Positions 1-64,000 of a stretch of DNA of 64,000 nt are shown here, one piece after another. Below the pieces are notes generated by a model, which did no database searches, had not been told where the DNA came from, and saw only the letters and a program-made list of their open reading frames with translations. This DNA is from Candidatus Lindowbacteria bacterium RIFCSPLOWO2_12_FULL_62_27 (GTDB taxonomy: Bacteria > Lindowbacteria > 2-12-FULL-62-27). The stretch spans positions 186,001-250,000 of the forward strand of contig MFPR01000004.1 of the NCBI GenBank assembly GCA_001784175.1. The letters are read 5' to 3'. The translations under genes were made by a program, and so were the position numbers. Within the stretch, counting starts at the first letter, position 1; every line of letters begins with the position of its first letter.

Positions 1-933
1 CAGCTCTCGAACCACCGTCTGGGTTTCGGTCCACGTCAGATGCAGAGCCGACCGCGCCTCCGGTTCGGCCGCCGGTTCCGGCGGCTGGGACTCTTCAGCG
101 ACCGTCGCCGATGCAGCCGGACCGGATCGGAGAATCCGCTTTTCATCGCGTTCCAGTTGCTGTTTCTTCTTCTGAAACTCCGCGCGACGGCGCTCCCATC
201 GCGCCTCCTCTTCCGATTCCGCCACGAGAACCCGGCGGTCGAGACTGCTCCGGATGGCGGCGATCTCCTGCTGAAGTTCCCCGACCCGCGGATGGGACGG
301 GGTGTAATGGTCGATCGCTTCCGCCAGCGTCATTTCAAGGTCGACCAGTTTCTGTTTCAACTCCCTGGATTCTTCATCCCGCTGCAGCAATTCTTCGGGG
401 TGCCGGTACTTCCGGCGTGACGCCATGACCCGCGCGTGGGATTTTTCCGCCTCGTCCCAGCCTTTCATCAAGCTCGCCTTCTTCTGCCGGATCTCGCGCG
501 CCTGTGCGCCGGCGGGTTTGCGGGATGCGGCGACCGCGCGGCCGCGGGCGCGGGGTTTTTGACGCGCCTTGGGCGGCGCCAATTCCTCGACCATTTTTTG
601 AGTCAAGTCTCTGAGCGGAAGCACCGACGCGGGCGGCAGCGTGGCGGAGAGGTCAATCCGTGTCACCGGCGAATCGTAGGCGTCCTTCCGGAGTTGACCG
701 TCAAACGGCGAGAGGAGCGACACGATCTGCCGGGCCACCGGCTCGATGGTGTCGAGGGACGCTCCAGAGAGGCTCGCGACGACGCGGGTCGCCGGTTTCT
801 CCAGCCACCTTTGTTCCTCCTTCATCCACTGGCCGCCGATCCATCCGGCCAGAGGTTTGCTCATGGACCAGAGCGCGTAAAATCCGCCGGCCAGGATGAG
901 AAGAACCAGCCCGACAGAAATCCAGCGGCGCAT
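1..933 (-). CDS. Chain-length-determinant / GumC-Wzz-like protein, 3' end cut by window edge
   Basis: The open frame starts at an ATG whose first bases overlap the stop of the upstream export gene (TGATG) and runs off the left edge after 311 codons. Residues about 5-24 form one membrane segment. A lysine/arginine-rich coiled coil follows (about 140-270), containing YTPSHPRV at 210-217, which resembles the conserved TPxHPxV box of Wzz/GumC co-polymerases. Such proteins set the chain length of exported polysaccharide and contact the Wza-type pore, which fits the gene just upstream. The C-terminal membrane segment and any kinase domain would lie outside the window. The family call rests on this motif and on context. 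Confidence 0.7.
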   Translation of the reverse strand, partial: MRRWISVGLVLLILAGGFYALWSMSKPLAGWIGGQWMKEEQRWLEKPATRVVASLSGASLDTIEPVARQIVSLLSPFDGQLRKDAYDSPVTRIDLSATLPPASVLPLRDLTQKMVEELAPPKARQKPRARGRAVAASRKPAGAQAREIRQKKASLMKGWDEAEKSHARVMASRRKYRHPEELLQRDEESRELKQKLVDLEMTLAEAIDHYTPSHPRVGELQQEIAAIRSSLDRRVLVAESEEEARWERRRAEFQKKKQQLERDEKRILRSGPAASATVAEESQPPEPAAEPEARSALHLTWTETQTVVREL

Positions 934-2141
934 CAACGGGACTGGACGTTCTGGATATTCACCCGCACCAGCGGCCAGAATTTTTCCCAGAAGTCCCCCA
1001 GGTTGGAAATCACGCTCTTCGGAACAAAAATCACGTCGCCCTCCGACAGCTCCATGTCGTTCTGAACCTGGCGGTCCATGACCAGCCGCTCGAGGGCCAC
1101 GGTGAAAACCTGCGTCTGGCCCGTCGGCGAGACCCGCACGACGCGGGTCGAGTCGAGGACGGCGCCGGGAACATGATAGCCCGCGCGCGCCATGGCGGCG
1201 AGGACATGCGAGCCGGCGGGCAGGTCATAGGCGCCGGGGGACCGGACCATGCCGAGAACAAACACGCGGATGGAGAGTTTGGGCGGGACGAAGAGAAGGT
1301 CTCCGTCTTTGAGTTCCGGCGCGTCCGCGGGCGAGCGGCGGCCGTTGAGGATCTGGGACAAGTCGACCGGCAGGCGGCTTCCGTCCGGCCTCACCATGAA
1401 CGCGCGCGCCGGGTCCGCCTGGTCGGTCAATCCTCCGGCCGAGGTCAGAACGTCGGTCACCCAGGTCGGCGTGCGCTCGATCCAGACTTTCCCGGGAGCG
1501 CGGACCTCGCCCTGGACCCGGACCATGCCCTTTTCGCCGGAAGCGATCACATAGATGACATCGCCGGCGTGGAGGGAACGGTTCATGTCCATTTTGGCTT
1601 CGTTCAGGATGGCCGACAGCGAAATCGGCTCGCGCGCGCCGGCGCGCAAAAGAACGACCTGGTCGGCGCCTTCGACCGCCGGTTTCGACACCCAGCCGGC
1701 CCGGGCCAGCACATCGAGGATCCGGTCGTCGCCCATGAGCGGATACGTTCCGGGGATTTTGACGTTGCCGATCACGAGAACCTTCTGGCTGACAAAATCC
1801 TCGACGAAGACGGTGACGTCCGGCTGACGGTAATATTTTTTCAACCGGAGCTTGAGGACTTCGCTGATCTGGGTCGGCGTGAAATCGCGCACGTGGACGG
1901 ACCCGATCATGTCGAAACTGATTTTGCCGTCCGGCCGGACACGCACTTCACGCTCGCTGGTTTCCTTGCCGTCATAGAGGCGAATCCGCAACACGTCTCC
2001 GACGCCCACCCGGTATTCGCCGACATCGAGCGCGACCGGTCCCAGAATCGGCTCCGGTATCCCGACGGCCGGCCACGCCAGAACCGACGCGGCGGCCAAC
2101 CCCCACTTGCAGATAAATTTCACGCTTGATTTCTCTCTCAC
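933..2141 (-). CDS. Polysaccharide export protein, Wza/SLBB family
   Basis: A 402-residue periplasmic or outer-membrane export protein. After a hydrophobic leader (about 10-28) come a Poly_export domain (about 42-117, beginning YRVGVGDVLRI) and three SLBB-type beta-grasp repeats (about 120-200, 206-287 and 292-375), each ending in a DGDVIFVP-like strand. Wza relatives form the outer-membrane channel for capsule or exopolysaccharide. No lipobox cysteine follows the leader, unlike classical Wza. The start is a GTG with GGAGG almost touching it; a second GTG at 2123 is possible. The gene is translationally coupled to the Wzz-like gene downstream. Confidence 0.85.
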   Translation of the reverse strand: MREKSSVKFICKWGLAAASVLAWPAVGIPEPILGPVALDVGEYRVGVGDVLRIRLYDGKETSEREVRVRPDGKISFDMIGSVHVRDFTPTQISEVLKLRLKKYYRQPDVTVFVEDFVSQKVLVIGNVKIPGTYPLMGDDRILDVLARAGWVSKPAVEGADQVVLLRAGAREPISLSAILNEAKMDMNRSLHAGDVIYVIASGEKGMVRVQGEVRAPGKVWIERTPTWVTDVLTSAGGLTDQADPARAFMVRPDGSRLPVDLSQILNGRRSPADAPELKDGDLLFVPPKLSIRVFVLGMVRSPGAYDLPAGSHVLAAMARAGYHVPGAVLDSTRVVRVSPTGQTQVFTVALERLVMDRQVQNDMELSEGDVIFVPKSVISNLGDFWEKFWPLVRVNIQNVQSR

Positions 2142-2180
2142 ACCTCCGTCCCTGTCAATGCTGAAACGCAGGGATCTGGT

Positions 2181-2726
2181 TCAGGGAAGCAGGATATACG
2201 TCTTGCCCACACCCCTGGGCGCTTTGGGCTGCCGGGAGGCGGGCGGGTCCTGGGAGATCGGCGGAGCGATGCGCGGCAGATTCACGGACAGGGACGGCGA
2301 TACATCCAACCCGGCCGCCGTGGCCGGCATGCTCCAGGAGGAAATGGGCCGGGTGCGGGAGAATTCATAGGCGGCGGTGTATCGTTTGTCGTGCGCCGGC
2401 TCGTGATCGAGGGCTTTGGGAACCTGGATCTTGTCGAGCAGGGGCGGGATGAGAAGCTGCGGGACGACGTTCGGCGTCAGAAGTTCCTCCTGGTCCGGCA
2501 GGATCTTCTTGATCTGTTCCTCCCAGTTGACTTCCGCCGTCGTCTTCTGGGTTTCGGCCAGTTGACGGCGGCGCTCCTCCCGCTCACGCTCCTCCTTCTG
2601 CATCGCCTCGCGTTCGTGTTTGAAATACACGAGGACCAGCATGAGGAGCGACAGATACACGAGAAACTTGACGAGACGCCGGACCAGTTTCTTGGGATCT
2701 TCCTTCAGAAAGGCCGGAAGGTTCAT
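2181..2726 (-). CDS. Small bitopic membrane protein with coiled coil and proline-rich tail
   Basis: 181 residues of no family I recognise. A basic N-terminus precedes one membrane helix (about 16-35), then a charged Glu/Arg-rich coiled coil (about 37-62), then a Pro-rich, low-complexity C-terminal half predicted to be extracytoplasmic. It begins 21 bp after smc and ends 39 bp before the export gene, so all four genes are probably co-transcribed. The position suggests an accessory role in polysaccharide export or a link to the cell envelope, but this is inference from neighbours only. Confidence 0.6.
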   Translation of the reverse strand: MNLPAFLKEDPKKLVRRLVKFLVYLSLLMLVLVYFKHEREAMQKEEREREERRRQLAETQKTTAEVNWEEQIKKILPDQEELLTPNVVPQLLIPPLLDKIQVPKALDHEPAHDKRYTAAYEFSRTRPISSWSMPATAAGLDVSPSLSVNLPRIAPPISQDPPASRQPKAPRGVGKTYILLP

Positions 2727-2747
2727 TGGGATTCTCGCGGGCCGGTC

Positions 2748-5700
2748 TTAGGCGGAGGCGGCCAGGGCGGCCTCCTGCGCCCGCTTCATCCGGACCGAAA
2801 TCAGTTTCGTGATGCCGGCCTCCTCCATGGTCGCGCCGAAGAGGCAGTTGGCGATCTGCATGGTGACCTTGTTGTGGGTCACGATGACGAACTGGATTTT
2901 TTCCGAGAATTCCTCGATGAGCCTGGCGAGCCGGCCGACGTTGACGTCGTCCAGCGCGGCGTCGACCTCGTCCAGAATGCAGAAGGGCGAGGGTTTTTCC
3001 ATGAAGAGCGAAAAGAGGAGGCACAGGCCGGCCAGGGACTGCTCGCCGCCGGACCGCGACGCGATCGACGTGAATCCCTTGCCGGGCGGACGCAACTGGA
3101 TGTCCACGCCGCTTTCCATCATGTCCTCCGATTCGGTCAGAATGAGTTTCCCTTCGCCGCCCAGGAACAGTTTCTTCGTTACGTCCTGGAAATGCGCCGC
3201 GACGCGATGGAACACGTCCGCAAACCGGTCCCGGCAGACGCGGTCGGTGCGGCGGAGGGTTTCCTTGAGGTTGTCCCGGGCCAGGGTGAGGTCGGTGAGC
3301 TGTTTCGCGAGTTCCTCGTGTTTGGCGGCGACTTCGTTGTATTCCTCGATCGCGTGAACATTGACGGCGCCGATTTTCTGCATTTTGAACTGCAGGTCCT
3401 TCAGCCTGTCGGCGGCGGAGACACCGGTCGCGCTCGTGTCGGGATTCCAGTCGGCCGGCGGCGCCGGCGCCTCGGGGAGCGTCTCGAGATCGGTTTGCAT
3501 TTCGTTCAGCGCATTTTCCCGCAGGTTGTTCCGCTCGGCGTCGAGGGCGGTCCAGCGAAGTTCCATCTGGTGGACCGCATCCCGCCGCGACTGCTGTTCG
3601 GCCCGGCATTGCGCCGCGCTCGACCGCGCGGCTTCGATTTCACCCGAGATGCGGCCGAGTTCGGCCGCCATCCCTTTGACCGAAGCCGCCTGCGCGTCTG
3701 CGCGCCCTCTCGCCTCCTGAAGTTCCTGGCAGAGGACGGCCGCCTGAGTGTCGAGCGCCTGTTGCTCCTGCTCCGACTCCGCCCTGCGGCGGGTCAGGTC
3801 CTGGGATTCGGCATCGATGCGGACGCATTCCCTCATTTTTTCCTGCGCCGACCGCAACGACTCCACCGCCGACTCCATATCCCCTCGCAGCGACTGGACC
3901 TGGCGGCGCAGGTCCTCCAGAAGTTCGCGGAAAGACGCCGGAAGAATGCGTTCCGTTTCCCGGAGGCGCGCCTGCTCGGATTGAAGGCCGGCGATGGCCG
4001 ACGTTCTTTGCGCCAGTTGATCCGATTCGGCCGTAAGCCGCTGCCGCCGGTCTTCGGCCATGCGCGCCAGGGATTCGGCGGCCGCCGACACCCGCGCGTG
4101 CTCCGCGTCGGCTTCCTTGTAGCGCCGATACGCCGCTTCGATGGCCGACCGGGCCGCCACGACTTCCGAACAGGCGCGGGCGTGCGCCTGCTCTTCGGCG
4201 GCGATCAGGTCGATCAATTCCTTCAGCCGCGACTCCGTTTCGCATAGTTCCTGTTTCCGGCCCATCAAGATCGCGCCGGCGGTCGGGCCGGCCGTGATGG
4301 CGCCGGACCGGCAGTAGGCGCCTTCCAGCGTCACGATCGCGATCCCGCGGTGAAGTTTCGCCGCCGACAGGAGCGCTTCCATGTCCCGCACGACGAGGGT
4401 GCGGCCCAGCAGGTTCTCGAAGAGCCGCCGGAGCCGGTCATCAAAACGCAACAACTTGACGGCCCAGCCTACCCAGTCTTCCTGCCAGGGCAGTTCGGGC
4501 GCGGCCACCGGAGCGGGCAGAAGATCAAGCGCCCAAAACGTCACGCGGCCCCGCAGGTCCCCTTTTATTTCGTTCAGAATTTCTTTCACCGTCTCGCCCG
4601 TGCCCACCACGAGGTGCTGCAGCTTGGGTCCCAGGGCCGCCTCGACGGCTTTGGCGTAGGGCGCGTCGAAGGCCATCAAGTCCCGGACGGCGCCCAGAAG
4701 TTCATCCCGCTTGTCGAAACGCTCCAGCACGAGGCGCACGCTGGTCGAGAACCCCTGATAGGATTCCTCGGCCGCGCTGAGCGACCGGTACCGGCCTTCG
4801 ACCTCGGCCATTCCCCGGCGGAGCTGATTGAGTTTCTCCCGGGACTGGTCCATGCGCGCCTCGGCCTCTTTCACCGACAGTTCCGCCACCGTCTGGGTCT
4901 GACCGTAGTCAGCCCGGCGGCGCTCGTGTGTCTCCAATTCCGCCGTCAGCGCGGCCAGTTGCGCGTCATCCGCTGAAAGCTGTCCCGACAGGGCGTCAAT
5001 CCGGGCCTGCTGCTCTCCGGCGGCCGACTGCTGCGCCGACAGGGACGATTCCAGGGCCGCCAGGGCCTCATGGGCGGACAGAACATCGGCGCGGCTGACG
5101 TCCATCCGCGCTTCTTCGGCCTGAAGCTTCGATTCGGTTGACTGAAGCTCCGACCGCAAGAGGTCCGTCTCGTGTTCCGCGTGTTCCACGGACACCGTGA
5201 GTTCCTTGTTCAAGTCGGCCAGAAGCGCCGCGAGGTCCTGAGTTTCCTCCGGGGTCCCACCGCGCATATCCATGAGAGACCGCGACAATTTCAGCGCCGA
5301 AAAATCGATGTCGTTGCGCGCGCGTTTCAGGCTGTAGGTCTTTTCCTCCAGCGCCGCCTGCGCCTTGTCCCTCTCGGCGCAGAGCCGTTCCGCCTCCCGA
5401 AGCGACAACTCGGCGGCGGCCAGCTCCTCTGTAAGACCCGCGCGGCCCTGCGTCAGGCCGGTTTCTTTGGCGGACCAGTCGGCCGCCGATTCCTCGAGGC
5501 GCAGGAGGTCCGCCTTGTGCGAGTCCGCCTGTTGGGCGATATCGTCCACTTCGCGCCGGATGCCGTGGTATCTCCGGTACGCGGTGAAGAGATACAGCTC
5601 CCGGTAGGCGGTCTGGTACTCGAGATATTTCTGCGCGCGGCCGGCCTGGACTTTGAGGCCGTGCATGCGCGATTCGTATTCGGACGCGAACACGCCCGCC

Positions 5701-6269
5701 TGCTCCATGTTTTTTTGAACTTCGTCCAGCCGCCGCAGCGTCTCCTTCTTGCTCTGCCGGTAGGACACGATCCCGGCCGCCTCCTCGAAATACTGGCGGC
5801 GCTCCTCCGGCGAGGCCGATACGATCATCTGCACCTGGCCCTGGCCGATCACCGAATAGTGGCCCTTGTTCACGCCGACGTCCATGAACATTTTCTGGAT
5901 GTCCTTCAGCCGCACCGCGGCGCCGTTGAGGAAATACCGGGACTCGCCGTCCCGCTGAATCATCCGCCGGATCTCGACCTCCGGGTAATCGATGTCGAGC
6001 CAGCGGGTTGAATTGTCCAGCGTCAGGCCCACCTCGCCCATGGAAGTGGCCGGACGGCGGATGTTGCCGGCGAAAATCAGGTCGTCAATTTTTCTCGCTC
6101 TGAGCAGCCGCAGGCTCTGTTCGCCCAGGACAAAGCGGACGGCGTCCACGATATTCGATTTCCCGCACCCGTTCGGCCCGATGACGCCGACAATCCGGCC
6201 GGGAAACTGCACTTCGACGGGATCGGCGAAGGATTTGAAACCATGCAAGTTGAGACGCAGCAAGACCAT
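2748..6269 (-). CDS. smc: Chromosome segregation ATPase SMC
   Basis: 1173 residues, the usual SMC length. An N-terminal ABC half carries Walker A GPNGCGKSN (31-39). It is followed by a long coiled coil, a hinge domain around 490-640 (GFSTSVRLVLE onward), the return coiled coil, and a C-terminal half with the ABC signature and Walker B ILDEVDA near 1098-1104. The protein would dimerise at the hinge and, with ScpA/ScpB, compact and segregate the chromosome. The signature reads RSGGEQ rather than the common LSGGEK. The ATG is the first codon of the family N-terminus (MVLLRLNLHGFKSF). It is divergent from recR across 137 bp. Confidence 0.96.
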   Translation of the reverse strand: MVLLRLNLHGFKSFADPVEVQFPGRIVGVIGPNGCGKSNIVDAVRFVLGEQSLRLLRARKIDDLIFAGNIRRPATSMGEVGLTLDNSTRWLDIDYPEVEIRRMIQRDGESRYFLNGAAVRLKDIQKMFMDVGVNKGHYSVIGQGQVQMIVSASPEERRQYFEEAAGIVSYRQSKKETLRRLDEVQKNMEQAGVFASEYESRMHGLKVQAGRAQKYLEYQTAYRELYLFTAYRRYHGIRREVDDIAQQADSHKADLLRLEESAADWSAKETGLTQGRAGLTEELAAAELSLREAERLCAERDKAQAALEEKTYSLKRARNDIDFSALKLSRSLMDMRGGTPEETQDLAALLADLNKELTVSVEHAEHETDLLRSELQSTESKLQAEEARMDVSRADVLSAHEALAALESSLSAQQSAAGEQQARIDALSGQLSADDAQLAALTAELETHERRRADYGQTQTVAELSVKEAEARMDQSREKLNQLRRGMAEVEGRYRSLSAAEESYQGFSTSVRLVLERFDKRDELLGAVRDLMAFDAPYAKAVEAALGPKLQHLVVGTGETVKEILNEIKGDLRGRVTFWALDLLPAPVAAPELPWQEDWVGWAVKLLRFDDRLRRLFENLLGRTLVVRDMEALLSAAKLHRGIAIVTLEGAYCRSGAITAGPTAGAILMGRKQELCETESRLKELIDLIAAEEQAHARACSEVVAARSAIEAAYRRYKEADAEHARVSAAAESLARMAEDRRQRLTAESDQLAQRTSAIAGLQSEQARLRETERILPASFRELLEDLRRQVQSLRGDMESAVESLRSAQEKMRECVRIDAESQDLTRRRAESEQEQQALDTQAAVLCQELQEARGRADAQAASVKGMAAELGRISGEIEAARSSAAQCRAEQQSRRDAVHQMELRWTALDAERNNLRENALNEMQTDLETLPEAPAPPADWNPDTSATGVSAADRLKDLQFKMQKIGAVNVHAIEEYNEVAAKHEELAKQLTDLTLARDNLKETLRRTDRVCRDRFADVFHRVAAHFQDVTKKLFLGGEGKLILTESEDMMESGVDIQLRPPGKGFTSIASRSGGEQSLAGLCLLFSLFMEKPSPFCILDEVDAALDDVNVGRLARLIEEFSEKIQFVIVTHNKVTMQIANCLFGATMEEAGITKLISVRMKRAQEAALAASA

Positions 6270-6406
6270 GATGGGTCACCTCGTTTTATGATTCTGGATG
6301 ATTCGACTCTTCCTCCAACCTATCGGCACACATCCGCCCTGGTTTGAGTTCCAAGCGCGGCGGCGGGGTGGACAGAGGCGTGCGGCATGTAATAGTCTGA
6401 GGGCGC

Positions 6407-7033
6407 ATGAAAACCCTGAAACGGCTGGCGGAACAATTCGGAAAACTGCCCGGCGTCGGGCCCAAAACGGCCCTCCGGCTCGCCCATCACGTCCTGCTCA
6501 CGATGCCGGACCAGGACGTGGAGGAATTTTCGACGGTCCTGCGCGAATGTAAATCGAATCTTCGGTTGTGCCAGGCCTGTTTTTCGATTGCCGACGAGGA
6601 GACCTGCCCCATCTGCAGGAACCCCTCGCGGGACACACACACGATCCTGGTTGTGGCCGACGTGCGGGACCTTCTTGCGGTGGAGGAAACGGGCGTCTAC
6701 AAAGGCGTGTATCACGTCCTCGGAGGTCTCCTCTCCCCCCTTCAACGCATCGGCCCCGATCAGCTTCGCGTGCCCGAACTCCTCCAGCGCGTGCGAAGCG
6801 GGCCGGTCGAGGAAGTGATCCTCGGGACGGTGCCGACCGCCGAGGGAGAGGTGACGGCGCATTATCTGTCGGACCGGCTGAGGGACACGGGCGTGAAAAT
6901 CACGCGGATCGGGTCCGGCATCCCGGTCGGCGGGTCGCTGGAATACATGGACGCGCTGACCGTGTCGAAGGCCGTCCTGTACCGCCAGGAGATGGCGGCG
7001 GGGAGCGCCGGAGGGGCGGGAGGAAAATCATAA
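6407..7033 (+). CDS. recR: Recombination mediator RecR
   Basis: 208 residues matching RecR: a helix-hairpin-helix (LPGVGPKTALRLA, about 14-26), a four-cysteine zinc finger (C55, C58, C67, C70) and a Toprim domain from about 78 (ILVVADVRDLLAVEETG). RecR, with RecF and RecO, loads RecA on gapped DNA. The glycine-rich last ten residues look dispensable. No recA, recF, recO or dnaX gene is adjacent. The stop codon overlaps the probable start of the pterin dehydratase gene downstream. Confidence 0.96.
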   Translation: MKTLKRLAEQFGKLPGVGPKTALRLAHHVLLTMPDQDVEEFSTVLRECKSNLRLCQACFSIADEETCPICRNPSRDTHTILVVADVRDLLAVEETGVYKGVYHVLGGLLSPLQRIGPDQLRVPELLQRVRSGPVEEVILGTVPTAEGEVTAHYLSDRLRDTGVKITRIGSGIPVGGSLEYMDALTVSKAVLYRQEMAAGSAGGAGGKS

Positions 7034-7317
7034 GCGAGAAACTGCCGGACCCGGACATCGAATCGCGCCTGAGTCAACTGAACGGCTGGACCCGCGACGG
7101 GATCTGGATCAAAAAGACGTTCGTGCTGAAAGGATTCGTGGGCGCGGTCGAATTCGTGCAAAAAATCGTCCCGACAGCGGAGGCCATGGACCACCACCCG
7201 GACGTGCGGATCTTCTCGTACAAGCGCGTGGAGATTTCCATCTCGACGCACAGCGCGGGCGGGCTGACGGAAAAGGATTTCGAACTGGCCCGTAAGATTG
7301 ACGGCGCCGCGCCTTGA
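7030..7317 (+). CDS. 4a-hydroxytetrahydrobiopterin dehydratase (pterin carbinolamine dehydratase)
   Basis: The frame encodes the compact PCD/DCoH fold: a DHHPDV active-site motif, then THSAGGLTEKDFELA near the C-terminus, about 95 residues, the normal family size. PCD dehydrates 4a-hydroxypterins and recycles tetrahydropterin cofactors. There is no ATG, GTG or TTG in the right place. The family N-terminus (SEKLPDPDIE) is preceded only by ATC (7027) and ATA (7030). GGGAGG lies 6 nt upstream of ATA, and ATA overlaps the recR stop as ATAA. I therefore place the start at ATA, as a non-canonical coupled start. A sequencing error in this short stretch is the alternative. Confidence 0.85.
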   Translation: MSEKLPDPDIESRLSQLNGWTRDGIWIKKTFVLKGFVGAVEFVQKIVPTAEAMDHHPDVRIFSYKRVEISISTHSAGGLTEKDFELARKIDGAAP

Positions 7318-7360
7318 CTTTCGTGAGCGTCTGAAACAGATTTCTCCATCGACGGATCAT

Positions 7361-7436
7361 TCCTCGGTAGCTCAGCCGGTAGAGCAGGCGGCTGTTAACC
7401 GCCGGGTCGGGGGTTCGAGTCCCTCCCGAGGAGCCA
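7361..7436 (+). tRNA. tRNA-Asn (anticodon GTT), CCA encoded
   Basis: A full cloverleaf: the 7-bp acceptor stem TCCTCGG/CCGAGGA pairs perfectly, the D arm contains GCTCAGCCGGTAGAGC, the anticodon stem GGCGG/CCGCC encloses loop CTGTTAA with anticodon GTT at 7394-7396, and the T arm has GGTTCGAGTCC. Discriminator G is at 7433 and a templated CCA at 7434-7436. No integrase or attachment-site duplication is visible beside it. Confidence 0.97.
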
Positions 7437-7468
7437 TTGTTTAGAATGCGACGAAAGGCGTGTGACAG

Positions 7469-8314
7469 ATGAAAATCGTTCTGAATTTGTGGGATGGGGT
7501 TCGATATGACGCGATCTTCAAGGTCCATGAGTGGATGGGACTGCCCAACTTGTTTCGCATCATCAATCACGGGGTGCTCTACACCAACATCTATACCCTC
7601 GAGCCGGCCCTGACGCCCCAGTGCGTCGCACGGATCATGTGCAACCGGCAGGGCAAGTGGATCAGCCAGTCGCTGTGGGAGAAGATGAAAATCCGAAGTT
7701 GTTTTGTCGGATACCCGGAAGACTCGGTCCGGGGCTACCTGCGGCGGATTCCGTATTGCGATCTATTGGACGTGGTCTACAACCGGAAAACCGAGATGCG
7801 GATGAAACAGAGCGCCGCCGGCCGCAAGGTCCTCGAGAAACACCGGATATGCTTTCCGGACGAATTCCGCATGAAAGTCGCCTGTCAGATGATTCCCAAA
7901 TATGATTTCACCTTCGTCTATTTTCCCGGCCCCGATTCGGCGGCCCACGACTGCCGGGACCGCGGCAGGCACATCTACCACCACGGATCGCCGTACGTGC
8001 ACGCCATCAAGAAATGCGACCGCCTCCTCGGGCGGCTCCTCCGGACCCTCGACCGCTGCGCGCCGGACGATTACATCATCCTCATCGTGGCCGACCACGG
8101 CATGAGCGACGGCGGGCGGCATTCCATCGGGAAATGGACCGACAAGGAAATCATGCAGGTGCCGCTGGCGCTCATGGGCAAGGGCGTCCGCAACAACTGG
8201 TACGAACAGGGCGTTCACCACACCTACGACATCACCAGCGGCATCGTGGGCCTCTTCAAGGGCGACGCACACCGAACCCTCTTCAAATACGCGATCGATC
8301 ACGGGGGCCGCTGA
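7469..8314 (+). CDS. Alkaline-phosphatase-superfamily (phosphodiesterase/sulfatase-like) enzyme
   Basis: 281 residues with the metal-site layout of the alkaline phosphatase superfamily: D9 near the N-terminus, T49 at the nucleophile position (LEPALTP), D156 and H160 in GPDSAAHD, the VADHG pair D209/H210, and H218. It has no signal peptide, so it is probably cytosolic. Members include nucleotide pyrophosphatases, phosphoglycerate mutases and phosphonate hydrolases. The substrate cannot be told here. It sits alone after tRNA-Asn and is convergent with the glycosyltransferase pair. Confidence 0.75.
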   Translation: MKIVLNLWDGVRYDAIFKVHEWMGLPNLFRIINHGVLYTNIYTLEPALTPQCVARIMCNRQGKWISQSLWEKMKIRSCFVGYPEDSVRGYLRRIPYCDLLDVVYNRKTEMRMKQSAAGRKVLEKHRICFPDEFRMKVACQMIPKYDFTFVYFPGPDSAAHDCRDRGRHIYHHGSPYVHAIKKCDRLLGRLLRTLDRCAPDDYIILIVADHGMSDGGRHSIGKWTDKEIMQVPLALMGKGVRNNWYEQGVHHTYDITSGIVGLFKGDAHRTLFKYAIDHGGR

Positions 8315-8348
8315 AAATTAAAAAGAGGAGGCTGTCGAAGCCTCCTCT
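8311..8348 (-). terminator. Rho-independent terminator for the GT2-GT9 transcript
   Basis: A perfect 10-bp stem (AGAGGAGGCT/AGCCTCCTCT, 8324-8348) with a 5-nt loop. Read on the minus strand it is followed by TTTTTAATTTT, a classic intrinsic terminator. On the plus strand the T-run is missing, so it mainly serves the minus-strand genes. Confidence 0.8.
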
Positions 8349-8486
8349 TCCATCCATACTTGGCCTTGTTTCAGGCCGAGCTCACACGAGGTGAGCCCCC
8401 TTGTGAATTAGTTATACGGAAGAACCTTCTAAAAAGCAAATTTTTTATCACAAAAGTTGGGGTCGGTAGACAGAGGAACCCATTGG

Positions 8487-8587
8487 CCACGAACGACACG
8501 AACGACCACGAACAGACACGAAAAAACATTCTTCCCATGTAAAAATGTTCGTGTTCGTTCGTGTTCCAAGTTCGTGTTCGTTCGTGG
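8487..8587. repeat. CACGAA-word inverted-repeat hairpin
   Basis: The left arm is a run of short words (CCACGAACGACACGAACG...) and the right arm is its near-perfect reverse complement, ending TTCGTTCGTGG, around a short AT-rich centre with AACATT/AATGTT. RNA from either strand would fold into one long hairpin. The closest copy is at 37857-37958. Outside it, 8349-8486 and 8588-8607 show no gene. Confidence 0.85.
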
Positions 8588-8607
8588 TGAATGTTAATCG
8601 CCGCGCT

Positions 8608-9630
8608 TTACCGAGGCGTTACCAAAAGTTCCTGCACGGCCCGCAGGACCCGGGCGGGCGAAATCGCGCTCATGCAGCTCGGCGCGATCTCGCATTTTCT
8701 CAAATAGCACGGCCCGCACGCGTACGGCGTCACGGCCTTGCGGCCCTCGGCCGGCGCGATCGGAATTTCCGCGTGGGCCGTCGGACCGAAGAGCGCCACG
8801 ACGGGGACACGCTGGGCCAGGGCCAGATGCATCGCGAGGGTGTCGCCGCACACGAGGACACGGCAGGCGGCCGCGAGTGACGCGAGGTCGTCCAGCGTAT
8901 GGACACACACCGACGGGATGTCTTTCGATCCCGGCCGGCTCTTCAGATTCTTGATCCGCACCTCCTCCGCCGGGCCGCCGAACAGAAAAATCGGCGACAC
9001 GGAAGTCCATGCGCGGAACGCGGAACAGAAATCGGCGATTTCGGGCTCCGACCAGAACTTGTTCGCGTACCGGTCCGATGCGCCGACGAACACGCCGACC
9101 CGGCCGGCGTCGGCCGAAACCTGAGCGCCCATCATCGAGAAAAGTCTTTCCTGCCGATCCTGCAAATCCGGCGGGGGACCGTACTCGTAGGATTCGCCGG
9201 ACCAGGAAAGACCGACCGCGCCGTAGACGATGGCTTGAAACGGCATCTGGTTTTCCCTGAATTTGAGCCGGTCGTCCCGCGCCAGCCGGACCAGCCATTC
9301 GGAATCGGCCGACAGCGGAATCAGCCGGCCCTCCGCGTCACGGCCCACACCGAATTTTTGACGGGCCGCCACGCGCCGCGCCAGCGCGGTCGCGCGCGGG
9401 TCCTCGTCCAGATTGATCAAGACATTCCATTCCGTGGACAGCGCTTCGAGGGACTCGATGCTGCAGAGGTCCGTCCCATCCGTTAGACGGCTGAGCAGGG
9501 GCCGCGCGGATTCCGACATCACCCACACCACGCGCGCGCCGGGCCATTTTTTTCGAAGCCCGGAGAGCAGGCAGGTGGTGCGAAGGACATCGCCGAGCGC
9601 GCCCAGCTTGATCAGAAGAATCTGCGTCAC
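8608..9630 (-). CDS. Glycosyltransferase family 9 (heptosyltransferase-like)
   Basis: 340 residues starting at a GTG that overlaps the stop of the upstream GT2 gene as GTGA. The N-terminus ILLIKLGALGDVLRTT is the GT9 signature, and the C-terminal half carries CGDTLAMHLALAQRVPVVALFGPT, the nucleotide-sugar site. GT9 enzymes add ADP-heptose or related sugars to the inner LPS core. A CGPCYLRKCEIAPSCM stretch near the end is cysteine-rich, as in several GT9 members. A terminator follows at 8311-8348. Confidence 0.88.
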   Translation of the reverse strand: MTQILLIKLGALGDVLRTTCLLSGLRKKWPGARVVWVMSESARPLLSRLTDGTDLCSIESLEALSTEWNVLINLDEDPRATALARRVAARQKFGVGRDAEGRLIPLSADSEWLVRLARDDRLKFRENQMPFQAIVYGAVGLSWSGESYEYGPPPDLQDRQERLFSMMGAQVSADAGRVGVFVGASDRYANKFWSEPEIADFCSAFRAWTSVSPIFLFGGPAEEVRIKNLKSRPGSKDIPSVCVHTLDDLASLAAACRVLVCGDTLAMHLALAQRVPVVALFGPTAHAEIPIAPAEGRKAVTPYACGPCYLRKCEIAPSCMSAISPARVLRAVQELLVTPR

Positions 9631-10310
9631 TGCAGCCTCAGCTTCCAACAGCGCCACAGGACGCGAACGAGTTTGATCAACGTCAGTTTGCTCGCGCCGG
9701 CCGCGCGTTTGTGAAATACGATCGGCACTTCGACCATCCGCAGGCCTTTTTGGCGGGCCTTCCAGTAAACCTCTTCGACAATCTCCGGGCCCACCGACCG
9801 CAGGCTTCCCGGATCGATGGCCCACAGGCTTTCCCGCCGGAACGCGCGATAGCCCGACGTCGGATCGGCCAGCGGCAGGCCCAGTGTCCGGCGCAGAAAA
9901 AATTTCGCGGCGGCGCTCACCGCCCGCCGGATCGCCCCCCGCCGGTCGCCGCCGCCCGACGCGGCGGCTCTCGATCCCACGGCGATGTCCGCGCGGGACA
10001 GCGCCTCCAGAAGTTTCGGCGCGTCCGCCGGATCGTGCGACCCGTCCGCGTCCATTTCGAGGATGGCATCCACGCCGAGTTCCAGCGCGCGCCGGTACCC
10101 TTCGCGCCCGGACAGCCCCCGGCCCCGCGGCACGCCCTGCCGGAGAATCACGCGGGCGCCGTGGGATTCCGCAACCCGGGCCGTGCCATCCGGAGAATCG
10201 TCGTCCACCACCACGACCAGGAGGTCCGCCACCGCGGCCTTCAGGCGCGCCAGCACCTCCGGCAGCGCCGCCGATTCGTTGTAGGTGCACAATACCGCCG
10301 CCACCCGCAT
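9627..10310 (-). CDS. Family 2 glycosyltransferase, dolichyl-phosphate-mannose-synthase-like
   Basis: 227 residues from the ATG at 10310, where the family N-terminus begins (MRVAAVLCTYNESAALPEVL). It shows VVDDDSPDGT for nucleotide-sugar binding, EMDADGSHDP around the metal, and DPTSGYRAFRR. This is the polyprenyl-phosphate mannose/glucose synthase type without membrane extensions. It is coupled to GT9 by a 4-bp overlap, so both probably act in glycolipid or LPS-core assembly. A longer frame continues upstream of the ATG but lacks family similarity. Confidence 0.88.
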   Translation of the reverse strand: MRVAAVLCTYNESAALPEVLARLKAAVADLLVVVVDDDSPDGTARVAESHGARVILRQGVPRGRGLSGREGYRRALELGVDAILEMDADGSHDPADAPKLLEALSRADIAVGSRAAASGGGDRRGAIRRAVSAAAKFFLRRTLGLPLADPTSGYRAFRRESLWAIDPGSLRSVGPEIVEEVYWKARQKGLRMVEVPIVFHKRAAGASKLTLIKLVRVLWRCWKLRLQ

Positions 10311-10385
10311 ACCCTGACAATAGGAGAGGCCACCGGAAATAGGCAATAGGGAAACACCAAAAAAACTGTTGCCTGCGTTTCCGCA

Positions 10386-11507
10386 ATGGGCTATTTTGAA
10401 GCCATGCAGCAATCGACCAAGAAGCGTTATCGACTGGCCATTCTGCCCGGGGATGGAATCGGGCCCGAGGTGATGGAAGCGGCCCTGCGCGTGATGGAGC
10501 GGGTCGGCGAAGCCGAGGGCATCGCATTTGAATTCGAGGAATATCGAATCGGCGGCGCCGCCATCGACGCCTACGGAGAGCCGCTGCGCGACGCGGACCT
10601 CGACCGGATGCGCGCGTGCGACGCGGCGCTCATGGCGGCCATCGGCGGAACCCGGTGGGACCGGGGACCGGCGCATCTAAGGCCGGAGGCGGGCCTCTTG
10701 AAGATCCGCAAAGGTCTTGGGGTGTTCGCGAACCTCCGGCCGGCGAAAATTTTCCGGGAGCTCGTGGGTGCCTCGCGGTTGAAACCGGAGGTGGCGTCGC
10801 GGGTGGACCTGATCGTGTTCCGGGAACTGACCGGCGGCCTCTACTTTGGAGAACCGAGAGGCCGGACCGGCGCGCCGCCCGCGCGGGAAGCGCTGAATAC
10901 GATGCGGTACGGCGAATCAGAAGTTCGGCGGATCGCGGAGATGGCGTTCCGGGCCGCGCGGCTCCGGCGGCGGCGGGTCACGAGCGTCGACAAGGCCAAC
11001 GTGCTGGAGGTATCGCAGCTGTGGCGGGAGATTGTCGTGGAAACGCACCGCTCGTTTTCCGATGTGGAACTCACCCACCTCTACGTCGACAACGCCGCCA
11101 TGCAACTGGTCCGGGACCCCGGCCAGTTCGATGTCATCTTGACGGAAAATCTTTTTGGTGACATCCTCTCTGACCTCTGCGCTGAACTGGTCGGATCGAT
11201 CGGGCTCATGCCGTCCGCTTCCCTGGGCGCGGCAAATCCCGGACTCTTCGAGCCGGTTCATGGCAGCGCGCCGGACATCGCGGGGAAGGGGCTGGCCAAT
11301 CCGCTGGCCATGATTCTCACGGCGGCGATGATGTTCCGCCACGGCCTGTCGCTGCCCCGGTCGGCCGGCTGGATCGAATCGGCGGTCGAAAGTGCGCTCG
11401 AGGGCGGCGCCCGGACGACGGATCTGGGCGGACGGATGTCGACACAGGAAATGACGGCGTGCGTCCTAAAACATCTGGAAGGATCGGTGGCGAAAAGCCA
11501 TGTATAA
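10386..11507 (+). CDS. leuB: 3-isopropylmalate dehydrogenase
   Basis: 373 residues of the isocitrate/isopropylmalate dehydrogenase fold: [10 protein letters not shown] at the N-terminus, SVDKANVLE (catalytic Lys region), [11 protein letters not shown] and the metal/NAD box [23 protein letters not shown] in the middle. It oxidises and decarboxylates 3-isopropylmalate in leucine synthesis. Two ATGs, 10386 and 10404, are possible and neither has a clear ribosome site. It overlaps asd by 8 bp. leuA and leuCD are not in the window. Confidence 0.93.
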
Positions 11508-12513
11508 CGTCGCAGTGGTGGGCGCGACCGGCGCGGTCGGCCAGGAATTTCTCACCATTCTCGAGGAACGGGATTTCCCGATCAAACAGCTCAGGCTCTT
11601 CGCATCGGCCCGCTCCAAGGGCATGACCCTCGCGTTCCGCGGAACGGAACTGCCGGTTGAGGAGATGACCGAAGACGCGCGGGTCGAGGGCATCCAGATC
11701 GTGCTGGCCAGCCCCGGCGCGGCCGTGTCGAAAAAATTCGCGCCGCTTTTCGCCAAAGCCGGCGCCGTGATCATCGACAATACCAGCGCCTTCCGCATGG
11801 AACCCGACGTGCCGCTGGTGGTGCCCGAAGTCAACGGCGACGCGGCCAGAAACCATCCCCGGAACATCATCGCCAACCCCAATTGTTCCACCATCCAGAT
11901 GGTCGTCGCGCTCAAACCTATCCACGACGCCGCCCGCATCACCCGCGTGGTCGTGTCGACCTACCAGTCGGTCTCGGGCGCCGGAAGCCGGGCGATGTAT
12001 GAATTGGAGTCCCAGGTCAACGCGTTCGTCCAGGGCATGGAGGCGCCGCCGTACGAAAAATTTCCGCACCCGATCGCGTTCAACTGCATCCCGCAGATCG
12101 ACGCCTTTTTGGACAACGCCTTCACCAAGGAAGAAATGAAAATGGTCCACGAGACGCACAAGATTCTCGATCCTGCCATCCGCGTCACCGCCACCTGCGT
12201 CCGCGTGCCCGTGTTTCGCGGGCACGCCGAGTCGGTCTACGTCGAAACCGAGAAAAAATTGACCGCGGCCGCGGCCCGCGAGGCCCTGTCCAAAGCGCCG
12301 GGCGTGCAGGTCGTCGACCATCCATCCAACAAGGAATACCCGCTGCAGATATACGCCGAAGGGCGCGACCCCGTCTACATCGGCCGGCTCCGCGAGGATA
12401 CCGGAAACGACCGCGCGCTCAACATGTGGATCGTGTCGGACAACATCCGCAAGGGCGCCGCGCTGAACGCGGTCCAGATCGCGGAACTGCTGGTTGAAAA
12501 GAAATGGATATGA
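11500..12513 (+). CDS. asd: Aspartate-semialdehyde dehydrogenase
   Basis: 337 residues with the NADP-binding VVGATGAVGQEF at the N-terminus, the catalytic cysteine C129 in ANPNCSTIQ, and the substrate/active-site region FRGHAESVYVE. It reduces aspartyl phosphate to aspartate semialdehyde at the branch to lysine, methionine and threonine. It overlaps leuB by 8 bp and the nitrilase gene by 10 bp, so the four-gene run 10386-14022 is very likely one operon. Confidence 0.96.
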   Translation: MYNVAVVGATGAVGQEFLTILEERDFPIKQLRLFASARSKGMTLAFRGTELPVEEMTEDARVEGIQIVLASPGAAVSKKFAPLFAKAGAVIIDNTSAFRMEPDVPLVVPEVNGDAARNHPRNIIANPNCSTIQMVVALKPIHDAARITRVVVSTYQSVSGAGSRAMYELESQVNAFVQGMEAPPYEKFPHPIAFNCIPQIDAFLDNAFTKEEMKMVHETHKILDPAIRVTATCVRVPVFRGHAESVYVETEKKLTAAAAREALSKAPGVQVVDHPSNKEYPLQIYAEGRDPVYIGRLREDTGNDRALNMWIVSDNIRKGAALNAVQIAELLVEKKWI

Positions 12514-13385
12514 CGCTCCGGGTCGCCCTTGTTCAGGTCAGCGCCGGAACCGATGTCCGGCAGAACCAGCATAAGGCCGAACAGCTCATCCGAGAGGCGG
12601 CCAAAAACGGCGCGGAACTGGTGGCCCTCCCGGAAAATTTCCTGTTTCGCGGGCCTTCCCGCGAGATGCAGGAACTGTCGCTGAAACTCAAACCCATCAC
12701 CCTGAGCTTCTGCCGGCTCGCCCAAGAACTCAAAATCCGCCTCCTCCTCGGCAGCGTCCCGGAACCGACGGGAGAGCGCGGAAAGGTCTTCAACACGAGC
12801 ATCTTCATCCTGCCCACCGGCGAGGTGCCGGTCCGGTACAAGAAACTCCATCTCTTCGCCGCCACTTTGCCGGATGGAACCCAGATCGACGAAAGCCAGA
12901 GTTCCCGCGGCGGCAACCGCGTTCTGACGTTCAAGGACGGCGAATGGACGTTCGGATTCACGGTATGCTATGACCTGCGGTTTCCGGAATTGTTCCGCGT
13001 CCAGTCCCAGGCCGGCGTCAACGTTTTTTTCGTTCCGGCGAATTTCACGAAGGCCACCGGAACGGCGCACTGGCAGGTCCTCCTCAGGGCGCGCGCCATC
13101 GAGAACCTCGCCTATGTCCTCGCGCCGGCACAGTGCGGATTCGATCCCGGACATCGCATCGAAACATACGGACACAGCCTGGCCGTCTCCCCATGGGGCG
13201 AAATTATGGCCGAACTGGGAGACGCCGAAGGAACCGGCATCGCCGAACTGAACCTGCAGGCCCTGTCGGACGCCCGAAAGCGCCTGCCGGCGCTGACCCA
13301 TCGGCGGACGGACATGTTGAAAGTCGAAATACGGGACCGGCGCGCCGAAGCGTTTGCGGCACAGCAGCCGGATCCGCGAGGTTGA
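12504..13385 (+). CDS. Carbon-nitrogen hydrolase (Nit2/omega-amidase-like)
   Basis: 293 residues with the nitrilase triad: E44 in ALPENF, K114 in YKKLHLF and C155 in GFTVCYDLRFPELF. The CYDLRFPELFR box is typical of the Nit2/omega-amidase branch, which hydrolyses amides such as 2-oxoglutaramate. Cytosolic. Its N-terminus overlaps asd and the next start follows 1 bp after its stop. The exact substrate is unknown; position after asd suggests amino-acid metabolism or repair. Confidence 0.88.
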   Translation: MDMTLRVALVQVSAGTDVRQNQHKAEQLIREAAKNGAELVALPENFLFRGPSREMQELSLKLKPITLSFCRLAQELKIRLLLGSVPEPTGERGKVFNTSIFILPTGEVPVRYKKLHLFAATLPDGTQIDESQSSRGGNRVLTFKDGEWTFGFTVCYDLRFPELFRVQSQAGVNVFFVPANFTKATGTAHWQVLLRARAIENLAYVLAPAQCGFDPGHRIETYGHSLAVSPWGEIMAELGDAEGTGIAELNLQALSDARKRLPALTHRRTDMLKVEIRDRRAEAFAAQQPDPRG

Positions 13386-13386
13386 G

Positions 13387-14022
13387 ATGATCGCCGAACG
13401 GACAGGACGGAGGCGGATCGTCTCTGCCCTGGCCGGCCTCCTCTGCCTCTCCGCCTGCGGCAAACCCGCGGCGGACCGGCCGGCGGCCGTGGCCTCCTGC
13501 GTGTCGGTGGAGGGCCGCGCGGCCAAATCCGGCGCGGGTCTTTCCGCGGGCGATGACATCCTGGAGGGAGAAACGATTATCGCGGAAGACGGCGGCGCGG
13601 CCGTCGTCAAAATCAGGGACCGGGCCTCCCTGAGACTGAAGAACGCCGGCAAGATCGTCTTTGACAAGGTGGGTGAAACGATCGCGCTGCAGCTCGACTA
13701 CGGCGCGCTCATGTCCGTCGTGTCAAAGGCCGACCGCACCTTTTCGATTCGCACGCCGGCCGCCACCGTCGGCGTGCGCGGCACCGCGTTCTATGTCGAA
13801 TCCCGCGCCGTCGATCAAACCTATGTGTGCCTTTGCGAAGGCGCCCTGTCGGTCACGACGCCCGACACCGTGCACGAAATCCGCACGCCGGCCCGGGACC
13901 ATCACAACGCCGTTCTGATTTCACCCTCACGTTCCGGCGCCCTCATGCCCGCGCCGGCGCCGATGCTCAATCACACCAACTCGGATATTTCGGATCTGGA
14001 GACGGTCTTAAGCCGGCGGTAG
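13387..14022 (+). CDS. FecR-domain lipoprotein
   Basis: 211 residues. A basic N-terminus and hydrophobic leader end in the lipobox LSAC (cysteine near residue 24), so this is a predicted lipoprotein. The middle (about 40-180) is a FecR beta domain, seen in the TPAATVGVRGTAFYVE stretch. FecR domains occur in sigma-regulators and as envelope or polysaccharide-associated domains; no sigma factor is nearby. It is the last gene of the leuB operon and convergent with the polymerase genes, 18 bp apart. Confidence 0.85.
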   Translation: MIAERTGRRRIVSALAGLLCLSACGKPAADRPAAVASCVSVEGRAAKSGAGLSAGDDILEGETIIAEDGGAAVVKIRDRASLRLKNAGKIVFDKVGETIALQLDYGALMSVVSKADRTFSIRTPAATVGVRGTAFYVESRAVDQTYVCLCEGALSVTTPDTVHEIRTPARDHHNAVLISPSRSGALMPAPAPMLNHTNSDISDLETVLSRR

Positions 14023-14040
14023 GAAACCCCTGCTCTCAGG

Positions 14041-16506
14041 CTAGACTTTGTACTTCTTCACTCCCTGCCGGATGATGACGTACCGGTCTTGGCCCTTCTC
14101 CTGCGCCATCTGGAAATACAATCGCGCGTTGGGCATGTCGCCGAGCTTGTAGGAGAGAACCCCCATCGCGTAGGCGACGAGGGGCGACGCCGCCGGGCCG
14201 CCCTGGGTCTGCGAGAGCTGCTGGCGCAGGCCCGCCAGCATTTCGAAGGGAATCTGGCCCGGCTGGAGGTACTGCAGAATGTTGATCAAGAAAATGAGGT
14301 CCTCCTCCGGCTTCTGCATCGACATGAGGCTTCCCACGGCAAACTGCAGGAGGTTCGTGTTCGTCGGAACGTATGTGACCGACATCTTGATCGCGTACAT
14401 CAGCTCGTCCCGCGGCCGGCCCACCCGCCGAACGGTGTCGGTCCGGTACATCCAGTACTCGTGGATAAAATTGTCAAAGGTCCCGATGTAGGCGTCGTAC
14501 ATGTCGCGGGACTGCTTGGCGCTTTTGTCCGAATAGAGAAACCACGCCCGCCACAGCCGGGAATACATGAAGTAGGAGTCCTCGAGCGCCTGCCAGAAAA
14601 TGAACTCGTTGTGGTACCGGCCCCGGGAACTGTCGTTCAGGAGCTGGGTATAGAGCTGCAGGAGCTTGGTGTGATTCTCGAAATTGTTTTCGAGGGTCGT
14701 GGCCCACTCAAATTCCAATATGGACTGGTAAAGATGCTTTCGTCGGTTGGTGTTGTTCCAGAACCGGTAATGGATAAGCCCGGTGTTCTGGTGTGTCTGC
14801 GCGTAGTTGGGGGCGATCTGCAACAGGCGATGATAGTAGTCCAGCGCCTTCTGAACGTTGCCTTCGTTCAGATAATGGTAGGCGATCTTGTAGTAGGCCG
14901 AATGACTGTAGGGATTGTATTTGAGCGTGTCGGCGCCCCTCTCGATGGCCGCGGGGCCGTTGGTTTCCTCCGTGACTTTGAGCGACCAGTCGCCCCGGAA
15001 GACCCGGTACTGCGCGTAGATCATGAACACGAAGGCGGCGAGGAGCGGTGGAAAAAGCCCATAGCGCCGGCTGTCGGCCGCGATGGACTGCGCGATGGGA
15101 CGCCGGCGGGCATCTTTCTGGATCTGTTTCCTCGTCTCCGGCTCGTCGAACCCCATCATATAGCGAATCCCCAGGCCCATTTCGAACCAGAAGGCGAGCA
15201 TGCTGGAGGTCCAGCGGAGGTTGACGTTCATCGAATCGTGAACGATGGCCGCGAAAAACGACCCGACAATCCCAAAAAACATGTACCGTTCCGACATGTC
15301 GTCGATCGTTTTCAGTTTCTGGTAGGCCAGGTAGAAAAAGACGACCAGCATGGCCAGCCAGACGGAAAACCCCAGAATCCCCTGCTCGCATAAAAACTGC
15401 AGCTCCTCCGAGTGCACGTAATCCGTATTGTGCGACATCCCGATCCGGTGGTACCGGTCGGGCCGGAAGAACGGATAGGTGACGTGCGACGCGCCGAGTC
15501 CCTGGCCGAACATCGGGTTGTCCATGAGCAGGCGGGCGCCGGTCCACCACATGTAGACCCGGATGATGTTGGTGCCCCACTCGAATTGAAAAATGGACTT
15601 GAACGTGAGAAGCCGATGCTCGGACATGACGAACGGGGTCACGAGGAGAACCACGACCACAATGGCGCCCCACACCATCAACTGCCGGCGCCAACTCCCG
15701 ATCCACTGCCGAAACCGGCCGGCAAATCGCATTTCGAAAAGGAGCCACACGCCCGCCAGCGCCATGAGGCCCACCCAGGCGCCGCGGGTTTCGCCCACCC
15801 ACAAATTATAGAGACCCAGGAAGGCGAAAATCGCGTAGAGGACAATGTCGAAGGCGTTCCTCGCCCCGATCGCCATGAAAATCGCGATCGGCGCCGTGTA
15901 GGTCCAGAAGGACGCCGCGAAGTCCTTGTTGCCGAAGGTCGACACGTTGACGATCCGGCCCCAGTTCATGAAATCGTAGCCGTTGATCTGCAGGATGCAG
16001 TAGACGCAGGAAATCACCATCATGGCCAGAAACGTGTAGAGCGCCACGTTCCAGCGCTGCCGCGTGTTGATGAAATTGACGACCAGGTAAAACAGGATGA
16101 TCGAGGCGGCGTACCGCGAGCACCACTCGGCCGCATAATACCAGAAAATCCGGGGCGCCAGATACGCGCCGAGAATGCATATCCAGAAAAACATGAAGAC
16201 CGGAATGTTCAGGGGACACGCGACAAACCGGAACCCGTCCTTGTCGTACCAATGGCCCAGCCAGAGCAAGAGCAGCGTAAAATTGATGACCTGGTAGGCG
16301 GCGTCCTTGGTGATCACGATGTTGTTCATTCGCGCGGTGAAATGAAGGCTGACAAAGACCATTTCGAAGAGGAGGACAAAGTACGTGAACCGCGACAGCG
16401 CCAGCCGGGACTGGATCAGAAAATAGAGGACCGTGTAGATGAGACCGGTCGCGATCAGGGTGTAGTACATCGGCTTTTGAAAAAACCAGAAGAAAATTTC
16501 CATCAT
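14041..16506 (-). CDS. O-antigen ligase/polymerase-like membrane protein with TPR tail (copy 2)
   Basis: 821 residues from the ATG at 16506, 7 bp after the upstream paralog. The first ~500 residues hold about ten membrane helices with the WaaL/Wzy_C signature region: ETRGAWVGL, then GQGLGASHVTYPFF and the periplasmic HNTDYVHSEELQFLCEQGILG. The C-terminal ~300 residues are helical TPR-like repeats (YKIAYHYLNEGNVQKALDYY). Such proteins join or polymerise lipid-linked glycans in the inner membrane. It is a clear paralog of the next gene along its whole length. The frame extends further upstream, but that part lies over the paralog's coding end. Confidence 0.85.
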   Translation of the reverse strand: MMEIFFWFFQKPMYYTLIATGLIYTVLYFLIQSRLALSRFTYFVLLFEMVFVSLHFTARMNNIVITKDAAYQVINFTLLLLWLGHWYDKDGFRFVACPLNIPVFMFFWICILGAYLAPRIFWYYAAEWCSRYAASIILFYLVVNFINTRQRWNVALYTFLAMMVISCVYCILQINGYDFMNWGRIVNVSTFGNKDFAASFWTYTAPIAIFMAIGARNAFDIVLYAIFAFLGLYNLWVGETRGAWVGLMALAGVWLLFEMRFAGRFRQWIGSWRRQLMVWGAIVVVVLLVTPFVMSEHRLLTFKSIFQFEWGTNIIRVYMWWTGARLLMDNPMFGQGLGASHVTYPFFRPDRYHRIGMSHNTDYVHSEELQFLCEQGILGFSVWLAMLVVFFYLAYQKLKTIDDMSERYMFFGIVGSFFAAIVHDSMNVNLRWTSSMLAFWFEMGLGIRYMMGFDEPETRKQIQKDARRRPIAQSIAADSRRYGLFPPLLAAFVFMIYAQYRVFRGDWSLKVTEETNGPAAIERGADTLKYNPYSHSAYYKIAYHYLNEGNVQKALDYYHRLLQIAPNYAQTHQNTGLIHYRFWNNTNRRKHLYQSILEFEWATTLENNFENHTKLLQLYTQLLNDSSRGRYHNEFIFWQALEDSYFMYSRLWRAWFLYSDKSAKQSRDMYDAYIGTFDNFIHEYWMYRTDTVRRVGRPRDELMYAIKMSVTYVPTNTNLLQFAVGSLMSMQKPEEDLIFLINILQYLQPGQIPFEMLAGLRQQLSQTQGGPAASPLVAYAMGVLSYKLGDMPNARLYFQMAQEKGQDRYVIIRQGVKKYKV

Positions 16507-16513
16507 GGCACGT

Positions 16514-18913
16514 TCAGACCCCGTGTTTCTTGATGCCGGCTTCAATCGCGCGGAATCCCGCGCCACGCCGCCGGGCGGCTTCATAATATCCCCGCGCCGC
16601 CGGCCCATCCCCCAGACGCTCCGACACCAGCCCCATCGCGTAAGCCCAGAACGCGGCGTATTGGCCCTCGACCGGACGACGCGCCAGTTCCTCGCGAACC
16701 TGCTGGAGCACGGAGGCGGAATCCCAATCTGGCCGCACATGTTCCAATAGATTGCTCAAATATACAAGGTCTTCTGCTGGCTCCTTCCAGGCCGACAGCG
16801 TCAGGACCGCGTAAAGGCCGAGATTCGGATTCTCCGGCAGGTGCCCCGCGGCCAGCTTCAGGGCGTACCGCGTTTCCGCGCGCGAACGATCCGTTCGACC
16901 GGCGGTTTCGGCCCTGTACCGCCAGTACTGGCGGGCGAAATCGTCGAGTTCCTTGAGATACGCGTCATACTGGTCTTGCCGCTCCTTGACCGTTCTCGAT
17001 GAAAACAGGTAGTAGGCGCTCCAGAACCGGTCATTGCAAAACAGCGAATCCTCCTGCGCCTCCCACCACAAATACTGGTTGTGGTGCCGGGGCCGGCCGG
17101 AATCGTTCAGAAACTGGGTGTAGATCTGGACGAGTTTGCTGTGGTTCACGAAATGATTCTCCAGGTTCGTCGCCCACTCAAATTCGAGCATGGTCTGGTA
17201 CAGGTGCTTCCGCTCCTTTCGGACGGTGTAGTCCTGATACGCCAGAAGCGCGGTGTTCTGGTGCATCTGCGCGTAGTTGGGCGCGAGCGAAAACAGCGCG
17301 CCGTACATGCGCTTCGCGGAATCAAAGTCGTTTTCCTTCAAATAGGCGTAGGCCGACTTGTAGCAGGCCGAATGGTCGTACGGCACGAGCCGCAGGATCT
17401 GCCGGCCGGCGTCGATGCCCATCCGCCGGATCGCCGGGTTCTGGTGCTCGACCGTGCCTTCGACGATCCGCAGAAGATAATCCGTTCGAAGAACCAGGTA
17501 CTCCATCCAGAACATCAGCGCGAAGACCGCGAGAAGCCCTGCGACCAGCACGCGCGACCGCCAGGACCCGGCCGGCTGCGGGACTCGCTGCGGTTTTCCA
17601 ACGGGCGGCGGATCGAAGCCGATCATGTACCTCACCGCCAGGCCGAGCAGGAACCAGAACGTGAGGGCGCTGCTCATCCAGCGCAAATTCACGTTGATCG
17701 AATCGTGGATCAATCCCGCAAAAAGGCCGCCCACCAGCCCGTAAAATAAATACCGATCCCGGACGGAATCGATCGCCTTCAACTTTTTCACCGCGAGAAA
17801 AAAGAACACGGCCAGAAACGCCAGCCAGGCCGAAAACCCCAGCGCCCCCTGCTCCGACAGAATCTCCAGTTCCTCCGAATGCGCATGCCGCGTGTTGTGG
17901 GACATGCCGATCCGGTGATACCGGTCGTGGCGGAAATACGGATACGTCAGTTGATAGGTGCCCAGTCCCTGGCCGATGAGCGGCTCGTCCCACCACATCC
18001 GCATCGAGGTCCACCAGATGTAGACGCGGATGATGTTGGTCCCGCTGTGCGTCTGGAAGATCGACCGGAAGGTCCGCGCCTTCTGGGCCGGCAGGCTCTG
18101 GAAGATCAGCGCGGCGGTCAGCGCCACGGCGGCGGAAACGATCAGCGCGTTTCTCAGGCGTCTCATCTCGAACACGGCCGTCACCGCCGCCAGCGCCATG
18201 AGACCCAGCCACGCGCCGCGGGTTTCGCCGTACACGATGTTGAAGAGCGCAAGGCCCGCAAGGACCAGATACAGGACGACGTCGAAGGCGTTCCGGCGGC
18301 CGATCGCAAGAAACAGCGCGACCGGCATCGTGTAGGTCAGAAAGGACGCGAAAAAATCCTTGTTGCCGAACGTTGAAACGGTCGCCCGGAATCCCCACGT
18401 CATGAAGTCGTAGCCCAGGACCTGCAGAAGGCCGTAGAGCGACGTCAGGCCCATGCAGGCCATGAGCGTGATCAGGCCGGCGTTCCAACGGGAACGGGTG
18501 TTGAGGAACTGGACCACCATGAAGAAGGTCAGGACCACCGCGACCGTCCGCGCGATTTCCTCGAGCGAGTAGTACCACGTCCAGCGCGGGGCCAGGATCG
18601 CCGACAGAACGCCGGCCAGAAAATAGACGAGAACGGCGATGGTCAGCGGGGTTTTCACAAGAACAAAACCGTTCTTCCGGAAAAGATGGGACAGCCACAG
18701 CAGGAACAACCCGAACGCGATGACCTGCGCCGCGATGTCCTTGCCGAGAACGATGTTCTGGAAATACGGGGAGAAAAACAGCGAGACAAACACCAGCTCG
18801 ATCAAAAGGCCCGCATACATGATCGACGACAGCCGCGCGGCGCGCCTCGTAACCACGTACAGCCCCGCAAAGACCAGCGTCGCGGCGGCCGAAATCGCGA
18901 CCGCGTTGTCCAA
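16514..18913 (-). CDS. O-antigen ligase/polymerase-like membrane protein with TPR tail (copy 1)
   Basis: 799 residues starting at TTG, 6 bp after the SDR stop. It has the same plan as its downstream paralog: membrane helices over residues 1-460, ETRGAWLGLMAL, GQGLGTYQLTYPYF and HNTRHAHSEELEILSEQGALGF in the ligase core, then TPR-like repeats (YKSAYAYLKENDFDSAKRMY). Many blocks are identical between the two, such as STFGNKDF and LEFEWAT, so this is a tandem duplication that has since diverged. One copy may polymerise and the other ligate; this is inference. Confidence 0.85.
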   Translation of the reverse strand: MDNAVAISAAATLVFAGLYVVTRRAARLSSIMYAGLLIELVFVSLFFSPYFQNIVLGKDIAAQVIAFGLFLLWLSHLFRKNGFVLVKTPLTIAVLVYFLAGVLSAILAPRWTWYYSLEEIARTVAVVLTFFMVVQFLNTRSRWNAGLITLMACMGLTSLYGLLQVLGYDFMTWGFRATVSTFGNKDFFASFLTYTMPVALFLAIGRRNAFDVVLYLVLAGLALFNIVYGETRGAWLGLMALAAVTAVFEMRRLRNALIVSAAVALTAALIFQSLPAQKARTFRSIFQTHSGTNIIRVYIWWTSMRMWWDEPLIGQGLGTYQLTYPYFRHDRYHRIGMSHNTRHAHSEELEILSEQGALGFSAWLAFLAVFFFLAVKKLKAIDSVRDRYLFYGLVGGLFAGLIHDSINVNLRWMSSALTFWFLLGLAVRYMIGFDPPPVGKPQRVPQPAGSWRSRVLVAGLLAVFALMFWMEYLVLRTDYLLRIVEGTVEHQNPAIRRMGIDAGRQILRLVPYDHSACYKSAYAYLKENDFDSAKRMYGALFSLAPNYAQMHQNTALLAYQDYTVRKERKHLYQTMLEFEWATNLENHFVNHSKLVQIYTQFLNDSGRPRHHNQYLWWEAQEDSLFCNDRFWSAYYLFSSRTVKERQDQYDAYLKELDDFARQYWRYRAETAGRTDRSRAETRYALKLAAGHLPENPNLGLYAVLTLSAWKEPAEDLVYLSNLLEHVRPDWDSASVLQQVREELARRPVEGQYAAFWAYAMGLVSERLGDGPAARGYYEAARRRGAGFRAIEAGIKKHGV

Positions 18914-18919
18914 GATGCG

Positions 18920-19645
18920 CTAGAGGGCCGTCCGGCCGCCGTCGACGAAAAGCGTCGTGCCCGTGGTGTAGCGCGCGCCCTTCGCCAGAAACACCACCGC
19001 GCGCGCGACATCCTCCGGCGTGCCTTCGCGCTTCAGCAGCGTCCGGCGCACCGCCCTCTCCCGCTCCGCGCGCCGGTACCGGTCCGGCAGGAGGACGGGC
19101 CCGGGAGACACGCCGCAGACGCGGACGGCCGGCGCCAGTTCCAGGGCGAGGACGCGCGTGAGCATCGCAACGCCGGCCTTCGACACCAGGTACGGCGCAT
19201 GGCCGCGGTACGGCCGGACCACCGCGGCGTCCTCGATATTTACGATCACGCCGCCGCGCCGCTTCTGCATCCGCCGGCCGACCTCCCGGGACAGAAAGAA
19301 AACCGATTTCAGGTTCGCCGACATCTCGCGGTCCCACTGCCGCTCCGTCACGCGCGCAAACGGAATCGCGGTGAAAAGCGACGCCGAGTTTACCAGCAGT
19401 TGAATGGGACCCATCGTCCGCTCGATCCGCAGAACCAGCGCGGGGATCGACGCGACCTTCGACAGGTCCGCGCGGAATTTGTCCGCCGCGCCGCCCCCGG
19501 CCCGGAGGGCCGCCACCAGCCGCCCCGCATCGCGCGCGGACGTCCGGTAATGCACGGCCACGGCGTACCCGGCCGCGGCCAGATGCTCCGCCACCGACCT
19601 CCCGACGCGCCGCGCGGCGCCCGTCACCAACGCCACTGGTTGCAT
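18920..19645 (-). CDS. Short-chain dehydrogenase, pteridine-reductase (PTR1/FolM)-like
   Basis: 241 residues from ATG 19645; a TTG at 19651 would add two. TGAARRVG is the Rossmann motif with the arginine-rich form typical of NADPH-dependent pteridine reductases, followed by HYRTSARDA, NSASLF and the catalytic YLVSK. PTR1/FolM enzymes reduce dihydropterins or dihydrofolate. A pterin carbinolamine dehydratase occurs elsewhere in the window (7030-7317), which fits pterin metabolism, but the genes are not linked. It reads with the two polymerase genes and is divergent from the DHH gene. Confidence 0.78.
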   Translation of the reverse strand: MQPVALVTGAARRVGRSVAEHLAAAGYAVAVHYRTSARDAGRLVAALRAGGGAADKFRADLSKVASIPALVLRIERTMGPIQLLVNSASLFTAIPFARVTERQWDREMSANLKSVFFLSREVGRRMQKRRGGVIVNIEDAAVVRPYRGHAPYLVSKAGVAMLTRVLALELAPAVRVCGVSPGPVLLPDRYRRAERERAVRRTLLKREGTPEDVARAVVFLAKGARYTTGTTLFVDGGRTAL

Positions 19646-19678
19646 GCGCAAACTCTACAATATAGGTTGGGGTTTGTC

Positions 19679-20860
19679 ATGGCTCCATCGACGGGGAAGG
19701 ACCGGCTGAAAGTTTGCGTGATCCACGGCCGCGGCGCCACGCCGCGCCGGCCGAACGACCGGGAAGAGGGCGGGGATCTCGATACGATCAGCGCCAACGT
19801 ATTTTACGGCGTGTGGGCGACGGCCCTTCGGGCGCCTCACGAGTTCGCGTTCGTCCAGTATCACGACGGCCTCTTGCGGACGCTCTGGGAATTCGAAAAC
19901 ACCGATTTCTACATCCCCGACCTGCCGCTCGATACGATCCCGGACATCGAAGGCGACATCCGCGAGATCGGGCGGCGCGGCGGGCGGGTCGTCCATTATC
20001 TGGATCACCACCCATGGGCCGACTGGCAGCTCGATCTTTTGACGCGGCTGAAATCGGAGGGACTCGTCGAACGGTTCGCGATGGCCGGCGCGCGCAAAGG
20101 CGAACAACTGCCGAAAGCGGCCCAGGCCTGCGGCGCGGAACTGGTCTACGACGCCGTCATCCGCGGGCAGCCGTGGGAAACCGAGGGCCTCAAGGAACTG
20201 AGGCGGATCACGAGACTCCAGGATTTGAACATCGAAGACGACCCGATGGGCGAGAACCTTTCCAAACTCATCGGATACGGATACCCGAAACACGATCTGG
20301 TGACCGCGCTGGGCTCGATCCGCGAGCCGGAGGATTTGTCCCGAGTGTTCCGCGGGATGGGATGGGACCACTACGTGGCCGAGCACGACGAAAAATTGTC
20401 CCGGGTCCTGCCGAGACTCAAACGCAACCTGTGCGAGATCCGGTTCCGCGCCGGCGAGGACCCCACCGTCTGGACCATTGTCTGCTGCCTCGTGCCGAAG
20501 ACCTGGCCCGGCGAACAGCTCCCCAACGTCTCGGCGGCCATCCGGTATCTCAAACACGCGCTCGAGATGGATTATTTCTTCTATTGCTACGGATCGCGCG
20601 CCCTGACCACGCGCAAGGTGACGCACCAGCCCAGCGTGATCAATCTGGGCGCGATGATCGAGAAAATCTGCTCCCCGCGCGACGGCGGACACCCCGAAGC
20701 CGCGTCCGGCCGGCCGCCGGGAAACCCCTTCTTCCCGCACGACCGGCTCGCCTATATCACCGGCCGCAACTTCATCTGGTACTGCCGGTATCTGGCCCAG
20801 CGGCTTCGCCATGCGACGGGCGTTCAGATCGAATCGGTTCACCCGCTGCGGATTTACTGA
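19679..20860 (+). CDS. DHH-superfamily phosphoesterase-like protein
   Basis: 393 residues. The signs of the DHH family are VHYLDHHPWADWQ (DHH motif near residue 109) preceded by DFYIPDLPLD, and a late GGHPEAASG that matches the DHHA1 GGHPxAAG box. The first metal motif (HxxxDxDG) is not obvious; ISANVFYGVW may sit where it would be. Members cleave nanoRNA, c-di-AMP or pAp. The ATG follows a 33-bp divergent gap. The last 89 bp overlap the 3' end of dinG on the other strand. Confidence 0.6.
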   Translation: MAPSTGKDRLKVCVIHGRGATPRRPNDREEGGDLDTISANVFYGVWATALRAPHEFAFVQYHDGLLRTLWEFENTDFYIPDLPLDTIPDIEGDIREIGRRGGRVVHYLDHHPWADWQLDLLTRLKSEGLVERFAMAGARKGEQLPKAAQACGAELVYDAVIRGQPWETEGLKELRRITRLQDLNIEDDPMGENLSKLIGYGYPKHDLVTALGSIREPEDLSRVFRGMGWDHYVAEHDEKLSRVLPRLKRNLCEIRFRAGEDPTVWTIVCCLVPKTWPGEQLPNVSAAIRYLKHALEMDYFFYCYGSRALTTRKVTHQPSVINLGAMIEKICSPRDGGHPEAASGRPPGNPFFPHDRLAYITGRNFIWYCRYLAQRLRHATGVQIESVHPLRIY

Positions 20861-22847
20861 AAAAACTTTTCACTTCGGCCAGACCCGCCGCCCGCCGGGC
20901 CGGCGGGAGCGATTTCAGGAAAACCTGGCCATAGGCCCGCGTCCGGATTCTCGGATCCAGGATTGCGACCACGCCGCGGTCGTCGATCCGGCGGATCAGC
21001 CGGCCGAATCCCTGCCGCAGCATCAACACGGCGCTCGGCAGCGTGTGCCGCGTGAACGGATCAAAGCCCGCCGACCGCAGATACTCCACGCGCGCCTCCT
21101 CCAGCGGGTGGCTCGGCAGCGCGAACGGCAGGCGCGTCACGATCACCAGCCGGAGCGCCTCCCCCGGCACGTCCACGCCCTGCCAGAAGGTGTCGGTGCC
21201 GATCAGGACGGCGGCGGGCGTCCGGCGGAATTCGTCGAGCATACCGAAGGATTTCGGCCCGCCCTGTTTGAAGAATTTATGGTCCGCCAGTTTTTCCGAC
21301 AGATGGCAGAAGAGCCGGTTCACCCAGTCATGGCTCGTGCAGAGAATGAAGACGCCGCCGCCGGCCAGCTCGATCAGGCGCCGGCATTGATCCTCCACTG
21401 CCTGATAATAGGCCGCGTCCTCGCCCGGGTCCGGCATCTCCTTCGGAAGATACAACAGGCACTGCCGCTCGTAATTGAACGGCGAGCCAAGTTCCACGCC
21501 CAGAATGCCGGACGCGCCGATCCGCGACTGCACAAATTCAAAATCGTTCTGAACGGTCAGCGTCGCCGACGTCAGAATCGCCGGCGGCGCGTCTTCGCGA
21601 AACAGCGTGGCTTTCAGCGCCCGCGACAAATCCAGCGGCGATGCCCTGAGCTGCACCCGCGTGCCGCGCGGGCGCGACTCGATTTCGATCCAGTACACGA
21701 GCTGCCGGTCCGACTGGGTCAGAAAAGATTCCAGCGTGGCCGCAAGTCCGGTCAGCCGGTCCGCGTAGGCCTTCATCTCCTGCTTGTCTTCCGGCGCCTC
21801 CAGCTTGTCCCGGCCTTCGCGAAGGTGGCCCGACAGATCGTCGAGCGGTTGCGTCAGGGTGTTGGGGATCGGTTCGGGCTTGCGGACCCGGAACGCGTTC
21901 GATCCCGGGGCCGTCTTGAAGGCCTCGATCAGCCGCTCGAAAAATTCGTCCGTCTTCCGGCGCAACTGCCGGACCTGATCCATCGCGGCGCGGCGCCAGG
22001 CGGTGGTCAAAGTCTCAAACCGGCGCGCCAGTCCCTTTTCGGTCGATGGATTGTAAATCTGATCGAGCTGCCACTTGATCGAAAAATTCGTCACGTTGAG
22101 GCCCAGGTGCGACGCCGCCACCTCCTCGATCGAATGCGCCTCGTCCAGAATCACCGCGTCATAGGCCGGCAGGACTTTTCCGCCCGACGCGAGATTGGCG
22201 AAAAACAGCGCGTGGTTCACCACCAGAAGGTCCGAACCCTTCAGGCGCGAATACGCCGCGTGGTGATAGCAGTCCTGGTAATACGGCGAATGCGACGCCA
22301 TGCAGTTGTCGCTCTCCCGGTGAATGTTCCGCCAGAGATCGTCCGGCGCGTCCGGCAGGTCCATCCGGAGGCCGCTCTGGCCTTTTTTGGCGGTATGCCC
22401 CTCGACAAAGGTTTTGAGGCGGCCGAGCGTCTCGACGGAATGGGCGCTCGCAAAGAGCGCGTTGGCGTCGCGGATCGACTGGTAGAACCTTCGAAGGCAC
22501 AGGTAATTTTCGCTGCCCATGAAAAGCGCAAACGAGATCGGAATGCTTTCCCGCACGAGCACCCGCGACAAAAACGGCAGGTCCTTTCGGACGAGCTGCT
22601 CCTGCAGAGCCTTGGTGTGCGTCGACACCAGAATGTGGAGGCCCTCCGCGTGGGCCGCAAGCGCCGCCGGCAAAAGATAGGCCAAGCTCTTGCCGACGCC
22701 GGTGCCGGCTTCGATGAGAAGCGGCTTCGACGCCGACAGCGCCTCCTCCACGGCCTCGGCCATCTCCAGTTGCGGCCGGCGGAATTCCAGACCGTCCCGA
22801 ACCAGCACGCCCTTCGGGCCCAGAAAGTCCTTGACCGACGCGCTCAT
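20772..22847 (-). CDS. dinG: DinG/XPD-type ATP-dependent helicase
   Basis: 691 residues of a superfamily 2 helicase: Walker A EAGTGVGKS (46-54), STHTKALQEQL (Ia), the DEAH box VILDEAHS, SATLT (III), GTDTFWQGVDVPG (V) and LRQGFGRLIRR (VI). C117, C182 and C193 lie in the iron-sulfur region between motifs Ia and II; a fourth ligand cysteine is not evident. It would unwind damaged or structured DNA. The last ~28 residues lie antisense to the DHH gene and are probably a non-conserved tail. Confidence 0.92.
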   Translation of the reverse strand: MSASVKDFLGPKGVLVRDGLEFRRPQLEMAEAVEEALSASKPLLIEAGTGVGKSLAYLLPAALAAHAEGLHILVSTHTKALQEQLVRKDLPFLSRVLVRESIPISFALFMGSENYLCLRRFYQSIRDANALFASAHSVETLGRLKTFVEGHTAKKGQSGLRMDLPDAPDDLWRNIHRESDNCMASHSPYYQDCYHHAAYSRLKGSDLLVVNHALFFANLASGGKVLPAYDAVILDEAHSIEEVAASHLGLNVTNFSIKWQLDQIYNPSTEKGLARRFETLTTAWRRAAMDQVRQLRRKTDEFFERLIEAFKTAPGSNAFRVRKPEPIPNTLTQPLDDLSGHLREGRDKLEAPEDKQEMKAYADRLTGLAATLESFLTQSDRQLVYWIEIESRPRGTRVQLRASPLDLSRALKATLFREDAPPAILTSATLTVQNDFEFVQSRIGASGILGVELGSPFNYERQCLLYLPKEMPDPGEDAAYYQAVEDQCRRLIELAGGGVFILCTSHDWVNRLFCHLSEKLADHKFFKQGGPKSFGMLDEFRRTPAAVLIGTDTFWQGVDVPGEALRLVIVTRLPFALPSHPLEEARVEYLRSAGFDPFTRHTLPSAVLMLRQGFGRLIRRIDDRGVVAILDPRIRTRAYGQVFLKSLPPARRAAGLAEVKSFFSKSAAGEPIRSERPSHGEAAGPDTGSTR

Positions 22848-22897
22848 ATTTGTCAGGGTACCAGCGGCTGATAATCCAGTAAAGGAGGAGACGACCC

Positions 22898-23197
22898 ATG
22901 GGAGTCAGAATTGCGGGGAAAAAGGACGTGCCGGAAGGCGGATGCATCGCCGTCGACACGCCGGACGGACGGGCGGTGGCGCTGTTTAATGTCGCCGGTC
23001 AAATTTACGCGCTCGACAACACCTGCCCCCACGCCGGCGGGCCGCTCGGCGAAGGATACCTCGAAGACAAAACCGTGACGTGCCCCTGGCACGGCTGGTC
23101 CTTCGACGTCACGACCGGAGAATGTCAGAACAATCCGGACGCGGCCGCCCAGTGTTTGAAAACGACCGTCCAGGGCGAGGATGTGCTGATCGACTAA
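22898..23197 (+). CDS. Rieske [2Fe-2S] ferredoxin (NirD/BphF-like)
   Basis: 99 residues with both ligand pairs: CPHAGGPL (C43, H45) and CPWHGWSFD (C62, H65). This is the small soluble ferredoxin form used as electron donor to oxygenases or as a nitrite-reductase small-subunit-like protein. AAAGGAGG, 10 nt before the ATG, is one of the strongest ribosome sites in the window. It is divergent from dinG and its TAA shares bases with the GH57 stop (CTAA). No oxygenase partner is adjacent. Confidence 0.93.
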   Translation: MGVRIAGKKDVPEGGCIAVDTPDGRAVALFNVAGQIYALDNTCPHAGGPLGEGYLEDKTVTCPWHGWSFDVTTGECQNNPDAAAQCLKTTVQGEDVLID

Positions 23198-25185
23198 TCC
23201 CGGAACCGCCGCCACCGCGCGGCGTGCGTGCGCGGCTTGCCCGGCAACAGCGCCGGCACCGAGTACGCCTGCAAGACGCCGTCGCCGAAGGCGAGCAGTT
23301 GATAGTGGCATCCCGGCCGGAGCTTGTGGATGTACCAGTTGCCGGAGGAGGCCGCGCAGGGGACCTGCCGCTCGAAGACAGGCGGGGTGAGACACCGCAC
23401 CCGCAGGTCCGTCACGCGGCCCTTCAGGGTCTTGAAATCCCACCACACGAAGGCGAGGAAGGGACTGATCGGTTTGACCCCCAGCTCCTCCGCCGTTTCG
23501 CGGCGGATCAGCCGCTCCGCGGCCCCAAGTGCCGGCGTCTCCGGAACGATTCTTTTCCTCGGTCTGACCAGCGGCGCGCGGCGCGCGGCCAGCCACGGTT
23601 TCGCCGTGAGCCACGGAAACAGATTGTCGTCGGCTTCGAGCGATTCGAGCATCGCCGCCGAGACGCCGCCGTGCCGCAACGCGCGCAAAATTCCCCAGAA
23701 CCGCGTCAGAAATTTGTCCACCTTCTCATGCGCGTACGGCCGGATGCCCTGCGACGTCGTCGCGATGAACGGCCAGTCCGAACTTTGCGCCAGCAATAGT
23801 TCCCGGCCCATCTGCGCGAGCGCCCGGCGCTCCAGGTCCGACCGGCCGAATTCGCGGACCGCGCGCAGGTGCGCCGCGCCCGCCTTCGTCAGCTTCGATA
23901 CCATCTGGTCGTTCGTGCCGTTCAGCCAGACTCTGTAGTACCCGCCGTCGCCCCAGCTCGACGCCGCCGGCGTCGCCACGTGCCGCACCGGCTCGCGGCG
24001 CAGCCGGTCGGAGGGCGTCGAAAACCGGAACGGGAGCCGCATCTCGTGCGCCTTGCGGAAAATGTATTCGATGAATTTCGGGCCTTCATGCCACCAGTGG
24101 CCGAACAGCTCGGCGTCGTACGGCGCGACAATCACCGGCGTCTCGCCGCGGATGGCCGAAAGCAGCCCGTACGACTGCGCGGTCCGCTTTCGGAGAAAAT
24201 GCGTCGCATGGTACGCGGACCGCCGGAGCGCCATCCACGGCGCGTAGGGGCTTTTCCGCGCCGAGGACTTGCTCGTCACGCGAAAATACTTCAGCCCGAT
24301 GGGAATTCGGCCCGTCCGGTCCGGCCGAAACGGCCGGATTTGTTCCGCGTCCAGAAAATGACCCGCGTCCTTGTGATGCTCCGCATACCACGCGTCCCCC
24401 GGATACCCCTCGGTCGCGCTCCACACCTGCTTCGATGTCTCCGGGTCCCGGCCGAACACCGCCACGCCCGCGGGCGTGCGGATCGGCGCGTGGACTCCGT
24501 GCGGCGGGCGCGGACCGGCGCCCGTGATGCCGTGCGTGTCGAGGAAAAAATACCGGACACCCGAATCGGCCAGCCATTCATCGACGCCCGGCAGGCCGTC
24601 GTGCGCGGGCATGTAGGCGCACTCCGCCAGCCACATCCCCGCGGGCAGCCGGCCGAAAAATTTCCGGTGCGACTCGGCGCCCACCCGCACCTGCGCCCCC
24701 GCGCAGGCCGGCAGGTCCTGCAGGTGCGGGAGAAACCCGTGGGTGGCGGGCGTCGTGATGACTTCGATCCGGCCGGCGTCCTGCCAGTGGCGGAATCCGC
24801 GCGCGAGGTTCGAATCGAACCGCCGGTACACGTCGAGCGCCTGGCGGACATGATAATAAAAATGCGTGGCCGCGGCCTGAAACGGCCCGCCCTCCGTCCG
24901 CTCCCGCTCCCTGTCCGTCAGCACCGCCAGCCGCTTGAGGTGCCGCTCCAGACGCTCATTGAGAAGCCGGTCGCAAAACATCCCCAGAAGCGGCGCCGAA
25001 ATCGATACCGTCATCCGAAACGGCACGCCGTCCTGCTCCAACCGCTCAAACGCCGCCAACAGCGGCGCGTATACCTCCCAGCACGCCTCATAAAACCACC
25101 ACTCAAACCCGTGCTCCTCCACCTCCGGATGACGCACGTAGGGCAGGTGCGCATGAAGGACAAGACAGAGGTCGACCTGTCTCAT
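23194..25185 (-). CDS. GH57 glycoside hydrolase, 1,4-alpha-glucan branching enzyme type, with DUF4912 tail
   Basis: 663 residues. The GH57 barrel begins LHAHLPYVRHPE. E188 in MWLAECAYMP fits the nucleophile and D357 in APYDAELFGHWWHEG the acid/base. The order and spacing match GH57 branching enzymes, which make alpha-1,6 branches in glycogen. Residues about 560-645 (FVWWDFKTLKGRVTDLRVR) look like a DUF4912 domain, an uncommon C-terminal addition. It overlaps cobM by ATGA and shares stop bases with the Rieske gene. It has no signal peptide. Confidence 0.87.
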   Translation of the reverse strand: MRQVDLCLVLHAHLPYVRHPEVEEHGFEWWFYEACWEVYAPLLAAFERLEQDGVPFRMTVSISAPLLGMFCDRLLNERLERHLKRLAVLTDRERERTEGGPFQAAATHFYYHVRQALDVYRRFDSNLARGFRHWQDAGRIEVITTPATHGFLPHLQDLPACAGAQVRVGAESHRKFFGRLPAGMWLAECAYMPAHDGLPGVDEWLADSGVRYFFLDTHGITGAGPRPPHGVHAPIRTPAGVAVFGRDPETSKQVWSATEGYPGDAWYAEHHKDAGHFLDAEQIRPFRPDRTGRIPIGLKYFRVTSKSSARKSPYAPWMALRRSAYHATHFLRKRTAQSYGLLSAIRGETPVIVAPYDAELFGHWWHEGPKFIEYIFRKAHEMRLPFRFSTPSDRLRREPVRHVATPAASSWGDGGYYRVWLNGTNDQMVSKLTKAGAAHLRAVREFGRSDLERRALAQMGRELLLAQSSDWPFIATTSQGIRPYAHEKVDKFLTRFWGILRALRHGGVSAAMLESLEADDNLFPWLTAKPWLAARRAPLVRPRKRIVPETPALGAAERLIRRETAEELGVKPISPFLAFVWWDFKTLKGRVTDLRVRCLTPPVFERQVPCAASSGNWYIHKLRPGCHYQLLAFGDGVLQAYSVPALLPGKPRTHAARWRRFRD

Positions 25186-25994
25186 ACCGAGGCCTTCCGG
25201 TACCCATGGCTGAACGCCGGATCGTACAGTTTCGACCTCGTATGCTTCGCGCGATGGCCGCGCTCCCGCACGGCCTCGCCGACCAGGATCAGCGCGGTCT
25301 TCGTTATTTTTTCGCGCCGCAACGTTTCTTCAAGCTCGTCCAGCTTGCACCGCACGATCCGCTCGTCCGGCCACGTCACGCGCGCGGCGATCGCCACCGG
25401 GGTCTCGGGCGGATAGCCGCCCTCCAGAAGATCGCGCTGGACGTCTTTGCCCAGCGCGGCGGACAGAAACAGCGCGATGACGGCGCGGTGCCGCGCCAGC
25501 TCGCGCAGTTGTTCGTTCTCCGGCATGGGCGTTCGGCCGGCCGCGCGCGTGAGGATGATGGTCTGGCAGATTTCCGGCAGCGTCAGTTCCTGCCCGAGCG
25601 CGGCGGCCGCGGCGGTCACGGAACTGACGCCCGGCACCGTCTCCAGACGGATGCCCTCCTTCGCCAGCGCCTCTGACTGTTCCGCCGACGCGCCGAAAAT
25701 CGTCGGATCCCCGGAGGCCAGCCGCACCACCCGCTTGCCGGCGCGCGCCGCCTTCGCGATCACCTCGACGATCTGCTCGAGCGTCATCTTCGCGCTGTCA
25801 TGCTTCTCCGCATCGGCCGGCGCCATGTCGAGGACGGCGGGAGGGATGAGAGACCCCGCGTAAACCACGACATCGGCCTCTGACAACAGCCGCCGCCCCC
25901 GCAGAGTGATCAGCTCGGGATCGCCGGGACCGGCGCCCACCAGATAAACCGGAGATTTTAGATTTTCGATTTTAGATTTTCGATTTGAGTTCAT
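25182..25994 (-). CDS. cobM: Precorrin-4/cobalt-precorrin-4 C11-methyltransferase
   Basis: 270 residues with the tetrapyrrole methylase start VYLVGAGPGDPELITLRG, DVVVYAGSLI, the ASGDPTIFG loop and ETVPGVSSVTAAAAALG. These place it with CobM/CbiF, which adds the C11 methyl in corrin synthesis. No other corrin gene is in the window. The ATG overlaps the lpxK stop (ATGA). Residues 3-13 are encoded by a 14-bp tandem repeat and are probably not part of the conserved enzyme. Confidence 0.92.
   Translation of the reverse strand: MNSNRKSKIENLKSPVYLVGAGPGDPELITLRGRRLLSEADVVVYAGSLIPPAVLDMAPADAEKHDSAKMTLEQIVEVIAKAARAGKRVVRLASGDPTIFGASAEQSEALAKEGIRLETVPGVSSVTAAAAALGQELTLPEICQTIILTRAAGRTPMPENEQLRELARHRAVIALFLSAALGKDVQRDLLEGGYPPETPVAIAARVTWPDERIVRCKLDELEETLRREKITKTALILVGEAVRERGHRAKHTRSKLYDPAFSHGYRKASV
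25945..25990. repeat. Tandem AT-rich 14-bp word repeat at the cobM 5' end
   Basis: On the minus strand the unit ATCGAAAATCTAAA occurs twice and a partial third time, directly after the cobM start codon, and codes for KSKIENLKS. It belongs to the short-word repeats seen throughout the window, here inside a reading frame. Confidence 0.75.
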
Positions 25995-26920
25995 TTGGCC
26001 ATCGCCGCCTCGATCCGCTCCCAAAACAGTGTCTCGTTCGTTAAAAACTTGATGCCCGCACGGACAACATAAATCGGCGGGAGGTCCAACGCAAGCGGTT
26101 TGAGTTTGACGTGGTCCTTCGAGGTCGTCACGATCGCGCCGCATCCCCGGCTCGATTCAAACAGCTTCGCCTGAACATCCCCGCGCCGGTAGTCAACGTG
26201 ATCCGCAAACCGCAGCGTCCGATACGCGCCGGACAAGTACCGGCCCACATGCTCAAAAAAATCTGTTTCCGGCCCCAGACCTCCAACCACGAGTATATGT
26301 TTCTCGGATTTCAAATCCAAAATCCCGAGAATCTCTTTCACAAAATACACCGTATCCAAATCCGCACGCGGCGACCGCTCGCCATTCGGGACCAGCAGAA
26401 TCTCCGCCTCGCGCTCCGCGCTCCGAAAATCACGCAACACCGCACCTCGCTTCGGCCAGATCAGTATCCGCAAATCCTGATGAAGCCGGTGATGCTGAAA
26501 CGCGTCGTCCACCAGGATCACATCGAGGGCCGGCGCGGCCTCGATCAGCCGCCGCGCCGCCGCCGTCTTGTCCCGCCCACTCGCCACCGCAAAGCGTTCT
26601 GCGTAGCCGGCCGCCTCGTCTCCTACGCCGGCCGGATCCGCCGCCACGCCATCGACCAGAACATGCGGCCCGGCCAACGCCCCATACGACCGGCACACAA
26701 TCCCAACCTTCTTACCATCGGCCATCAACTTCTCTGCAATCCGACTGACCACAAGAGTCTTCCCACTCCCACCAAAAGAGAGATTGCCAACCCCAATAAC
26801 TGGCACATCCAAGCGCGTCTTGCGTAACATATTTAATTTATATAGATTACGATGAATCGCGGCGCCGGCTTTATACATAAGCTCTAATGGACAAAAGAGA
26901 TATGAACTATCCGCGCACAA
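25991..26920 (-). CDS. lpxK: Tetraacyldisaccharide 4'-kinase LpxK
   Basis: 309 residues from a TTG preceded by GGAGAGG. The N-terminus CPLELMYKAGAAIHRNLYKL matches the LpxK membrane-associated helix; GNLSFGGSGKT (45-55) is the P-loop, and VDDAFQHHRLHQDLRILI is the family's catalytic region. It phosphorylates the lipid A disaccharide, so the organism probably makes lipid A. It is coupled to cobM. An AT-rich run (TATATATAT, 26936-26944) upstream could hold the -10 box. Confidence 0.93.
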   Translation of the reverse strand: MCADSSYLFCPLELMYKAGAAIHRNLYKLNMLRKTRLDVPVIGVGNLSFGGSGKTLVVSRIAEKLMADGKKVGIVCRSYGALAGPHVLVDGVAADPAGVGDEAAGYAERFAVASGRDKTAAARRLIEAAPALDVILVDDAFQHHRLHQDLRILIWPKRGAVLRDFRSAEREAEILLVPNGERSPRADLDTVYFVKEILGILDLKSEKHILVVGGLGPETDFFEHVGRYLSGAYRTLRFADHVDYRRGDVQAKLFESSRGCGAIVTTSKDHVKLKPLALDLPPIYVVRAGIKFLTNETLFWERIEAAMAK

Positions 26921-27002
26921 AGGAGCGCCTCTCCATATATATATAGAGGGGCCTGACCTCCCTCATTCCCCCGAACGTATGAAAATATTGAACAAACCCC
27001 CT

Positions 27003-27108
27003 TTTATCCACGAAGGGACACGAAGCTGACACGAAGGGAATCGAGATATTCAATACGTTATAAAAGTTTTTCTTCGTGCTCCTTCGTGTCCCTTCGTGGA
27101 TAAACGAT
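27003..27108. repeat. CACGAA-word inverted-repeat hairpin
   Basis: Arms TCCACGAAGGGACACGAAG and CTTCGTGTCCCTTCGTGGA face each other around an AT-rich centre. It lies in the gap between the kinase gene and lpxK (26921-27154), which has no other gene; an open frame across it is only the translated repeat. Confidence 0.85.
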
Positions 27109-27154
27109 TTTTTCACGCGTTCGGGGGATAAAGGGGGGTCTTTCTCTGTTTCCA

Positions 27155-27742
27155 TCATCTGTCTCCCACCATCGCCCGGTACGGGTCTCTGACGGTCCGT
27201 ATCAGAAACCGGCTCAGCCGCTCAGCCCACGTCGGATTTTCAAGAAGAGTCTTTTGATCGGCCCGAAGCGTCTCCGGCTGATGATGCGCCCGCAGTTTGG
27301 CGGCGGCGGCCAAGTCCACCCGCCGGAAGGTTTCGTAGAGCCACTCGCCTTCAAGGAAGGCCGCGCCAAAATCCAGGATCACCGGCCGATCGCCGGCGAC
27401 CAGAATGTTCGCGCGCTTTTTAAGATCGGAATGGACCACGCCGCGGCTGTGAATGTCGAAGATCACGCGGTCCAGCTCGTCCAGAAAACCAACCGTGACC
27501 TGCCCTCTCCGAAACTCCGACAGCGGCCGGCCCTCCACCGCCTCGAGAAGCAACCCTTCTTCGCTGTATCCCAGGCTCTCCGCAATTCCCTGCACACCCT
27601 TCAGCCGCTGATACACCTTCCACTCCCGCCAAAGAAACCGCCGGCTGATGGGTTTCCAAACGCCGCCACGCGGCGACTTGAGCACGCACGCCCGGCCCTC
27701 ATGAATCACCGGCCGCACCACGGCCTGCGTTCCGGACCTCAT
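27155..27742 (-). CDS. Small protein-kinase-fold enzyme, LPS-kinase (WaaP/KdkA)-like
   Basis: 195 residues with a minimal kinase core: K22 in CVLKSP, the catalytic loop VVHSDLKKRAN (D106, N112) and ILDFGAAF (D124). The glycine loop is barely recognisable. The small size and HSDLKxxN loop resemble WaaP/RfaP-type LPS kinases and RIO-like kinases. Being upstream of lpxK on the same strand makes an LPS-core role plausible but not shown. It begins 10 bp after trxA ends. Confidence 0.7.
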   Translation of the reverse strand: MRSGTQAVVRPVIHEGRACVLKSPRGGVWKPISRRFLWREWKVYQRLKGVQGIAESLGYSEEGLLLEAVEGRPLSEFRRGQVTVGFLDELDRVIFDIHSRGVVHSDLKKRANILVAGDRPVILDFGAAFLEGEWLYETFRRVDLAAAAKLRAHHQPETLRADQKTLLENPTWAERLSRFLIRTVRDPYRAMVGDR

Positions 27743-27752
27743 CGACCCACGC

Positions 27753-28076
27753 CTATCTGAGCGCCGAGTCGATCTCGGCCTTCAACCGCTCCTTGCTCAC
27801 GGCGCCGATCACCTGCCCGGCAATCTGGCCGTTCTTGAAGATGAGCAGGGTCGGGATGGACCGTATCCCGAACTGAACGGCGGTCTCGTTGTTGTCGTCC
27901 ACGTTCACCTTGCAGAATTTCACCTTCCCCGCGTACTCCTTCGACAGCTCCTCCACCATCGGCGCGATCATCCGGCAGGGCCCGCACCACACGGCCCAAA
28001 AATCGACGAGCACCGGCGTATTCGATTTCGTCACCTCCGCCTCAAACGTGGCGTCGGTAATCTCCGTCACTGCCAT
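27753..28076 (-). CDS. trxA: Thioredoxin
   Basis: 107 residues, the normal size. It has VDFWAVWCGPCRM with redox cysteines C31 and C34, and the cis-proline region GIRSIPTLLIF. It reduces disulfides in cytosolic proteins. AGGAGG lies 9 nt before the ATG. It probably starts the transcript trxA, kinase, lpxK, cobM, GH57. Confidence 0.97.
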   Translation of the reverse strand: MAVTEITDATFEAEVTKSNTPVLVDFWAVWCGPCRMIAPMVEELSKEYAGKVKFCKVNVDDNNETAVQFGIRSIPTLLIFKNGQIAGQVIGAVSKERLKAEIDSALR

Positions 28077-28112
28077 GCGAATAAACCTCCTGATGGGATA
28101 TTGAAGAGGAGA

Positions 28113-28622
28113 CTAACAGGCCTTCCCGGGCGGGTCAACGCGGCCCTGCTCCGACTCCATGGCCTCGATCGTCTTCAGCGTCGCTTCCAGAATGGGCAGG
28201 GCCGCACGGTCCTTCGGACGGTTGGCCTTTTTCTTCGAATCGATGATGCTGGAAAGCGACGCCACCATCACGCTGATGTTGGATTCAACCTCGATGCGCC
28301 GGGACCGTGAACGGATTTGCTCGAGCGTTTTGCCGCCCATGGTAAACATGAAATCGATGTCCAAGTCCGGGCCGCTCAGCCGGATGATGTCGCTGGCCGG
28401 CAAAAACGGCTGCGAACAGGCGGCGCCGAGTTCTTTGGCCACCGCCTTTATTTTTTTGATATTGAGCGGAGTTTCCCGCACCAGGAAATCCACGTCCACG
28501 GTCGTCACCGGCGCCCCCTGCAGCGCCGCGCCCGCGTTGCCCACCAGGACGGCCTCCAGGCGATGTTTCTGAAACGCCCGGCAAATCCGGCCGAGAAGTC
28601 GCGCGTCCGGCGTGGAAGCCAC
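28113..28622 (-). CDS. Nucleotidyltransferase-fold protein paired with an HTH gene
   Basis: 169 residues from GTG 28622, which follows the HTH stop by 2 bp. VLVGNAGAALQG and DVDFLV (D43, D45) form the nucleotidyltransferase core, and SKKKANRPKDRAALPIL is the C-terminal helix typical of AbiEii/DUF6036-type proteins. Related proteins modify tRNA or act as toxins. The first of three such modules in 3 kb. Confidence 0.75.
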   Translation of the reverse strand: MASTPDARLLGRICRAFQKHRLEAVLVGNAGAALQGAPVTTVDVDFLVRETPLNIKKIKAVAKELGAACSQPFLPASDIIRLSGPDLDIDFMFTMGGKTLEQIRSRSRRIEVESNISVMVASLSSIIDSKKKANRPKDRAALPILEATLKTIEAMESEQGRVDPPGKAC

Positions 28623-28624
28623 GA

Positions 28625-28999
28625 TCAGAGGGAATATCCCAAGGACGGTGTCCGACGCAGCAGGAATCTTCTCTGCGACACCGGACGGTGGATATGGGTC
28701 AGAATCATATGAAGATCGTGGGGATCGACGTCCGCCAGCCGGCGGCGCAGGGCCGGATACTGCGCGTCCACCTCCGCCAGCCACCCCAGCGCCGGCGGGT
28801 ACTTCGGCGCCGCCACCTCCACGCGGAGCGCCTTGAGAAGCCGGTCGATTTTCCGAAGGCCCACCTGCGGCGACCGGCCCTTCTTCCGCAGAAACCTCGA
28901 CAGGTTCCCCTTGTCGATCCCGCACTCGCGCGCGACCGCCGACAAAGATTTCCCGGACACCAGAAAGGCCCGGGCCAGGACGTCCCGCAGATTTTCCAT
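28625..28999 (-). CDS. HTH (XRE-like) protein, probable partner of the nucleotidyltransferase
   Basis: 124 residues. MENLRDVLARAFLVSGKSLS leads into a helix-turn-helix (VARECGIDKGNLSRFLRKKG, about 23-42), then a helical tail. The gene is coupled to the nucleotidyltransferase gene downstream, an antitoxin-toxin-like order. A longer frame reaches upstream through the inverted-repeat unit, but that part is only translated repeat; the ATG at 28999 starts the folded region. Confidence 0.72.
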   Translation of the reverse strand: MENLRDVLARAFLVSGKSLSAVARECGIDKGNLSRFLRKKGRSPQVGLRKIDRLLKALRVEVAAPKYPPALGWLAEVDAQYPALRRRLADVDPHDLHMILTHIHRPVSQRRFLLRRTPSLGYSL

Positions 29000-29040
29000 G
29001 CTGTTGTGTATTGTACAACTTATACTGGAACCCGTCAAAT

Positions 29041-29219
29041 GGGAAGAAGACAGAAGACAGAAGACAGGAGACAGAAGAAAACCGACCCACGTGAACGTAC
29101 ACATGCACATGCCCGAGAAGACGGCTCCCGATGATGTGCGCCGACGCCATCCCGGCCTCCATCTGATTTTCCGGTTTTCTGTGTTTCTTCTGTCTCCTGT
29201 CTTCTGTCTTCTGTCTTCT
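29041..29219. mobile_element. Deleted derivative of the S23 inverted-repeat unit
   Basis: Left arm 29045-29080 and right arm 29184-29219 are perfect 36-bp reverse complements made of GACAGAAG words. Just before the right arm, at 29141-29167, the sequence still encodes the last residues of the S23-type protein (ADAIPASI and stop). The rest of the gene is gone. The centre (29086-29140) holds words ACGTGAACGTACAC unrelated to the gene. Confidence 0.75.
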
Positions 29220-29282
29220 CTCCACGGTCCACGGTCCATCGCTCTTGCGGGCGCCATCGCTCTCAGGGATAATAGTCGGGAC

Positions 29283-29802
29283 ATGTATTACGAGGCGCTC
29301 TTTCAGCGGCTGAATGGACACCGGGTAAAGTATCTGGTCTGCGGCGGCGTGGCCGTGAATCTCCACGGAGTCCCGCGATACACCAAGGACACCGACCTCC
29401 TGGCCGATTTGGGGCCGAAGAACCTCGGGCGACTCTGGGATGCGTTGATCTCCCTCGGATACAAACCGGTCCGGCCCGTCACGAGGGCGCAGTTTACGGC
29501 CAAGGACGCTGTCCGGTGGCTCAGGGAGGAAAAGAACGCGGGGGTGTTCAGTTTCGTCATTCCGGACCATCCGTTCTCGCTGGTGGATGTCCTGCTGGAG
29601 TCGCCGGTCCAGTTTCAGGATGCGAGGAAGAATTTCAAGAAAGCCTGGATTGGCGACCTGATGATTCCCTTCATTTCGATGCCGGATCTGATTAAAATGA
29701 AAAAAAAAAGCGGGGCGCAACCAGGATGTATCCGACATCCGGGCGCTCCGGAAGGCGGCGAAGTATGTCCAGAAACTCCAAAAAATCCGCCCGGCGCCCT
29801 GA
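29283..29802 (+). pseudogene. Nucleotidyltransferase (AbiEii/DUF6036-like), frameshifted in an A10 run
   Basis: The frame starts MYYEALFQRLNG and carries YLVCGGVAVNLHG and YTKDTDLLAD (D36, D38). After PDLIKMKKK the frame runs into an unrelated reading. Removing one A from the run of ten at 29700-29709 restores the natural end AGRNQDVSDIRALRKAAKYV and a stop at 29800-29802, 39 bp into the next gene. It is either a true frameshift, a slippery phase-variable tract, or a base-calling error. Confidence 0.7.
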
Positions 29803-29974
29803 CCGCCGGCGCGGCTTTTCCTACTCGGTCACGGACGCCCAGATCCGCGAGTGGCTCAGGTTCCCCGTCCGGGAGAAACTCCTCTGGCTGGAGGAGGCGA
29901 ACCGATTCAATGAGAAGGCCCTCCGCGGCGGAACGCTCCGGGTCTGGGAGGCGTTCCGGGCGGGGAGGATCTGA
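29765..29974 (+). CDS. Small partner protein of the nucleotidyltransferase
   Basis: 69 residues, starting inside the restored end of the nucleotidyltransferase gene. The basic N-terminus is followed by IREWLRFPVREKLLWLEEANRF, a helix commonly found in small proteins next to nucleotidyltransferases. It is probably the second gene of a toxin-antitoxin-like pair. It ends just before the left end of an inverted-repeat unit. Confidence 0.65.
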   Translation: MSRNSKKSARRPDRRRGFSYSVTDAQIREWLRFPVREKLLWLEEANRFNEKALRGGTLRVWEAFRAGRI

Positions 29975-29976
29975 CG

Positions 29977-30026
29977 CCTGGGAAGAAGACAGAATACAGA
30001 ATACAGGAGACAGAAGAAAACCAACC
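29977..30026. repeat. Solitary left arm of the S23 inverted-repeat unit
   Basis: CCTGGGAAGAAGACAG followed by CAGAATAC-type words and GAAAACCAACCCA, matching the left ends at 31253, 32426 and 29041. No right arm and no S23 coding remains follow before the next gene at 30083. Confidence 0.8.
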
Positions 30027-30082
30027 CATACGCGGATGATGGACTCCTTGATCGCCCAGCGCCGGCGTGGCAGAATTTCCAC

Positions 30083-30367
30083 ATGGACTCGCGCGATGAG
30101 GTTGTATTCTGGGATGAACCCATGACCCGGCGCCAACTCCGGGAAATTCTCGGATCGACGGCACACCCGCAATGGGCCTATTACGCCGGCAAAATCCTCC
30201 GGGAATTTCGCCCAGACCGCGTCTGGTCCTACCTCTCCCCGCAGGAGGTGGCCGATCGCTGGCCGGACCTGCGCCGATACCTCGGCCGCAGCCGGCCGTT
30301 GTGGTCGCTTCTTTTCGCCAAATGGATCGAGTTCGGCTATGTCCGATCTTCTGCTCCCATCGCATAA
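30083..30367 (+). CDS. Small protein preceding the AbiEii-type nucleotidyltransferase
   Basis: 94 residues, not recognised as a named family. It has MTRRQLREILGSTAHPQWAY at 14-33, perhaps a small DNA-binding region, then helices. It overlaps the AbiEii-like gene by 29 bp, the arrangement expected of an antitoxin (AbiEi role) with its toxin. The role is inferred from position. Confidence 0.65.
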   Translation: MDSRDEVVFWDEPMTRRQLREILGSTAHPQWAYYAGKILREFRPDRVWSYLSPQEVADRWPDLRRYLGRSRPLWSLLFAKWIEFGYVRSSAPIA

Positions 30368-30992
30368 ACGGTTCCTGGACGTTTTCTTTTCCAAAACCGG
30401 CGGGTTTTTTCTGACGGGCGGAACCGCTCTGAGCGTCTTCTATCTGCAGCACAGGCGTTCGGACGACTTGGACCTCTTCACGCTGAGCGGCGACCGGTTT
30501 TCGGAAGTCCGGGGCATTCTGCAGGCGGTCATTCACGAGACGGGCGGAACCTGGGAGGCGGACCGGACGGCGCCCCATTTCCACCGGGGAGTATGGCGGC
30601 CGGTCGGAGACCCCGCCGGCGTCAAAATTGATATGGTGTGGGAAACGGCGGTCCAGGCCGTGGAAAAGAAAAAGATGTTCGGCCCATACGCCGTCGACGG
30701 GCCGGAAGACATCTGCGCCAACAAATTCTGCACCCTTCTGTCCCGATCCGAACTCCGTGACGCCATTGACCTGTTCTTTCTCGACCGCTCCGGCCTCCGA
30801 ATCCTCGACCATTTTCCGGCCGCGCAGAAAAAGGACGCAGGCCTGACGCGGGAGATCCTCTGCCAGATCTGCTCCGACATCCGCCTGGACTCTTGGCCGC
30901 CCTACATGATCCAAAAACCCGACCTCCAAAACTTCAATCGCTTCTTCGCCGACCTCACCGACCTCCTGGCCCGCGAAACATTTCCGCGGTAG
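30339..30992 (+). CDS. AbiEii/AbiGii-family nucleotidyltransferase (toxin-like)
   Basis: 217 residues. GGFFLTGGTALSVFYL and RRSDDLDLFT (D43, D45) are the AbiEii nucleotidyltransferase signature. Family members charge or block tRNA ends and cause growth arrest in abortive phage defence. Translation is coupled to the small gene upstream. It is the third nucleotidyltransferase module between 28.1 and 31.0 kb; the three are not close copies of each other. Confidence 0.82.
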   Translation: MSDLLLPSHKRFLDVFFSKTGGFFLTGGTALSVFYLQHRRSDDLDLFTLSGDRFSEVRGILQAVIHETGGTWEADRTAPHFHRGVWRPVGDPAGVKIDMVWETAVQAVEKKKMFGPYAVDGPEDICANKFCTLLSRSELRDAIDLFFLDRSGLRILDHFPAAQKKDAGLTREILCQICSDIRLDSWPPYMIQKPDLQNFNRFFADLTDLLARETFPR

Positions 30993-31003
30993 CCCCGAAG
31001 CAG

Positions 31004-31342
31004 ATGGAGACGGAGAACTTGGCGGATGGATGCCGGCGCTGGAAACGGGGGTTTGAGGCTGCGGAGGCGGCGCTGCGGGCGGAGAAAATCGAATGGCTGA
31101 CCCGAATGTCCGCCGCCGAATCCCGCCGCGTCTATGACGGGCTCTGCGGACTCTATTACGCGCGCGGAGCGGCAGCCGCCAACCGCACGGAAGACCCCGC
31201 CAAATTGGCGCAGGTTAGGGTCAGACGCCGGTTGAATCTCATGGCCCTCTCGCTTGGGAAGAAGACAGAAGACAGAATACAGGAGACAGAAGAAAATCGA
31301 CCCACAAAAGGAGAAAAGCATGGAAAAGGCGAAAACATTTGA
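31004..31342 (+). CDS. Small helical protein with a repeat-derived C-terminus
   Basis: 112 residues from METENLADGCRRW. The first ~84 are helical and resemble no family I can name. From about residue 84 on (LGKKTEDRIQETEENR) the frame is translated from the left inverted repeat of the S23 unit and runs into the S23 start. The natural stop was probably lost when that unit inserted. AbiEii ends 11 bp upstream, so the gene may belong to that module. Confidence 0.55.
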   Translation: METENLADGCRRWKRGFEAAEAALRAEKIEWLTRMSAAESRRVYDGLCGLYYARGAAAANRTEDPAKLAQVRVRRRLNLMALSLGKKTEDRIQETEENRPTKGEKHGKGENI

Positions 31343-31736
31343 GGAGCTGACGGTCTGGCAGAAGGCGCATCGGGTGGTGCTCGGGATTTATCGCGCGACG
31401 GCCGGGTTTCCGAAACATGAAATCTACGGTCTGACGTCCCAATTCCGAAGGTCGGCCGTGTCCATCCCGGCCAATATCGCCGAAGGATTCAAAAAACGGG
31501 GCAAGCCGGACAAGGCGCGATTCATGAACACGGCCCAGGGATCCCTGGAGGAGACCCGCTACTATCTGATCCTTTCACGGGACCTGGGCTACATGAACTC
31601 GTCCGCATTGTTGGACGACGTGGACGAGGTCGGCCGGCTCCTCTCAGCCTACACCGACGCCATCCTGTCCTCTATTTGATTTTCCGGTTTTCTGTGTTTC
31701 TTCTGTCTCCTGTATTCTGTCTTCTGTCTTCTCGCA
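31253..31736 (+). mobile_element. Intact S23 unit: four-helix-bundle gene inside perfect inverted repeats
   Basis: Arms 31260-31295 and 31697-31732 are exact 36-bp reverse complements built from GACAGAAG and GAATACAG words. They enclose one complete gene (31320-31679) with its own ribosome site. Only about 17-24 bp separate arm and gene on each side. The left end extends as CTTGGGAAG. Derivatives lie at 29041-29219, 29977-30026 and 32426-33396. No transposase is encoded, so any movement would be in trans or by RNA. Confidence 0.72.
31320..31679 (+). CDS. S23/IVP-type four-helix-bundle protein
   Basis: 119 residues: FEELTVWQKAHRVVLGIYRA, then SQFRRSAVSIPANIAEGFKKR and SLEETRYYLILSRDLGY, the hallmark of the S23 family first seen in intervening sequences of 23S rRNA. 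Its biochemical role is unknown. AAAGGAG sits 7 nt before the ATG. The gene is the only cargo of an inverted-repeat unit. A 5' fragment nearly identical over 63 codons lies at 32495-32695. Confidence 0.9.
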   Translation: MEKAKTFEELTVWQKAHRVVLGIYRATAGFPKHEIYGLTSQFRRSAVSIPANIAEGFKKRGKPDKARFMNTAQGSLEETRYYLILSRDLGYMNSSALLDDVDEVGRLLSAYTDAILSSI

Positions 31737-31785
31737 GAAAGAGGCCGAACTTGATCTCCCCGGCCGGCAGTTGTATAAAGGACAT

Positions 31786-32046
31786 ATGAGAAAGAAACCG
31801 GAGCGGATCGAGACCATTCGGCGGCGGCATCGGGGCAGAAAGCTGTGGCTGCTCATCGCGGTGGATACACTGGACCCGGAAACGGGGCTGGGACTGACCG
31901 GGCGGCTTTTGGCCAAAGACCCCGACCCCCATGCGCTGACCCCGGTGGCCCTGAAAACCAAACACCGGCATCTGGCGGTCGAGTGTTCCGAGGACATGCC
32001 CAAAGACACCGTCTGCATCTTCCTTCATGTCAGTCCAGCGGCTTGA
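31786..32046 (+). CDS. Small unknown protein upstream of a retropepsin-like gene
   Basis: 86 residues (MRKKPERIETIRRRHRGRK...), a basic N-terminus then a probable beta sheet (KLWLLIAVDTLDPETGLG). I recognise no family. It overlaps the aspartyl-protease-like gene by 20 bp, so the two are likely co-translated partners. The right arm of the S23 unit ends 54 bp upstream. Confidence 0.6.
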   Translation: MRKKPERIETIRRRHRGRKLWLLIAVDTLDPETGLGLTGRLLAKDPDPHALTPVALKTKHRHLAVECSEDMPKDTVCIFLHVSPAA

Positions 32047-32425
32047 TCCAAAGCCGGACGTCATTGTCGTCAAGGCGACCGTGTACGGTGCGCGGGAGCG
32101 GGTCGAAACCCGCCTGATCCTTGACACCGGGGCCGCCACCACGTTGATCGATCCCGACATCCTGCTGGTGGCGGGGTATGATCCCGCAAAGGCTGTTCGT
32201 CGACAGGCCATGACCACGGCCAGCGGCCATGCCTATGCGCCTCTACTCGCGGTGCGTCGTCTTGTGGTCCTCGGGCATGCCGTCGGGACCATTGACGTGG
32301 TCGCCCATTCCCTGCCTCCGAACGTCCCCGTCCGGGGACTTTTGGGCATGAATTTCCTTCGGCATTTCAACCTCCACCTCGAATTCCCGGCGCGCCGGCT
32401 GCGGATGGAAGGGGGGAGAAGCTGA
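32027..32425 (+). CDS. Retropepsin-like aspartic protease
   Basis: 132 residues. LILDTGAATTLID (D33, T34, G35) is the retropepsin active-site loop, and the late GLLGMNFL matches the family's flanking motif. A single-domain protein of this size would work as a dimer. No signal peptide is seen, so it is probably cytosolic. Its stop codon lies one base before the left end of the next inverted-repeat unit. Confidence 0.8.
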   Translation: MSVQRLDPKPDVIVVKATVYGARERVETRLILDTGAATTLIDPDILLVAGYDPAKAVRRQAMTTASGHAYAPLLAVRRLVVLGHAVGTIDVVAHSLPPNVPVRGLLGMNFLRHFNLHLEFPARRLRMEGGRS

Positions 32426-32494
32426 GGCTTGGGAAGAAGACAGAAGACAGAATACAGGAGACAGAAGAAAATCGACCCACAAAAGGAGAAAAGC

Positions 32495-32695
32495 ATGGAA
32501 AAGGCGAAAACATTTGAGGAGTTGACGGTCTGGCAGAAGGCGCATCGGGTGGTGCTCGGGATTTATCGCGCGACGGCCGGGTTTCCGAAACATGAAATCT
32601 ACGGCCTGACGTCCCAATTCCGAAGGTCGGCCGTGTCCATCCCGGCCAACATCGCCGAAGGATTCAAAAAGCGAGGCAAGCCGGATCATGAATGA
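32495..32695 (+). pseudogene. Truncated S23-type gene
   Basis: 66 codons, the first 63 encoding the same protein as the intact gene at 31320 with only a few silent changes, then broken after RGKPD by an AT-rich hairpin. The near identity of the two blocks, including the upstream repeat, shows a recent duplication. Confidence 0.85.
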
Positions 32696-32773
32696 TTATT
32701 TGTCATTTCTTATTGGTTATTGGTCAGTTCCAAATAACAAATAGAAAACAACAAATGACCAATAACAAATAAT
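32692..32773. repeat. AT-rich word hairpin (ATTATTTGTCATT type)
   Basis: TTATTTGTCATTTCTTATTG on the left is matched by CAAATGACCAATAACAAATAA on the right. The words differ from the other hairpins, but the plan is the same. It marks the exact break point of the truncated S23 gene. 32774-32920 shows no gene. Confidence 0.8.
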
Positions 32774-32920
32774 CCTTGATGGGTCTCTTGTGCCTCTTGT
32801 GTAAAAAATGCGTAACTCGTGTTACCTGGTGTCTGGTGAAAAAGGGTTCGAGGATTCGAGGGGTCGAGGGTTCAAGTGAAATTCTCCCTCTGTGTGAGTA
32901 CAAATTAGAGAGCAGAACGG

Positions 32921-33019
32921 TTACTGCTGTTCTGTCTTTTTCGCCAAATACAGCGCAACTACACCGTAGAGCAGACCAAAAATCGAAAATACCAAAAGCG
33001 CGGTTTCTCGTGCGTCCAT
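32921..33019 (-). CDS. Tiny single-helix membrane protein (pair 1, second gene)
   Basis: 32 residues: MDARETALLVFSIFGLLYGV..., one membrane helix (about 8-26) and a charged tail KKTEQQ. It follows the 60-residue gene by 14 bp. The same two-gene plan recurs at 38056-38347, 40427-40593, 44760-44937 and 46541-46851, which is the main reason to believe that such a short frame is real. Function unknown. Confidence 0.6.
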   Translation of the reverse strand: MDARETALLVFSIFGLLYGVVALYLAKKTEQQ

Positions 33020-33033
33020 GTGTGAATCATCCC

Positions 33034-33216
33034 CTAACTTTTCTTTTTTGTCAACGCGACGGCCATCATAAGAAGCGCCACGCCCGTCAGCCACCCGATG
33101 AACTGAACGGGCCGGAGACTTTCGCGCGTTATCCAGTCCGCAAAACTGCCGATGATCGCCGCAAGGCCAAAACTGCGGACGTGGATTTTTATTTCCTCGA
33201 TGCGTTCCGGCGTCAT
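33034..33216 (-). CDS. Small two-helix membrane protein (pair 1, first gene)
   Basis: 60 residues: MTPERIEEIKIHVRSFGLAA..., two hydrophobic segments (about 13-27 and 38-54) and a KKKS tail. Size, topology and basic end match the first genes of the other pairs and resemble DUF6722-like small membrane proteins. Longer frames upstream are translated from the inverted repeat. It lies inside the composite S23 unit, opposite in strand to the S23 fragment. Confidence 0.6.
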   Translation of the reverse strand: MTPERIEEIKIHVRSFGLAAIIGSFADWITRESLRPVQFIGWLTGVALLMMAVALTKKKS

Positions 33217-33422
33217 ATCAGCGCCGCCGCCGCGGCCGGAATGTCCGATTGGAACGATGCCGTGTCCATGCTCTGCATTATCGGCATCAGCGTGATTCCT
33301 CGTGAGGGCCGACGCCATCCCGGCCTCTATTTGATTTTCCGGTTTTCTATGTTTCTTCTGTCTCCTGTATTCTGTCTCCTGTCTTCTTCCCAAGCCCCCA
33401 AAAAAATATTTTGAAAAAATAC

Positions 33423-33450
33423 TTGACTTGCACGCTTTTTTTGGTACCTT
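33423..33450 (+). promoter_or_regulatory. Putative sigma70 promoter of the secreted-protein gene
   Basis: TTGACT at 33423-33428 and TACCTT at 33445-33450, 16 bp apart, in the AT-rich sequence just after the composite unit. About 240 bp of leader follows before the start codon. Confidence 0.45.
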
Positions 33451-33459
33451 TGCACAATT

Positions 33460-33702
33460 ACCCCTTCGTGTTCACGCACCTTTCGAGCCGAAGGGATAAG
33501 GCCTTACCCCGCTTGGCGGGGGGGGCGAAAAACGGCTAACATACCTGCCCATAACTGTTATGGCAGGTTTCAGAGCGGGCGCCTCAAGCGTTCCGGTCTG
33601 ATAGGCTTTAGTGAATATAGAGCAATACCCAAGAATGCTCCATTGTTTGACAGGCAACGAGGATTCGCAACAAGGAGCAGAACTTCAAAGGGGGGTTACA
33701 TC
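33460..33702 (+). promoter_or_regulatory. Long structured 5' leader of the secreted-protein gene
   Basis: There is no gene in this stretch. Hairpins are visible: CCCCGCTTGGCGGGG near 33510-33525, and ACCTGCCCATAA/TTATGGCAGGT near 33550-33570 with one bulge. The leader ends in AAGGGGGG before the TTG start. I could not match it to a known riboswitch class. Confidence 0.4.
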
Positions 33703-35397
33703 TTGAAGCACGGATTAATCTTTTTTGCGGCGCTGGTCGCGGTGGCGCTGGTTGTCAGTCCCGCAGCTTGGGCGGATACGAAGCAAGTAGACAGCCTCAG
33801 TAACACGACCACAGATGCAGGCGCTGATATTGCTGTTGGTGCTAATGGCGATATCTACGTGAGCGCCAAAGTTAGCGCGCAGCAGTTACAAGTCCAAAAG
33901 GGCACCAATGGGGGGACGTTTACAGATTTTTTACCCGCCACTGTTGTTGATACCAACTCGACGGCGGCCAGTGTTTCTACGCAGAGAACTGCCATTGCTC
34001 TTTATGGTCCTACCGACTCACCGATCGTGGCAATCGATTCGGTTATAGCGGGGCCAGGAGGGGGCACCGACACAAGTCGCGGGATCGCCATCTATGTGAA
34101 TGACACGGGTACCTCAACCATGCGGCGGCTTACGACAGTAGATTTGCGTGGTGCTTCCCTCGAAACACAGACTCAGAGGATAACAGCATTTGACTTGCTG
34201 GCTAATGACAGTTATGTCATCCTTTGTGTCAATTATGGATCGCCAAGCAGCGCTTCTGGCTCCGTTAGGCAGGCGGACACGCTTGCGTTGTTTATCTGGC
34301 GTGTAGCTGGGAACGGAGCTGCGTTGGCGTCTCTCGAGTATACACGGTACGTGCTTGATACTGACCCCGGTTTGGGCGCCGATTTGCAGATCGCAGAAGG
34401 ACCTGCCGGGGGTCTGAAAGTTGCGACGGATACGGCGTTCAGGTTTTACGTTATGCTCAATGTGACCGAAGACACCGAGGCCAATGCTGGTGAGGGTGTT
34501 ACTATTGAAGACAGAGACACTGGTATATCTGTATATCGTGTGACGTTGGCAGATTCTTCGTCAGGAGGCCCTGGTTTATGGTCTGCCAAGTTGCGATTCA
34601 GCTCGTCCAGATACGGAGTTATTTCGGCTGGTGGCGGTGACACATTTGTTGACGCGGCCATGGCGCTGGATCAGGAAGACGCGGGTGACACGATTGATCG
34701 TGTGACCATTATTGTGTCGCCCCATACGCAGCAAAAGGGGGCAGACACGCTGTTCATCCTCGTGATTGATGATGACTCGGCATCAATCCCTCCTGCCAAT
34801 TCAAACGCTGGGGATAGTGCGGCTAATGGATCGCCATTCCAGTGGTCCGATACGTTCTCACAGCTTGATACAGGCCTTGCAAACGTGGCACAGACTGTTG
34901 CGGCGAGACCGGCGTCTCTGGCATTCAACAGATCAGGCAACGCGCTGACTCTGTACTACATTTCGAACGCCGGTAATCTCTACAAGGCGACGGCATCCCT
35001 TGACGCGACCTCGCGGGGGTACGACACTTCATTTGCAGCGTCGATCTCGTGGAGCGTGGATACCCTCAACCAAAATCTCGGATACGCGCACAACGATCCC
35101 GTTATGGACATTGCTGCTAATCTTCCGAACACTCGAAGTTATCTAGAACTGTCGCAGACCGTGGTGAATAACGTGCTTTATGTGGTCGGCCACGACAGGA
35201 CGAGCGGAAGGATTTGGTATGTGACCTCCAGCGCCGCCGCGGAGTCAAAGAAGAAAGAGAGCGCGGTGTGTTTGATGGACCGTTTGTTAGGGAAGACAGG
35301 ATTGCGGGCGGCGTTTCCAGCGCTCAAGACGTTCCGTGACACCCTCCTCGGGACGGATTTGGGCCGGAAGGCTGTCAGTCTGTATTACGGGTTCTAA
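33703..35397 (+). CDS. Secreted repeat-poor surface protein with CFI-box-like C-terminus
   Basis: 564 residues. A signal peptide (MKHGLIFFAALVAVALVVSP...AWA, cleavage near residue 24) leads into a long, mostly beta, Asp/Thr/Ser-rich region with no catalytic motif I recognise. The C-terminus has CLMDRLLGKTGLRAAF and then LKTFRDTLLGTDLGRKAVSLYY. Spacing from Cys to FRD and on to GR...YY equals that of CFI-box-type C-terminal modules, though CFIATAAYG itself is degenerate. TTG 33703 is preferred: it has a good ribosome site and precedes the signal peptide. Codon use is visibly less GC-rich than in the flanking chromosome. Its 3' end is the source of the repeats below. Confidence 0.75.
   Translation: MKHGLIFFAALVAVALVVSPAAWADTKQVDSLSNTTTDAGADIAVGANGDIYVSAKVSAQQLQVQKGTNGGTFTDFLPATVVDTNSTAASVSTQRTAIALYGPTDSPIVAIDSVIAGPGGGTDTSRGIAIYVNDTGTSTMRRLTTVDLRGASLETQTQRITAFDLLANDSYVILCVNYGSPSSASGSVRQADTLALFIWRVAGNGAALASLEYTRYVLDTDPGLGADLQIAEGPAGGLKVATDTAFRFYVMLNVTEDTEANAGEGVTIEDRDTGISVYRVTLADSSSGGPGLWSAKLRFSSSRYGVISAGGGDTFVDAAMALDQEDAGDTIDRVTIIVSPHTQQKGADTLFILVIDDDSASIPPANSNAGDSAANGSPFQWSDTFSQLDTGLANVAQTVAARPASLAFNRSGNALTLYYISNAGNLYKATASLDATSRGYDTSFAASISWSVDTLNQNLGYAHNDPVMDIAANLPNTRSYLELSQTVVNNVLYVVGHDRTSGRIWYVTSSAAAESKKKESAVCLMDRLLGKTGLRAAFPALKTFRDTLLGTDLGRKAVSLYYGF
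35261..35397 (+). repeat. C-terminal module repeat, copy A (in frame, parental)
   Basis: The 3' 137 bp of the secreted-protein gene, from GCGCGGTGTGTTTGATGGAC to TATTACGGGTTCTAA. Nine other copies lie downstream and share 60-170 bp. Only this one keeps the whole reading frame. Confidence 0.9.
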
Positions 35398-35448
35398 GTC
35401 AGTCAACCAAGTATCATCGGCGCTTCTAAACCTTTAAGAAGCCCTTTC

Positions 35449-35492
35449 AACCCTGTTGTGGCGAACCAACGCCGCAACAGGGTTTTTTATTT
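35449..35492 (+). terminator. Intrinsic terminator T1 of the secreted-protein gene
   Basis: A 15-bp stem (AACCCTGTTGTGGCG against CGCCGCAACAGGGTT, one G-U) with a 6-nt loop, then TTTTTTATTT. The preceding ~50 bp (ATCATCGGCGCTTCTAAACC) is repeated together with it at 36127, 40681, 41506 and 45119. Confidence 0.9.
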
Positions 35493-35582
35493 GGTAACTA
35501 CTCGGGAGGAACGAACCACGAATGAACACGAATGGACACGAATTGTTGTTGAAGGAGGAAGTGTACGAGGTCGTGGGATGTT

Positions 35583-35763
35583 GTCATGGTGTCATTCTTC
35601 TACTTTGCTACTTTCGAGCGCAGTGTGCTTGATGGACCGGCTGTTCGGGAAGACAGGATTGCGGGCGGTGCTTGCAGGCGCTCAAGACGTTCCGTGACAC
35701 CCTCCTCGGAACGGATTTGGGGCGGAAGGCCGTCGGTCTGTATTACCCAGGGGTTTTTATTTT
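35583..35763 (+). repeat. C-terminal module repeat, copy B
   Basis: Begins GTCATGGTGTCATTCTTC, a 40-bp leader shared by copies B, C, D, G, H and I but absent from the parental gene. A one-base insertion before CTCAAGACG breaks the frame. It ends TATTACCCAGGGG and TTTTTATTTT. Between T1 and this copy is only a half CACGAA hairpin (35513-35546). 35764-35903 shows no gene. Confidence 0.85.
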
Positions 35764-35903
35764 CGGGTCTTCCGGTTTTCCTGTGGGTAAAAGAGAGGCA
35801 TTTTATCGGGAGACGCGCCCCCTCTCCCGAACCCTCTACCCCACATTCCCCCTTCTCGAATGTCGTCAACGTCATGGATCTGGGATGAACGATGTGAGTG
35901 GTT

Positions 35904-36075
35904 TCATGGTGTCATTCTTCTACTTTGCTACTTTCGGGCGCGGTGTGTTTGATGGACCGTTTGTTCGGGAAGACAGGATTGCGGGCGGTGCTTGCAGGCG
36001 CTCAAGACGTTCCGTGACACCCTCCTCGGGACGGATTTGGGTCGGAAGGCTGTCAGTCTGTATTACGGGTTCTAA
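35904..36075 (+). repeat. C-terminal module repeat, copy C
   Basis: Same leader and same one-base insertion as copy B, but followed by GGGTTCTAA and the full terminator block, as in the parental gene. It lacks any upstream coding part of the surface protein. Confidence 0.88.
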
Positions 36076-36126
36076 GTCAGTCAACCAAGTATCATCGGCG
36101 CTTCTAAACCTTTCAGAAGCCCTTTC

Positions 36127-36171
36127 AACCCTGTTGTGGCGAACCAACGCCGCAACAGGGTTTTTTATTTT
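36127..36171 (+). terminator. Intrinsic terminator T2
   Basis: Identical in stem to T1. Its T-run (TTTTTTATTTTTT) overlaps directly into the -35 box of the hicA promoter. Confidence 0.88.
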
Positions 36172-36200
36172 TTGACAGACCGTATTTTTCTGACTATACT
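36172..36200 (+). promoter_or_regulatory. Sigma70 promoter of hicAB
   Basis: TTGACA at 36172-36177, a 17-bp spacer and TATACT at 36195-36200. The -35 box begins within the terminator's T-run. The start codon is 38 nt further on. Confidence 0.8.
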
Positions 36201-36238
36201 GATGGGGTGAGGAGGACGTGTTTTTCTAGAATAACCAC

Positions 36239-36490
36239 ATGAGCAAATATGAGAAACTTCTGTTGCGGATATTGAGTGGAACGTCGGATGCAAATATCCG
36301 TTTCGCGGCCCTGTGCCATCTTCTGAAGCGATTTGGCTTTGATGAACGAACAGAGGGGGGCCACCATGTTTTCAGAAAGGCGGGCGTAGAAGAGAAAATC
36401 AATTTGCAAAGAGATGGCAGCAAAGCAAAGCCCTATCAAGTTCGGCAGGTACGCGCCGTCATTTTGAAATACAGAATAGGAGACGAGTAG
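36239..36490 (+). CDS. hicA: HicA-family mRNA interferase toxin
   Basis: 83 residues: ALCHLLKRFGFDERTEGGHHVFRK, with the HicA dsRBD-like fold and conserved GGHHxF histidine, then PYQVRQVRAVILKY. HicA cleaves mRNA and is blocked by HicB, encoded 2 bp downstream. The toxin-first order is normal for hicAB. Confidence 0.88.
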   Translation: MSKYEKLLLRILSGTSDANIRFAALCHLLKRFGFDERTEGGHHVFRKAGVEEKINLQRDGSKAKPYQVRQVRAVILKYRIGDE

Positions 36491-36492
36491 AT

Positions 36493-36705
36493 ATGGAACG
36501 CTATGAGATCATTATTTTTTGGAGCGACGAAGATCGTGCATTTGTCGCGGATGTCCCGGAGCTTCCCGGATGCATGGCGCACGGCAGCACGTATGAAGAT
36601 GCCTTGAGAAACGCGCGCAAGGCAATCAAACTGTGGCTAAAAACGGCCAGGGAATTCAATGATCCCATCCCTGTACCGAAGGGCCGGCGCCTCGTTCTTG
36701 CGTAG
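36493..36705 (+). CDS. hicB: HicB-family antitoxin
   Basis: 70 residues: the partial RNase-H-like fold YEIIIFWSDEDRAFVADVPE, then LPGCMAHGSTYEDALRNARKAI, the HicB signature. The short form lacks a DNA-binding tail. It neutralises the HicA encoded just upstream. Confidence 0.9.
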   Translation: MERYEIIIFWSDEDRAFVADVPELPGCMAHGSTYEDALRNARKAIKLWLKTAREFNDPIPVPKGRRLVLA

Positions 36706-36828
36706 CCGGCCCCGAGTCCCGGTCGACGGCTGTTCGGCAAGGCGAGGAGATCGATGATCGGGGTCGGGCGTACGTTTATTCGTTAATGCTTATCGGGTTG
36801 AGACACCACATCCGTCTTTACCCGAAAT

Positions 36829-36903
36829 GGATAGCCACAAAAGGCACAAAAGTCACAGAAAACATTAAAAATTTTGTGCCTTCTGTGCTTTTTGTGGCTA
36901 AAA
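36829..36903. repeat. Word hairpin of the GCCACAAAA type
   Basis: AGCCACAAAAGGCACAAAAG faces GTGCCTTCTGTGCTTTTTGT with an AT-rich centre. It is the only feature between hicB and copy D (36706-36982). Confidence 0.85.
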
Positions 36904-36982
36904 TGCGGTGCAGGTGTGTCAACCCGATATGCATTTATTCGTTTTCTGTTGGTCCAACCATGCCTGTAAGACTTTGAGGGGT

Positions 36983-37164
36983 TGTCATGGTGTCATTCTT
37001 CTACTTTGCTACTTTCGAGCGCAGTGTGCTTGATGGACCGGCTGTTCGGGAAGACAGGATTGCGGGCGGTGCTTGCAGGCGCTCAAGACGTTCCGTGACA
37101 CCCTCCTCGGAACGGATTTGGGGCGGAAGGCCGTCGGTCTGTATTACCCAGGGGTTTTTATTTT
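36983..37164 (+). repeat. C-terminal module repeat, copy D
   Basis: Almost identical to copy B over its full length, including the CCAGGGGTTTTTATTTT end. Here that end runs straight into the promoter of the DUF433 gene. Confidence 0.88.
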
Positions 37165-37165
37165 C

Positions 37166-37194
37166 TTGACATCTCCCTGTGGCCGTCGTACATT
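37166..37194 (+). promoter_or_regulatory. Sigma70 promoter, leaderless start
   Basis: TTGACA (37166-37171), 17-bp spacer, TACATT (37189-37194). The ATG follows after only 6 nt, so transcription should begin at or next to the start codon. Confidence 0.78.
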
Positions 37195-37200
37195 TTCTAC

Positions 37201-37434
37201 ATGAAACTTCTGACAGGCAGGATTACGGTCGATTCAAAGACGGTTGGCGGGAAACCGTTTTTCAGAGGCACGCGTATTCCGGTTTATGTTGTGCTGGAGA
37301 TGCTTGCCAACCGGGAAAGGTCAGAAGATATTTTCAGAGCATATCCCAATCTGACGGAAGACGACCTTCGAGACGCATTGATTTATGCCCGTAATCTTGC
37401 CGAGGTTCCCGCCGCCCCCCCTGCCGCCGCTTGA
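37201..37434 (+). CDS. DUF433 antitoxin-like protein
   Basis: 77 residues: GRITVDSKTVGGKPFFRGTRIPVYVVLEML, the DUF433 winged-helix signature, then ENLTEDDL-like AYPNLTEDDLRDALIYA. DUF433 proteins usually pair with DUF5615 PIN-like toxins, as here. The start is predicted leaderless. Its stop overlaps the toxin's TTG (TTGA). Confidence 0.9.
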   Translation: MKLLTGRITVDSKTVGGKPFFRGTRIPVYVVLEMLANRERSEDIFRAYPNLTEDDLRDALIYARNLAEVPAAPPAAA

Positions 37435-37805
37435 AAATCCTGATCGACAACAACCTCCCTTTCTGGTGGGCAGCGAAGCTGAGGAAGGACGGTCTCGAAG
37501 CGTCACATGTCATTGACTGTGGATTGGCCGATCGACCGGATGACGATGTCCGTCAGGCCTTCAAATCCGAACCGATTCTTCTGATTTCTCGCGATTCCGA
37601 TTTCTGGAATGACTGTCCGGCCGGTTGGTCATTGATCTGGGTCTGTATCCATAACCCCCGCCTGGCCGATCTTCAATCCCGGATATACGACACCATCCGT
37701 CAAGCCATCCGCAACGCCAAGCCCGGCGTACGATGTCTGGTCACGGACGACGGCATCATCCGATTCGGGGAAGGCGCTGTTTCCGGCGCTCAAGACGTTC
37801 CGTGA
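37431..37805 (+). CDS. DUF5615 PIN-like toxin with repeat-derived C-terminus
   Basis: 124 residues from TTG. ILIDNNLPFWWAAKL opens the PIN-like fold (first acidic residue D5), and LLISRDSDFWNDCP follows with the later acid pair. Such proteins are putative RNases partnered with DUF433. The last ~10 residues (GAVSGAQDVP) are translated from copy E of the C-terminal module, which has replaced the natural stop. Confidence 0.82.
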   Translation: MKILIDNNLPFWWAAKLRKDGLEASHVIDCGLADRPDDDVRQAFKSEPILLISRDSDFWNDCPAGWSLIWVCIHNPRLADLQSRIYDTIRQAIRNAKPGVRCLVTDDGIIRFGEGAVSGAQDVP

Positions 37806-37842
37806 CACTCGCTCCTCGGAACGGATTTGGGGCGGAAGGCCG
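37776..37842 (+). repeat. C-terminal module repeat, copy E (partial)
   Basis: About 65 bp matching the middle of the module (TTTCCGGCGCTCAAGACG to GGCGGAAGGCCG), fused to the DUF5615 gene. Confidence 0.8.
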
Positions 37843-37856
37843 GGGGAAAACATTGG

Positions 37857-37958
37857 CCACAAACGAACACGAACGATCACGAACAGACACGAAAAAACAT
37901 TCTTCCCATGTAAAAATGTTCGAGTTCGTTCGTGTTCCATGTTCGTTTCCGTTCGTGG
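37857..37958. repeat. CACGAA-word inverted-repeat hairpin
   Basis: Very close to the copy at 8487-8587, including the centre AACATTCTTCCCATG. The shared spacing shows that the two come from one recent source 29 kb apart. Confidence 0.88.
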
Positions 37959-38020
37959 AATATGTTGAATGGTTCTCCTCCCCCTTCTACCGACCCCTTA
38001 CCGGGCAACCGGATTTTTTA

Positions 38021-38049
38021 TTGACAGTCCCTTGGACGTGGGATAGAAT
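38021..38049 (+). promoter_or_regulatory. Sigma70 promoter of tiny membrane pair 2, leaderless start
   Basis: TTGACA (38021-38026), 17-bp spacer, TAGAAT (38044-38049), then 6 nt to the GTG. CCGGGCAACCGG and TTTTTTA, a weak terminator-like run, lie directly upstream. Confidence 0.78.
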
Positions 38050-38055
38050 TTCAGT

Positions 38056-38238
38056 GTGAGATTGACGGAGAAGCAGCATTCAAATGCGGCAAAGATTATG
38101 ATCAACATAGGAACGATTTGGTTTGCCACCGGAGTTATCGGCGGCGCTTTTAAAACGCCTTTTTCACCAACAGAATTTTGGTCTGGTATCGTCGTATCCC
38201 TGCTCTGTTTTCTCGGAGCGATCCTGATGGAGAGGTGA
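38056..38238 (+). CDS. Small two-helix membrane protein (pair 2, first gene)
   Basis: 60 residues from GTG: two hydrophobic segments (about 13-31 and 41-57), ending LLCFLGAILMER. Same size and topology as the first genes of pairs 1 and 5. Predicted leaderless. Function unknown; candidates include holin-like or stress membrane peptides. Confidence 0.65.
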   Translation: MRLTEKQHSNAAKIMINIGTIWFATGVIGGAFKTPFSPTEFWSGIVVSLLCFLGAILMER

Positions 38239-38245
38239 TCGAATC

Positions 38246-38347
38246 ATGACCCCATTAATATTGATGTCTTTAACGACCGCCATCGTGGTCACCCTATTTG
38301 TCTCTTGGGTGCTCATTTCCGACCATAGGCCTAAAAAACCCCAGTGA
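38246..38347 (+). CDS. Tiny single-helix membrane protein (pair 2, second gene)
   Basis: 33 residues: MTPLILMSLTTAIVVTLFVS, one membrane helix, then the tail HRPKKPQ. It starts 7 bp after the first gene. No ribosome site better than GTGATCG is seen. Recurrence of the pair supports it. Confidence 0.55.
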   Translation: MTPLILMSLTTAIVVTLFVSWVLISDHRPKKPQ

Positions 38348-38365
38348 CAACGGACAACGAGCGGC

Positions 38366-38456
38366 GCCGTCGCGGAGTCGAAGAAGAAAGACAGCGTGGT
38401 GTGTTTGATGGACCGGCTGTTCGGGAAGACGAGTTTGCGGGCGGCGTTTCCGGTTA
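38366..38456 (+). repeat. C-terminal module repeat, copy F (partial)
   Basis: Keeps the parental upstream part (GCGGAGTCGAAGAAGAAAGA) and CLMDRLFGKT in frame, then breaks off after GCGTTTCCGG. It is therefore related to the parental gene rather than to the B/C/D type. Confidence 0.8.
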
Positions 38457-38460
38457 ATCG

Positions 38461-38505
38461 GTATCATGTGTCATGGTCATGGTCATGTGTCATGTGTCAT
38501 GGTGT
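38461..38505. repeat. Tandem GTCATG words
   Basis: ATGTGTCATGGTCATGGTC and further GTCATG/TGTCATG words lead directly into the GTCATGGTGTCATTC leader of copy G. This may be how the shared leader of the module copies arose. Confidence 0.6.
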
Positions 38506-38671
38506 CATTCTTCTACTTTGCTACTTTCGGGCGCAGTGTGCTTGATGGACTGGCTGTTCGGAGAGACGACTTTTGCGGGCGATGTTTCCGGCGCTCAAGA
38601 CGTTCCGTGACACTCGCTCCTCGGGACGGATTTGGGTCGGAAGGCTGTCAGTCTGTATTACTGGTTCCAAT
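38496..38671 (+). repeat. C-terminal module repeat, copy G
   Basis: Full-length copy with small indels, ending CAGTCTGTATTACTGGTTCC. It abuts the 3' end of a VapC antitoxin gene on the other strand. Confidence 0.85.
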
Positions 38672-38702
38672 GCTGAAGATTCGGCCGCGGCGGACCCGCC
38701 CT

Positions 38703-38876
38703 TCACGCGCGCGCGGCGGCATTCCGGGAGATGATCTTCCTCTTTGGGCGCCGGACACGGTACCGACTTTCGAGTCCTTTCAAATACTCGACAATCTTGA
38801 CGGGGTCATGCCCATATTCCCGTGAAATGACGCTTCGAATGCGCCGGATGGCGCCGATGACCGGATCTGTTTTCAT
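38703..38876 (-). CDS. VapC-associated antitoxin, GHDP type
   Basis: 57 residues: IRRIRSVISREYGHDPVKIVEYLKGLESR. The same pattern, R.IS..(Y/F)GHDP.K..E.L..LE, occurs in the antitoxin at 40726. Small, helical, probably binds the PIN protein with its C-terminus. It overlaps the toxin stop (ATGA), so the toxin comes first. Confidence 0.75.
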   Translation of the reverse strand: MKTDPVIGAIRRIRSVISREYGHDPVKIVEYLKGLESRYRVRRPKRKIISRNAAARA

Positions 38877-39358
38877 GGCATCTCCTCCTTTCCTGACATC
38901 AATTCCAGCGGCGTAACCAACTCCGAGACATCCAATCCCAGAATCGTATTCACGGCTCGAATGTGCGCAAACTTGCGGGCATTGGCCAGATGCTGACAAT
39001 TCAACGTAAGCAAGTAATCGCAGCGATGGAATGACGCAACCGCCAAATGAAGCGCATCCCCTGCGGGATCCACGGGCATCACGCGCCGCGCGATGTAAAC
39101 TCGGGTAATGTCGGCAATTTCGTCCGTCAGTTCCAATATCTCGACGGAATTCATAAGACGCATTGCCCGGGTACGGTTCGGCCAGTTCCCGCGTTCGAGT
39201 TCGGCCCATACGGCCACACTGGTCACAAGTTCGAACTGGTGACGATTCTCATGCCACCATTTTCTTGTCCAGAGCCGCCGCGCCATCATTTCCGGCTGCG
39301 GCCGGGTATCAAAGTAAAAGCTGGGTATGGACGTTTCAATGTACACGCGCCTTTTCAC
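38873..39358 (-). CDS. VapC-like PIN-domain toxin 1
   Basis: 161 residues. YIETSIPSFYFDTR opens the PIN fold (E8 in the usual first-acid position), followed by AVWAELERGNW, GDALHLAVASFHRCDYLLTLN with the later acidic residues, and CQHLAN. A ribonuclease fold. It shares its plan and much sequence with VapC 2 at 40889. Confidence 0.88.
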   Translation of the reverse strand: MKRRVYIETSIPSFYFDTRPQPEMMARRLWTRKWWHENRHQFELVTSVAVWAELERGNWPNRTRAMRLMNSVEILELTDEIADITRVYIARRVMPVDPAGDALHLAVASFHRCDYLLTLNCQHLANARKFAHIRAVNTILGLDVSELVTPLELMSGKEEMP

Positions 39359-39504
39359 ATCGACAGCCTACCACAGCATACCGCCAAAAACAAAAACCGC
39401 CCACAGCGATTCCGCAAATAAAGAATCCGAAGTGATCCAAGTCCTACAAAGATAGGCCAAAACAGGAAAAGCGAGGTTGTCCCCCGTTTAGTTGAAAATG
39501 AAGA

Positions 39505-39571
39505 GGCGGTTCTCCCCTCCCGGATGTTAATCTGGGAGTGCAGATTTTCAAAAACAGAAAGGAGAACCGCC
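39505..39571 (+). promoter_or_regulatory. Inverted repeat covering a ribosome-binding site
   Basis: GGCGGTTCTCC (39505-39515) is repeated inverted as GGAGAACCGCC (39561-39571), ending at the ATG of the next frame. The right arm contains its AAAGGAG ribosome site, so a folded RNA would hide it. The rest of 39359-39504 shows no gene. Confidence 0.55.
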
Positions 39572-39817
39572 ATGAAGAGAAAGTACCAGAGGATTCAGAC
39601 GAAAAGCAACGAGGACATGATGTTGCCTGCGGGGGTCAAGCTGGACGACATCATCGACGGAGTTTGGTCATGGTGTCATTCTTCTACTTTGCTACTTTCG
39701 GGGGCGGTGTGTTTGATGGACCGGCTGTTCGGGAAGACAGGTTTGCGGGCGGCGTTTCCGGCGTTCAAGACGTTCCGTGACACTCGCTCCTTGGGACGGA
39801 TTTGGAGCGGAAGCTGA
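39572..39817 (+). CDS. Short reading frame fused to C-terminal module copy H
   Basis: 81 residues. The first 30 (MKRKYQRIQTKSNEDMMLPA...) match nothing I know. Then the frame enters the module leader and reads it in the parental frame: LLLSGAVCLMDRLFGKTGLR, AAFPAFKTFRDT, before indels divert it. Good ribosome site. It is probably a gene broken by the repeat, or a new fusion. Confidence 0.45.
   Translation: MKRKYQRIQTKSNEDMMLPAGVKLDDIIDGVWSWCHSSTLLLSGAVCLMDRLFGKTGLRAAFPAFKTFRDTRSLGRIWSGS
39666..39816 (+). repeat. C-terminal module repeat, copy H
   Basis: Leader plus module in the parental frame as far as FRDT, then a two-base insertion (CACTCGCTCC). It ends GAGCGGAAGCTGAAGCC at the hicA start. 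Confidence 0.85.
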
Positions 39818-39823
39818 AGCCAA

Positions 39824-40019
39824 ATGAAGGTACGGGATATAATCAAGAAAATTGGGGCCGATGGCTGGTACTTGGTCGAGACGAAAGGCAGCCATCAACA
39901 GTACAAGCACCCGTCCAAACCGGGGCGGGTCACCGTTGCCGGACATCCCGGCGGATGATCTGGCGCCTGGAACGCTCAACAGCATTTTAAAGCAGGCGGC
40001 CCTCAAGGAGGCAAAATAG
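39824..40019 (+). pseudogene. hicA with a +1 frameshift
   Basis: The frame reads MKVRDIIKKIGADGWYLVET, then KGSHQQYKHPSKPGRVTVAG, a typical HicA. It stops at TGA after HPGG. One extra base near 39951 separates it from the natural end DDLAPGTLNSILKQAALKEA, which reaches TAG 40019 just before hicB. The toxin is inactive unless this is a sequence error. Confidence 0.82.
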
Positions 40020-40020
40020 G

Positions 40021-40236
40021 ATGTACCGATTCTTGATTGTCATCGAAAAAGCAAACGGAAACTACTCGGCGTACTCTCCCGATCTGGCCAGCTGCATCGC
40101 GACAGGTCGCACGCGCGAAGAGGCCGAGCGCAATATGCACGGGGCGATTGAAATGCATATCAAGGGACTCCGGGAGGACAATCTCCCGATCCCCGAATCC
40201 TCCTCCTTCGCCGAATACGTGGCCGTCGGTTTTTGA
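40021..40236 (+). CDS. hicB: HicB-family antitoxin, copy 1
   Basis: 71 residues: MYRFLIVIEKANGNYSAYSP, then LASCIATGRTREEAERNMHGAIEMH. GGAGG lies at the very end of hicA. It is nearly the same protein as the orphan HicB at 45192, differing at only a few residues, so one is a recent duplicate. Confidence 0.9.
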   Translation: MYRFLIVIEKANGNYSAYSPDLASCIATGRTREEAERNMHGAIEMHIKGLREDNLPIPESSSFAEYVAVGF

Positions 40237-40257
40237 CCGAGAACGTGTGAATAAATC

Positions 40258-40352
40258 CTTTATCCACGAAGTGGCACGAAGGAGCATCGGACGACAGAAG
40301 GCGGAAACCATTGGCCACGAACGGCACGAACGATCACGAACAGACACGAAAG
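40258..40352. repeat. Two left halves of CACGAA-word hairpins
   Basis: TCCACGAAGTGGCACGAAGG and then GGCCACGAACGGCACGAACG, each without a full right arm. They resemble the left arms at 27003 and 37857 and lie in tandem, separated by AGGCGGAAACC. Confidence 0.75.
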
Positions 40353-40426
40353 AACAAATTTCCCGGTTCAGTGACGGAAACGGAACTCGATACCTGCAGG
40401 ACGTCCTGGGTGTAACCATCGCCAGC

Positions 40427-40483
40427 ATGGCGCTGGTATCAGGATTTATCTTGACGAAGAGGCTGAACGGCGATAAACTATGA
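40427..40483 (+). pseudogene. 3' remnant of a pair-type first gene (pair 3)
   Basis: The frame ends VTIASMALVSGFILTKRLNG, then DKL and stop. The same ending, LTxxLNGDK, occurs in pair 4. Only the second membrane helix remains. It overlaps the next gene as ATGA. Confidence 0.5.
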
Positions 40484-40593
40484 GCGAAATGAACAATGTG
40501 AATTTCGGGTTTCTGCTTTTGTATATCGTCACCATCGGGTGGACGCTGTTTGCGTGGTGGGCTTCAGGCAAGTATAAGCCATCAGAAAAGTAG
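40480..40593 (+). CDS. Tiny single-helix membrane protein (pair 3, second gene)
   Basis: 37 residues: MSEMNNVNFGFLLLYIVTIG, one membrane helix, then SGKYKPSEK. NxGFLLLY is shared with pair 4 (EYGFLLMY) and pair 5 (GNGLLLFY), which supports a common family. Confidence 0.58.
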   Translation: MSEMNNVNFGFLLLYIVTIGWTLFAWWASGKYKPSEK

Positions 40594-40680
40594 GCGTCCA
40601 CCTGCGGGACCACCCTCCATCGGCCGGAAGGCTGACAAATTCGGATCATCGGCGCTTCTAAACCTTTAAGAAGCCCTATC

Positions 40681-40723
40681 AACCCTGTTGTGGCGAACCA
40701 ACGCCGCAACAGGGTTTTTTTTT
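40681..40723 (+). terminator. Intrinsic terminator T3
   Basis: The same 15-bp stem as T1 followed by nine T. The conserved block before it (ATCATCGGCGCTTCTAAACC) is present, but no C-terminal module precedes it here. Confidence 0.88.
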
Positions 40724-40725
40724 CA

Positions 40726-40899
40726 TTATTTTGTCCCGCCGACCGGTCCGGCCGGCGAAGGCTCTTTGTAAATCCGTTCAGGATGCCTTTGTTCAAGTTG
40801 GCGCAGATGCTCGATCATTTTAAGCGGGTCGTGCCCAAACTGCGCAGAAATTTTTCTCCGGGCTTCTCTCACTTTCTCGACCCCTGGATCATCTTTCAT
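40726..40899 (-). CDS. VapC-associated antitoxin, GHDP type (module 2)
   Basis: 57 residues: VEKVREARRKISAQFGHDPL, then KMIEHLRQLEQRHPERI. It is clearly related to the antitoxin at 38703. GAGGAGGA lies 5 nt before the ATG. It overlaps the toxin gene's end by 11 bp. Its stop lies directly beyond T3. Confidence 0.78.
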   Translation of the reverse strand: MKDDPGVEKVREARRKISAQFGHDPLKMIEHLRQLEQRHPERIYKEPSPAGPVGGTK

Positions 40900-41380
40900 C
40901 GGATTCCTCCTCGCTTAAAAGCTCCAATGGCGTCACCAGATTCGGGACGAAAAGGCCCAACATGGCATTGACGATGCGAATATGCTCGAACTTGTTGGCA
41001 TTTGCCAGGTGGCGACAGTTCCACGTCACCAAATAATCACACCGATAATATGAAGCGAACGCCAGATGCAGAGCGTCGCCTACCGGATCGGCCGGCATCA
41101 CACGGTGACGGACATAGGCCGTGACGATCTCTGACAGACGCTCTGTTGCCGGCAACACGGAAACTTTTTCGATCAACCTCAGGCACTCATCCCGCGCCGG
41201 GTGATTCCCGCTTTGCAGTTCATCTATCACCGCCTCGCTTGTGACCAACTCATATTTTTCCCCAAGCCGATCCCACCACTGCACCGTCCAATCACGGCGC
41301 GAGACCATGTCCGACTCCGTACGGGTCTCAAAATAAAAGCTCGGGATCGTCGTCTCAACATATATTCGTTTCTTCATCAC
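40889..41380 (-). CDS. VapC-like PIN-domain toxin 2
   Basis: 163 residues: YVETTIPSFYFETR, GDALHLAFASYYRCDYLVTW and NCRHLANANKFEHIR. Close in sequence and length to VapC 1, with the same toxin-first gene order. The two modules look like diverged duplicates within 3 kb. Confidence 0.88.
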   Translation of the reverse strand: MMKKRIYVETTIPSFYFETRTESDMVSRRDWTVQWWDRLGEKYELVTSEAVIDELQSGNHPARDECLRLIEKVSVLPATERLSEIVTAYVRHRVMPADPVGDALHLAFASYYRCDYLVTWNCRHLANANKFEHIRIVNAMLGLFVPNLVTPLELLSEEESDER

Positions 41381-41505
41381 ACACCCATTCTATCCCAATC
41401 CTCATTCCTTTTCCACTATCTTGGGTTGCAGTGTCAGGTATTGAGTTATTGCCGTATAAGGAATGCGGCGGTTCCGGCGCTTCTAAACCTTTCAGAAGCC
41501 CTTTC

Positions 41506-41550
41506 AACCCTGTCGGGGTTAACCAAACCCCCGGCAGGGGTTTTTATTTT
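41506..41550 (+). terminator. Intrinsic terminator T4 (variant)
   Basis: The conserved lead GGCGCTTCTAAACCTTTCAG is followed by a changed but still paired stem (AACCCTGTCGGGGTT against AACCCCCGGCAGGGGTT) and TTTTTATTTT. Stem changes that keep pairing argue that the hairpin is under selection. It is followed by a promoter-like TTGACG/TAACTA without a gene. Confidence 0.8.
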
Positions 41551-41570
41551 GACGGAGAAGCTGAAGTCCA

Positions 41571-41665
41571 TTAACTACGAATCGAACGGTAAACCGAAAG
41601 AGCGCGAAAAATTTCATAGAGAGTTTTTATGTGTTTCTCGAAATTTTGCGTCATTTCGTAGTTAA
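41571..41665. repeat. TTAACTACGAA inverted repeat
   Basis: TTAACTACGAA (41571-41581) and TTCGTAGTTAA near 41655-41665, with related words between. It is another word hairpin. The remainder of 41381-41789 holds T4, this repeat and a promoter, but no gene. Confidence 0.65.
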
Positions 41666-41694
41666 AGTTTCCTCGATTTTTGCAGCCGGGTTTT

Positions 41695-41723
41695 TTGACA
41701 TTTGAATCTGTCTTGAATACAAT
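41695..41723 (+). promoter_or_regulatory. Sigma70 promoter of the DUF4160/DUF2442 pair
   Basis: TTGACA (41695-41700), 17-bp spacer, TACAAT (41718-41723), directly after GCCGGGTTTTTT. Here a normal leader of about 60 nt follows. Confidence 0.78.
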
Positions 41724-41789
41724 CTGATTGGTTTTGTGAGGCCGATAGGCTGGATGGCATGATGAACAGACAGATGATAGGGTTCCGCC

Positions 41790-42062
41790 ATGCCGGTGGT
41801 ATTCAGATACAAGGGATATCGATTTTTGTTCTATTCGAATGAAGGGGACCCGAGGGAACCTCTTCATATACATATTCAGAAAGGGAGCGCGGTCGCAAAG
41901 GTTTGGCTGATCCCCATACCCTGTGTGGCTGAGAGCTACGGCCTGACGGCGCATGAATTGAACGAGCTTCTGACGATTGCCGTTGAAAACAGAGAGAAAA
42001 TTGAGAGGTGCTGGCATGAGTACTTTGATGACCAATCCCATGGCAAAAAGCCTGCGGTTTGA
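41790..42062 (+). CDS. DUF4160 protein (toxin-antitoxin-like)
   Basis: 90 residues: MPVVFRYKGYRFLFYSNEGD, then EPLHIHIQKGSAVAKVWL, the DUF4160 signature (HxH pair), and LTAHELNELLTIAVENREKI. DUF4160 genes are nearly always followed by DUF2442 genes, as here with a 47-bp overlap. The biochemical role is unknown. Confidence 0.9.
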   Translation: MPVVFRYKGYRFLFYSNEGDPREPLHIHIQKGSAVAKVWLIPIPCVAESYGLTAHELNELLTIAVENREKIERCWHEYFDDQSHGKKPAV

Positions 42063-42288
42063 TGATGATACCCTGTGGGTCGACTTGGAGGATGGCCGAC
42101 GGCTGGGTGTGCCCCTCGCTTATTTCCCCCGCCTCCTAAGGGCATCGCCCGAACAAAGAAACGGGTTTGTGATCAGTGGCGGCGGGACGGGCCTTCATTG
42201 GGACGCAATTGATGAAGACATTTCCGTTCCCGCCTTGATGATGGGCATTGGGGATCGCACCACCCGTTCAACCCCGAAGAAATCGTAA
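42016..42288 (+). CDS. DUF2442 protein
   Basis: 90 residues: SLRFDDDTLWVDLEDGRRLG, VPLAYFPRLLRASPEQRNG and LHWDAIDEDISVPALMMG are the DUF2442 landmarks. It is the partner of DUF4160. The C-terminal ~12 residues are not conserved. Confidence 0.9.
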   Translation: MSTLMTNPMAKSLRFDDDTLWVDLEDGRRLGVPLAYFPRLLRASPEQRNGFVISGGGTGLHWDAIDEDISVPALMMGIGDRTTRSTPKKS

Positions 42289-42355
42289 CCCGGGAAGAGG
42301 AGTGTGTCCCTCCGATGCCTGCCAACTTCTCGATCTTCATATATAATCAGAAGCC

Positions 42356-42392
42356 CTTTCAACCTTGGTGTGGCGAACCAACGCCGTAAGGC
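42356..42392 (+). repeat. Degenerate terminator block T5
   Basis: AGAAGCCCTTTCAACC and GTGTGGCGAACCAACGCCG match the T1 block, but the right arm and T-run are lost. Half CACGAA words and a gene-less TTGACA/TTAACT promoter remnant (42471-42499) follow. Confidence 0.65.
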
Positions 42393-42531
42393 GGAAACCG
42401 CATAACACGAATGGTCACGAATGTGTTCGAATGGACACGAAGGGAGAACCCACAAAGCGCTTTCTTCTACTTGACACCCCTACTGGAAACCCCTTAACTT
42501 CCGACCCCTTACGTTCACCGACGCTTTTTGT

Positions 42532-42560
42532 TTGACATTCCCAGAGGCCGCGGCTAAACT
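42532..42560 (+). promoter_or_regulatory. Sigma70 promoter, leaderless start
   Basis: TTGACA (42532-42537), 17-bp spacer, TAAACT (42555-42560), then 6 nt to the ATG of the coiled-coil gene. A T-rich CTTTTTGT lies just upstream. Confidence 0.78.
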
Positions 42561-42566
42561 GTACAC

Positions 42567-42848
42567 ATGAAAATAGAGGAGCTGACCGAGGCGTTTCGAA
42601 AGGCCATGGTGGACACGTTCATCCCGGAAATTCGACAGCTCCGGGAGGAAATATGCGGGCTGCGGGGGGAAATGCAGGCGCAAAACGCCGCGCTGCGGGG
42701 GGAAATGCAGGCGCAAAACGCCGCGCTGCGGGAGGAAATGAAAGAAATCAAAGGCGCTTTGAATGTCATCCTTCACCGTCTGGATGTGGCCGATCGGGTG
42801 GCCAAGCTTGAAGGTCAGATGGAATATCTCCTCAAGAAGGCCAGTTGA
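42567..42848 (+). CDS. Small coiled-coil protein with 11-residue repeats
   Basis: 93 residues, all helical. LRGEMQAQNAA occurs twice and LREEMKEIKGA once in tandem (33-bp DNA repeats at about 42655-42755), an 11-residue period typical of right-handed coiled coils. The rest resembles small proteins that flank the same kind of modules (DRVAKLEGQMEYLLKK). Predicted leaderless. Function unknown. Confidence 0.7.
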   Translation: MKIEELTEAFRKAMVDTFIPEIRQLREEICGLRGEMQAQNAALRGEMQAQNAALREEMKEIKGALNVILHRLDVADRVAKLEGQMEYLLKKAS

Positions 42849-42960
42849 GGCTCAGGTGTTTGAACGGTGGAATCCATGTGCGACCTATAACGATTGGGTA
42901 GAGTCGAGGTGAGGCGCGGTAACAGCGGGTAAGCTGTCCCGTTTCCTCACCCCGCTCATC

Positions 42961-42993
42961 GAACCGGACGTGCGGATTTGCCGCATCCGGCTC
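42961..42993 (-). ncRNA. Group II intron domain V
   Basis: A 33-nt hairpin with the AGC triad near its 5' base and a two-base bulge in the 3' strand, the most conserved part of group II introns. It lies 12 bp past the end of the reverse transcriptase frame. Confidence 0.85.
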
Positions 42994-43004
42994 TCGGACT
43001 GATT

Positions 43005-43690
43005 TCACGCAGGGCATGCGAGACGTTCCTTCTTCAGGTTCATCAGACTGGTCATCCCCAGTTCGCCGTAAATCGCGTCACGGCCAAACCGGCGATATCC
43101 CTGTCCGGCGATCTTGTGTCTCTTGCGCAGAAATCGACGCACACTATCCTCAACGTAACGATCCGTACGTAGATATCCCTTCGAACAGCTCCCGTAACTG
43201 AAATAGTTCGCCCAGCCAGTCAGCAGTCGATTCAATCTCTGACACAGATTCGGCCACGGTGTCGGGTTGCCTCGATAGAGCAACCCCTTCAGACGCTCTC
43301 GAAGCCGTTTCTCCGCCTTCCGGCTCGGACACGCTCCCAAATATCGTGCGCCGTTCTTCGGCCAGATCATCGGACCGAACGTGTAACCCAGAAAGTTGAA
43401 ACTCTCCCGGCGTCCATCCCTCACACAGGTCTTGCTCTCGTTGAGCTTGAGGCCAAGCCGTTCCGTCACCCGCTTCGTCCACTCCAAGGCTTTCCGCCCT
43501 TCTTGCCGACACAAAATCACAAAGTCGTCGGCGTAGTTTACGATTCGGGCTTGAAACCGCTCCGCCGCTCCGCTCGTCCGAAAATACAACAGCAGTCTCC
43601 GCATGTAGATGTTCGCCAATAACGGCGAGAGAACTCCTCCCTGCGGCATCCCTCGCGTACTTCGTTTCCCGCCGGTAAGTCGGTGTTGCG
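43005..43690 (-). pseudogene. Group II intron reverse transcriptase/maturase, N-terminus missing
   Basis: The frame keeps STRGMPQGGVLSPLLANIYM (RT4), VNYADDFVILC (RT5, catalytic YADD), LNESKTCV, NFLGYTF and the maturase region with LTGWANYFSYG. RT0-RT3 are lost at the junction with copy I of the C-terminal module, and the first residues (MTVSQH) come from that repeat. Confidence 0.87.
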
Positions 43691-43691
43691 A

Positions 43692-43803
43692 CACTGTCAT
43701 TCTTCTACTTTGCTACTTTCGGGCGCAGTGTGCCTGATGGACTGGCTGTTCGGCAAGACGAGTTTGGGGGCGATGTTACCGGGTCTGACGACGTTCCGTT
43801 GTG
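43692..43803 (+). repeat. C-terminal module repeat, copy I (partial)
   Basis: CTGTCATTCTTCTACTTTGC leader and module up to ACGTTCCGTTGTGC, diverged. Its 5' end coincides with the break in the intron reverse transcriptase. Confidence 0.8.
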
Positions 43804-43837
43804 CGGGAAGTCCCGTGCATGGAGCAGGCGCATCGGG

Positions 43838-43960
43838 CAGGTTCACGGGCACGTTTACGATCACGTTTCCAACTGATAGGATGAACCTCTTGCATGAGGT
43901 TGTGGGTTCGAATTTGAACGTGAACCTGCACGTGCCCGTGAACGTGCCCGAATTGGGCGC
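43838..43960. repeat. ACGTGAACGTG-word hairpin
   Basis: TTCACGGGCACGTTTACGAT faces AACGTGAACCTGCACGTGCC with further matched words. The same words occur in the centre of the S23 derivative at 29086-29115. No gene lies in 43804-44029. Confidence 0.75.
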
Positions 43961-44029
43961 CCTCATGAATGGTGACGGGAGTGAGGAAGTCCTCTCCCCC
44001 CAAGCAAGGGGGATTAAGGAGGGTGTGAC

Positions 44030-44491
44030 ATGGCGGCGGTGAAGCCTCGCGTGTATTTGGACACAACGGTTCCGAGCGCCTATCTGGATGCGCGTTCGCC
44101 TGACCGTCAGCGTTTGACGGCGCATTTTTGGAATTTTCGTCTGCCTGAATTTGTGCCGATGATTTCAACGATTGTTCTTTCGGAGATTCGCGATACGCCG
44201 GATATTGACAAACGCGGAAAAATCGAGAAACTTGTAGAAGAATTCGACGTGGTAGAGTTTGACGTCCGGGCGGATGATCTGGCTCAGCGGTACGTCCAAA
44301 ACGGGATATTCCCGGACAAATACGAATCGGACGCGCGCCACGTGGCCGTGGCTGTCGTGAACGGCATTGCCTATTTTGCAAGCTGGAATTTCAGGCATCT
44401 GGTCAAAGTAAAAACGCGGCGTGAGATCAATTCGGTCAATGCCCTTCAGGGCTACGGCCCCATCGAGATCGTGGCGCCCCCTGAATTATAG
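44030..44491 (+). CDS. VapC-like PIN-domain toxin 3
   Basis: 153 residues: VYLDTTVPSAYLDAR (first acid), STIVLSEIRDTPD, ESDARHVAVAVVNGIAYFASWN and FRHLVKVKTRREINSVN. It is a different branch from VapC 1 and 2. AAGGAGGG lies 6 nt before the ATG. The partner gene follows after 9 bp. Confidence 0.88.
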   Translation: MAAVKPRVYLDTTVPSAYLDARSPDRQRLTAHFWNFRLPEFVPMISTIVLSEIRDTPDIDKRGKIEKLVEEFDVVEFDVRADDLAQRYVQNGIFPDKYESDARHVAVAVVNGIAYFASWNFRHLVKVKTRREINSVNALQGYGPIEIVAPPEL

Positions 44492-44500
44492 GAGACGAAC

Positions 44501-44707
44501 ATGAAGAAGTTGAGCAACACTGAAACGCGGGAAGCATGGCGGGTGGTTCGAAGGGATTTTCCCGACGATGAAATGATGCAGGAAATTCATTTCGTCCGCA
44601 TCCTTCACCGGCGTCAGACCCGCCGCCTGTCCCAAAGAGAGCGTATCCGCTTTTACCAGCGAGCAAAGCAGGGCAGAGTGCAAAAACACTCCATAGCCGG
44701 CCTTTAA
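44501..44707 (+). CDS. Antitoxin-like partner of VapC 3
   Basis: 68 residues: EAWRVVRRDFPDDEMMQEIH, then RRQTRRLSQRERIRFYQRAK. Small, basic and helical. Position right after the PIN gene with GGAGA as ribosome site makes it the likely antitoxin. No named family is recognised. Confidence 0.7.
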   Translation: MKKLSNTETREAWRVVRRDFPDDEMMQEIHFVRILHRRQTRRLSQRERIRFYQRAKQGRVQKHSIAGL

Positions 44708-44759
44708 AGGTCGGCCTGCCCCGTCAGACCGGCGGTTTTGGCAGGATTACGGGTAATAG

Positions 44760-44822
44760 TCCCTGCTGGTCCTGACCGTCGGACTCTGGTTGACAAGAGG
44801 CTTGAACGGGGATAAAACATAG
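44760..44822 (+). pseudogene. 3' remnant of a pair-type first gene (pair 4)
   Basis: SLLVLTVGLWLTRGLNGDKT and stop, preceded in frame by a stop and lacking a start. The ending LTRGLNGDK equals that of pair 3. Only the last helix remains. Confidence 0.5.
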
Positions 44823-44835
44823 GCAGGTGATACGC

Positions 44836-44937
44836 ATGGAAAATGGAGAATACGGATTTTTGTTGATGTATGCGGTCCTGATCGCGCTGTCGGTTTTTGG
44901 ACTTTACGTAGGCGCACACGCCCGACCGATCGACTGA
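44836..44937 (+). CDS. Tiny single-helix membrane protein (pair 4, second gene)
   Basis: 33 residues: MENGEYGFLLMYAVLIALSV, one membrane helix, then GAHARPID. AGGCAGGTG lies 7 nt upstream as a possible ribosome site. Same plan as pairs 1-3 and 5. Confidence 0.58.
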   Translation: MENGEYGFLLMYAVLIALSVFGLYVGAHARPID

Positions 44938-44964
44938 CCTTGGGATGGTGGGCGGTCACGGAGG

Positions 44965-45047
44965 GTCCGGAAGCCGTTCCATGACACTCGGTCCTCGGGA
45001 CGGATTTGGGGCGGAAGGCTGTCGGTCTGTATTACGGGTTCTAACCG
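44965..45047 (+). repeat. C-terminal module repeat, copy J (partial)
   Basis: The last 80 bp of the module (CCGTTCCATGACACTCGG to TATTACGGGTTCTAA), followed at 45073 by the terminator block as in the parental gene. Confidence 0.83.
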
Positions 45048-45118
45048 TAGGGGCGATGCATGCATCGCCCGTACAAATTCGGATCATCGGCGCTTCTAAA
45101 CCTTTCAGAAGCCCTTTC

Positions 45119-45163
45119 AACCCTGTTGTGGCGAACCAACGCCGCGACAGGGTTTTTTATTTT
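45119..45163 (+). terminator. Intrinsic terminator T6
   Basis: T1-type stem with one compensated change (GCCGCGACAGGG) and TTTTTTATTTT. The hicB copy 2 gene begins 29 bp later. Confidence 0.88.
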
Positions 45164-45191
45164 CGAATGGAGGAAAAGGAGGCAAAATAGG

Positions 45192-45407
45192 ATGTACCGG
45201 TTTTTGATTGTCATCGAAAAAGCAAACGGCAACTGCTCGGCGTACTCCCCCGATCTGGCGGGTTGCGCAGCGACGGGTCGCACGCGCGAGGAGGCCGAGC
45301 GCAATATGCACGGGGCGATTGAAATGCATATCAAGGGACTCCGGGAGGACAATCTCCCGATCCCCGAATCCTCCTGCTTCGCCGAATACGTGGCCATCGG
45401 ATTTTGA
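45192..45407 (+). CDS. hicB: HicB-family antitoxin, copy 2 (orphan)
   Basis: 71 residues, nearly identical to the HicB at 40021 (LAGCAATGRTREEAERNMHG). Only the last ~12 bp of hicA, including the GGAGG ribosome site, remain before it, so it has no toxin partner. It may still inhibit HicA proteins encoded elsewhere. Confidence 0.88.
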   Translation: MYRFLIVIEKANGNCSAYSPDLAGCAATGRTREEAERNMHGAIEMHIKGLREDNLPIPESSCFAEYVAIGF

Positions 45408-45569
45408 CCGATGGATCGTCGGCTCTTCGGCCTTCGGTAAGTTCCAGTTGTCATAAGCCAAGAAGAGCTTGTATGATATGGGCTGTAAGGTTGAGCGTGT
45501 CATGGGGTCGACGGGAACGGAGGTCGCTGGATTGCCGGATTGGCGCGGTAGACGTATGAACCAAACGAT

Positions 45570-46157
45570 ATGAAAAAGAGACGGATCGTCCACGTGATAG
45601 CCGGGGCTAATGGGTCCGGCAAGACAACGTTCGCCATGCGGTATCTGCCGCGGATGGCCGGTTGCAGGAATTTCGTCAATGCCGACCTCATCGCTTCCGG
45701 TCTTTCCCCCTTGAATGTCGACGCGGGGGCCATGCGGGCGGGAAAGCTTTTTCTGCAGAGGATCGAAGAGGAAATCCGAAGTAAAAGAGATTTTGCGTTT
45801 GAGACCACTTTGTCCGGACGCCGATTACAGCGTCTTTTCAATCGCTTGCGGAATAAAGGATATCGGATTCGTCTGTATTTTCTGTGGATATCCACGGTGG
45901 AATTGGCATTGAAGCGCGTCTCGGATCGTGTGCGGATGGGCGGGCACTCCGTTCCGGCGCGGGTCATCCGCAGACGTTATGGAAGAGGTATCCAGAACCT
46001 TTTCAAAATCCATGTCCATTTGGCCGACTACTGCGCCATTTTTGACAACTCCTCGACAGAACCAGTCCTGATATGTGAATATATAAAGGGGCGGGAGCGC
46101 ATCGTAAGATCCTCGTTGTTTGACGATATCCGGAAACGCGCGGAGGGAATATCATGA
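45570..46157 (+). CDS. Zeta-toxin-family kinase
   Basis: 195 residues: IAGANGSGKTTFA (P-loop, 11-22), FVNADLIASGLSP with the catalytic Asp region, FAFETTLSGR and LRNKGYRIRLYFLWI. Zeta-like toxins phosphorylate UDP-sugars or other small molecules. The antitoxin-like gene overlaps its stop as ATGA. The gap 45408-45569 shows no clear promoter. Confidence 0.88.
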   Translation: MKKRRIVHVIAGANGSGKTTFAMRYLPRMAGCRNFVNADLIASGLSPLNVDAGAMRAGKLFLQRIEEEIRSKRDFAFETTLSGRRLQRLFNRLRNKGYRIRLYFLWISTVELALKRVSDRVRMGGHSVPARVIRRRYGRGIQNLFKIHVHLADYCAIFDNSSTEPVLICEYIKGRERIVRSSLFDDIRKRAEGIS

Positions 46158-46351
46158 AGAACGTCGGCCGGCGGCCAACACCGATCGGCAAAAAAGCCGA
46201 ACGGGCACTTCGTGAGGCTGTGGCGGAGGTGGTTGAAGGACATCGCCGCCGAAATCTGCCGCTGGCGGTCATGCGGAACGGGAAGGCCGTATTCGTGCCG
46301 CCCGACAAACTCATTCTGAAGCCACGCCGACCACGCCGGTCATTCCGTTAG
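46154..46351 (+). CDS. Small partner of the zeta toxin
   Basis: 65 residues: GRRPTPIGKKAERALREAVA, EVVEGHRRRNLPLAVMRNGK and a very basic tail. Coupled to the zeta gene, toxin first. It is unlike epsilon antitoxin but is a common companion of zeta-like kinases in environmental genomes. Confidence 0.72.
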   Translation: MKNVGRRPTPIGKKAERALREAVAEVVEGHRRRNLPLAVMRNGKAVFVPPDKLILKPRRPRRSFR

Positions 46352-46504
46352 TTTTGTCAGTTTATAGGGCGTACGGTGTCCACTGACCGAATACTGTGAC
46401 CGGATTTTTTATTTTATGAACATGGCGCCATGCGTTGTTGAGCGACTGGCGATCGGGTGCGGCACGATGCACCTGTGCTTTCCCGTCGGGATTTTTCATT
46501 CATC

Positions 46505-46532
46505 TTGACTTCCTGGACTCGAACGGGATAAT
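46505..46532 (+). promoter_or_regulatory. Sigma70 promoter of tiny membrane pair 5
   Basis: TTGACT (46505-46510), 16-bp spacer, GATAAT (46527-46532), then 8 nt to the GTG start, again nearly leaderless. 46352-46504 holds a terminator-like CCGGATTTTTTATTTT but no gene. Confidence 0.68.
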
Positions 46533-46540
46533 GGGACCGT

Positions 46541-46738
46541 GTGAATGAGGGAAGACGCCGAGAGGTGGGAAAGCTCTTTTTTGACATTGCCAAATATTTT
46601 GCGACGATCGTGGGAGGGACGTTCTTGGTCAAGCCTGAGGTGGTGACGCCGGCACTCGGCATCAAGACGGGGATATTGGTTTTGCTGGTTCTGCTCATCG
46701 GTTGGTTTATGTACCCGAAAGGAGGGAAGGAAAAATGA
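46541..46738 (+). CDS. Small two-helix membrane protein (pair 5, first gene)
   Basis: 65 residues from GTG: REVGKLFFDIAKYFATIVGG, then IKTGILVLLVLLIGWFMYPK and KGGKEK. VGKLFFDIAKY resembles DUF6722. This is the best preserved pair, with both helices, GGAGG before the second gene and an ATGA overlap. Confidence 0.7.
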   Translation: MNEGRRREVGKLFFDIAKYFATIVGGTFLVKPEVVTPALGIKTGILVLLVLLIGWFMYPKGGKEK

Positions 46739-46851
46739 TGGAGACGATTGAACCAGGGAATGGTCTGTTGCTTTTCTATGGGATCATCTGTGTGGGTGGC
46801 GCGCTATTAGGCGCATGGGGAGCGTGGCAGGATTCAAGGAAAAAACCATGA
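46735..46851 (+). CDS. Tiny single-helix membrane protein (pair 5, second gene)
   Basis: 38 residues: MMETIEPGNGLLLFYGIICV, one membrane helix, then WQDSRKKP. GGAGGGAAGG precedes the start. Matches the second genes of pairs 3 and 4 in the xGxLLxY motif. Confidence 0.68.
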   Translation: MMETIEPGNGLLLFYGIICVGGALLGAWGAWQDSRKKP

Positions 46852-46918
46852 ACGAGAACGGTGTCAGGCCTTGAGTTACTACTCGGAGCATAAATACTTG
46901 ACACATGACCATGACTGA

Positions 46919-46958
46919 AATTTCTTCGTGTTCCTTCGTGTTCCTTCGTGGATGAATG
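46919..46958. repeat. Right half of a CACGAA-word hairpin
   Basis: TTCTTCGTGTTCCTTCGTG and TTCCTTCGTGGATG with no left arm. 46852-47039 contains otherwise only the relE promoter. Confidence 0.75.
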
Positions 46959-46985
46959 ATTTTCCCCGTCTACCAACCGTAAAAC

Positions 46986-47013
46986 TTGACATATGACCAC
47001 AATGGTATATACT
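46986..47013 (+). promoter_or_regulatory. Sigma70 promoter of the RelE module
   Basis: TTGACA (46986-46991), 16-bp spacer, TATACT (47008-47013). A 26-nt leader with GAGG precedes the ATG. Confidence 0.78.
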
Positions 47014-47039
47014 TTTTGAGGGTCCAGAATGAGGATTGA

Positions 47040-47354
47040 ATGAAGGAACAACGGACATACGAACTGGCCGGCGATGCTCGGGGACAACTGGAACATTTCG
47101 ACGTTTATGTCCAGAGGATCATCGTCGATAGCCTTCGTCAACAGCTTGTCGATGCCGACCCGGCGACGGAGACGGTCCACAAGGGAATACTGAAGGAACC
47201 GGTGGGCGATGCAACGCATAAAATTGAAATTAGAGCCTGGCGCGCATATTACAAGATCGAACGCGCCGCAGACGTCATTCGGTCCGTGGTTCTGATCATC
47301 GGCGAAAAACGCGGCAATAAATTATTTGTCGAGGGAAAGGAATATCCGACGTGA
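47040..47354 (+). CDS. RelE/ParE-family toxin
   Basis: 104 residues. YELAGDARGQLEHFDVYVQR and a later IEIRAWRAYYKIERAADVIR suit the RelE/ParE fold with its basic beta strand. A ribosome-dependent mRNase or gyrase poison is expected; which one cannot be told. Its stop overlaps the antitoxin GTG (GTGA), so it is a toxin-first pair. Confidence 0.78.
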   Translation: MKEQRTYELAGDARGQLEHFDVYVQRIIVDSLRQQLVDADPATETVHKGILKEPVGDATHKIEIRAWRAYYKIERAADVIRSVVLIIGEKRGNKLFVEGKEYPT

Positions 47355-47644
47355 AAAGGGCAAGCATACGGGAGCTCAAACAGAAATTGAGCACGCGATT
47401 TCTGGACAGTCTGAACGGCGATGTCTGCACCATCACCACCCATGGCCGGGTCTGCGGGGTAATCACACAGATGACGGACGGCAGTGACGAACTCCTGGAA
47501 TACCTCCTCGCGCGCGATCAAAAATTTATCGAACTGGTCCGAAAGAGCGATAAGAGCGGCCGGGTATCAAGCGCCGAGATCGAACGCGGGCTGGCCGACC
47601 GCGAGCGCTCCGAGGCGCGAAAAAAACGGCGGCGCGCCGCCTGA
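47351..47644 (+). CDS. Phd/YefM-like antitoxin
   Basis: 97 residues from GTG: RASIRELKQKLSTRFLDSLN, then DVCTITTHGRVCGVI, the Phd/YefM pattern of an N-terminal DNA-binding fold with THGRxxGVI. The basic, lysine/arginine-rich C-terminus would wrap the toxin. It is convergent with the spermidine-synthase-like gene, 11 bp apart. Confidence 0.8.
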   Translation: MKRASIRELKQKLSTRFLDSLNGDVCTITTHGRVCGVITQMTDGSDELLEYLLARDQKFIELVRKSDKSGRVSSAEIERGLADRERSEARKKRRRAA

Positions 47645-47655
47645 GAAACCAGGAT

Positions 47656-50025
47656 TCAGGAGTTTGAACGCTTGAAGGTGCCATGCAAGAACGCGAGCCC
47701 GTAAAAGGCTCCGGCCAAAATTGTCAGGAATTTGATTCCGAACACCAGCGAGCAGTATTCCGCGATGGCGCCCAGGGTGGCGCCGATCAGGTTGGAACCG
47801 AGCGCGACTCCGATCAGGGCGCGCGGAACGGCTTGCAGTTTCAGCGCGAAGATCAAAGCGGCGAAATAGAACGGCAGGCCCAGGGTGACGGCCGACACGG
47901 CATGGCGCCAGAATCCCTCCAGGTTCAACATCTGGTTCACTTTCAGAAGATAGCCCATGATCAACGCCACGCACAGCAGCACGTAGAGGCGGCTCTCGGG
48001 AAGCGCGCCATGGTGAGACGCGAGGCGGTTCGCGAGCAGGATGACGGCGAGGATCACCGAGAAGACCACCGTGTTTACGAACCAGGTGCTGCCGTAGAGC
48101 AGGGACATCTGGGTGACGGACTTGGTTTCGAGGAGCATGAATCCGGCGCCCAGAAACAGAAAGCCATAGTCGATCTGTTTGATCTGGCCCATTCCCCGGT
48201 AGGCCAGCCACAGGGTCAGGGCGATGAGGACAAACGCCAGGTAGAAAAATACGCCGGGAATGTGCCGGCTCTGCAGATACAAAAAGGGCCAGTTGTCCGT
48301 CGGCACCGTCAGATCGTCCACCGTTCCCTCGATCCGGTCCGACGGCGGCAGGCGGTCCCTGTACTGTTTCACCTGCGGGCCCGCCGCGTACAGCACGCCC
48401 TTTCTCCACACCTGATCCTCCGGGAAACTGGCTCTCAGCATCTGCTCGAACCGGTCGAAGATAAAAGGCGACTGGCCCCAGTAGATGATCACGAGGAGGC
48501 CGTCCGGCCGGAGCCGCGCCTTGGCGGCGCGGATCGCCTCTTTGGTGTAAATGAAATTGTCCAGCCGGATGCTGGACATGCCGCTGAGGAGGGTCTGCGC
48601 GTCGAGCGACGCGAACAGGATGTAATCGTATTGTTTCTGCGTGCTCTGCAGGAAACTTCGGGCATCATCCACGTAAACGGAGACCCGCGGATCGGCGTAC
48701 GGCTGCTGGGGATGGAGTTTCTTTCCCAGTTCGATGATGACGGGATCGATGTCCACGGCGTCGACGCTCCGGGCGCCGCGGTTCAGCGCCACGGCGATGT
48801 CATTGCCGGGCCCGGAGGCGACGATCAGGAGGTCCTGGCCGCGAGGGGAAAAGGTATCGAGGGCCATCAGATTGTGCGCGATCATCCTGTCCCGGCATGA
48901 CCGGTATTCCGGGGAAACCTCCGAAACGAATTCCTGTGATGTGTTCAGCGCGTTGATGTAGTAGATTTCATTGTAGGCGAGCGCATATCCGAACGGGATT
49001 TTCCCGCTCCCCAGTTCCTTGTAATACTTTCCCCCGTAGTCCTCGCCGCAGACCACGTCCAGATACCAGGGGACAGCCTCGATCTTGTAATAAGGACTCC
49101 ATATCGCACCGGCATCGCCCCAGATCACGGACAAGAGCGTGAGGCCGCACACGATCCCTTCCGTCACGAACAGTCTCAGCCGGTGAACCGAAAACGACAC
49201 GGCCAGGTAGATCCCCAGCCCGCAAGCAAACCAGCTCCAGGATGGCAGGGAGAAATGCGACAGCGCTGAAAACAGCCATAGGCCCGACAAACTGCCGGCG
49301 ATGTTGATGCTGTAGGCCCGGAGCGGCGGCAGGGGTTCCATCCATCGCGCGATCACCTGTCCGAACGGCAAAAACAGGATGACCTGGACGGCGATCATGC
49401 CGGTGATGAACACGAAAAACGCGAGCCCCCGCACGGCGAGGTTGCCCGTCGAGGTTTGAAACAGAAACAGAACACTGGAACTTGGAATGTCCAGCCGGCC
49501 CAAGAGCTTCCCCAAGGGAGACACGCCGAGATACGTCACGAGGCCGAAGAGGACGGCAAAATAGGGGAGCAGGGAAATCGACTTGTCCTTCATCAGCATG
49601 CCGGCGCCCAGGCCGAGAAAGGCGCAGATCAGCGTCAGATTTTTGAAATATGTCAGCGCCCGCATTTCCGAGGACAGCCACCGGATCAGCAGGATCTCGA
49701 AATACAGCGCCAGCAGGCTCGCCAGAAACACGCCCCACGCCGGGCTGAAGAGCGGCGCGGGCCGGTCCGAATCCGCCAAGAGGTCCGGGAACCGCCGCAA
49801 AAGACCGGCCAACACCAGCGCCACGACTCCGAGGATGAGCGTGGGCCAGGCCATGCGGGAGAGATAGTACGGAAAGAGCGCCACACGATGGCCGGGGGGC
49901 GAGGACGAAAACAGCCGGTACACCGCGTCCACGGGCGCCGGGTGCAGGCTCCAGAAGGCGAACAGGATGAGACTAGACACGGCCAGCCCCAAGAGCAGCG
50001 CAGACATGGTCCTCTGCAGGTTCAT
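47656..50025 (-). CDS. Membrane-embedded spermidine-synthase-like protein
   Basis: 789 residues from ATG 50025. About seven N-terminal and six C-terminal membrane helices flank a Rossmann methyltransferase/aminopropyltransferase domain (about 395-560): LLIVASGPGNDIAVALN, VDAVDIDPVIIELGK and YDYILFASLD. VASGPG replaces the usual GGG/GxG loop of spermidine synthases. Such fused membrane proteins are widespread in environmental bacteria and their substrate is unknown. An upstream extension of the frame lies over repeats. Confidence 0.8.
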   Translation of the reverse strand: MNLQRTMSALLLGLAVSSLILFAFWSLHPAPVDAVYRLFSSSPPGHRVALFPYYLSRMAWPTLILGVVALVLAGLLRRFPDLLADSDRPAPLFSPAWGVFLASLLALYFEILLIRWLSSEMRALTYFKNLTLICAFLGLGAGMLMKDKSISLLPYFAVLFGLVTYLGVSPLGKLLGRLDIPSSSVLFLFQTSTGNLAVRGLAFFVFITGMIAVQVILFLPFGQVIARWMEPLPPLRAYSINIAGSLSGLWLFSALSHFSLPSWSWFACGLGIYLAVSFSVHRLRLFVTEGIVCGLTLLSVIWGDAGAIWSPYYKIEAVPWYLDVVCGEDYGGKYYKELGSGKIPFGYALAYNEIYYINALNTSQEFVSEVSPEYRSCRDRMIAHNLMALDTFSPRGQDLLIVASGPGNDIAVALNRGARSVDAVDIDPVIIELGKKLHPQQPYADPRVSVYVDDARSFLQSTQKQYDYILFASLDAQTLLSGMSSIRLDNFIYTKEAIRAAKARLRPDGLLVIIYWGQSPFIFDRFEQMLRASFPEDQVWRKGVLYAAGPQVKQYRDRLPPSDRIEGTVDDLTVPTDNWPFLYLQSRHIPGVFFYLAFVLIALTLWLAYRGMGQIKQIDYGFLFLGAGFMLLETKSVTQMSLLYGSTWFVNTVVFSVILAVILLANRLASHHGALPESRLYVLLCVALIMGYLLKVNQMLNLEGFWRHAVSAVTLGLPFYFAALIFALKLQAVPRALIGVALGSNLIGATLGAIAEYCSLVFGIKFLTILAGAFYGLAFLHGTFKRSNS

Positions 50026-50094
50026 ACCAATGGCTTTCGTAGCCGAAATTGCGTGTCCTGTCAATCGGCCGTCCGACAATCCCTGTATATAAAT

Positions 50095-50121
50095 TCCCCC
50101 CGGCGCTTGCGCGCCGGGGGG
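50095..50121. repeat. GC-rich perfect hairpin
   Basis: CCCCCGGCGC, loop TTGC, GCGCCGGGGG, then CACCTTTT on the plus strand. It resembles a terminator but no plus-strand gene ends before it. It lies in the divergent gap 50026-50292. Confidence 0.7.
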
Positions 50122-50207
50122 CACCTTTTAATTACGGTGGAGTGGGGGTGAGGTATGTCTCTCCCTTTTCTATTCGGCGTTGAGGGGAAAAACTTTAGTG
50201 GATAAGG

Positions 50208-50273
50208 CTCAATGTTCAAGTCTCAAGTTTGAATACTTGGAAATTGAGAATTGAGTGTTGAATATTGAGCCTT
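50208..50273. repeat. TTGAG-word hairpin
   Basis: GGCTCAATGTTCAAGTCTC on the left and GAGTGTTGAATATTGAGCC on the right, with matching words between. Same construction as the CACGAA and GACAGAAG hairpins. Confidence 0.8.
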
Positions 50274-50292
50274 GAATTGCTAGAGTCGCTGT

Positions 50293-51081
50293 ATGAGCCT
50301 GCTGGTTGGCGAGAGGGTATGGCTGGACGAGGAGGAAGCGCTCCGGGAGCAGCTCATGCTACTTCGAGAGGAATGCGGAGCGACATCCCTCAAGGTATCG
50401 ACCGAGGACGCCGGGATGGGCTACGACGAGATCCGGACGGTCCACCGGTTGTTCCACGACATTCTTGCGATCCAGGCCAAGATCGGCGGGCCGGAGGCCC
50501 GGCAGGACATGCGGTCCGTGGTCGACATCGGCTGCCGGTCGGTGGTCGGGCCCATGATCGAATCCGGATATTCCCTGCAAAAGTTCATCGAGAGCCTCAA
50601 GGAGGAGTTGGGGGAGAAAGTCTACGGATTTATCGGCAAGCAGATCAACATAGAAACCGAAGTCGCCTGCCGGAACCTTGACGAGATTTTCGCCCGGCCC
50701 GAGATTTCCGAGCTCGACCAGATCACCGTCGGCCGCACCGATCTTTGCCGGTCCCTGGGCCGGGAGCCCAACCATCCCGAGGTCCAGCGGCGGGTGGTGG
50801 ACGTGGTGAACGCGGCCAAATCCCACGGGATCGCGGTATCGGTGGGCGGGCGGATCACGCCGAAGGACGCCGTGCATCTCATGGAGAGGTGCGCGCCCAC
50901 GCTTCTGAACACCCGCGAAGTGGGGTTTGATCCCGCCGCCTGCGGGGATCCGGAAGAGGCGGTGCGGCGGATCGTGGATTTCGAGATCGCCGTCCTCGAG
51001 CATCAAAAACTTTTCGGCCGCCGCGCCGTCACGGCGCTCCAGAACCGCATCGCGAAACTTCGCGGCCGGAAAAACCGCTAG
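50293..51081 (+). CDS. HpcH/HpaI aldolase/citrate-lyase-family protein
   Basis: 262 residues: SVVDIGCRSVVGPMIESGYS, then NIETEVACRNLDEIFARPE and DQITVGRTDLCRSLG, matching the family's metal/substrate loops (IETxxAxxNLDEI and GxxDLxxSLG). Such enzymes cleave or form C-C bonds with pyruvate or acetyl-CoA. It is the first of an apparent gene set with the ATP-grasp/FMN fusion downstream. Substrate unknown. Confidence 0.8.
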   Translation: MSLLVGERVWLDEEEALREQLMLLREECGATSLKVSTEDAGMGYDEIRTVHRLFHDILAIQAKIGGPEARQDMRSVVDIGCRSVVGPMIESGYSLQKFIESLKEELGEKVYGFIGKQINIETEVACRNLDEIFARPEISELDQITVGRTDLCRSLGREPNHPEVQRRVVDVVNAAKSHGIAVSVGGRITPKDAVHLMERCAPTLLNTREVGFDPAACGDPEEAVRRIVDFEIAVLEHQKLFGRRAVTALQNRIAKLRGRKNR

Positions 51082-51097
51082 AGGCGACACGGCCCCC

Positions 51098-51186
51098 TCA
51101 CCCCAACCCTCTCCCCCTGCGGGGGAGAGGGGGATAAAGAGCGTGTCGGGGGAGAGGGGATAAACAGCGTGTCGGGGGAGAGGGGG
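51098..51186. repeat. CCCTCTCCCC-word repeat
   Basis: CCCTCTCCCCCTGCGGGGGA and two direct repeats of GTGTCGGGGGAGAGGGG follow the aldolase gene. A dispersed repeat of this type is common in GC-rich genomes. Confidence 0.8.
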
Positions 51187-51199
51187 CGGAAATAAATAC

Positions 51200-53431
51200 A
51201 TGGACACGCTTCTCATTATAGGCGCCGGCGTCATGCAGGCGCCGGCCATTCGGATCGCCCGCGAGATGGGGCTCAGGACGGTCGTTACCGACTACAATCC
51301 GCACGCGCCCGGCATGACCATGGCCGACGTGCCCGTCGTCATGAGCACCCGCGACGTTCAGGGAACGGTCCGCGTCGCCCGGGACATGCACCGCACCTAT
51401 CCCATCCGCGGGTGCCTGACGGTGGGCACGGACGCGTCGGTGACGGTCGCGGCGGTCTGCGAAGCGCTGGGCCTGCCGGGCATCCGGACGGACGCGGCGG
51501 AACGGGCGACGGACAAGATCAAGATGCGAAGCGCGTTCAAGGCCGCCGGTGTTCCGTCCCCGCGTTTTTGCGGTATCTGGACGATGGCGGAAGCGGAGGA
51601 GGCGTTGAAGGACATCGGCCTCCCGGCGGTCATCAAGCCGGCGGACAACATGGGGGCGCGCGGTGTCAGGACGATTGCGAAGGAGTGGGAACTCGAAGCG
51701 GGATTTCGTGACGCGAAGGCCGCGTCGACCTCGGGGGGCGTGATTCTTGAGGAGTTCATGCCCGGCGACGAGCTGTCGATTGATATGCTTTTGGTTTCTG
51801 GAAAACCGTTCTTCAGCGTCGTCGCGGACCGCCTGATCCGGTATCCACCCTACTTCATCGAAATCGGCCACGTCCTGCCGTCGGCCAAACCGAAGGACCA
51901 GCAGGACGCGGCGGTGGCGCTGACGCTTCAAGGGTGCCGCGCGCTGGGGATCACGATGGGCGCCGCCAAATCGGACATCAAGCTCACGCCGAGCGGTCCC
52001 ATGATCGGCGAGCTGGCCGCGCGGCTGTCCGGCGGGTTCATGTCGGGATACACGTGCCCGCTGGCCACCGGCGTCGAGATCATCCGGTCGGCCATCGAAA
52101 TCTCTCTCGGCCGCGCGCCCACGCCGCTTCGGCCCACCAATCACCGGGTCGCGATGGAACGCGCGCTGATTCCGAATCCGGGCCGGGTCCAATCGGTGAC
52201 CGGCGTGGAGGACGCGCGGAAAACGCGCGGCGTGGCGGCGCTGTTTGTGGACGTCAAGGAAGGCGACATCATCGTCCCGCCGAAATCGAACATGGACAAG
52301 GCCGGCCACGTGATCGTGGTGTCGGACAGCCGGGATGCGGCGCAGAAACTGGCCGAGGAAGTCATCTCGAAGATCCGGTTTGAAATCGGCGCGCCCGGCG
52401 TTTCCAGTTGGGGGGACGTGCGGGCCTCGGCCCGGGACAAATTCGGGCAGGTATGCGTGGCCTGCAAGGAATGCGACGGCGGTTTTTGCGCCGGCCAGGT
52501 CCCGGGCGTGGGCGGGGTTGGAACGGGGGAGACCTTCAAGGAGAATTTCCGCGCCTGGCGCCGGATTCTTCTGCGGCTTCGGACCATCCATTCCGTCAAG
52601 GAAGTCGAAACGTCGATGGACCTGTTCGGCCGGAGTTTGAGGCACCCGATTCTGGCGGCGCCGATGACCGGCACCGGCACGAACATGGGAGGGATTCTGA
52701 CCGAGGAGGAATTCACCGACCATTTCATCCGCGGCATGGCCGACACCGGAGGGATCCCGATGGTGGGCGACGGCGCGTCGATCAACAAATACCAGATCAT
52801 CCTCGACGTCGCCGCGAGGTACGACGGCTGGGCCATCCCCATCTTCAAACCGCGCGCGGACGAGGAGGAGTTGCGCCGCCGGTTTGACCTCGCGCGGGAA
52901 GTCGGCTGTCCGGCGATCGGGATGGACATCGACGCCGCGAATTTCATCACGATGCAGAAAAAGGGCGTGGCCGTCGAGGCCAAGACCCCCGCCCAGCTCA
53001 GAGACTACATCGGATACTCCGGAAAGCCATTTATCCTCAAAGGCATCATGACGCCGGACCAGGCGGAACTGGCGGCCGACGTGGGCGCGGCGGCCATCGT
53101 GGTCTCAAACCACGGCGGCCGCGTCCTAGATTTCATGCCGTCGACCGCCTCCGTTCTGCCCGAGATCGCGATCGCCGTGAAGGGCCGCCTGACGGTGTTT
53201 GTGGACGGCGGGATCCGGACGGGCGACGACGTATTGAAGGCGCTGGCGCTGGGCGCCGACGCCGTCCTGGTCGGCCGGCCGCTCATGATCGCCGCCGTCG
53301 GCGCGAAGGCCGAGGGCGTAAGCATGTACGTGCGGAGGATGGAGAAGGAACTGCGCAAGGCGATGCTGCTGACGGGCTGCGGCCGGCTGTCGGACGCGTC
53401 GGAGACGATTCTTCAGAAGCCTATCCCTTAA
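51200..53431 (+). CDS. Fusion: ATP-grasp ligase domain + FMN-dependent alpha-hydroxy-acid oxidase domain
   Basis: 743 residues. The N-terminal ~390 form an ATP-grasp enzyme: LLIIGAGVMQAPAIRIAREM (pre-ATP-grasp Rossmann), ATDKIKMRSAFKAAGVPSP, PAVIKPADNMGARGV and GELAARLSGGFMSGYT. A cysteine motif CVACKECDGGFC follows near 416-427. The C-terminal ~300 residues form an FMN barrel: HPILAAPMTGT, SNHGGRVLDFMPST, FVDGGIRTGDDVLKALALGA. This links an ATP-dependent ligase with a lactate-oxidase-type flavoenzyme. The gene overlaps the MBL gene by 11 bp, tail to tail. Confidence 0.88.
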   Translation: MDTLLIIGAGVMQAPAIRIAREMGLRTVVTDYNPHAPGMTMADVPVVMSTRDVQGTVRVARDMHRTYPIRGCLTVGTDASVTVAAVCEALGLPGIRTDAAERATDKIKMRSAFKAAGVPSPRFCGIWTMAEAEEALKDIGLPAVIKPADNMGARGVRTIAKEWELEAGFRDAKAASTSGGVILEEFMPGDELSIDMLLVSGKPFFSVVADRLIRYPPYFIEIGHVLPSAKPKDQQDAAVALTLQGCRALGITMGAAKSDIKLTPSGPMIGELAARLSGGFMSGYTCPLATGVEIIRSAIEISLGRAPTPLRPTNHRVAMERALIPNPGRVQSVTGVEDARKTRGVAALFVDVKEGDIIVPPKSNMDKAGHVIVVSDSRDAAQKLAEEVISKIRFEIGAPGVSSWGDVRASARDKFGQVCVACKECDGGFCAGQVPGVGGVGTGETFKENFRAWRRILLRLRTIHSVKEVETSMDLFGRSLRHPILAAPMTGTGTNMGGILTEEEFTDHFIRGMADTGGIPMVGDGASINKYQIILDVAARYDGWAIPIFKPRADEEELRRRFDLAREVGCPAIGMDIDAANFITMQKKGVAVEAKTPAQLRDYIGYSGKPFILKGIMTPDQAELAADVGAAAIVVSNHGGRVLDFMPSTASVLPEIAIAVKGRLTVFVDGGIRTGDDVLKALALGADAVLVGRPLMIAAVGAKAEGVSMYVRRMEKELRKAMLLTGCGRLSDASETILQKPIP

Positions 53432-54047
53432 AATTCAGAAAATCCTCCATCGACCGGCACCGGATCGCCCGGTTATGTTTTTTCTCGTACTCGAGCGCCG
53501 TCGTGTCGTGCGCGCCGTATTTGTGTCCTGAGCAAACGATGAGGGAATCGGGCAGCGCCCGGATTTTCTGAAGGGACGCGAACATCTCCCTGGGACCGTC
53601 GGCGTAAAAATCGACCCGGCCGCAGTCTTCGCCCGCAAACAGCGTGTCTCCGAAAAACGCGTATTCATCGCCCGCCACGTACGTGACGCTTCCCGGCGTA
53701 TGGCCCGGCGTGTGCATGCACCGGACAGTGATGTCACCCACCGTGAGCGACGCCCCATCCGCCACGCGGACCGTGCGATCGTGCGGGGCGGGGATGCGTT
53801 CGCGTTCGTGGCAAACCGCGCGGGCCTCGGGAAAGCGCTCGAGAAACTCCGGCACCCCATTGACGTGATCGTCGTGCCCGTGGGTGCAGAGCAAATACCG
53901 GAGCGCGCCGCCGGTTTCGCGTAGCGCCGCGAGAATCTTTTCCGGCTCCCACGCCGGATCGACCACCGCCGCCTCGCCGGTCCGGCCGCAGACGACGAGA
54001 TAAGCGCGATTGCGCATCGGTCCCACGGCGATTTGTTTGAAGGTCAT
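53421..54047 (-). CDS. Metallo-beta-lactamase-fold hydrolase (glyoxalase II-like)
   Basis: 208 residues: THGHDDH (H56, H58, D60, H61), TPGHTPGSV, FFGDTLF and CSGHKYG supply the binuclear metal site. The size is that of hydroxyacylglutathione hydrolases and related thioesterases. Single gene, opposite in strand to its neighbours. Confidence 0.88.
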   Translation of the reverse strand: MTFKQIAVGPMRNRAYLVVCGRTGEAAVVDPAWEPEKILAALRETGGALRYLLCTHGHDDHVNGVPEFLERFPEARAVCHERERIPAPHDRTVRVADGASLTVGDITVRCMHTPGHTPGSVTYVAGDEYAFFGDTLFAGEDCGRVDFYADGPREMFASLQKIRALPDSLIVCSGHKYGAHDTTALEYEKKHNRAIRCRSMEDFLNFKG

Positions 54048-54087
54048 GCTTCAACGCTAACACGCGGAGTGCTAATGTGACAGTCTC

Positions 54088-55410
54088 ATGAATGACCTGT
54101 TCGAGAAACTGCTGGACGAGACAGAGCGCCGCGCGCGGCGGATCGAGGCGGTCCGCGGCCCGGCGCCGGGGAGCGAGGGGGCGCTGAACGACCCGCTGGA
54201 CGCGATTACCGCCCTGCGCGGGCGGCCGCTCTTTTATCCGTTCATCGGGTCCGGCGCCGGGCGCGGCGCGCTGGTGGAACTGCTGGACGGCAGCGTCAAG
54301 TGGGATTTCATCACGGGGATCGGAACGAATTTTTTCGGCCATGCCGACCGGCAGATTCTGCGGACCTGCCTGAACGCGGCGCTTTCCGACATCCCGATCC
54401 AGGGGCACCTAGAGCCGAACGCGGAGTACGCCGAATTTTTGTCCGCCGTGTCCCGGATCGCTCCCGGCCGGTGCAAGCTCGTGTGGCCGTCGATGAGCGG
54501 GACCCTGGCGAACGAAAACGCGCTGAAGATCATTCGCGCCAAAAAGCGGCCGGCCTTTCGCGTCCTCGCCTTTGATGGCGCCTTTGCCGGCCGGTCCACG
54601 ACGCTGTCCGAAATCACGGACAGCGAGTTGAACAAACAGGGCCAGGCCGATCTTGGCCAGGCGCTCCGCATTCCCTTCCATGATCCTCGGGACCCGCGGT
54701 CGGCCGAGAGGACGCTGGAGGCGATGGACCGGCATTTCGAGAAATTCCCCGGAGAAATCTGCGCGATCCATGTGGAGCTGGTCCAAGGCGAGGCCGGGTT
54801 CAGGCCGGCGCCGGCGGATTTTTTTTCCGCCGTGTTTGACCGGTGCCGCCGGGAGAACGTTGCGGTCTGGGTCGACGAGATCCAGACCTTCGGCCGGACC
54901 GGCGAGTATTTCATGCTCGACCGGCTGGGATTGGCGGAACGCGCGGATGTTGTTACGATAGGGAAGTTGTTGTGCGGGAGCGCGGCGTGTTTCGCCCCGG
55001 AGTTCAACCCGCCCGCCGGGCTGATTTCGGGCACGTACGCGGGCTATACGGCGGGTCTGGCGCTCGGGTGCCTCGTCATCCGGCGCCTGTCGGAGGAAGG
55101 GCATCTTGGAGAAAAAGGAAAGACCCGCGCGCTGGAGCGGGCGGTGACGGAGAAAATGGAGACATGGAAAGAAAATGGCTTGATCACAGATTACACCGCC
55201 CTCGGCGCCATGGCCGCCCTGACGCCGCGCCGGTCCGACCTGGACTCCATCCGCGCGCTCGTCCGGAGGCTGTTCGATCTGGGCCTCTGCGCCTACTACG
55301 CGGGCCACGGACCGTACCGGCTGAGGATGCTGCTGCCCGGCGGCTGCCTGACGCCGTCGGACCTGGCGGCGCCGTTCGACATTCTGGAGCGGGGGTTGGC
55401 GCCGGCATGA
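54088..55410 (+). CDS. Class III pyridoxal-phosphate aminotransferase
   Basis: 440 residues: SMSGTLANENALKIIRA (cofactor phosphate region), VWVDEIQTFGRTG (D263 contacts the pyridine nitrogen) and the Schiff-base lysine K293 in TIGKLLCGSA. The family includes ornithine, GABA and LysJ-type aminotransferases. It overlaps the M20 gene (ATGA) and heads a run of overlapping genes that ends with cofH. Confidence 0.9.
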   Translation: MNDLFEKLLDETERRARRIEAVRGPAPGSEGALNDPLDAITALRGRPLFYPFIGSGAGRGALVELLDGSVKWDFITGIGTNFFGHADRQILRTCLNAALSDIPIQGHLEPNAEYAEFLSAVSRIAPGRCKLVWPSMSGTLANENALKIIRAKKRPAFRVLAFDGAFAGRSTTLSEITDSELNKQGQADLGQALRIPFHDPRDPRSAERTLEAMDRHFEKFPGEICAIHVELVQGEAGFRPAPADFFSAVFDRCRRENVAVWVDEIQTFGRTGEYFMLDRLGLAERADVVTIGKLLCGSAACFAPEFNPPAGLISGTYAGYTAGLALGCLVIRRLSEEGHLGEKGKTRALERAVTEKMETWKENGLITDYTALGAMAALTPRRSDLDSIRALVRRLFDLGLCAYYAGHGPYRLRMLLPGGCLTPSDLAAPFDILERGLAPA

Positions 55411-56723
55411 GCGGTTTTGATTTCTGGGAGGCGTGCCGTGCGGCCATCGCGATCGACTCGACGTCGACGCACGGCAACCGCGAGTATGTTGAGTTTTTGA
55501 AGAAACTTCTGGCGCCGATGGACTTTTCCGTGCGGACCCAGGAAATTCACGAGGGCGAATACAGAGGCGTCAACCTCATAGCCGAAAAAGGCGGGGGCCC
55601 GGACGTGATCCTCTTCGATACGCATCTGGACACGGTCTCGCCCGGCAACGCGGCCTTGTGGACAGAAACCGGCGGCGATCCGTTTCGGGCGACGTTCAAG
55701 AACGGGAAAATATTCGGTCTCGGCGTGGCGGACGTCAAACTGGATTTTCTGTGCAAGTTGAAAGCGCTGGAGCCGTTCATCGGCCGGCGGTTTCGAAACC
55801 GCTTCATTCTTCTTGGCACGTTCGGCGAGGAAGTCGGCCTGATCGGCGCGAAGGCGTTCCTCGACGACTATCACGGCCAGCTCGATTTTGCCCTGATCGG
55901 CGAACCGACCAGCCTTAAACTGGTCAACCGCCACAAGGGCCGCGCCTGTTACGAATTTCGCCTGCCGGCCGCGCCCGCCGCGCCGGCGGGGGAGCTTGTG
56001 ACACTGGACGTCAAGGGCGAAGCCGCGCACTCGAGCACGCCGGAACGGGGCCGGAACGCGATCGAGGCGGCTCTTGAATTTCTATCGGCCCTGTCAGACC
56101 CGCCGACCGGTGTTTGCCTGGAAGGCGGCACCCTCCTGAACGTCGTTCCGGAATCCTGCGCCGTGACGATGCCGGCTTCGGAGCGCGCGCTTGCAGGCGT
56201 GCGGCCTGCGCGGGACCGCCCGCCGCTTCTTGATCCGGCGCCGCTTCTTTCATTCTGGGACGCCATCCGGTCGATCCAGCGGTCTCTTCCGAAAGACACC
56301 ACCTGGGTCTGCGCGACCGTGCGGACGGAGTCCGACGCTTACGTGTTCGAATTTGACAGCCGGTTCTGGGAGGATTCCGAATCGGTCAGTGACGAGATGC
56401 TGACCCATTTGAAGCCGGCCGCTTGCCGGATATTGAGGAAAAACGCGTCGTTTTACGAGACCAGCGACGCCTGGCACGTCGAAGGTCTCTGCGGCGCGCT
56501 GTCGGACATCGGCCTGAAAGCCGAATTCACCGCCAAGACCGCATCGACCGAGGCTGCGCTCTTCGGCCAGCGCTGCACCTCCCTGGTTTTCGGTCCCGGC
56601 CCCTCGGAGGGCAATGTCCATCGGCCGAACGAATACAATCTTGTTTCCGAGCTTGAGACGGCGATCCGCGCTTACGAATCGATCCTGCGCCGTCTGGTGG
56701 CGGTGCCCGATGTTCAAGGTTAA
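55407..56723 (+). CDS. M20-family peptidase/deacylase (ArgE/DapE-like)
   Basis: 438 residues: LFDTHLDTVSPG and GLGVADVKLDFLC hold the metal-binding His/Asp, GTFGEEVGLIGA the catalytic Glu pair, and GPGPSEGNVHRPNEY the late metal His. These enzymes remove N-acyl or peptidyl groups from amino acids. With an aminotransferase upstream it mirrors the transaminase-deacylase order of arginine/lysine pathways; substrates here are unknown. Confidence 0.87.
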   Translation: MSGFDFWEACRAAIAIDSTSTHGNREYVEFLKKLLAPMDFSVRTQEIHEGEYRGVNLIAEKGGGPDVILFDTHLDTVSPGNAALWTETGGDPFRATFKNGKIFGLGVADVKLDFLCKLKALEPFIGRRFRNRFILLGTFGEEVGLIGAKAFLDDYHGQLDFALIGEPTSLKLVNRHKGRACYEFRLPAAPAAPAGELVTLDVKGEAAHSSTPERGRNAIEAALEFLSALSDPPTGVCLEGGTLLNVVPESCAVTMPASERALAGVRPARDRPPLLDPAPLLSFWDAIRSIQRSLPKDTTWVCATVRTESDAYVFEFDSRFWEDSESVSDEMLTHLKPAACRILRKNASFYETSDAWHVEGLCGALSDIGLKAEFTAKTASTEAALFGQRCTSLVFGPGPSEGNVHRPNEYNLVSELETAIRAYESILRRLVAVPDVQG

Positions 56724-57438
56724 TATTTTTTCTCCACAGCTCGGCCATCTCGTTCATGTCGAAGTCGCGTTTCCGCCCGGATACCGCGGGCTGCGCGGCC
56801 CGTTTCCGGCGCTCGTCCTCAATGACGCGCAAAACCAGTGGACGAACCGCGGCGCCTACGGCGGCTGGCACACCGATTCCATCGCCGCCGACCTGTTTCG
56901 CAAGGGCCGCATCCGGCCCATCCTTCTGGTAGGGATCCTTTCGCCTCCGGACCGCGACCACGTCTTCGGGCCGCCGCCGGGCGGCCGGGCCGACCGGTAC
57001 GCGGATTTCATCGCGGAGACGCTGTTGGCGACGCTCCGGCGCAACATGCCGATTTCGCGGAACCCCGCGGACGTCGGGATTCTGGGCGCGTCCTTCGGCT
57101 CGAACGCCGCCCTCTTCGCCGGCCTCCACCGGCCCGACGCCATCGGTCTGGTCGCGGCGATGTCCGGCGCGCCGCATTTCGGAAAGCCGCTGGACGCGAT
57201 CCTGGCGGGATACCGGCAGCTTCCGATGCGGAAACTCTACATCGACTGCGGCACGCGCTGGGCCTATGACCAGCCGCGGCAGGACGACAGCACGGCGTTC
57301 AACCGCGCCCTCATGTCGATCGCGCGCGCGCGGATGCCGCGCGGCCGGTTTCTCGGCATCGTGGCCCGGGGTCATTTCCATAACGAGGAATTCTGGCGAA
57401 AGCGGGTCGGCCGGGTTCTCAGGTTTTTGTATGGATGA
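56710..57438 (+). CDS. Alpha/beta-hydrolase, putative esterase (esterase D-like)
   Basis: 242 residues: FPALVLNDAQNQWTNRGAYG, GILGASFGSNAALFAGLHRP (nucleophile elbow G-A-S-F-G) and ARGHFHNEEFW with the catalytic His. It resembles the PF00756 esterase group. No signal peptide. It overlaps both neighbours (14 bp and 8 bp), so it is part of the aminotransferase-to-cofH transcript. Confidence 0.82.
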   Translation: MFKVNIFSPQLGHLVHVEVAFPPGYRGLRGPFPALVLNDAQNQWTNRGAYGGWHTDSIAADLFRKGRIRPILLVGILSPPDRDHVFGPPPGGRADRYADFIAETLLATLRRNMPISRNPADVGILGASFGSNAALFAGLHRPDAIGLVAAMSGAPHFGKPLDAILAGYRQLPMRKLYIDCGTRWAYDQPRQDDSTAFNRALMSIARARMPRGRFLGIVARGHFHNEEFWRKRVGRVLRFLYG

Positions 57439-58525
57439 AGAACTGACGGCGCTCCTCGGCGCCGCGCTGAATAAGAAAATCGGCGCGTGGGGGAACGCCG
57501 TGACCTATTCCCGAAAAGTGTTCATTCCGCTTACCAACCTGTGCCGGGACACCTGCGGGTACTGCGTTTTCGCCCAGCCGCCGGACTCGCCGGCGGCGCG
57601 GTACATGACGCCGGACGAAGTTCTGGCGGTGGCAGAGGCCGGCAAACGCGTGGGGTGCAAGGAGGCGCTGTTCAGCCTGGGCGAGAAACCCGAGCTTCGC
57701 CATCCCGAAGCCCGCGCGGCGCTTGCGCGGCTGGGCTACCGCCGGACCATCGATTACCTGCGGGACATGTGCGAGCGCGTGCTGAAGGAAACGGGCCTTC
57801 TGCCGCACGCCAATCCCGGGACCCTGACGGAGGACGACCTGCGGCTGCTTCAGCCGGTGACCGCCAGCATGGGCATGATGCTGGAGACCACGAGCCTGCG
57901 GCTTCTCGAGAAGGGCCAGGCCCATCATGCCTGCCCGGACAAACATCCGGACGCGCGACTGAGGACGCTGGCCAACGCGGGTCGGATCCATGCGCCGTTT
58001 ACGACCGGCCTACTCGTCGGCATCGGCGAGACGTGGGAGGATCGGGTAAATTCGTTGCAGGCGATCCATGACATTCACCGGCAATACGGGCACATTCAGG
58101 AAGTCATCATCCAGAATTTCCGCGCCAAGCCCGGCATCCGGATGGCCGGCCGGCCCGAGCCGGATCTCGAGGACATGCTGCGAACGCTGGCCACGGCGCG
58201 CCTGATGCTGGACCCCGAGATCAGTCTCCAAGCGCCGCCGAATCTTCAGCCGGAAAGTTACGCGCAGTACATATCCGCGGGCCTGAACGACTGGGGCGGA
58301 GTATCGCCGCTGACGCCGGACCACATCAATCCGGAAAAGGCCTGGCCGAAGATCGCGGAGCTGAAGGCTGCAACGGAATCGATGGGCGCGGTTCTGCGGG
58401 AGCGGCTGACGATTTATCCGCGTCCCCTGGCGGCCGCGGACCGATTTTTGTCGCCGGCCCTCCGAGAGCCTGTCGCGGCCCTTGCGGCCGAAGACGGCCT
58501 GGCGAAGGTCGAGTGTTTGTCATGA
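57431..58525 (+). CDS. cofG: 7,8-didemethyl-8-hydroxy-5-deazariboflavin synthase subunit 1
   Basis: 364 residues. The radical-SAM cluster is CRDTCGYC (C38, C42, C45), preceded by IPLTNL; later NPGTLTEDDLRLL and QNFRAKPGIRM fit CofG. With CofH it makes FO, the deazaflavin core of F420. The ATG overlaps the esterase end, and the stop overlaps cofH (ATGA). Confidence 0.93.
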   Translation: MDEELTALLGAALNKKIGAWGNAVTYSRKVFIPLTNLCRDTCGYCVFAQPPDSPAARYMTPDEVLAVAEAGKRVGCKEALFSLGEKPELRHPEARAALARLGYRRTIDYLRDMCERVLKETGLLPHANPGTLTEDDLRLLQPVTASMGMMLETTSLRLLEKGQAHHACPDKHPDARLRTLANAGRIHAPFTTGLLVGIGETWEDRVNSLQAIHDIHRQYGHIQEVIIQNFRAKPGIRMAGRPEPDLEDMLRTLATARLMLDPEISLQAPPNLQPESYAQYISAGLNDWGGVSPLTPDHINPEKAWPKIAELKAATESMGAVLRERLTIYPRPLAAADRFLSPALREPVAALAAEDGLAKVECLS

Positions 58526-59718
58526 GCGACCGAGAAATCGGGCGCATCCTTGACCGGACACTTTCCGGCAAGGAACTCACGCCCGGCGAGGCACTGCGGC
58601 TGTTTCAGGCCGAGGGGAAAGAACTCCGCGCGATCCTCCAGACGGCCGACGCCGTGCGGCGGGCGGCCGTCGGAGACACGGTGACGTTTGTGATCGTGCG
58701 GAACGTGAACTTCACCAACATCTGTTACACCGGCTGCAAATTTTGCGGGTTCGCGAAACGCAAAGGGGACCCGGAGGCGGAGTTTTTGTCGCTGGACGAA
58801 ATCGCGCGTCGCGTGGAGGAGGCGCAGGAGCGAGGCGCCACCGAAGTCTGCATTCAGGGCGGGCTCCATCCGAACATTGAAGGCACCTACTACGGGGACA
58901 TCCTGACCGCGATCAAGGACCGTGCGCCCGATATTCACATCCACGCCTTTTCTCCGTTTGAGATCAAGTACGGCGCCGGCCGAATGGGCGTTTCGACGCG
59001 GGACTTTCTCCTGTATCTCAAGGATTGCGGACTCGGCACGATTCCGGGAACCGCCGCGGAGATTCTGGATGTCGAAATCCGCCAGCAACTCACGCGCGAC
59101 AAGCTGACGGCGGCCGAATGGATCGACATCGTGAAAACCGCGCACCGCCTGGGGATCCGTTCGACCGCCACCATGATGTACGGACACATCGACCGGCCGG
59201 AACACTGGGTCGCGCACTTCAACATTTTGAGGGAAATCCAAAAAGAAACCGGCGGGTTCACGGAGTTCGTCCCGCTCGGATTCATCCACTGGGACGCGCC
59301 CCTTTACTTCGCGGGCGGCGCGCGGCCCGGCCCGACGCGGGACGAGAACCTGAAGGTGCATGCGATCGCGCGCCTGTTTTTCAACGGGTGGATCAACCAC
59401 ATCCAGGTTTCCTGGGTCAAACTCGGCCCGCGATTCGCGCAATACGTTCTGAAAAACGGCGGCGCCAACGATTTTGGCGGCACCCTGATGAACGAAAGCA
59501 TCTCGCGATCCGCAGGCGCGCCCTACGGCCAGGAGGTGACGCCGCTCGAAATGTGCCGGATGATCCGCGAGATCGGCCGAAGGCCGGCCCGGAGAAATAC
59601 GCTCTACCAGATCGCTGAGCCGTACGACGACCACGACCCGCCCGACATGGAGCCGCTGGTCCCGCGCACAGCGGAACAATCAAGCCTGTTTGCGGATTTC
59701 GCCCGACAGCCCGGCTAG
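58522..59718 (+). CDS. cofH: FO synthase subunit 2
   Basis: 398 residues. The radical-SAM motif is CYTGCKFC (C68, C72, C75), with VCIQGGLHPNIEG and FSPFEIKYGA as in CofH/MqnC relatives. Adjacency to cofG favours CofH, which joins tyrosine to the pyrimidine intermediate. ATG 58522 is chosen over an upstream GTG because it gives the ATGA overlap. The gene overlaps npdG by 4 bp, tail to tail. Confidence 0.93.
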   Translation: MSDREIGRILDRTLSGKELTPGEALRLFQAEGKELRAILQTADAVRRAAVGDTVTFVIVRNVNFTNICYTGCKFCGFAKRKGDPEAEFLSLDEIARRVEEAQERGATEVCIQGGLHPNIEGTYYGDILTAIKDRAPDIHIHAFSPFEIKYGAGRMGVSTRDFLLYLKDCGLGTIPGTAAEILDVEIRQQLTRDKLTAAEWIDIVKTAHRLGIRSTATMMYGHIDRPEHWVAHFNILREIQKETGGFTEFVPLGFIHWDAPLYFAGGARPGPTRDENLKVHAIARLFFNGWINHIQVSWVKLGPRFAQYVLKNGGANDFGGTLMNESISRSAGAPYGQEVTPLEMCRMIREIGRRPARRNTLYQIAEPYDDHDPPDMEPLVPRTAEQSSLFADFARQPG

Positions 59719-60368
59719 TCGCCGGTCCATATCTTCACGCCCGCGTGTTTGAGTTTGTATCGGATGTTCAGGCCGATGAGGACCGCGGTCATCGCTTCGA
59801 CCGCCCGCGCGCTCTGCGCGTCGCCGGCGTCGTAGGCCTTGACGCCGAGCTTCTCGAGCAGGCCGATCGTTTCGAGTTTCGCGTCCTTATCCGCGCCGCA
59901 GACGAGAATATCGCAGTGGATGGGGTGACTCAACTCGCCGAGGGACCCGGACGAGACGTTCTGCAGGGCCGCGACGACTTTGACGCCGTCCCCGAGGAAC
60001 GCGACCGCCTCCTCCGTGGCTGAGCCTTCCGGCGGCATGATCACGTGCCTCGGATTTTTCGGGTCGAGGGGAACGGTGACGTCCACCAGAATTTTTCCCG
60101 GCAGCGCGGGTTTAATGTCATTCAACGTGGATTTATGGGCCGAATAGGGCACGGTAAGGACGACGAGCCGTTCGGCGTCCCGGGCGGCGTCGAGGTTGGA
60201 TTTCCCCGCGATGGGATGTCCCTGATGTTGCCGGTTTAACTCTTCCGAAACACGCGCCGCCTTGGACTCATCGCGCGATCCGATCACCACATCCACTCCG
60301 GCCTGGGCCCAGCGCACCGCCAAGCCCGCGCCTTCCTTGCCTGTGCCCCCCACAATCGCGATTTTCAT
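59715..60368 (-). CDS. npdG: NADPH:F420 oxidoreductase
   Basis: 217 residues: IAIVGGTGKEGAGLAVRWA (NADP-binding loop), VIGSRDESKA selecting the 2'-phosphate, LTVPYSAHKSTL and AAMQN-like VVAALQNVSSGSLG. It moves hydride between NADPH and F420, showing that F420 is used and not only made. It starts the visible end of the minus-strand cof operon, 15 bp after cofE. Confidence 0.92.
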   Translation of the reverse strand: MKIAIVGGTGKEGAGLAVRWAQAGVDVVIGSRDESKAARVSEELNRQHQGHPIAGKSNLDAARDAERLVVLTVPYSAHKSTLNDIKPALPGKILVDVTVPLDPKNPRHVIMPPEGSATEEAVAFLGDGVKVVAALQNVSSGSLGELSHPIHCDILVCGADKDAKLETIGLLEKLGVKAYDAGDAQSARAVEAMTAVLIGLNIRYKLKHAGVKIWTGD

Positions 60369-60383
60369 CGTCGCCTCCTCAGT

Positions 60384-61178
60384 TTATCGAAACAAGTCTT
60401 CGGCCGCCGGCCGGATCAAGTCCGCGGCCCGGCCCGGCGCGCCGTCGAACCGCCAGCCCCGGACCAGCGCCGCAGGGATCAGTTCTAGCTTGCCCATCAC
60501 CAGACCCGCAATAGCGGCGAGTTCGTCCGCGACCGCGATGCGGGTCACGGAGAGCGGATGCCCTGAATAATCCGCGCTGCCTCGAAGATCGACCAGCGCC
60601 GGACCGCCCGCGATTCCGATCGCCACGTTGACCAGCCCCATCCGCCACGGCCGGCCGAACGAATCGGTGATGATGACCGCAAGATCAACCCCCAGCGCCG
60701 CGCGGACCGCCGACCGGATCCGCTCCGCGCTCGCGTCCGGGTCCGCCGGCAGGCACAGGACCGTATCGGGGTCGGAGAGATTGGATTCGTCGACGCCGGC
60801 GTTGGCGCACACGAGGCCGTGCCGGGTTTCACAGATCAGAACGCCGATCCCCGTCGAGGCGGGCCGTTCGGCCTTGAGGACGCGCCGGCTCTCGCGCAAA
60901 ATCACTTCGACCTTGCGGGGATCCTTGCCGACCCGCTGCGCCAGCTCAACGGCGCGTTCGGACGGCGTCACCTCCGACAGCCGGACCAGCCGGCCTTCGG
61001 CTTTGGAAACGATCTTCTGCGTGACGAGGAGCACGTCCCCGGTTCCGGCGGCGAGTCCGGTGTTTTGAATCGCGCGAACAAGCATGCCCGCAAGGTCGTC
61101 TCCGGGCTGGACGAGGGGCAGTCCCTCCAAGCCGTGGATACGGATGTCCCGCGTCTTCAAGTCAGTTGAAGATTCCAT
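60384..61178 (-). CDS. cofE: F420-0:L-glutamate ligase
   Basis: 264 residues: LVQPGDDLAGMLVRAIQ, VLLVTQKIVSKAEGR, CANAGVDESNL and ITDSFGRPWRMGLVNVAIG, all CofE hallmarks. It adds the glutamate tail to F420-0. The start overlaps the cofC end by 22 bp. There is no C-terminal nitroreductase-type domain, unlike actinobacterial FbiB. Confidence 0.94.
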   Translation of the reverse strand: MESSTDLKTRDIRIHGLEGLPLVQPGDDLAGMLVRAIQNTGLAAGTGDVLLVTQKIVSKAEGRLVRLSEVTPSERAVELAQRVGKDPRKVEVILRESRRVLKAERPASTGIGVLICETRHGLVCANAGVDESNLSDPDTVLCLPADPDASAERIRSAVRAALGVDLAVIITDSFGRPWRMGLVNVAIGIAGGPALVDLRGSADYSGHPLSVTRIAVADELAAIAGLVMGKLELIPAALVRGWRFDGAPGRAADLIRPAAEDLFR

Positions 61179-61828
61179 CCGGTGACCAGCCTGTAGGGCT
61201 CGCCTTCTTTGGGTTCTTCGATAAACGTCAGCAGGTCCTCCGGCGTGTCCAGGTCCAGAGCCATGCGCGGCAGCCGGATCACGCGGCAGGTCACGCCCCG
61301 CGCCCGGGCCTGGTTCAGATAGTCCGGAAAACTGCGCTTGCCGAACCGGAACTTCAGAGCGTCCGGCGGCGTCGTGAGGATGGCATTGGTTCCGTCGTCC
61401 CCCGTGGCCGGGCAGAGCAGGGCCGCGGGTGGTGTCAACGGCTCGTCCATGAGCTTCTCGATGTCCTCCGGCCGGACACACGGCAAGTCGGCGGGAATGA
61501 CGATCTGCCGGTCGAAGCCCATTTCGATCGACCAGCGGGCCGCGTCCTCGACGGCCGCCGTCTCTCCCCGCGCCGCGGTTTCCCGGAGCACCGTGACGGT
61601 TCGCTGAAACTCCGTGCCGGCCCTGCGCCGGACGCGGTCCTCGATCTCGCTTGAATCCGTCACGACGAGGACGTGCCGCGCGCCGGCGCCAACCGGCAAA
61701 ACGACGGAGAGCACATGATCAAACACCGCGATGGCCAGATCGCGGCGCCGGTCGGCGCTCAGGACATCGCTCAACCGCTGTTTAGCAGCGGATGGATTCT
61801 TGACGGGAATGACGATGTTTATGGCCAT
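61157..61828 (-). CDS. cofC: 2-phospholactate (or PEP) guanylyltransferase
   Basis: 223 residues from ATG 61828: INIVIPVKNPSAAKQRLSDV, then VVTDSSEIEDRVRR, VIPADLPCVRPEDIEKL and DDGTNAILTTPPDALKFRFG. It activates the three-carbon acid for transfer to FO. Whether it uses 2-phospholactate or phosphoenolpyruvate cannot be read here. The start lies inside cofD. Confidence 0.92.
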   Translation of the reverse strand: MAINIVIPVKNPSAAKQRLSDVLSADRRRDLAIAVFDHVLSVVLPVGAGARHVLVVTDSSEIEDRVRRRAGTEFQRTVTVLRETAARGETAAVEDAARWSIEMGFDRQIVIPADLPCVRPEDIEKLMDEPLTPPAALLCPATGDDGTNAILTTPPDALKFRFGKRSFPDYLNQARARGVTCRVIRLPRMALDLDTPEDLLTFIEEPKEGEPYRLVTGWNLQLT

Positions 61829-62774
61829 GCATTCGCTCCGCAACCCGGAGCGCGGTCCGGGCCAGATTCATTTTTTGCTCCACCGACGACATGAGGGTGT
61901 CCGTGATTTCGGGTTCGATGCCCGCGTCCCGCACGGCGTCCTGCGCCGCTGCGTCGGTCCTGTCGAACACCAGGCCGTCGATCAATCTGCGGTAGAATTT
62001 CGCCACGCCCGGGACGCTGGACTCAAAGCCCAACGCCCGCATCATGCGGTCGCTCGGACCCTTGAGCGACCGGCCGCCGATGAGCGGACAGATCGCGATG
62101 CGGGGCGCGCGCAGGTCCGCCAGCGTCTCGCGCACGCCCGGGACCGACAGAATGGGCCCGATGCTGGCGACGGGATTGCTGGGCGCGATGAAGACCACAT
62201 CTGCCTCCCGCAACGCGACCAGAACCTCGCGCGCCGGCGCGCTGCGCTCCGCGCCCCGATAGGCGACGCCTAGAATTTCGGGCGCGCAGGCGCGCCTCAC
62301 GAAAAATTCCTGAAAGTGCATCCACCCCTCCGGCGTCGACACTTCGGTCCAGATCACATCGTCTGTCACCGGCAATATCCGCGTGCGGACGAAGAGATGC
62401 CGGCAGAGCCGTTCCGTGATCTCCGTGAGGGACCGCCCCTCCCGGCGGAGGGTGGTCCGGATCAGATGCGTGGCGAGGTCGCGGTCGCCGATCTGGAACC
62501 ATGCGGCCGTGCCCCACCGCCGAAGTTCCGCGAGCGCCTGGAAGGTGTCTCCGGCGATCCCCCATCCGCGCTCCGGGTCGGCGATTCCGGCGAGCGTGTA
62601 CATCATGGTGTCGAGGTCGGGGCTGATCCAAAGGCCATGCCGTTCGATGTCGTCCGCCGTATTGCCGATCACGGTCAGGTGCGCCGGATCGACCACGCGG
62701 GCCAGGCCATCGACAAATTTCGCGGCGCCGACGCCGCCGGCGAGAACGGTGAATCGGGCTTGATGAATCTCCAT
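61782..62774 (-). CDS. cofD: LPPG:FO 2-phospho-L-lactate transferase
   Basis: 330 residues: FTVLAGGVGAAKFVDGLARV, IGNTADDIERHGLWISPDLD, IAPSNPVASIGPILSV and LIGGRSLKGPSDRMM match CofD/FbiA, which transfers the phospholactyl group to FO. The last ~16 residues overlap cofC. It starts 15 bp after the AMMECR1-like gene ends. Confidence 0.95.
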   Translation of the reverse strand: MEIHQARFTVLAGGVGAAKFVDGLARVVDPAHLTVIGNTADDIERHGLWISPDLDTMMYTLAGIADPERGWGIAGDTFQALAELRRWGTAAWFQIGDRDLATHLIRTTLRREGRSLTEITERLCRHLFVRTRILPVTDDVIWTEVSTPEGWMHFQEFFVRRACAPEILGVAYRGAERSAPAREVLVALREADVVFIAPSNPVASIGPILSVPGVRETLADLRAPRIAICPLIGGRSLKGPSDRMMRALGFESSVPGVAKFYRRLIDGLVFDRTDAAAQDAVRDAGIEPEITDTLMSSVEQKMNLARTALRVAERMHGHKHRHSRQESIRC

Positions 62775-62789
62775 GGGCCGAGCGTATCT

Positions 62790-63359
62790 TTATTTTTTGT
62801 CCGTGAACACTTCCGCCGTGAAAATCCAGAATCGGGCGCCGGGAAGCCGCCATGCGTTGACGGGCAGGCCGGCTTTTTTGCAGAGCGCCGACAGCGTTTC
62901 CTCCCGGCCCCATTTCATGTCCGTGGCGACTTTCGGCAGAAACACGGCCTGACGGCTGTCCTTGGCAAGGAGGATACCGTGATCGCCGGGCAAGAACTCG
63001 TTCCAAGATGGGATTTCTTTCATCGGCGAGAGCACTGAGATTTCGATATCGATTTCGCCGCATTCCGATTCGCCGACCGGCGGGAACCGGTTGTCCTCGC
63101 AGGCGCTCGACCATGCGGCGTCGCGAACCGCCTCCCACAAGGGCGACTCCGGCTTGAGCGTGCCGACGCATCCGCGGAGCCGGCCGGCCAAGTGCAGCGT
63201 CACGAATGCGCCGCGCTTTTCGTCCAGGACCGGCGATCGATCGGCGGGCGGCGGCACGGAGTCGGGCGGCCGGCGGCGCGCGGCCGCCCGCATTGATGCC
63301 CGCGCCAGCGCCAGGAGGGCCGCGCGGCCGGCCGGGTCAATCCGATCTTCGGCGGTCAC
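62790..63359 (-). CDS. AmmeMemoRadiSam system protein A (AMMECR1 domain)
   Basis: 189 residues: GAFVTLHLAGRLRGCVGTLK, EIDIEISVLSPMKEIPSW and FLPKVATDMKWGREETLSAL are the AMMECR1 landmarks. It overlaps the Memo gene (GTGA at 63356-63359). The AMMECR1-Memo-radical SAM trio is conserved but its chemistry is unproven; the radical SAM member is not in the window. Confidence 0.92.
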   Translation of the reverse strand: MTAEDRIDPAGRAALLALARASMRAAARRRPPDSVPPPADRSPVLDEKRGAFVTLHLAGRLRGCVGTLKPESPLWEAVRDAAWSSACEDNRFPPVGESECGEIDIEISVLSPMKEIPSWNEFLPGDHGILLAKDSRQAVFLPKVATDMKWGREETLSALCKKAGLPVNAWRLPGARFWIFTAEVFTDKK

Positions 63360-64000
63360 GATTGAAAAAACGCCAGCGCAGCGTAGCTCACCATGTGATC
63401 GGTTTCGCCCGTCACCTCCGCGCTCTGGCTGTAATCAAGAAGTTCCGCCGTGGTCCCGTGCGGCAGCGTATCAAGGAGAACGGCGATCGGCATGATCCCG
63501 CAGATCGTGGCGCCCGTCGTGCGGCGATACGACAAAAGCCCCGCGGCATTCAGTGCGCGGATCCGCTTCACCGCGCCCTCGTCGATCTCGCGGACACCGG
63601 CCTGCACGTCAGGCCCGACCGGCGGGAGGTAATCGAAATCGGCGCCGTAGTGCACGAAATCCGAGCTTGCGACGAGGAGCGTCCGATCGTCGACGATGTC
63701 CCGCAGTCCGGCCGCGAGCCGCCGCCGGTCCGTGTCGGAGAGTTTTCCGAGAAGGAGGGGCACGATTTGAAAGGGTTTGAACGCGACCTGGAAAAACGGC
63801 AGAAGAATTTCGAGACAGTGTTCCTTCTCGTGGGGTCCGTCCGCGCACGAAACGCCGGACGCCATCAGCTTCGCGACAGCCGCCCGGTCCACGGGAACCC
63901 GGCCCAGCGGCGTTTCAAAGAAACTTGCGCCGGCCAGAACCGCGCCCTGAACGAACGCGCGGTGCGAAGGCCCCATGAGGATGATGCGAGACCATGCCGC
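63356..64000 (-). CDS. AmmeMemoRadiSam system protein B (Memo-like), 5' cut by window edge
   Basis: The frame enters from the right edge (AAWSRIILMGPSHRAF) and has the Memo features ILMGPSHR, GPHEKEHCLEILLPFFQ, VASSDFVHYG and TGATICGIMPI. Memo is related to extradiol dioxygenases and binds metal through the SH and EH residues. It is coupled to AMMECR1 and probably part of the same transcript as cofD. Confidence 0.92.
   Translation of the reverse strand, partial: AAWSRIILMGPSHRAFVQGAVLAGASFFETPLGRVPVDRAAVAKLMASGVSCADGPHEKEHCLEILLPFFQVAFKPFQIVPLLLGKLSDTDRRRLAAGLRDIVDDRTLLVASSDFVHYGADFDYLPPVGPDVQAGVREIDEGAVKRIRALNAAGLLSYRRTTGATICGIMPIAVLLDTLPHGTTAELLDYSQSAEVTGETDHMVSYAALAFFQS

Follow-up and report, generated by a model that had tools for sequence, protein, structure and literature searches.

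Inverted heptamer arrays around S23 genes mark a probable class of small mobile cassettes in bacteria of many phyla

Why should a gene of the S23 family, described from intervening sequences (IVS) of rRNA, lie within a perfect inverted repeat among ordinary protein-coding genes? The question is raised by a 64,000-nucleotide stretch of Candidatus Lindowbacteria DNA, which is referred to here as the window. To our knowledge, the description of the rRNA IVS has not been followed by agreement on what S23 proteins do. The sequence-only reading of the window had claimed that two exact 36-nt reverse complements enclose one S23 gene and nothing else, and this was confirmed by the sequence and by profile searches. 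The intact unit (copy 3, 31255..31736, + strand) consists of a 5' arm of tandem heptamers (ACAGAAG/ACAGAAT/ACAGGAG) that is purine-rich on the sense strand (31260–31295, +), a 3' arm (31697–31732, − strand) and, between them, an ORF for a 119-aa four-helix-bundle protein of the S23, or 23S_rRNA_IVP, family (31320–31679, +; PF05635, E 1e-35; TIGR02436, E 6e-34; AlphaFold matches). Neither the ORF list nor the profile search found a recombinase or transposase gene between the arms, where the S23 ORF stands alone. The make-up of the arms as runs of a heptamer rather than unique sequence was no part of the sequence-only reading. The inverted repeat is far above chance, since its arms score 37.5, whereas equally long random intervals from loci of the same kind reach 20.4 at their 99.9th percentile. 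Folded as RNA, the unit is 6.3 SD better than shuffles. A host ORF known from the ORF list (31004..31342, +) runs with its 3' end into the 5' arm, and the unit appears to have entered near the original end of that ORF. The statement that defence-like genes lie next to the unit was partly right, the neighbour at 30339–30992 being AbiEii-like (PF08843, E 2.5e-13).

Derivatives had also been proposed nearby, and three relatives of the unit do lie within 4.4 kb. Copy 1 (29040..29224, +, 185 bp) is an S23-less, MITE-like derivative with 103 nt between its arms (29040–29080 and 29184–29224); it retains both ends of the S23 unit and lacks the coding middle, as expected from a mobile element. Copy 2 (29979..30019, +) is a lone 5' arm that begins about 5 nt past the stop codon of the ORF at 29726–29974. 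Copy 4 (32426..33396, +) starts 2–4 nt past the stop codon of the ORF at 32027–32425 and is a broken S23 unit, in which the 5' arm and the first part of S23 are followed by a nested hairpin, foreign DNA and then the 3' end with its arm; its first 259 nt are 98% identical to copy 3. The nested hairpin (32687..32781, no strand assigned) carries no S23, belongs to a different heptamer class (TTATTTG/TCATTT...) and resembles the arms of L004, another S23 gene of the same genome. Elsewhere in the window (35222–36000), a block of about 100 nt occurs three times at 61–93% identity, together with a 69-nt companion repeat.

The genome to which the window belongs (4.39 Mb, 44 contigs) holds four S23 matches besides the window gene, one of them being the broken copy 4. 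A search for S23 units at other loci, as had been suggested, returned further units with different arms: L003 and L004 each have arms of their own, built on the octamer CAATGAAC in L003 and on TTTTCTATTTGTCAT in L004. The fifth S23 match of the genome is weak and under the family cut-off. For rRNA, the other place proposed for such units, a coarse check with five short rRNA motifs matched none of the fetched loci, and it thus revealed no S23 unit in 23S rRNA among them. Three loci of this genome (L013, L021 and L027) carry arm heptamers without S23; the group comprises one cargo-free hairpin and lone arrays located right after a stop codon, upstream of genes reading like rho and leuS.

Are such arms a general property of S23 genes? 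The best 80 matches of a genome-contig scan, relatives of the window genome and cyanobacterial plasmids gave 138 distinct S23 genes with usable flanks from many phyla, a sample that is biased to relatives of the window gene. For each gene, the two flanks were compared within 200 bp by aligning the upstream one to the reverse-complemented downstream one, and 1052 random intervals served as controls. Inverted arms exceeding the 99th percentile of the controls were found in 95 of the 138 genes (1.4 expected), so that most of the sampled S23 genes do have flanking inverted repeats, and 43 had no arms above threshold within 200 bp. When the same genes were scored for arms in direct orientation, 15 passed. 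Flanks swapped between different loci were above threshold in 132 of 690 cases; part of the arm signal is therefore a shared motif, and true pairs are far better. The best period was 7, 14 or 8 in 92 of the 95 armed genes, and the upstream arm was purine-rich in 88. The heptamers themselves differ strongly between units (GGAGTCA, GAAGCCA, GGGATTA, GTAGGTC, GTTAACA, GGGAACA, GGTGACA, AAATCCT and others). One genome (G010, L172–L175) holds 19 short S23-like matches, many of them arranged as closely spaced divergent pairs.

Arm sequence follows the protein. Among 3478 pairs of units from different hosts, S23 identity predicted arm similarity (rho 0.707; 0/2000 permutations), with arms being alike above about 50% amino acid identity and unrelated below it. 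At 50–60% protein identity, non-coding DNA free of constraint would be expected to have become unalignable; selection on the arms or their continual renewal is therefore likely. In addition, similarity is higher between the two arms within a unit than between these arms and those of the closest relative (39 vs 14, p 9e-4), and a single template may therefore serve to rewrite both.

The presence of empty sites in close relatives had been named as a check on mobility, and plasmid and chromosomal sites that are occupied in one relative and empty in another were indeed found; they resolve the insertion to the base. In the VirB region of a group of plasmids, the unit follows AAAAAGTAAT and precedes TAATTAACAAATA, with TAAT repeated, and six further VirB-operon plasmids show a full-length uninterrupted match across the site at about 98% identity; AAAAAGTAATTAACAAATA stands at the site in the two empty-site plasmids whose sequence was read. 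The same site carries a truncated S23 unit in one plasmid (L189) and an S23-less arm pair in another (L190). In related Nostoc plasmids, a GGAGTCA unit lies between genes A and B, where sister plasmids have a 3-nt gap, and one sister has a very different GGGGAAA unit between B and C, two genes that otherwise abut or overlap. Thus, the A|B and B|C gaps of one operon hold different S23 classes in sister plasmids. On the Anabaena chromosome, a site that is occupied at L275 is empty in another species (L329) at 92% identity, with CATTAAAAGTCA on both sides of the unit; part of this flanking repeat (AGTCA) is itself heptamer-like. The direct repeats at insertions vary in length among four sites (4–5, 5, about 3 and up to 12 nt). 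At homologous sites, then, the S23 unit is present or absent as a single whole. The proposal that S23 genes form a small mobile unit of their own is supported by these occupied and empty pairs together with the 95 armed genes, so that both outcomes named in advance as refuting it were contradicted, and we regard S23 units as real mobile cassettes with high confidence.

Two further observations were made at cyanobacterial loci. At an Anabaena-type site, the S23 gene of L337 is reversed between intact heptamer arms relative to L287 and L344, as if it had been flipped by recombination between the arms or had been inserted independently. In cyanobacteria, CRISPR operons also contain S23 units (L183, L184), located between cas10 and cmr3 and between cas6 and cas4, where they are likely passengers.

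At the homologous plasmid and chromosomal sites, S23 units insert at the junction of a stop codon and the next start codon, and in the CAG class the array starts a median of 1.5 nt from the upstream stop codon. Counting neighbours within 400 nt, by heuristic ORF calls and with some of the loci related, the upstream gene was co-directional in 77 of 80 armed units vs 66% of other genes in the loci, and the downstream gene showed no orientation bias. Lone arrays were considered as strand-biased insertions and rejected as such: GGAGTCA arrays in Anabaena had no strand preference (18/28), and no bias was seen in 40 Anabaena/Dolichospermum regions. The orientation bias therefore belongs to the S23 unit, and would be explained most simply if S23 needs transcription from the upstream gene. 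Hundreds of GGAGTCA array matches are present in Anabaena catenula (G060, L229–L259), often with TATAGC or TACAGC just before them and without strand preference relative to neighbours.

AlphaFold models the S23 protein of the window as a four-helix bundle (pLDDT 97), for which the best structural matches are 2gsc and 2rld, followed by Avd, both alone (4dwl, TM about 0.78) and within the reverse transcriptase (RT) complex of diversity-generating retroelements (DGR). The sequence match to Avd is weak (bAvd E 2e-4, below its cut-off; NCBIfam Avd score 29 vs a cut-off of 80). Avd is a binding cofactor of DGR, and it is therefore reasonable to think, by analogy, that S23 has a binding role. An enzyme acting in trans is plausible, and here Y1_Tnp stood out: it was present in all 24 S23-positive genomes vs 17 of 36 S23-negative genomes (p 7e-6), and the partial rank correlation was 0.52 after genome size. 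The general control DDE_Tnp_1 was not associated with S23 in the same 24 positive and 36 negative genomes (p 0.79). ParE was weakly associated (p 0.036), and a shared lifestyle may therefore underlie the Y1 association, which is between genomes only; a single-phylum replicate comprised three genomes only, each of which carried both families. The Y1 transposase genes (about 320 aa; L347–L366) mostly lie within inverted repeats of their own, 24–44 nt long and often starting GGGGTCAG, with a 7-, 8- or 9-mer frequently duplicated, exactly or nearly so, at the inner ends, a design similar to that of S23 units. The Y1 and S23 arms of the same genomes share no sequence (6.0 vs 5.8), and the role of Y1 is therefore a lead only.

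The explanation that we find rather probable is that the S23 gene with its two inverted heptamer arrays is a mobile element, in which an Avd-like S23 recognises the arms and an enzyme supplied in trans does the cutting. S23 would be transcribed from the upstream gene, and the protein, a relative of Avd, would bind its own heptamer arrays as a folded DNA or RNA hairpin. Arm-bound S23 would then recruit a cutting and joining enzyme encoded at another locus, for which a Y1 (HUH) single-strand transposase is the best candidate; arm pairs without S23, like lone arrays, would represent non-autonomous derivatives of the unit. On the narrower point that S23 itself drives movement through its arms, we lean slightly in favour. 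The variable direct repeats argue against this explanation because they are unlike the fixed footprint of a transposase; Y1 elements of the IS200/IS605 type are not known to make direct repeats at all. Further points against it are the 43 S23 genes with no arms above threshold, the lack of shared arm sequence between Y1 and S23 units, the between-genome nature of the Y1 association alongside the weak ParE signal, and the absence of strand preference in lone GGAGTCA arrays of Anabaena.

S23 might instead be only cargo, unrelated to movement, with the inverted arms serving as substrate of a Y1/HUH-type transposase encoded elsewhere. The ubiquity of Y1_Tnp in the S23-positive genomes, the duplicated 7- to 9-mers in the inverted repeats of the Y1 genes and the existence of S23-less derivatives would all fit. 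Cargo should vary, yet S23 is the sole gene in the armed units examined (a weak argument, as the search began from S23); moreover, the arms follow the S23 protein across hosts and do not match those of Y1 in the same genome. We consider this account unlikely. Movement through RNA, in which the hairpin transcript of the unit and an Avd-like S23 engage a reverse transcriptase whose cDNA product is inserted as the new copy, draws on the structural similarity to Avd as seen in the DGR RT ribonucleoprotein, the stable RNA hairpin and the sense orientation to the upstream gene. An RT partner was nevertheless rejected: RVT_1 was found in 7 of 24 S23-positive vs 10 of 36 S23-negative genomes (p 1), and 17 of the 24 have no match to it, including the near-complete G018, G041 and G055 with 7–9 S23 genes. 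An RT partner is therefore unlikely, and this route as a whole is highly improbable.

Homologous recombination between dispersed heptamer arrays, themselves maintained by some other means, could also spread S23. In favour, lone arrays of the same heptamer are numerous in cyanobacterial genomes, and some native target sequences are similar to the arm heptamer (p 0.0026 by permutation for ten sites, a signal driven by three sites that may be scars). Several targets (VirB, A|B and B|C) are nonetheless free of heptamer arrays when empty, and insertion into one array fails to explain why the arms are inverted and not direct, which makes such exchange very unlikely as the means of spread. Finally, the units might not be mobile at all, arrays having grown in place around S23 genes and absence reflecting gene loss. 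Array copy number does differ at orthologous sites (L178 vs L179), and scars or other inserts are seen at two sites. Clean empty sites at 92–98% identity with a duplicated target largely exclude this possibility, and it is further contradicted by the finding that adjacent gaps of a single operon hold different S23 classes in sister plasmids and by the occurrence of 60–70% identical S23 proteins in different phyla; we give it hardly any credence.

How does the mobile S23 unit relate to systems already described? The closest is the S23-bearing IVS in the 23S rRNA of Coxiella and Leptospira (PMC4990558, citing Ralph and McClelland 1993). Both are one-gene units of about 430–480 nt with the same protein family, a sporadic distribution and suspected mobility, and in both the inverted ends can pair into a long stem at the RNA level, of 28 bp in Coxiella and 36 in the window unit. 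The rRNA IVS are further characterised by excision from the RNA by RNase III. Unlike the rRNA IVS, the window unit sits between protein-coding ORFs, its arms are tandem heptamers and insertion polymorphism is visible. With DGR, S23 has in common the Avd fold and the weak sequence match, but the S23 unit contains no RT, template or variable repeat, and its host genomes often lack an RVT_1 match. REP/REPIN sequences with their Y1 enzyme RAYT resemble S23 units in their small inverted repeats and candidate Y1 enzyme in trans; S23 arms, in contrast, are tandem heptamers of many sequences with a protein gene inside, and the Y1 genes present in these genomes have arms that do not match them. S23 units resemble MITEs and insertion sequences in their inverted ends, in the short direct repeats seen at some insertion sites and in derivatives with internal deletions; they differ in having no transposase and a target duplication of variable length. 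Comparison with the Y1 units of the same genomes found no parent autonomous element with matching arms.

Heptamer arrays are familiar in cyanobacteria as STRR. Arrays of TAACTGA are reported in Beggiatoaceae, cyanobacteria and Bacteroidetes, with no evident transmission mechanism, no known source and no mention of S23 (PMC4679880). Like S23 arms, these arrays are tandem heptamers, intergenic and patchy across phyla, but they are described as direct and without an associated gene, whereas S23 arms are inverted pairs around one. An Anabaena locus (L283, G068:C32) has an S23 gene with inverted heptamer arms of the TAACTGA type. In the open-access literature, we found no description of heptamer-armed S23 units or of S23 with inverted repeats outside rRNA. 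The heptamer-armed S23 unit would be a new kind of mobile element, because for each known mobile family considered at least one defining feature does not fit; more cautiously, if the rRNA IVS is the parent class, the unit would be a variant of it.

Both 'remnant of transposition' and 'mobile element whose ORF is needed for mobility' are still listed as hypotheses for the IVS (PMC4990558). A broader reading, which we put forward tentatively, is that a minimal class of mobile elements exists in many phyla, in which one Avd-like protein recognises clade-specific heptamers and an enzyme in trans inserts the unit between stop and start codons; the rRNA IVS would then be the case that landed in rRNA, and scattered heptamer arrays would be by-products. 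The S23 cassette thus offers a concrete lead on the decades-old question of the S23 IVS proteins and of scattered heptamers, and the occupied and empty sites, together with the co-variation of arms and protein across phyla, make both testable in laboratory cyanobacteria. If true, a mobile element with a small binding protein as its sole gene would be an unusual form of selfish DNA.
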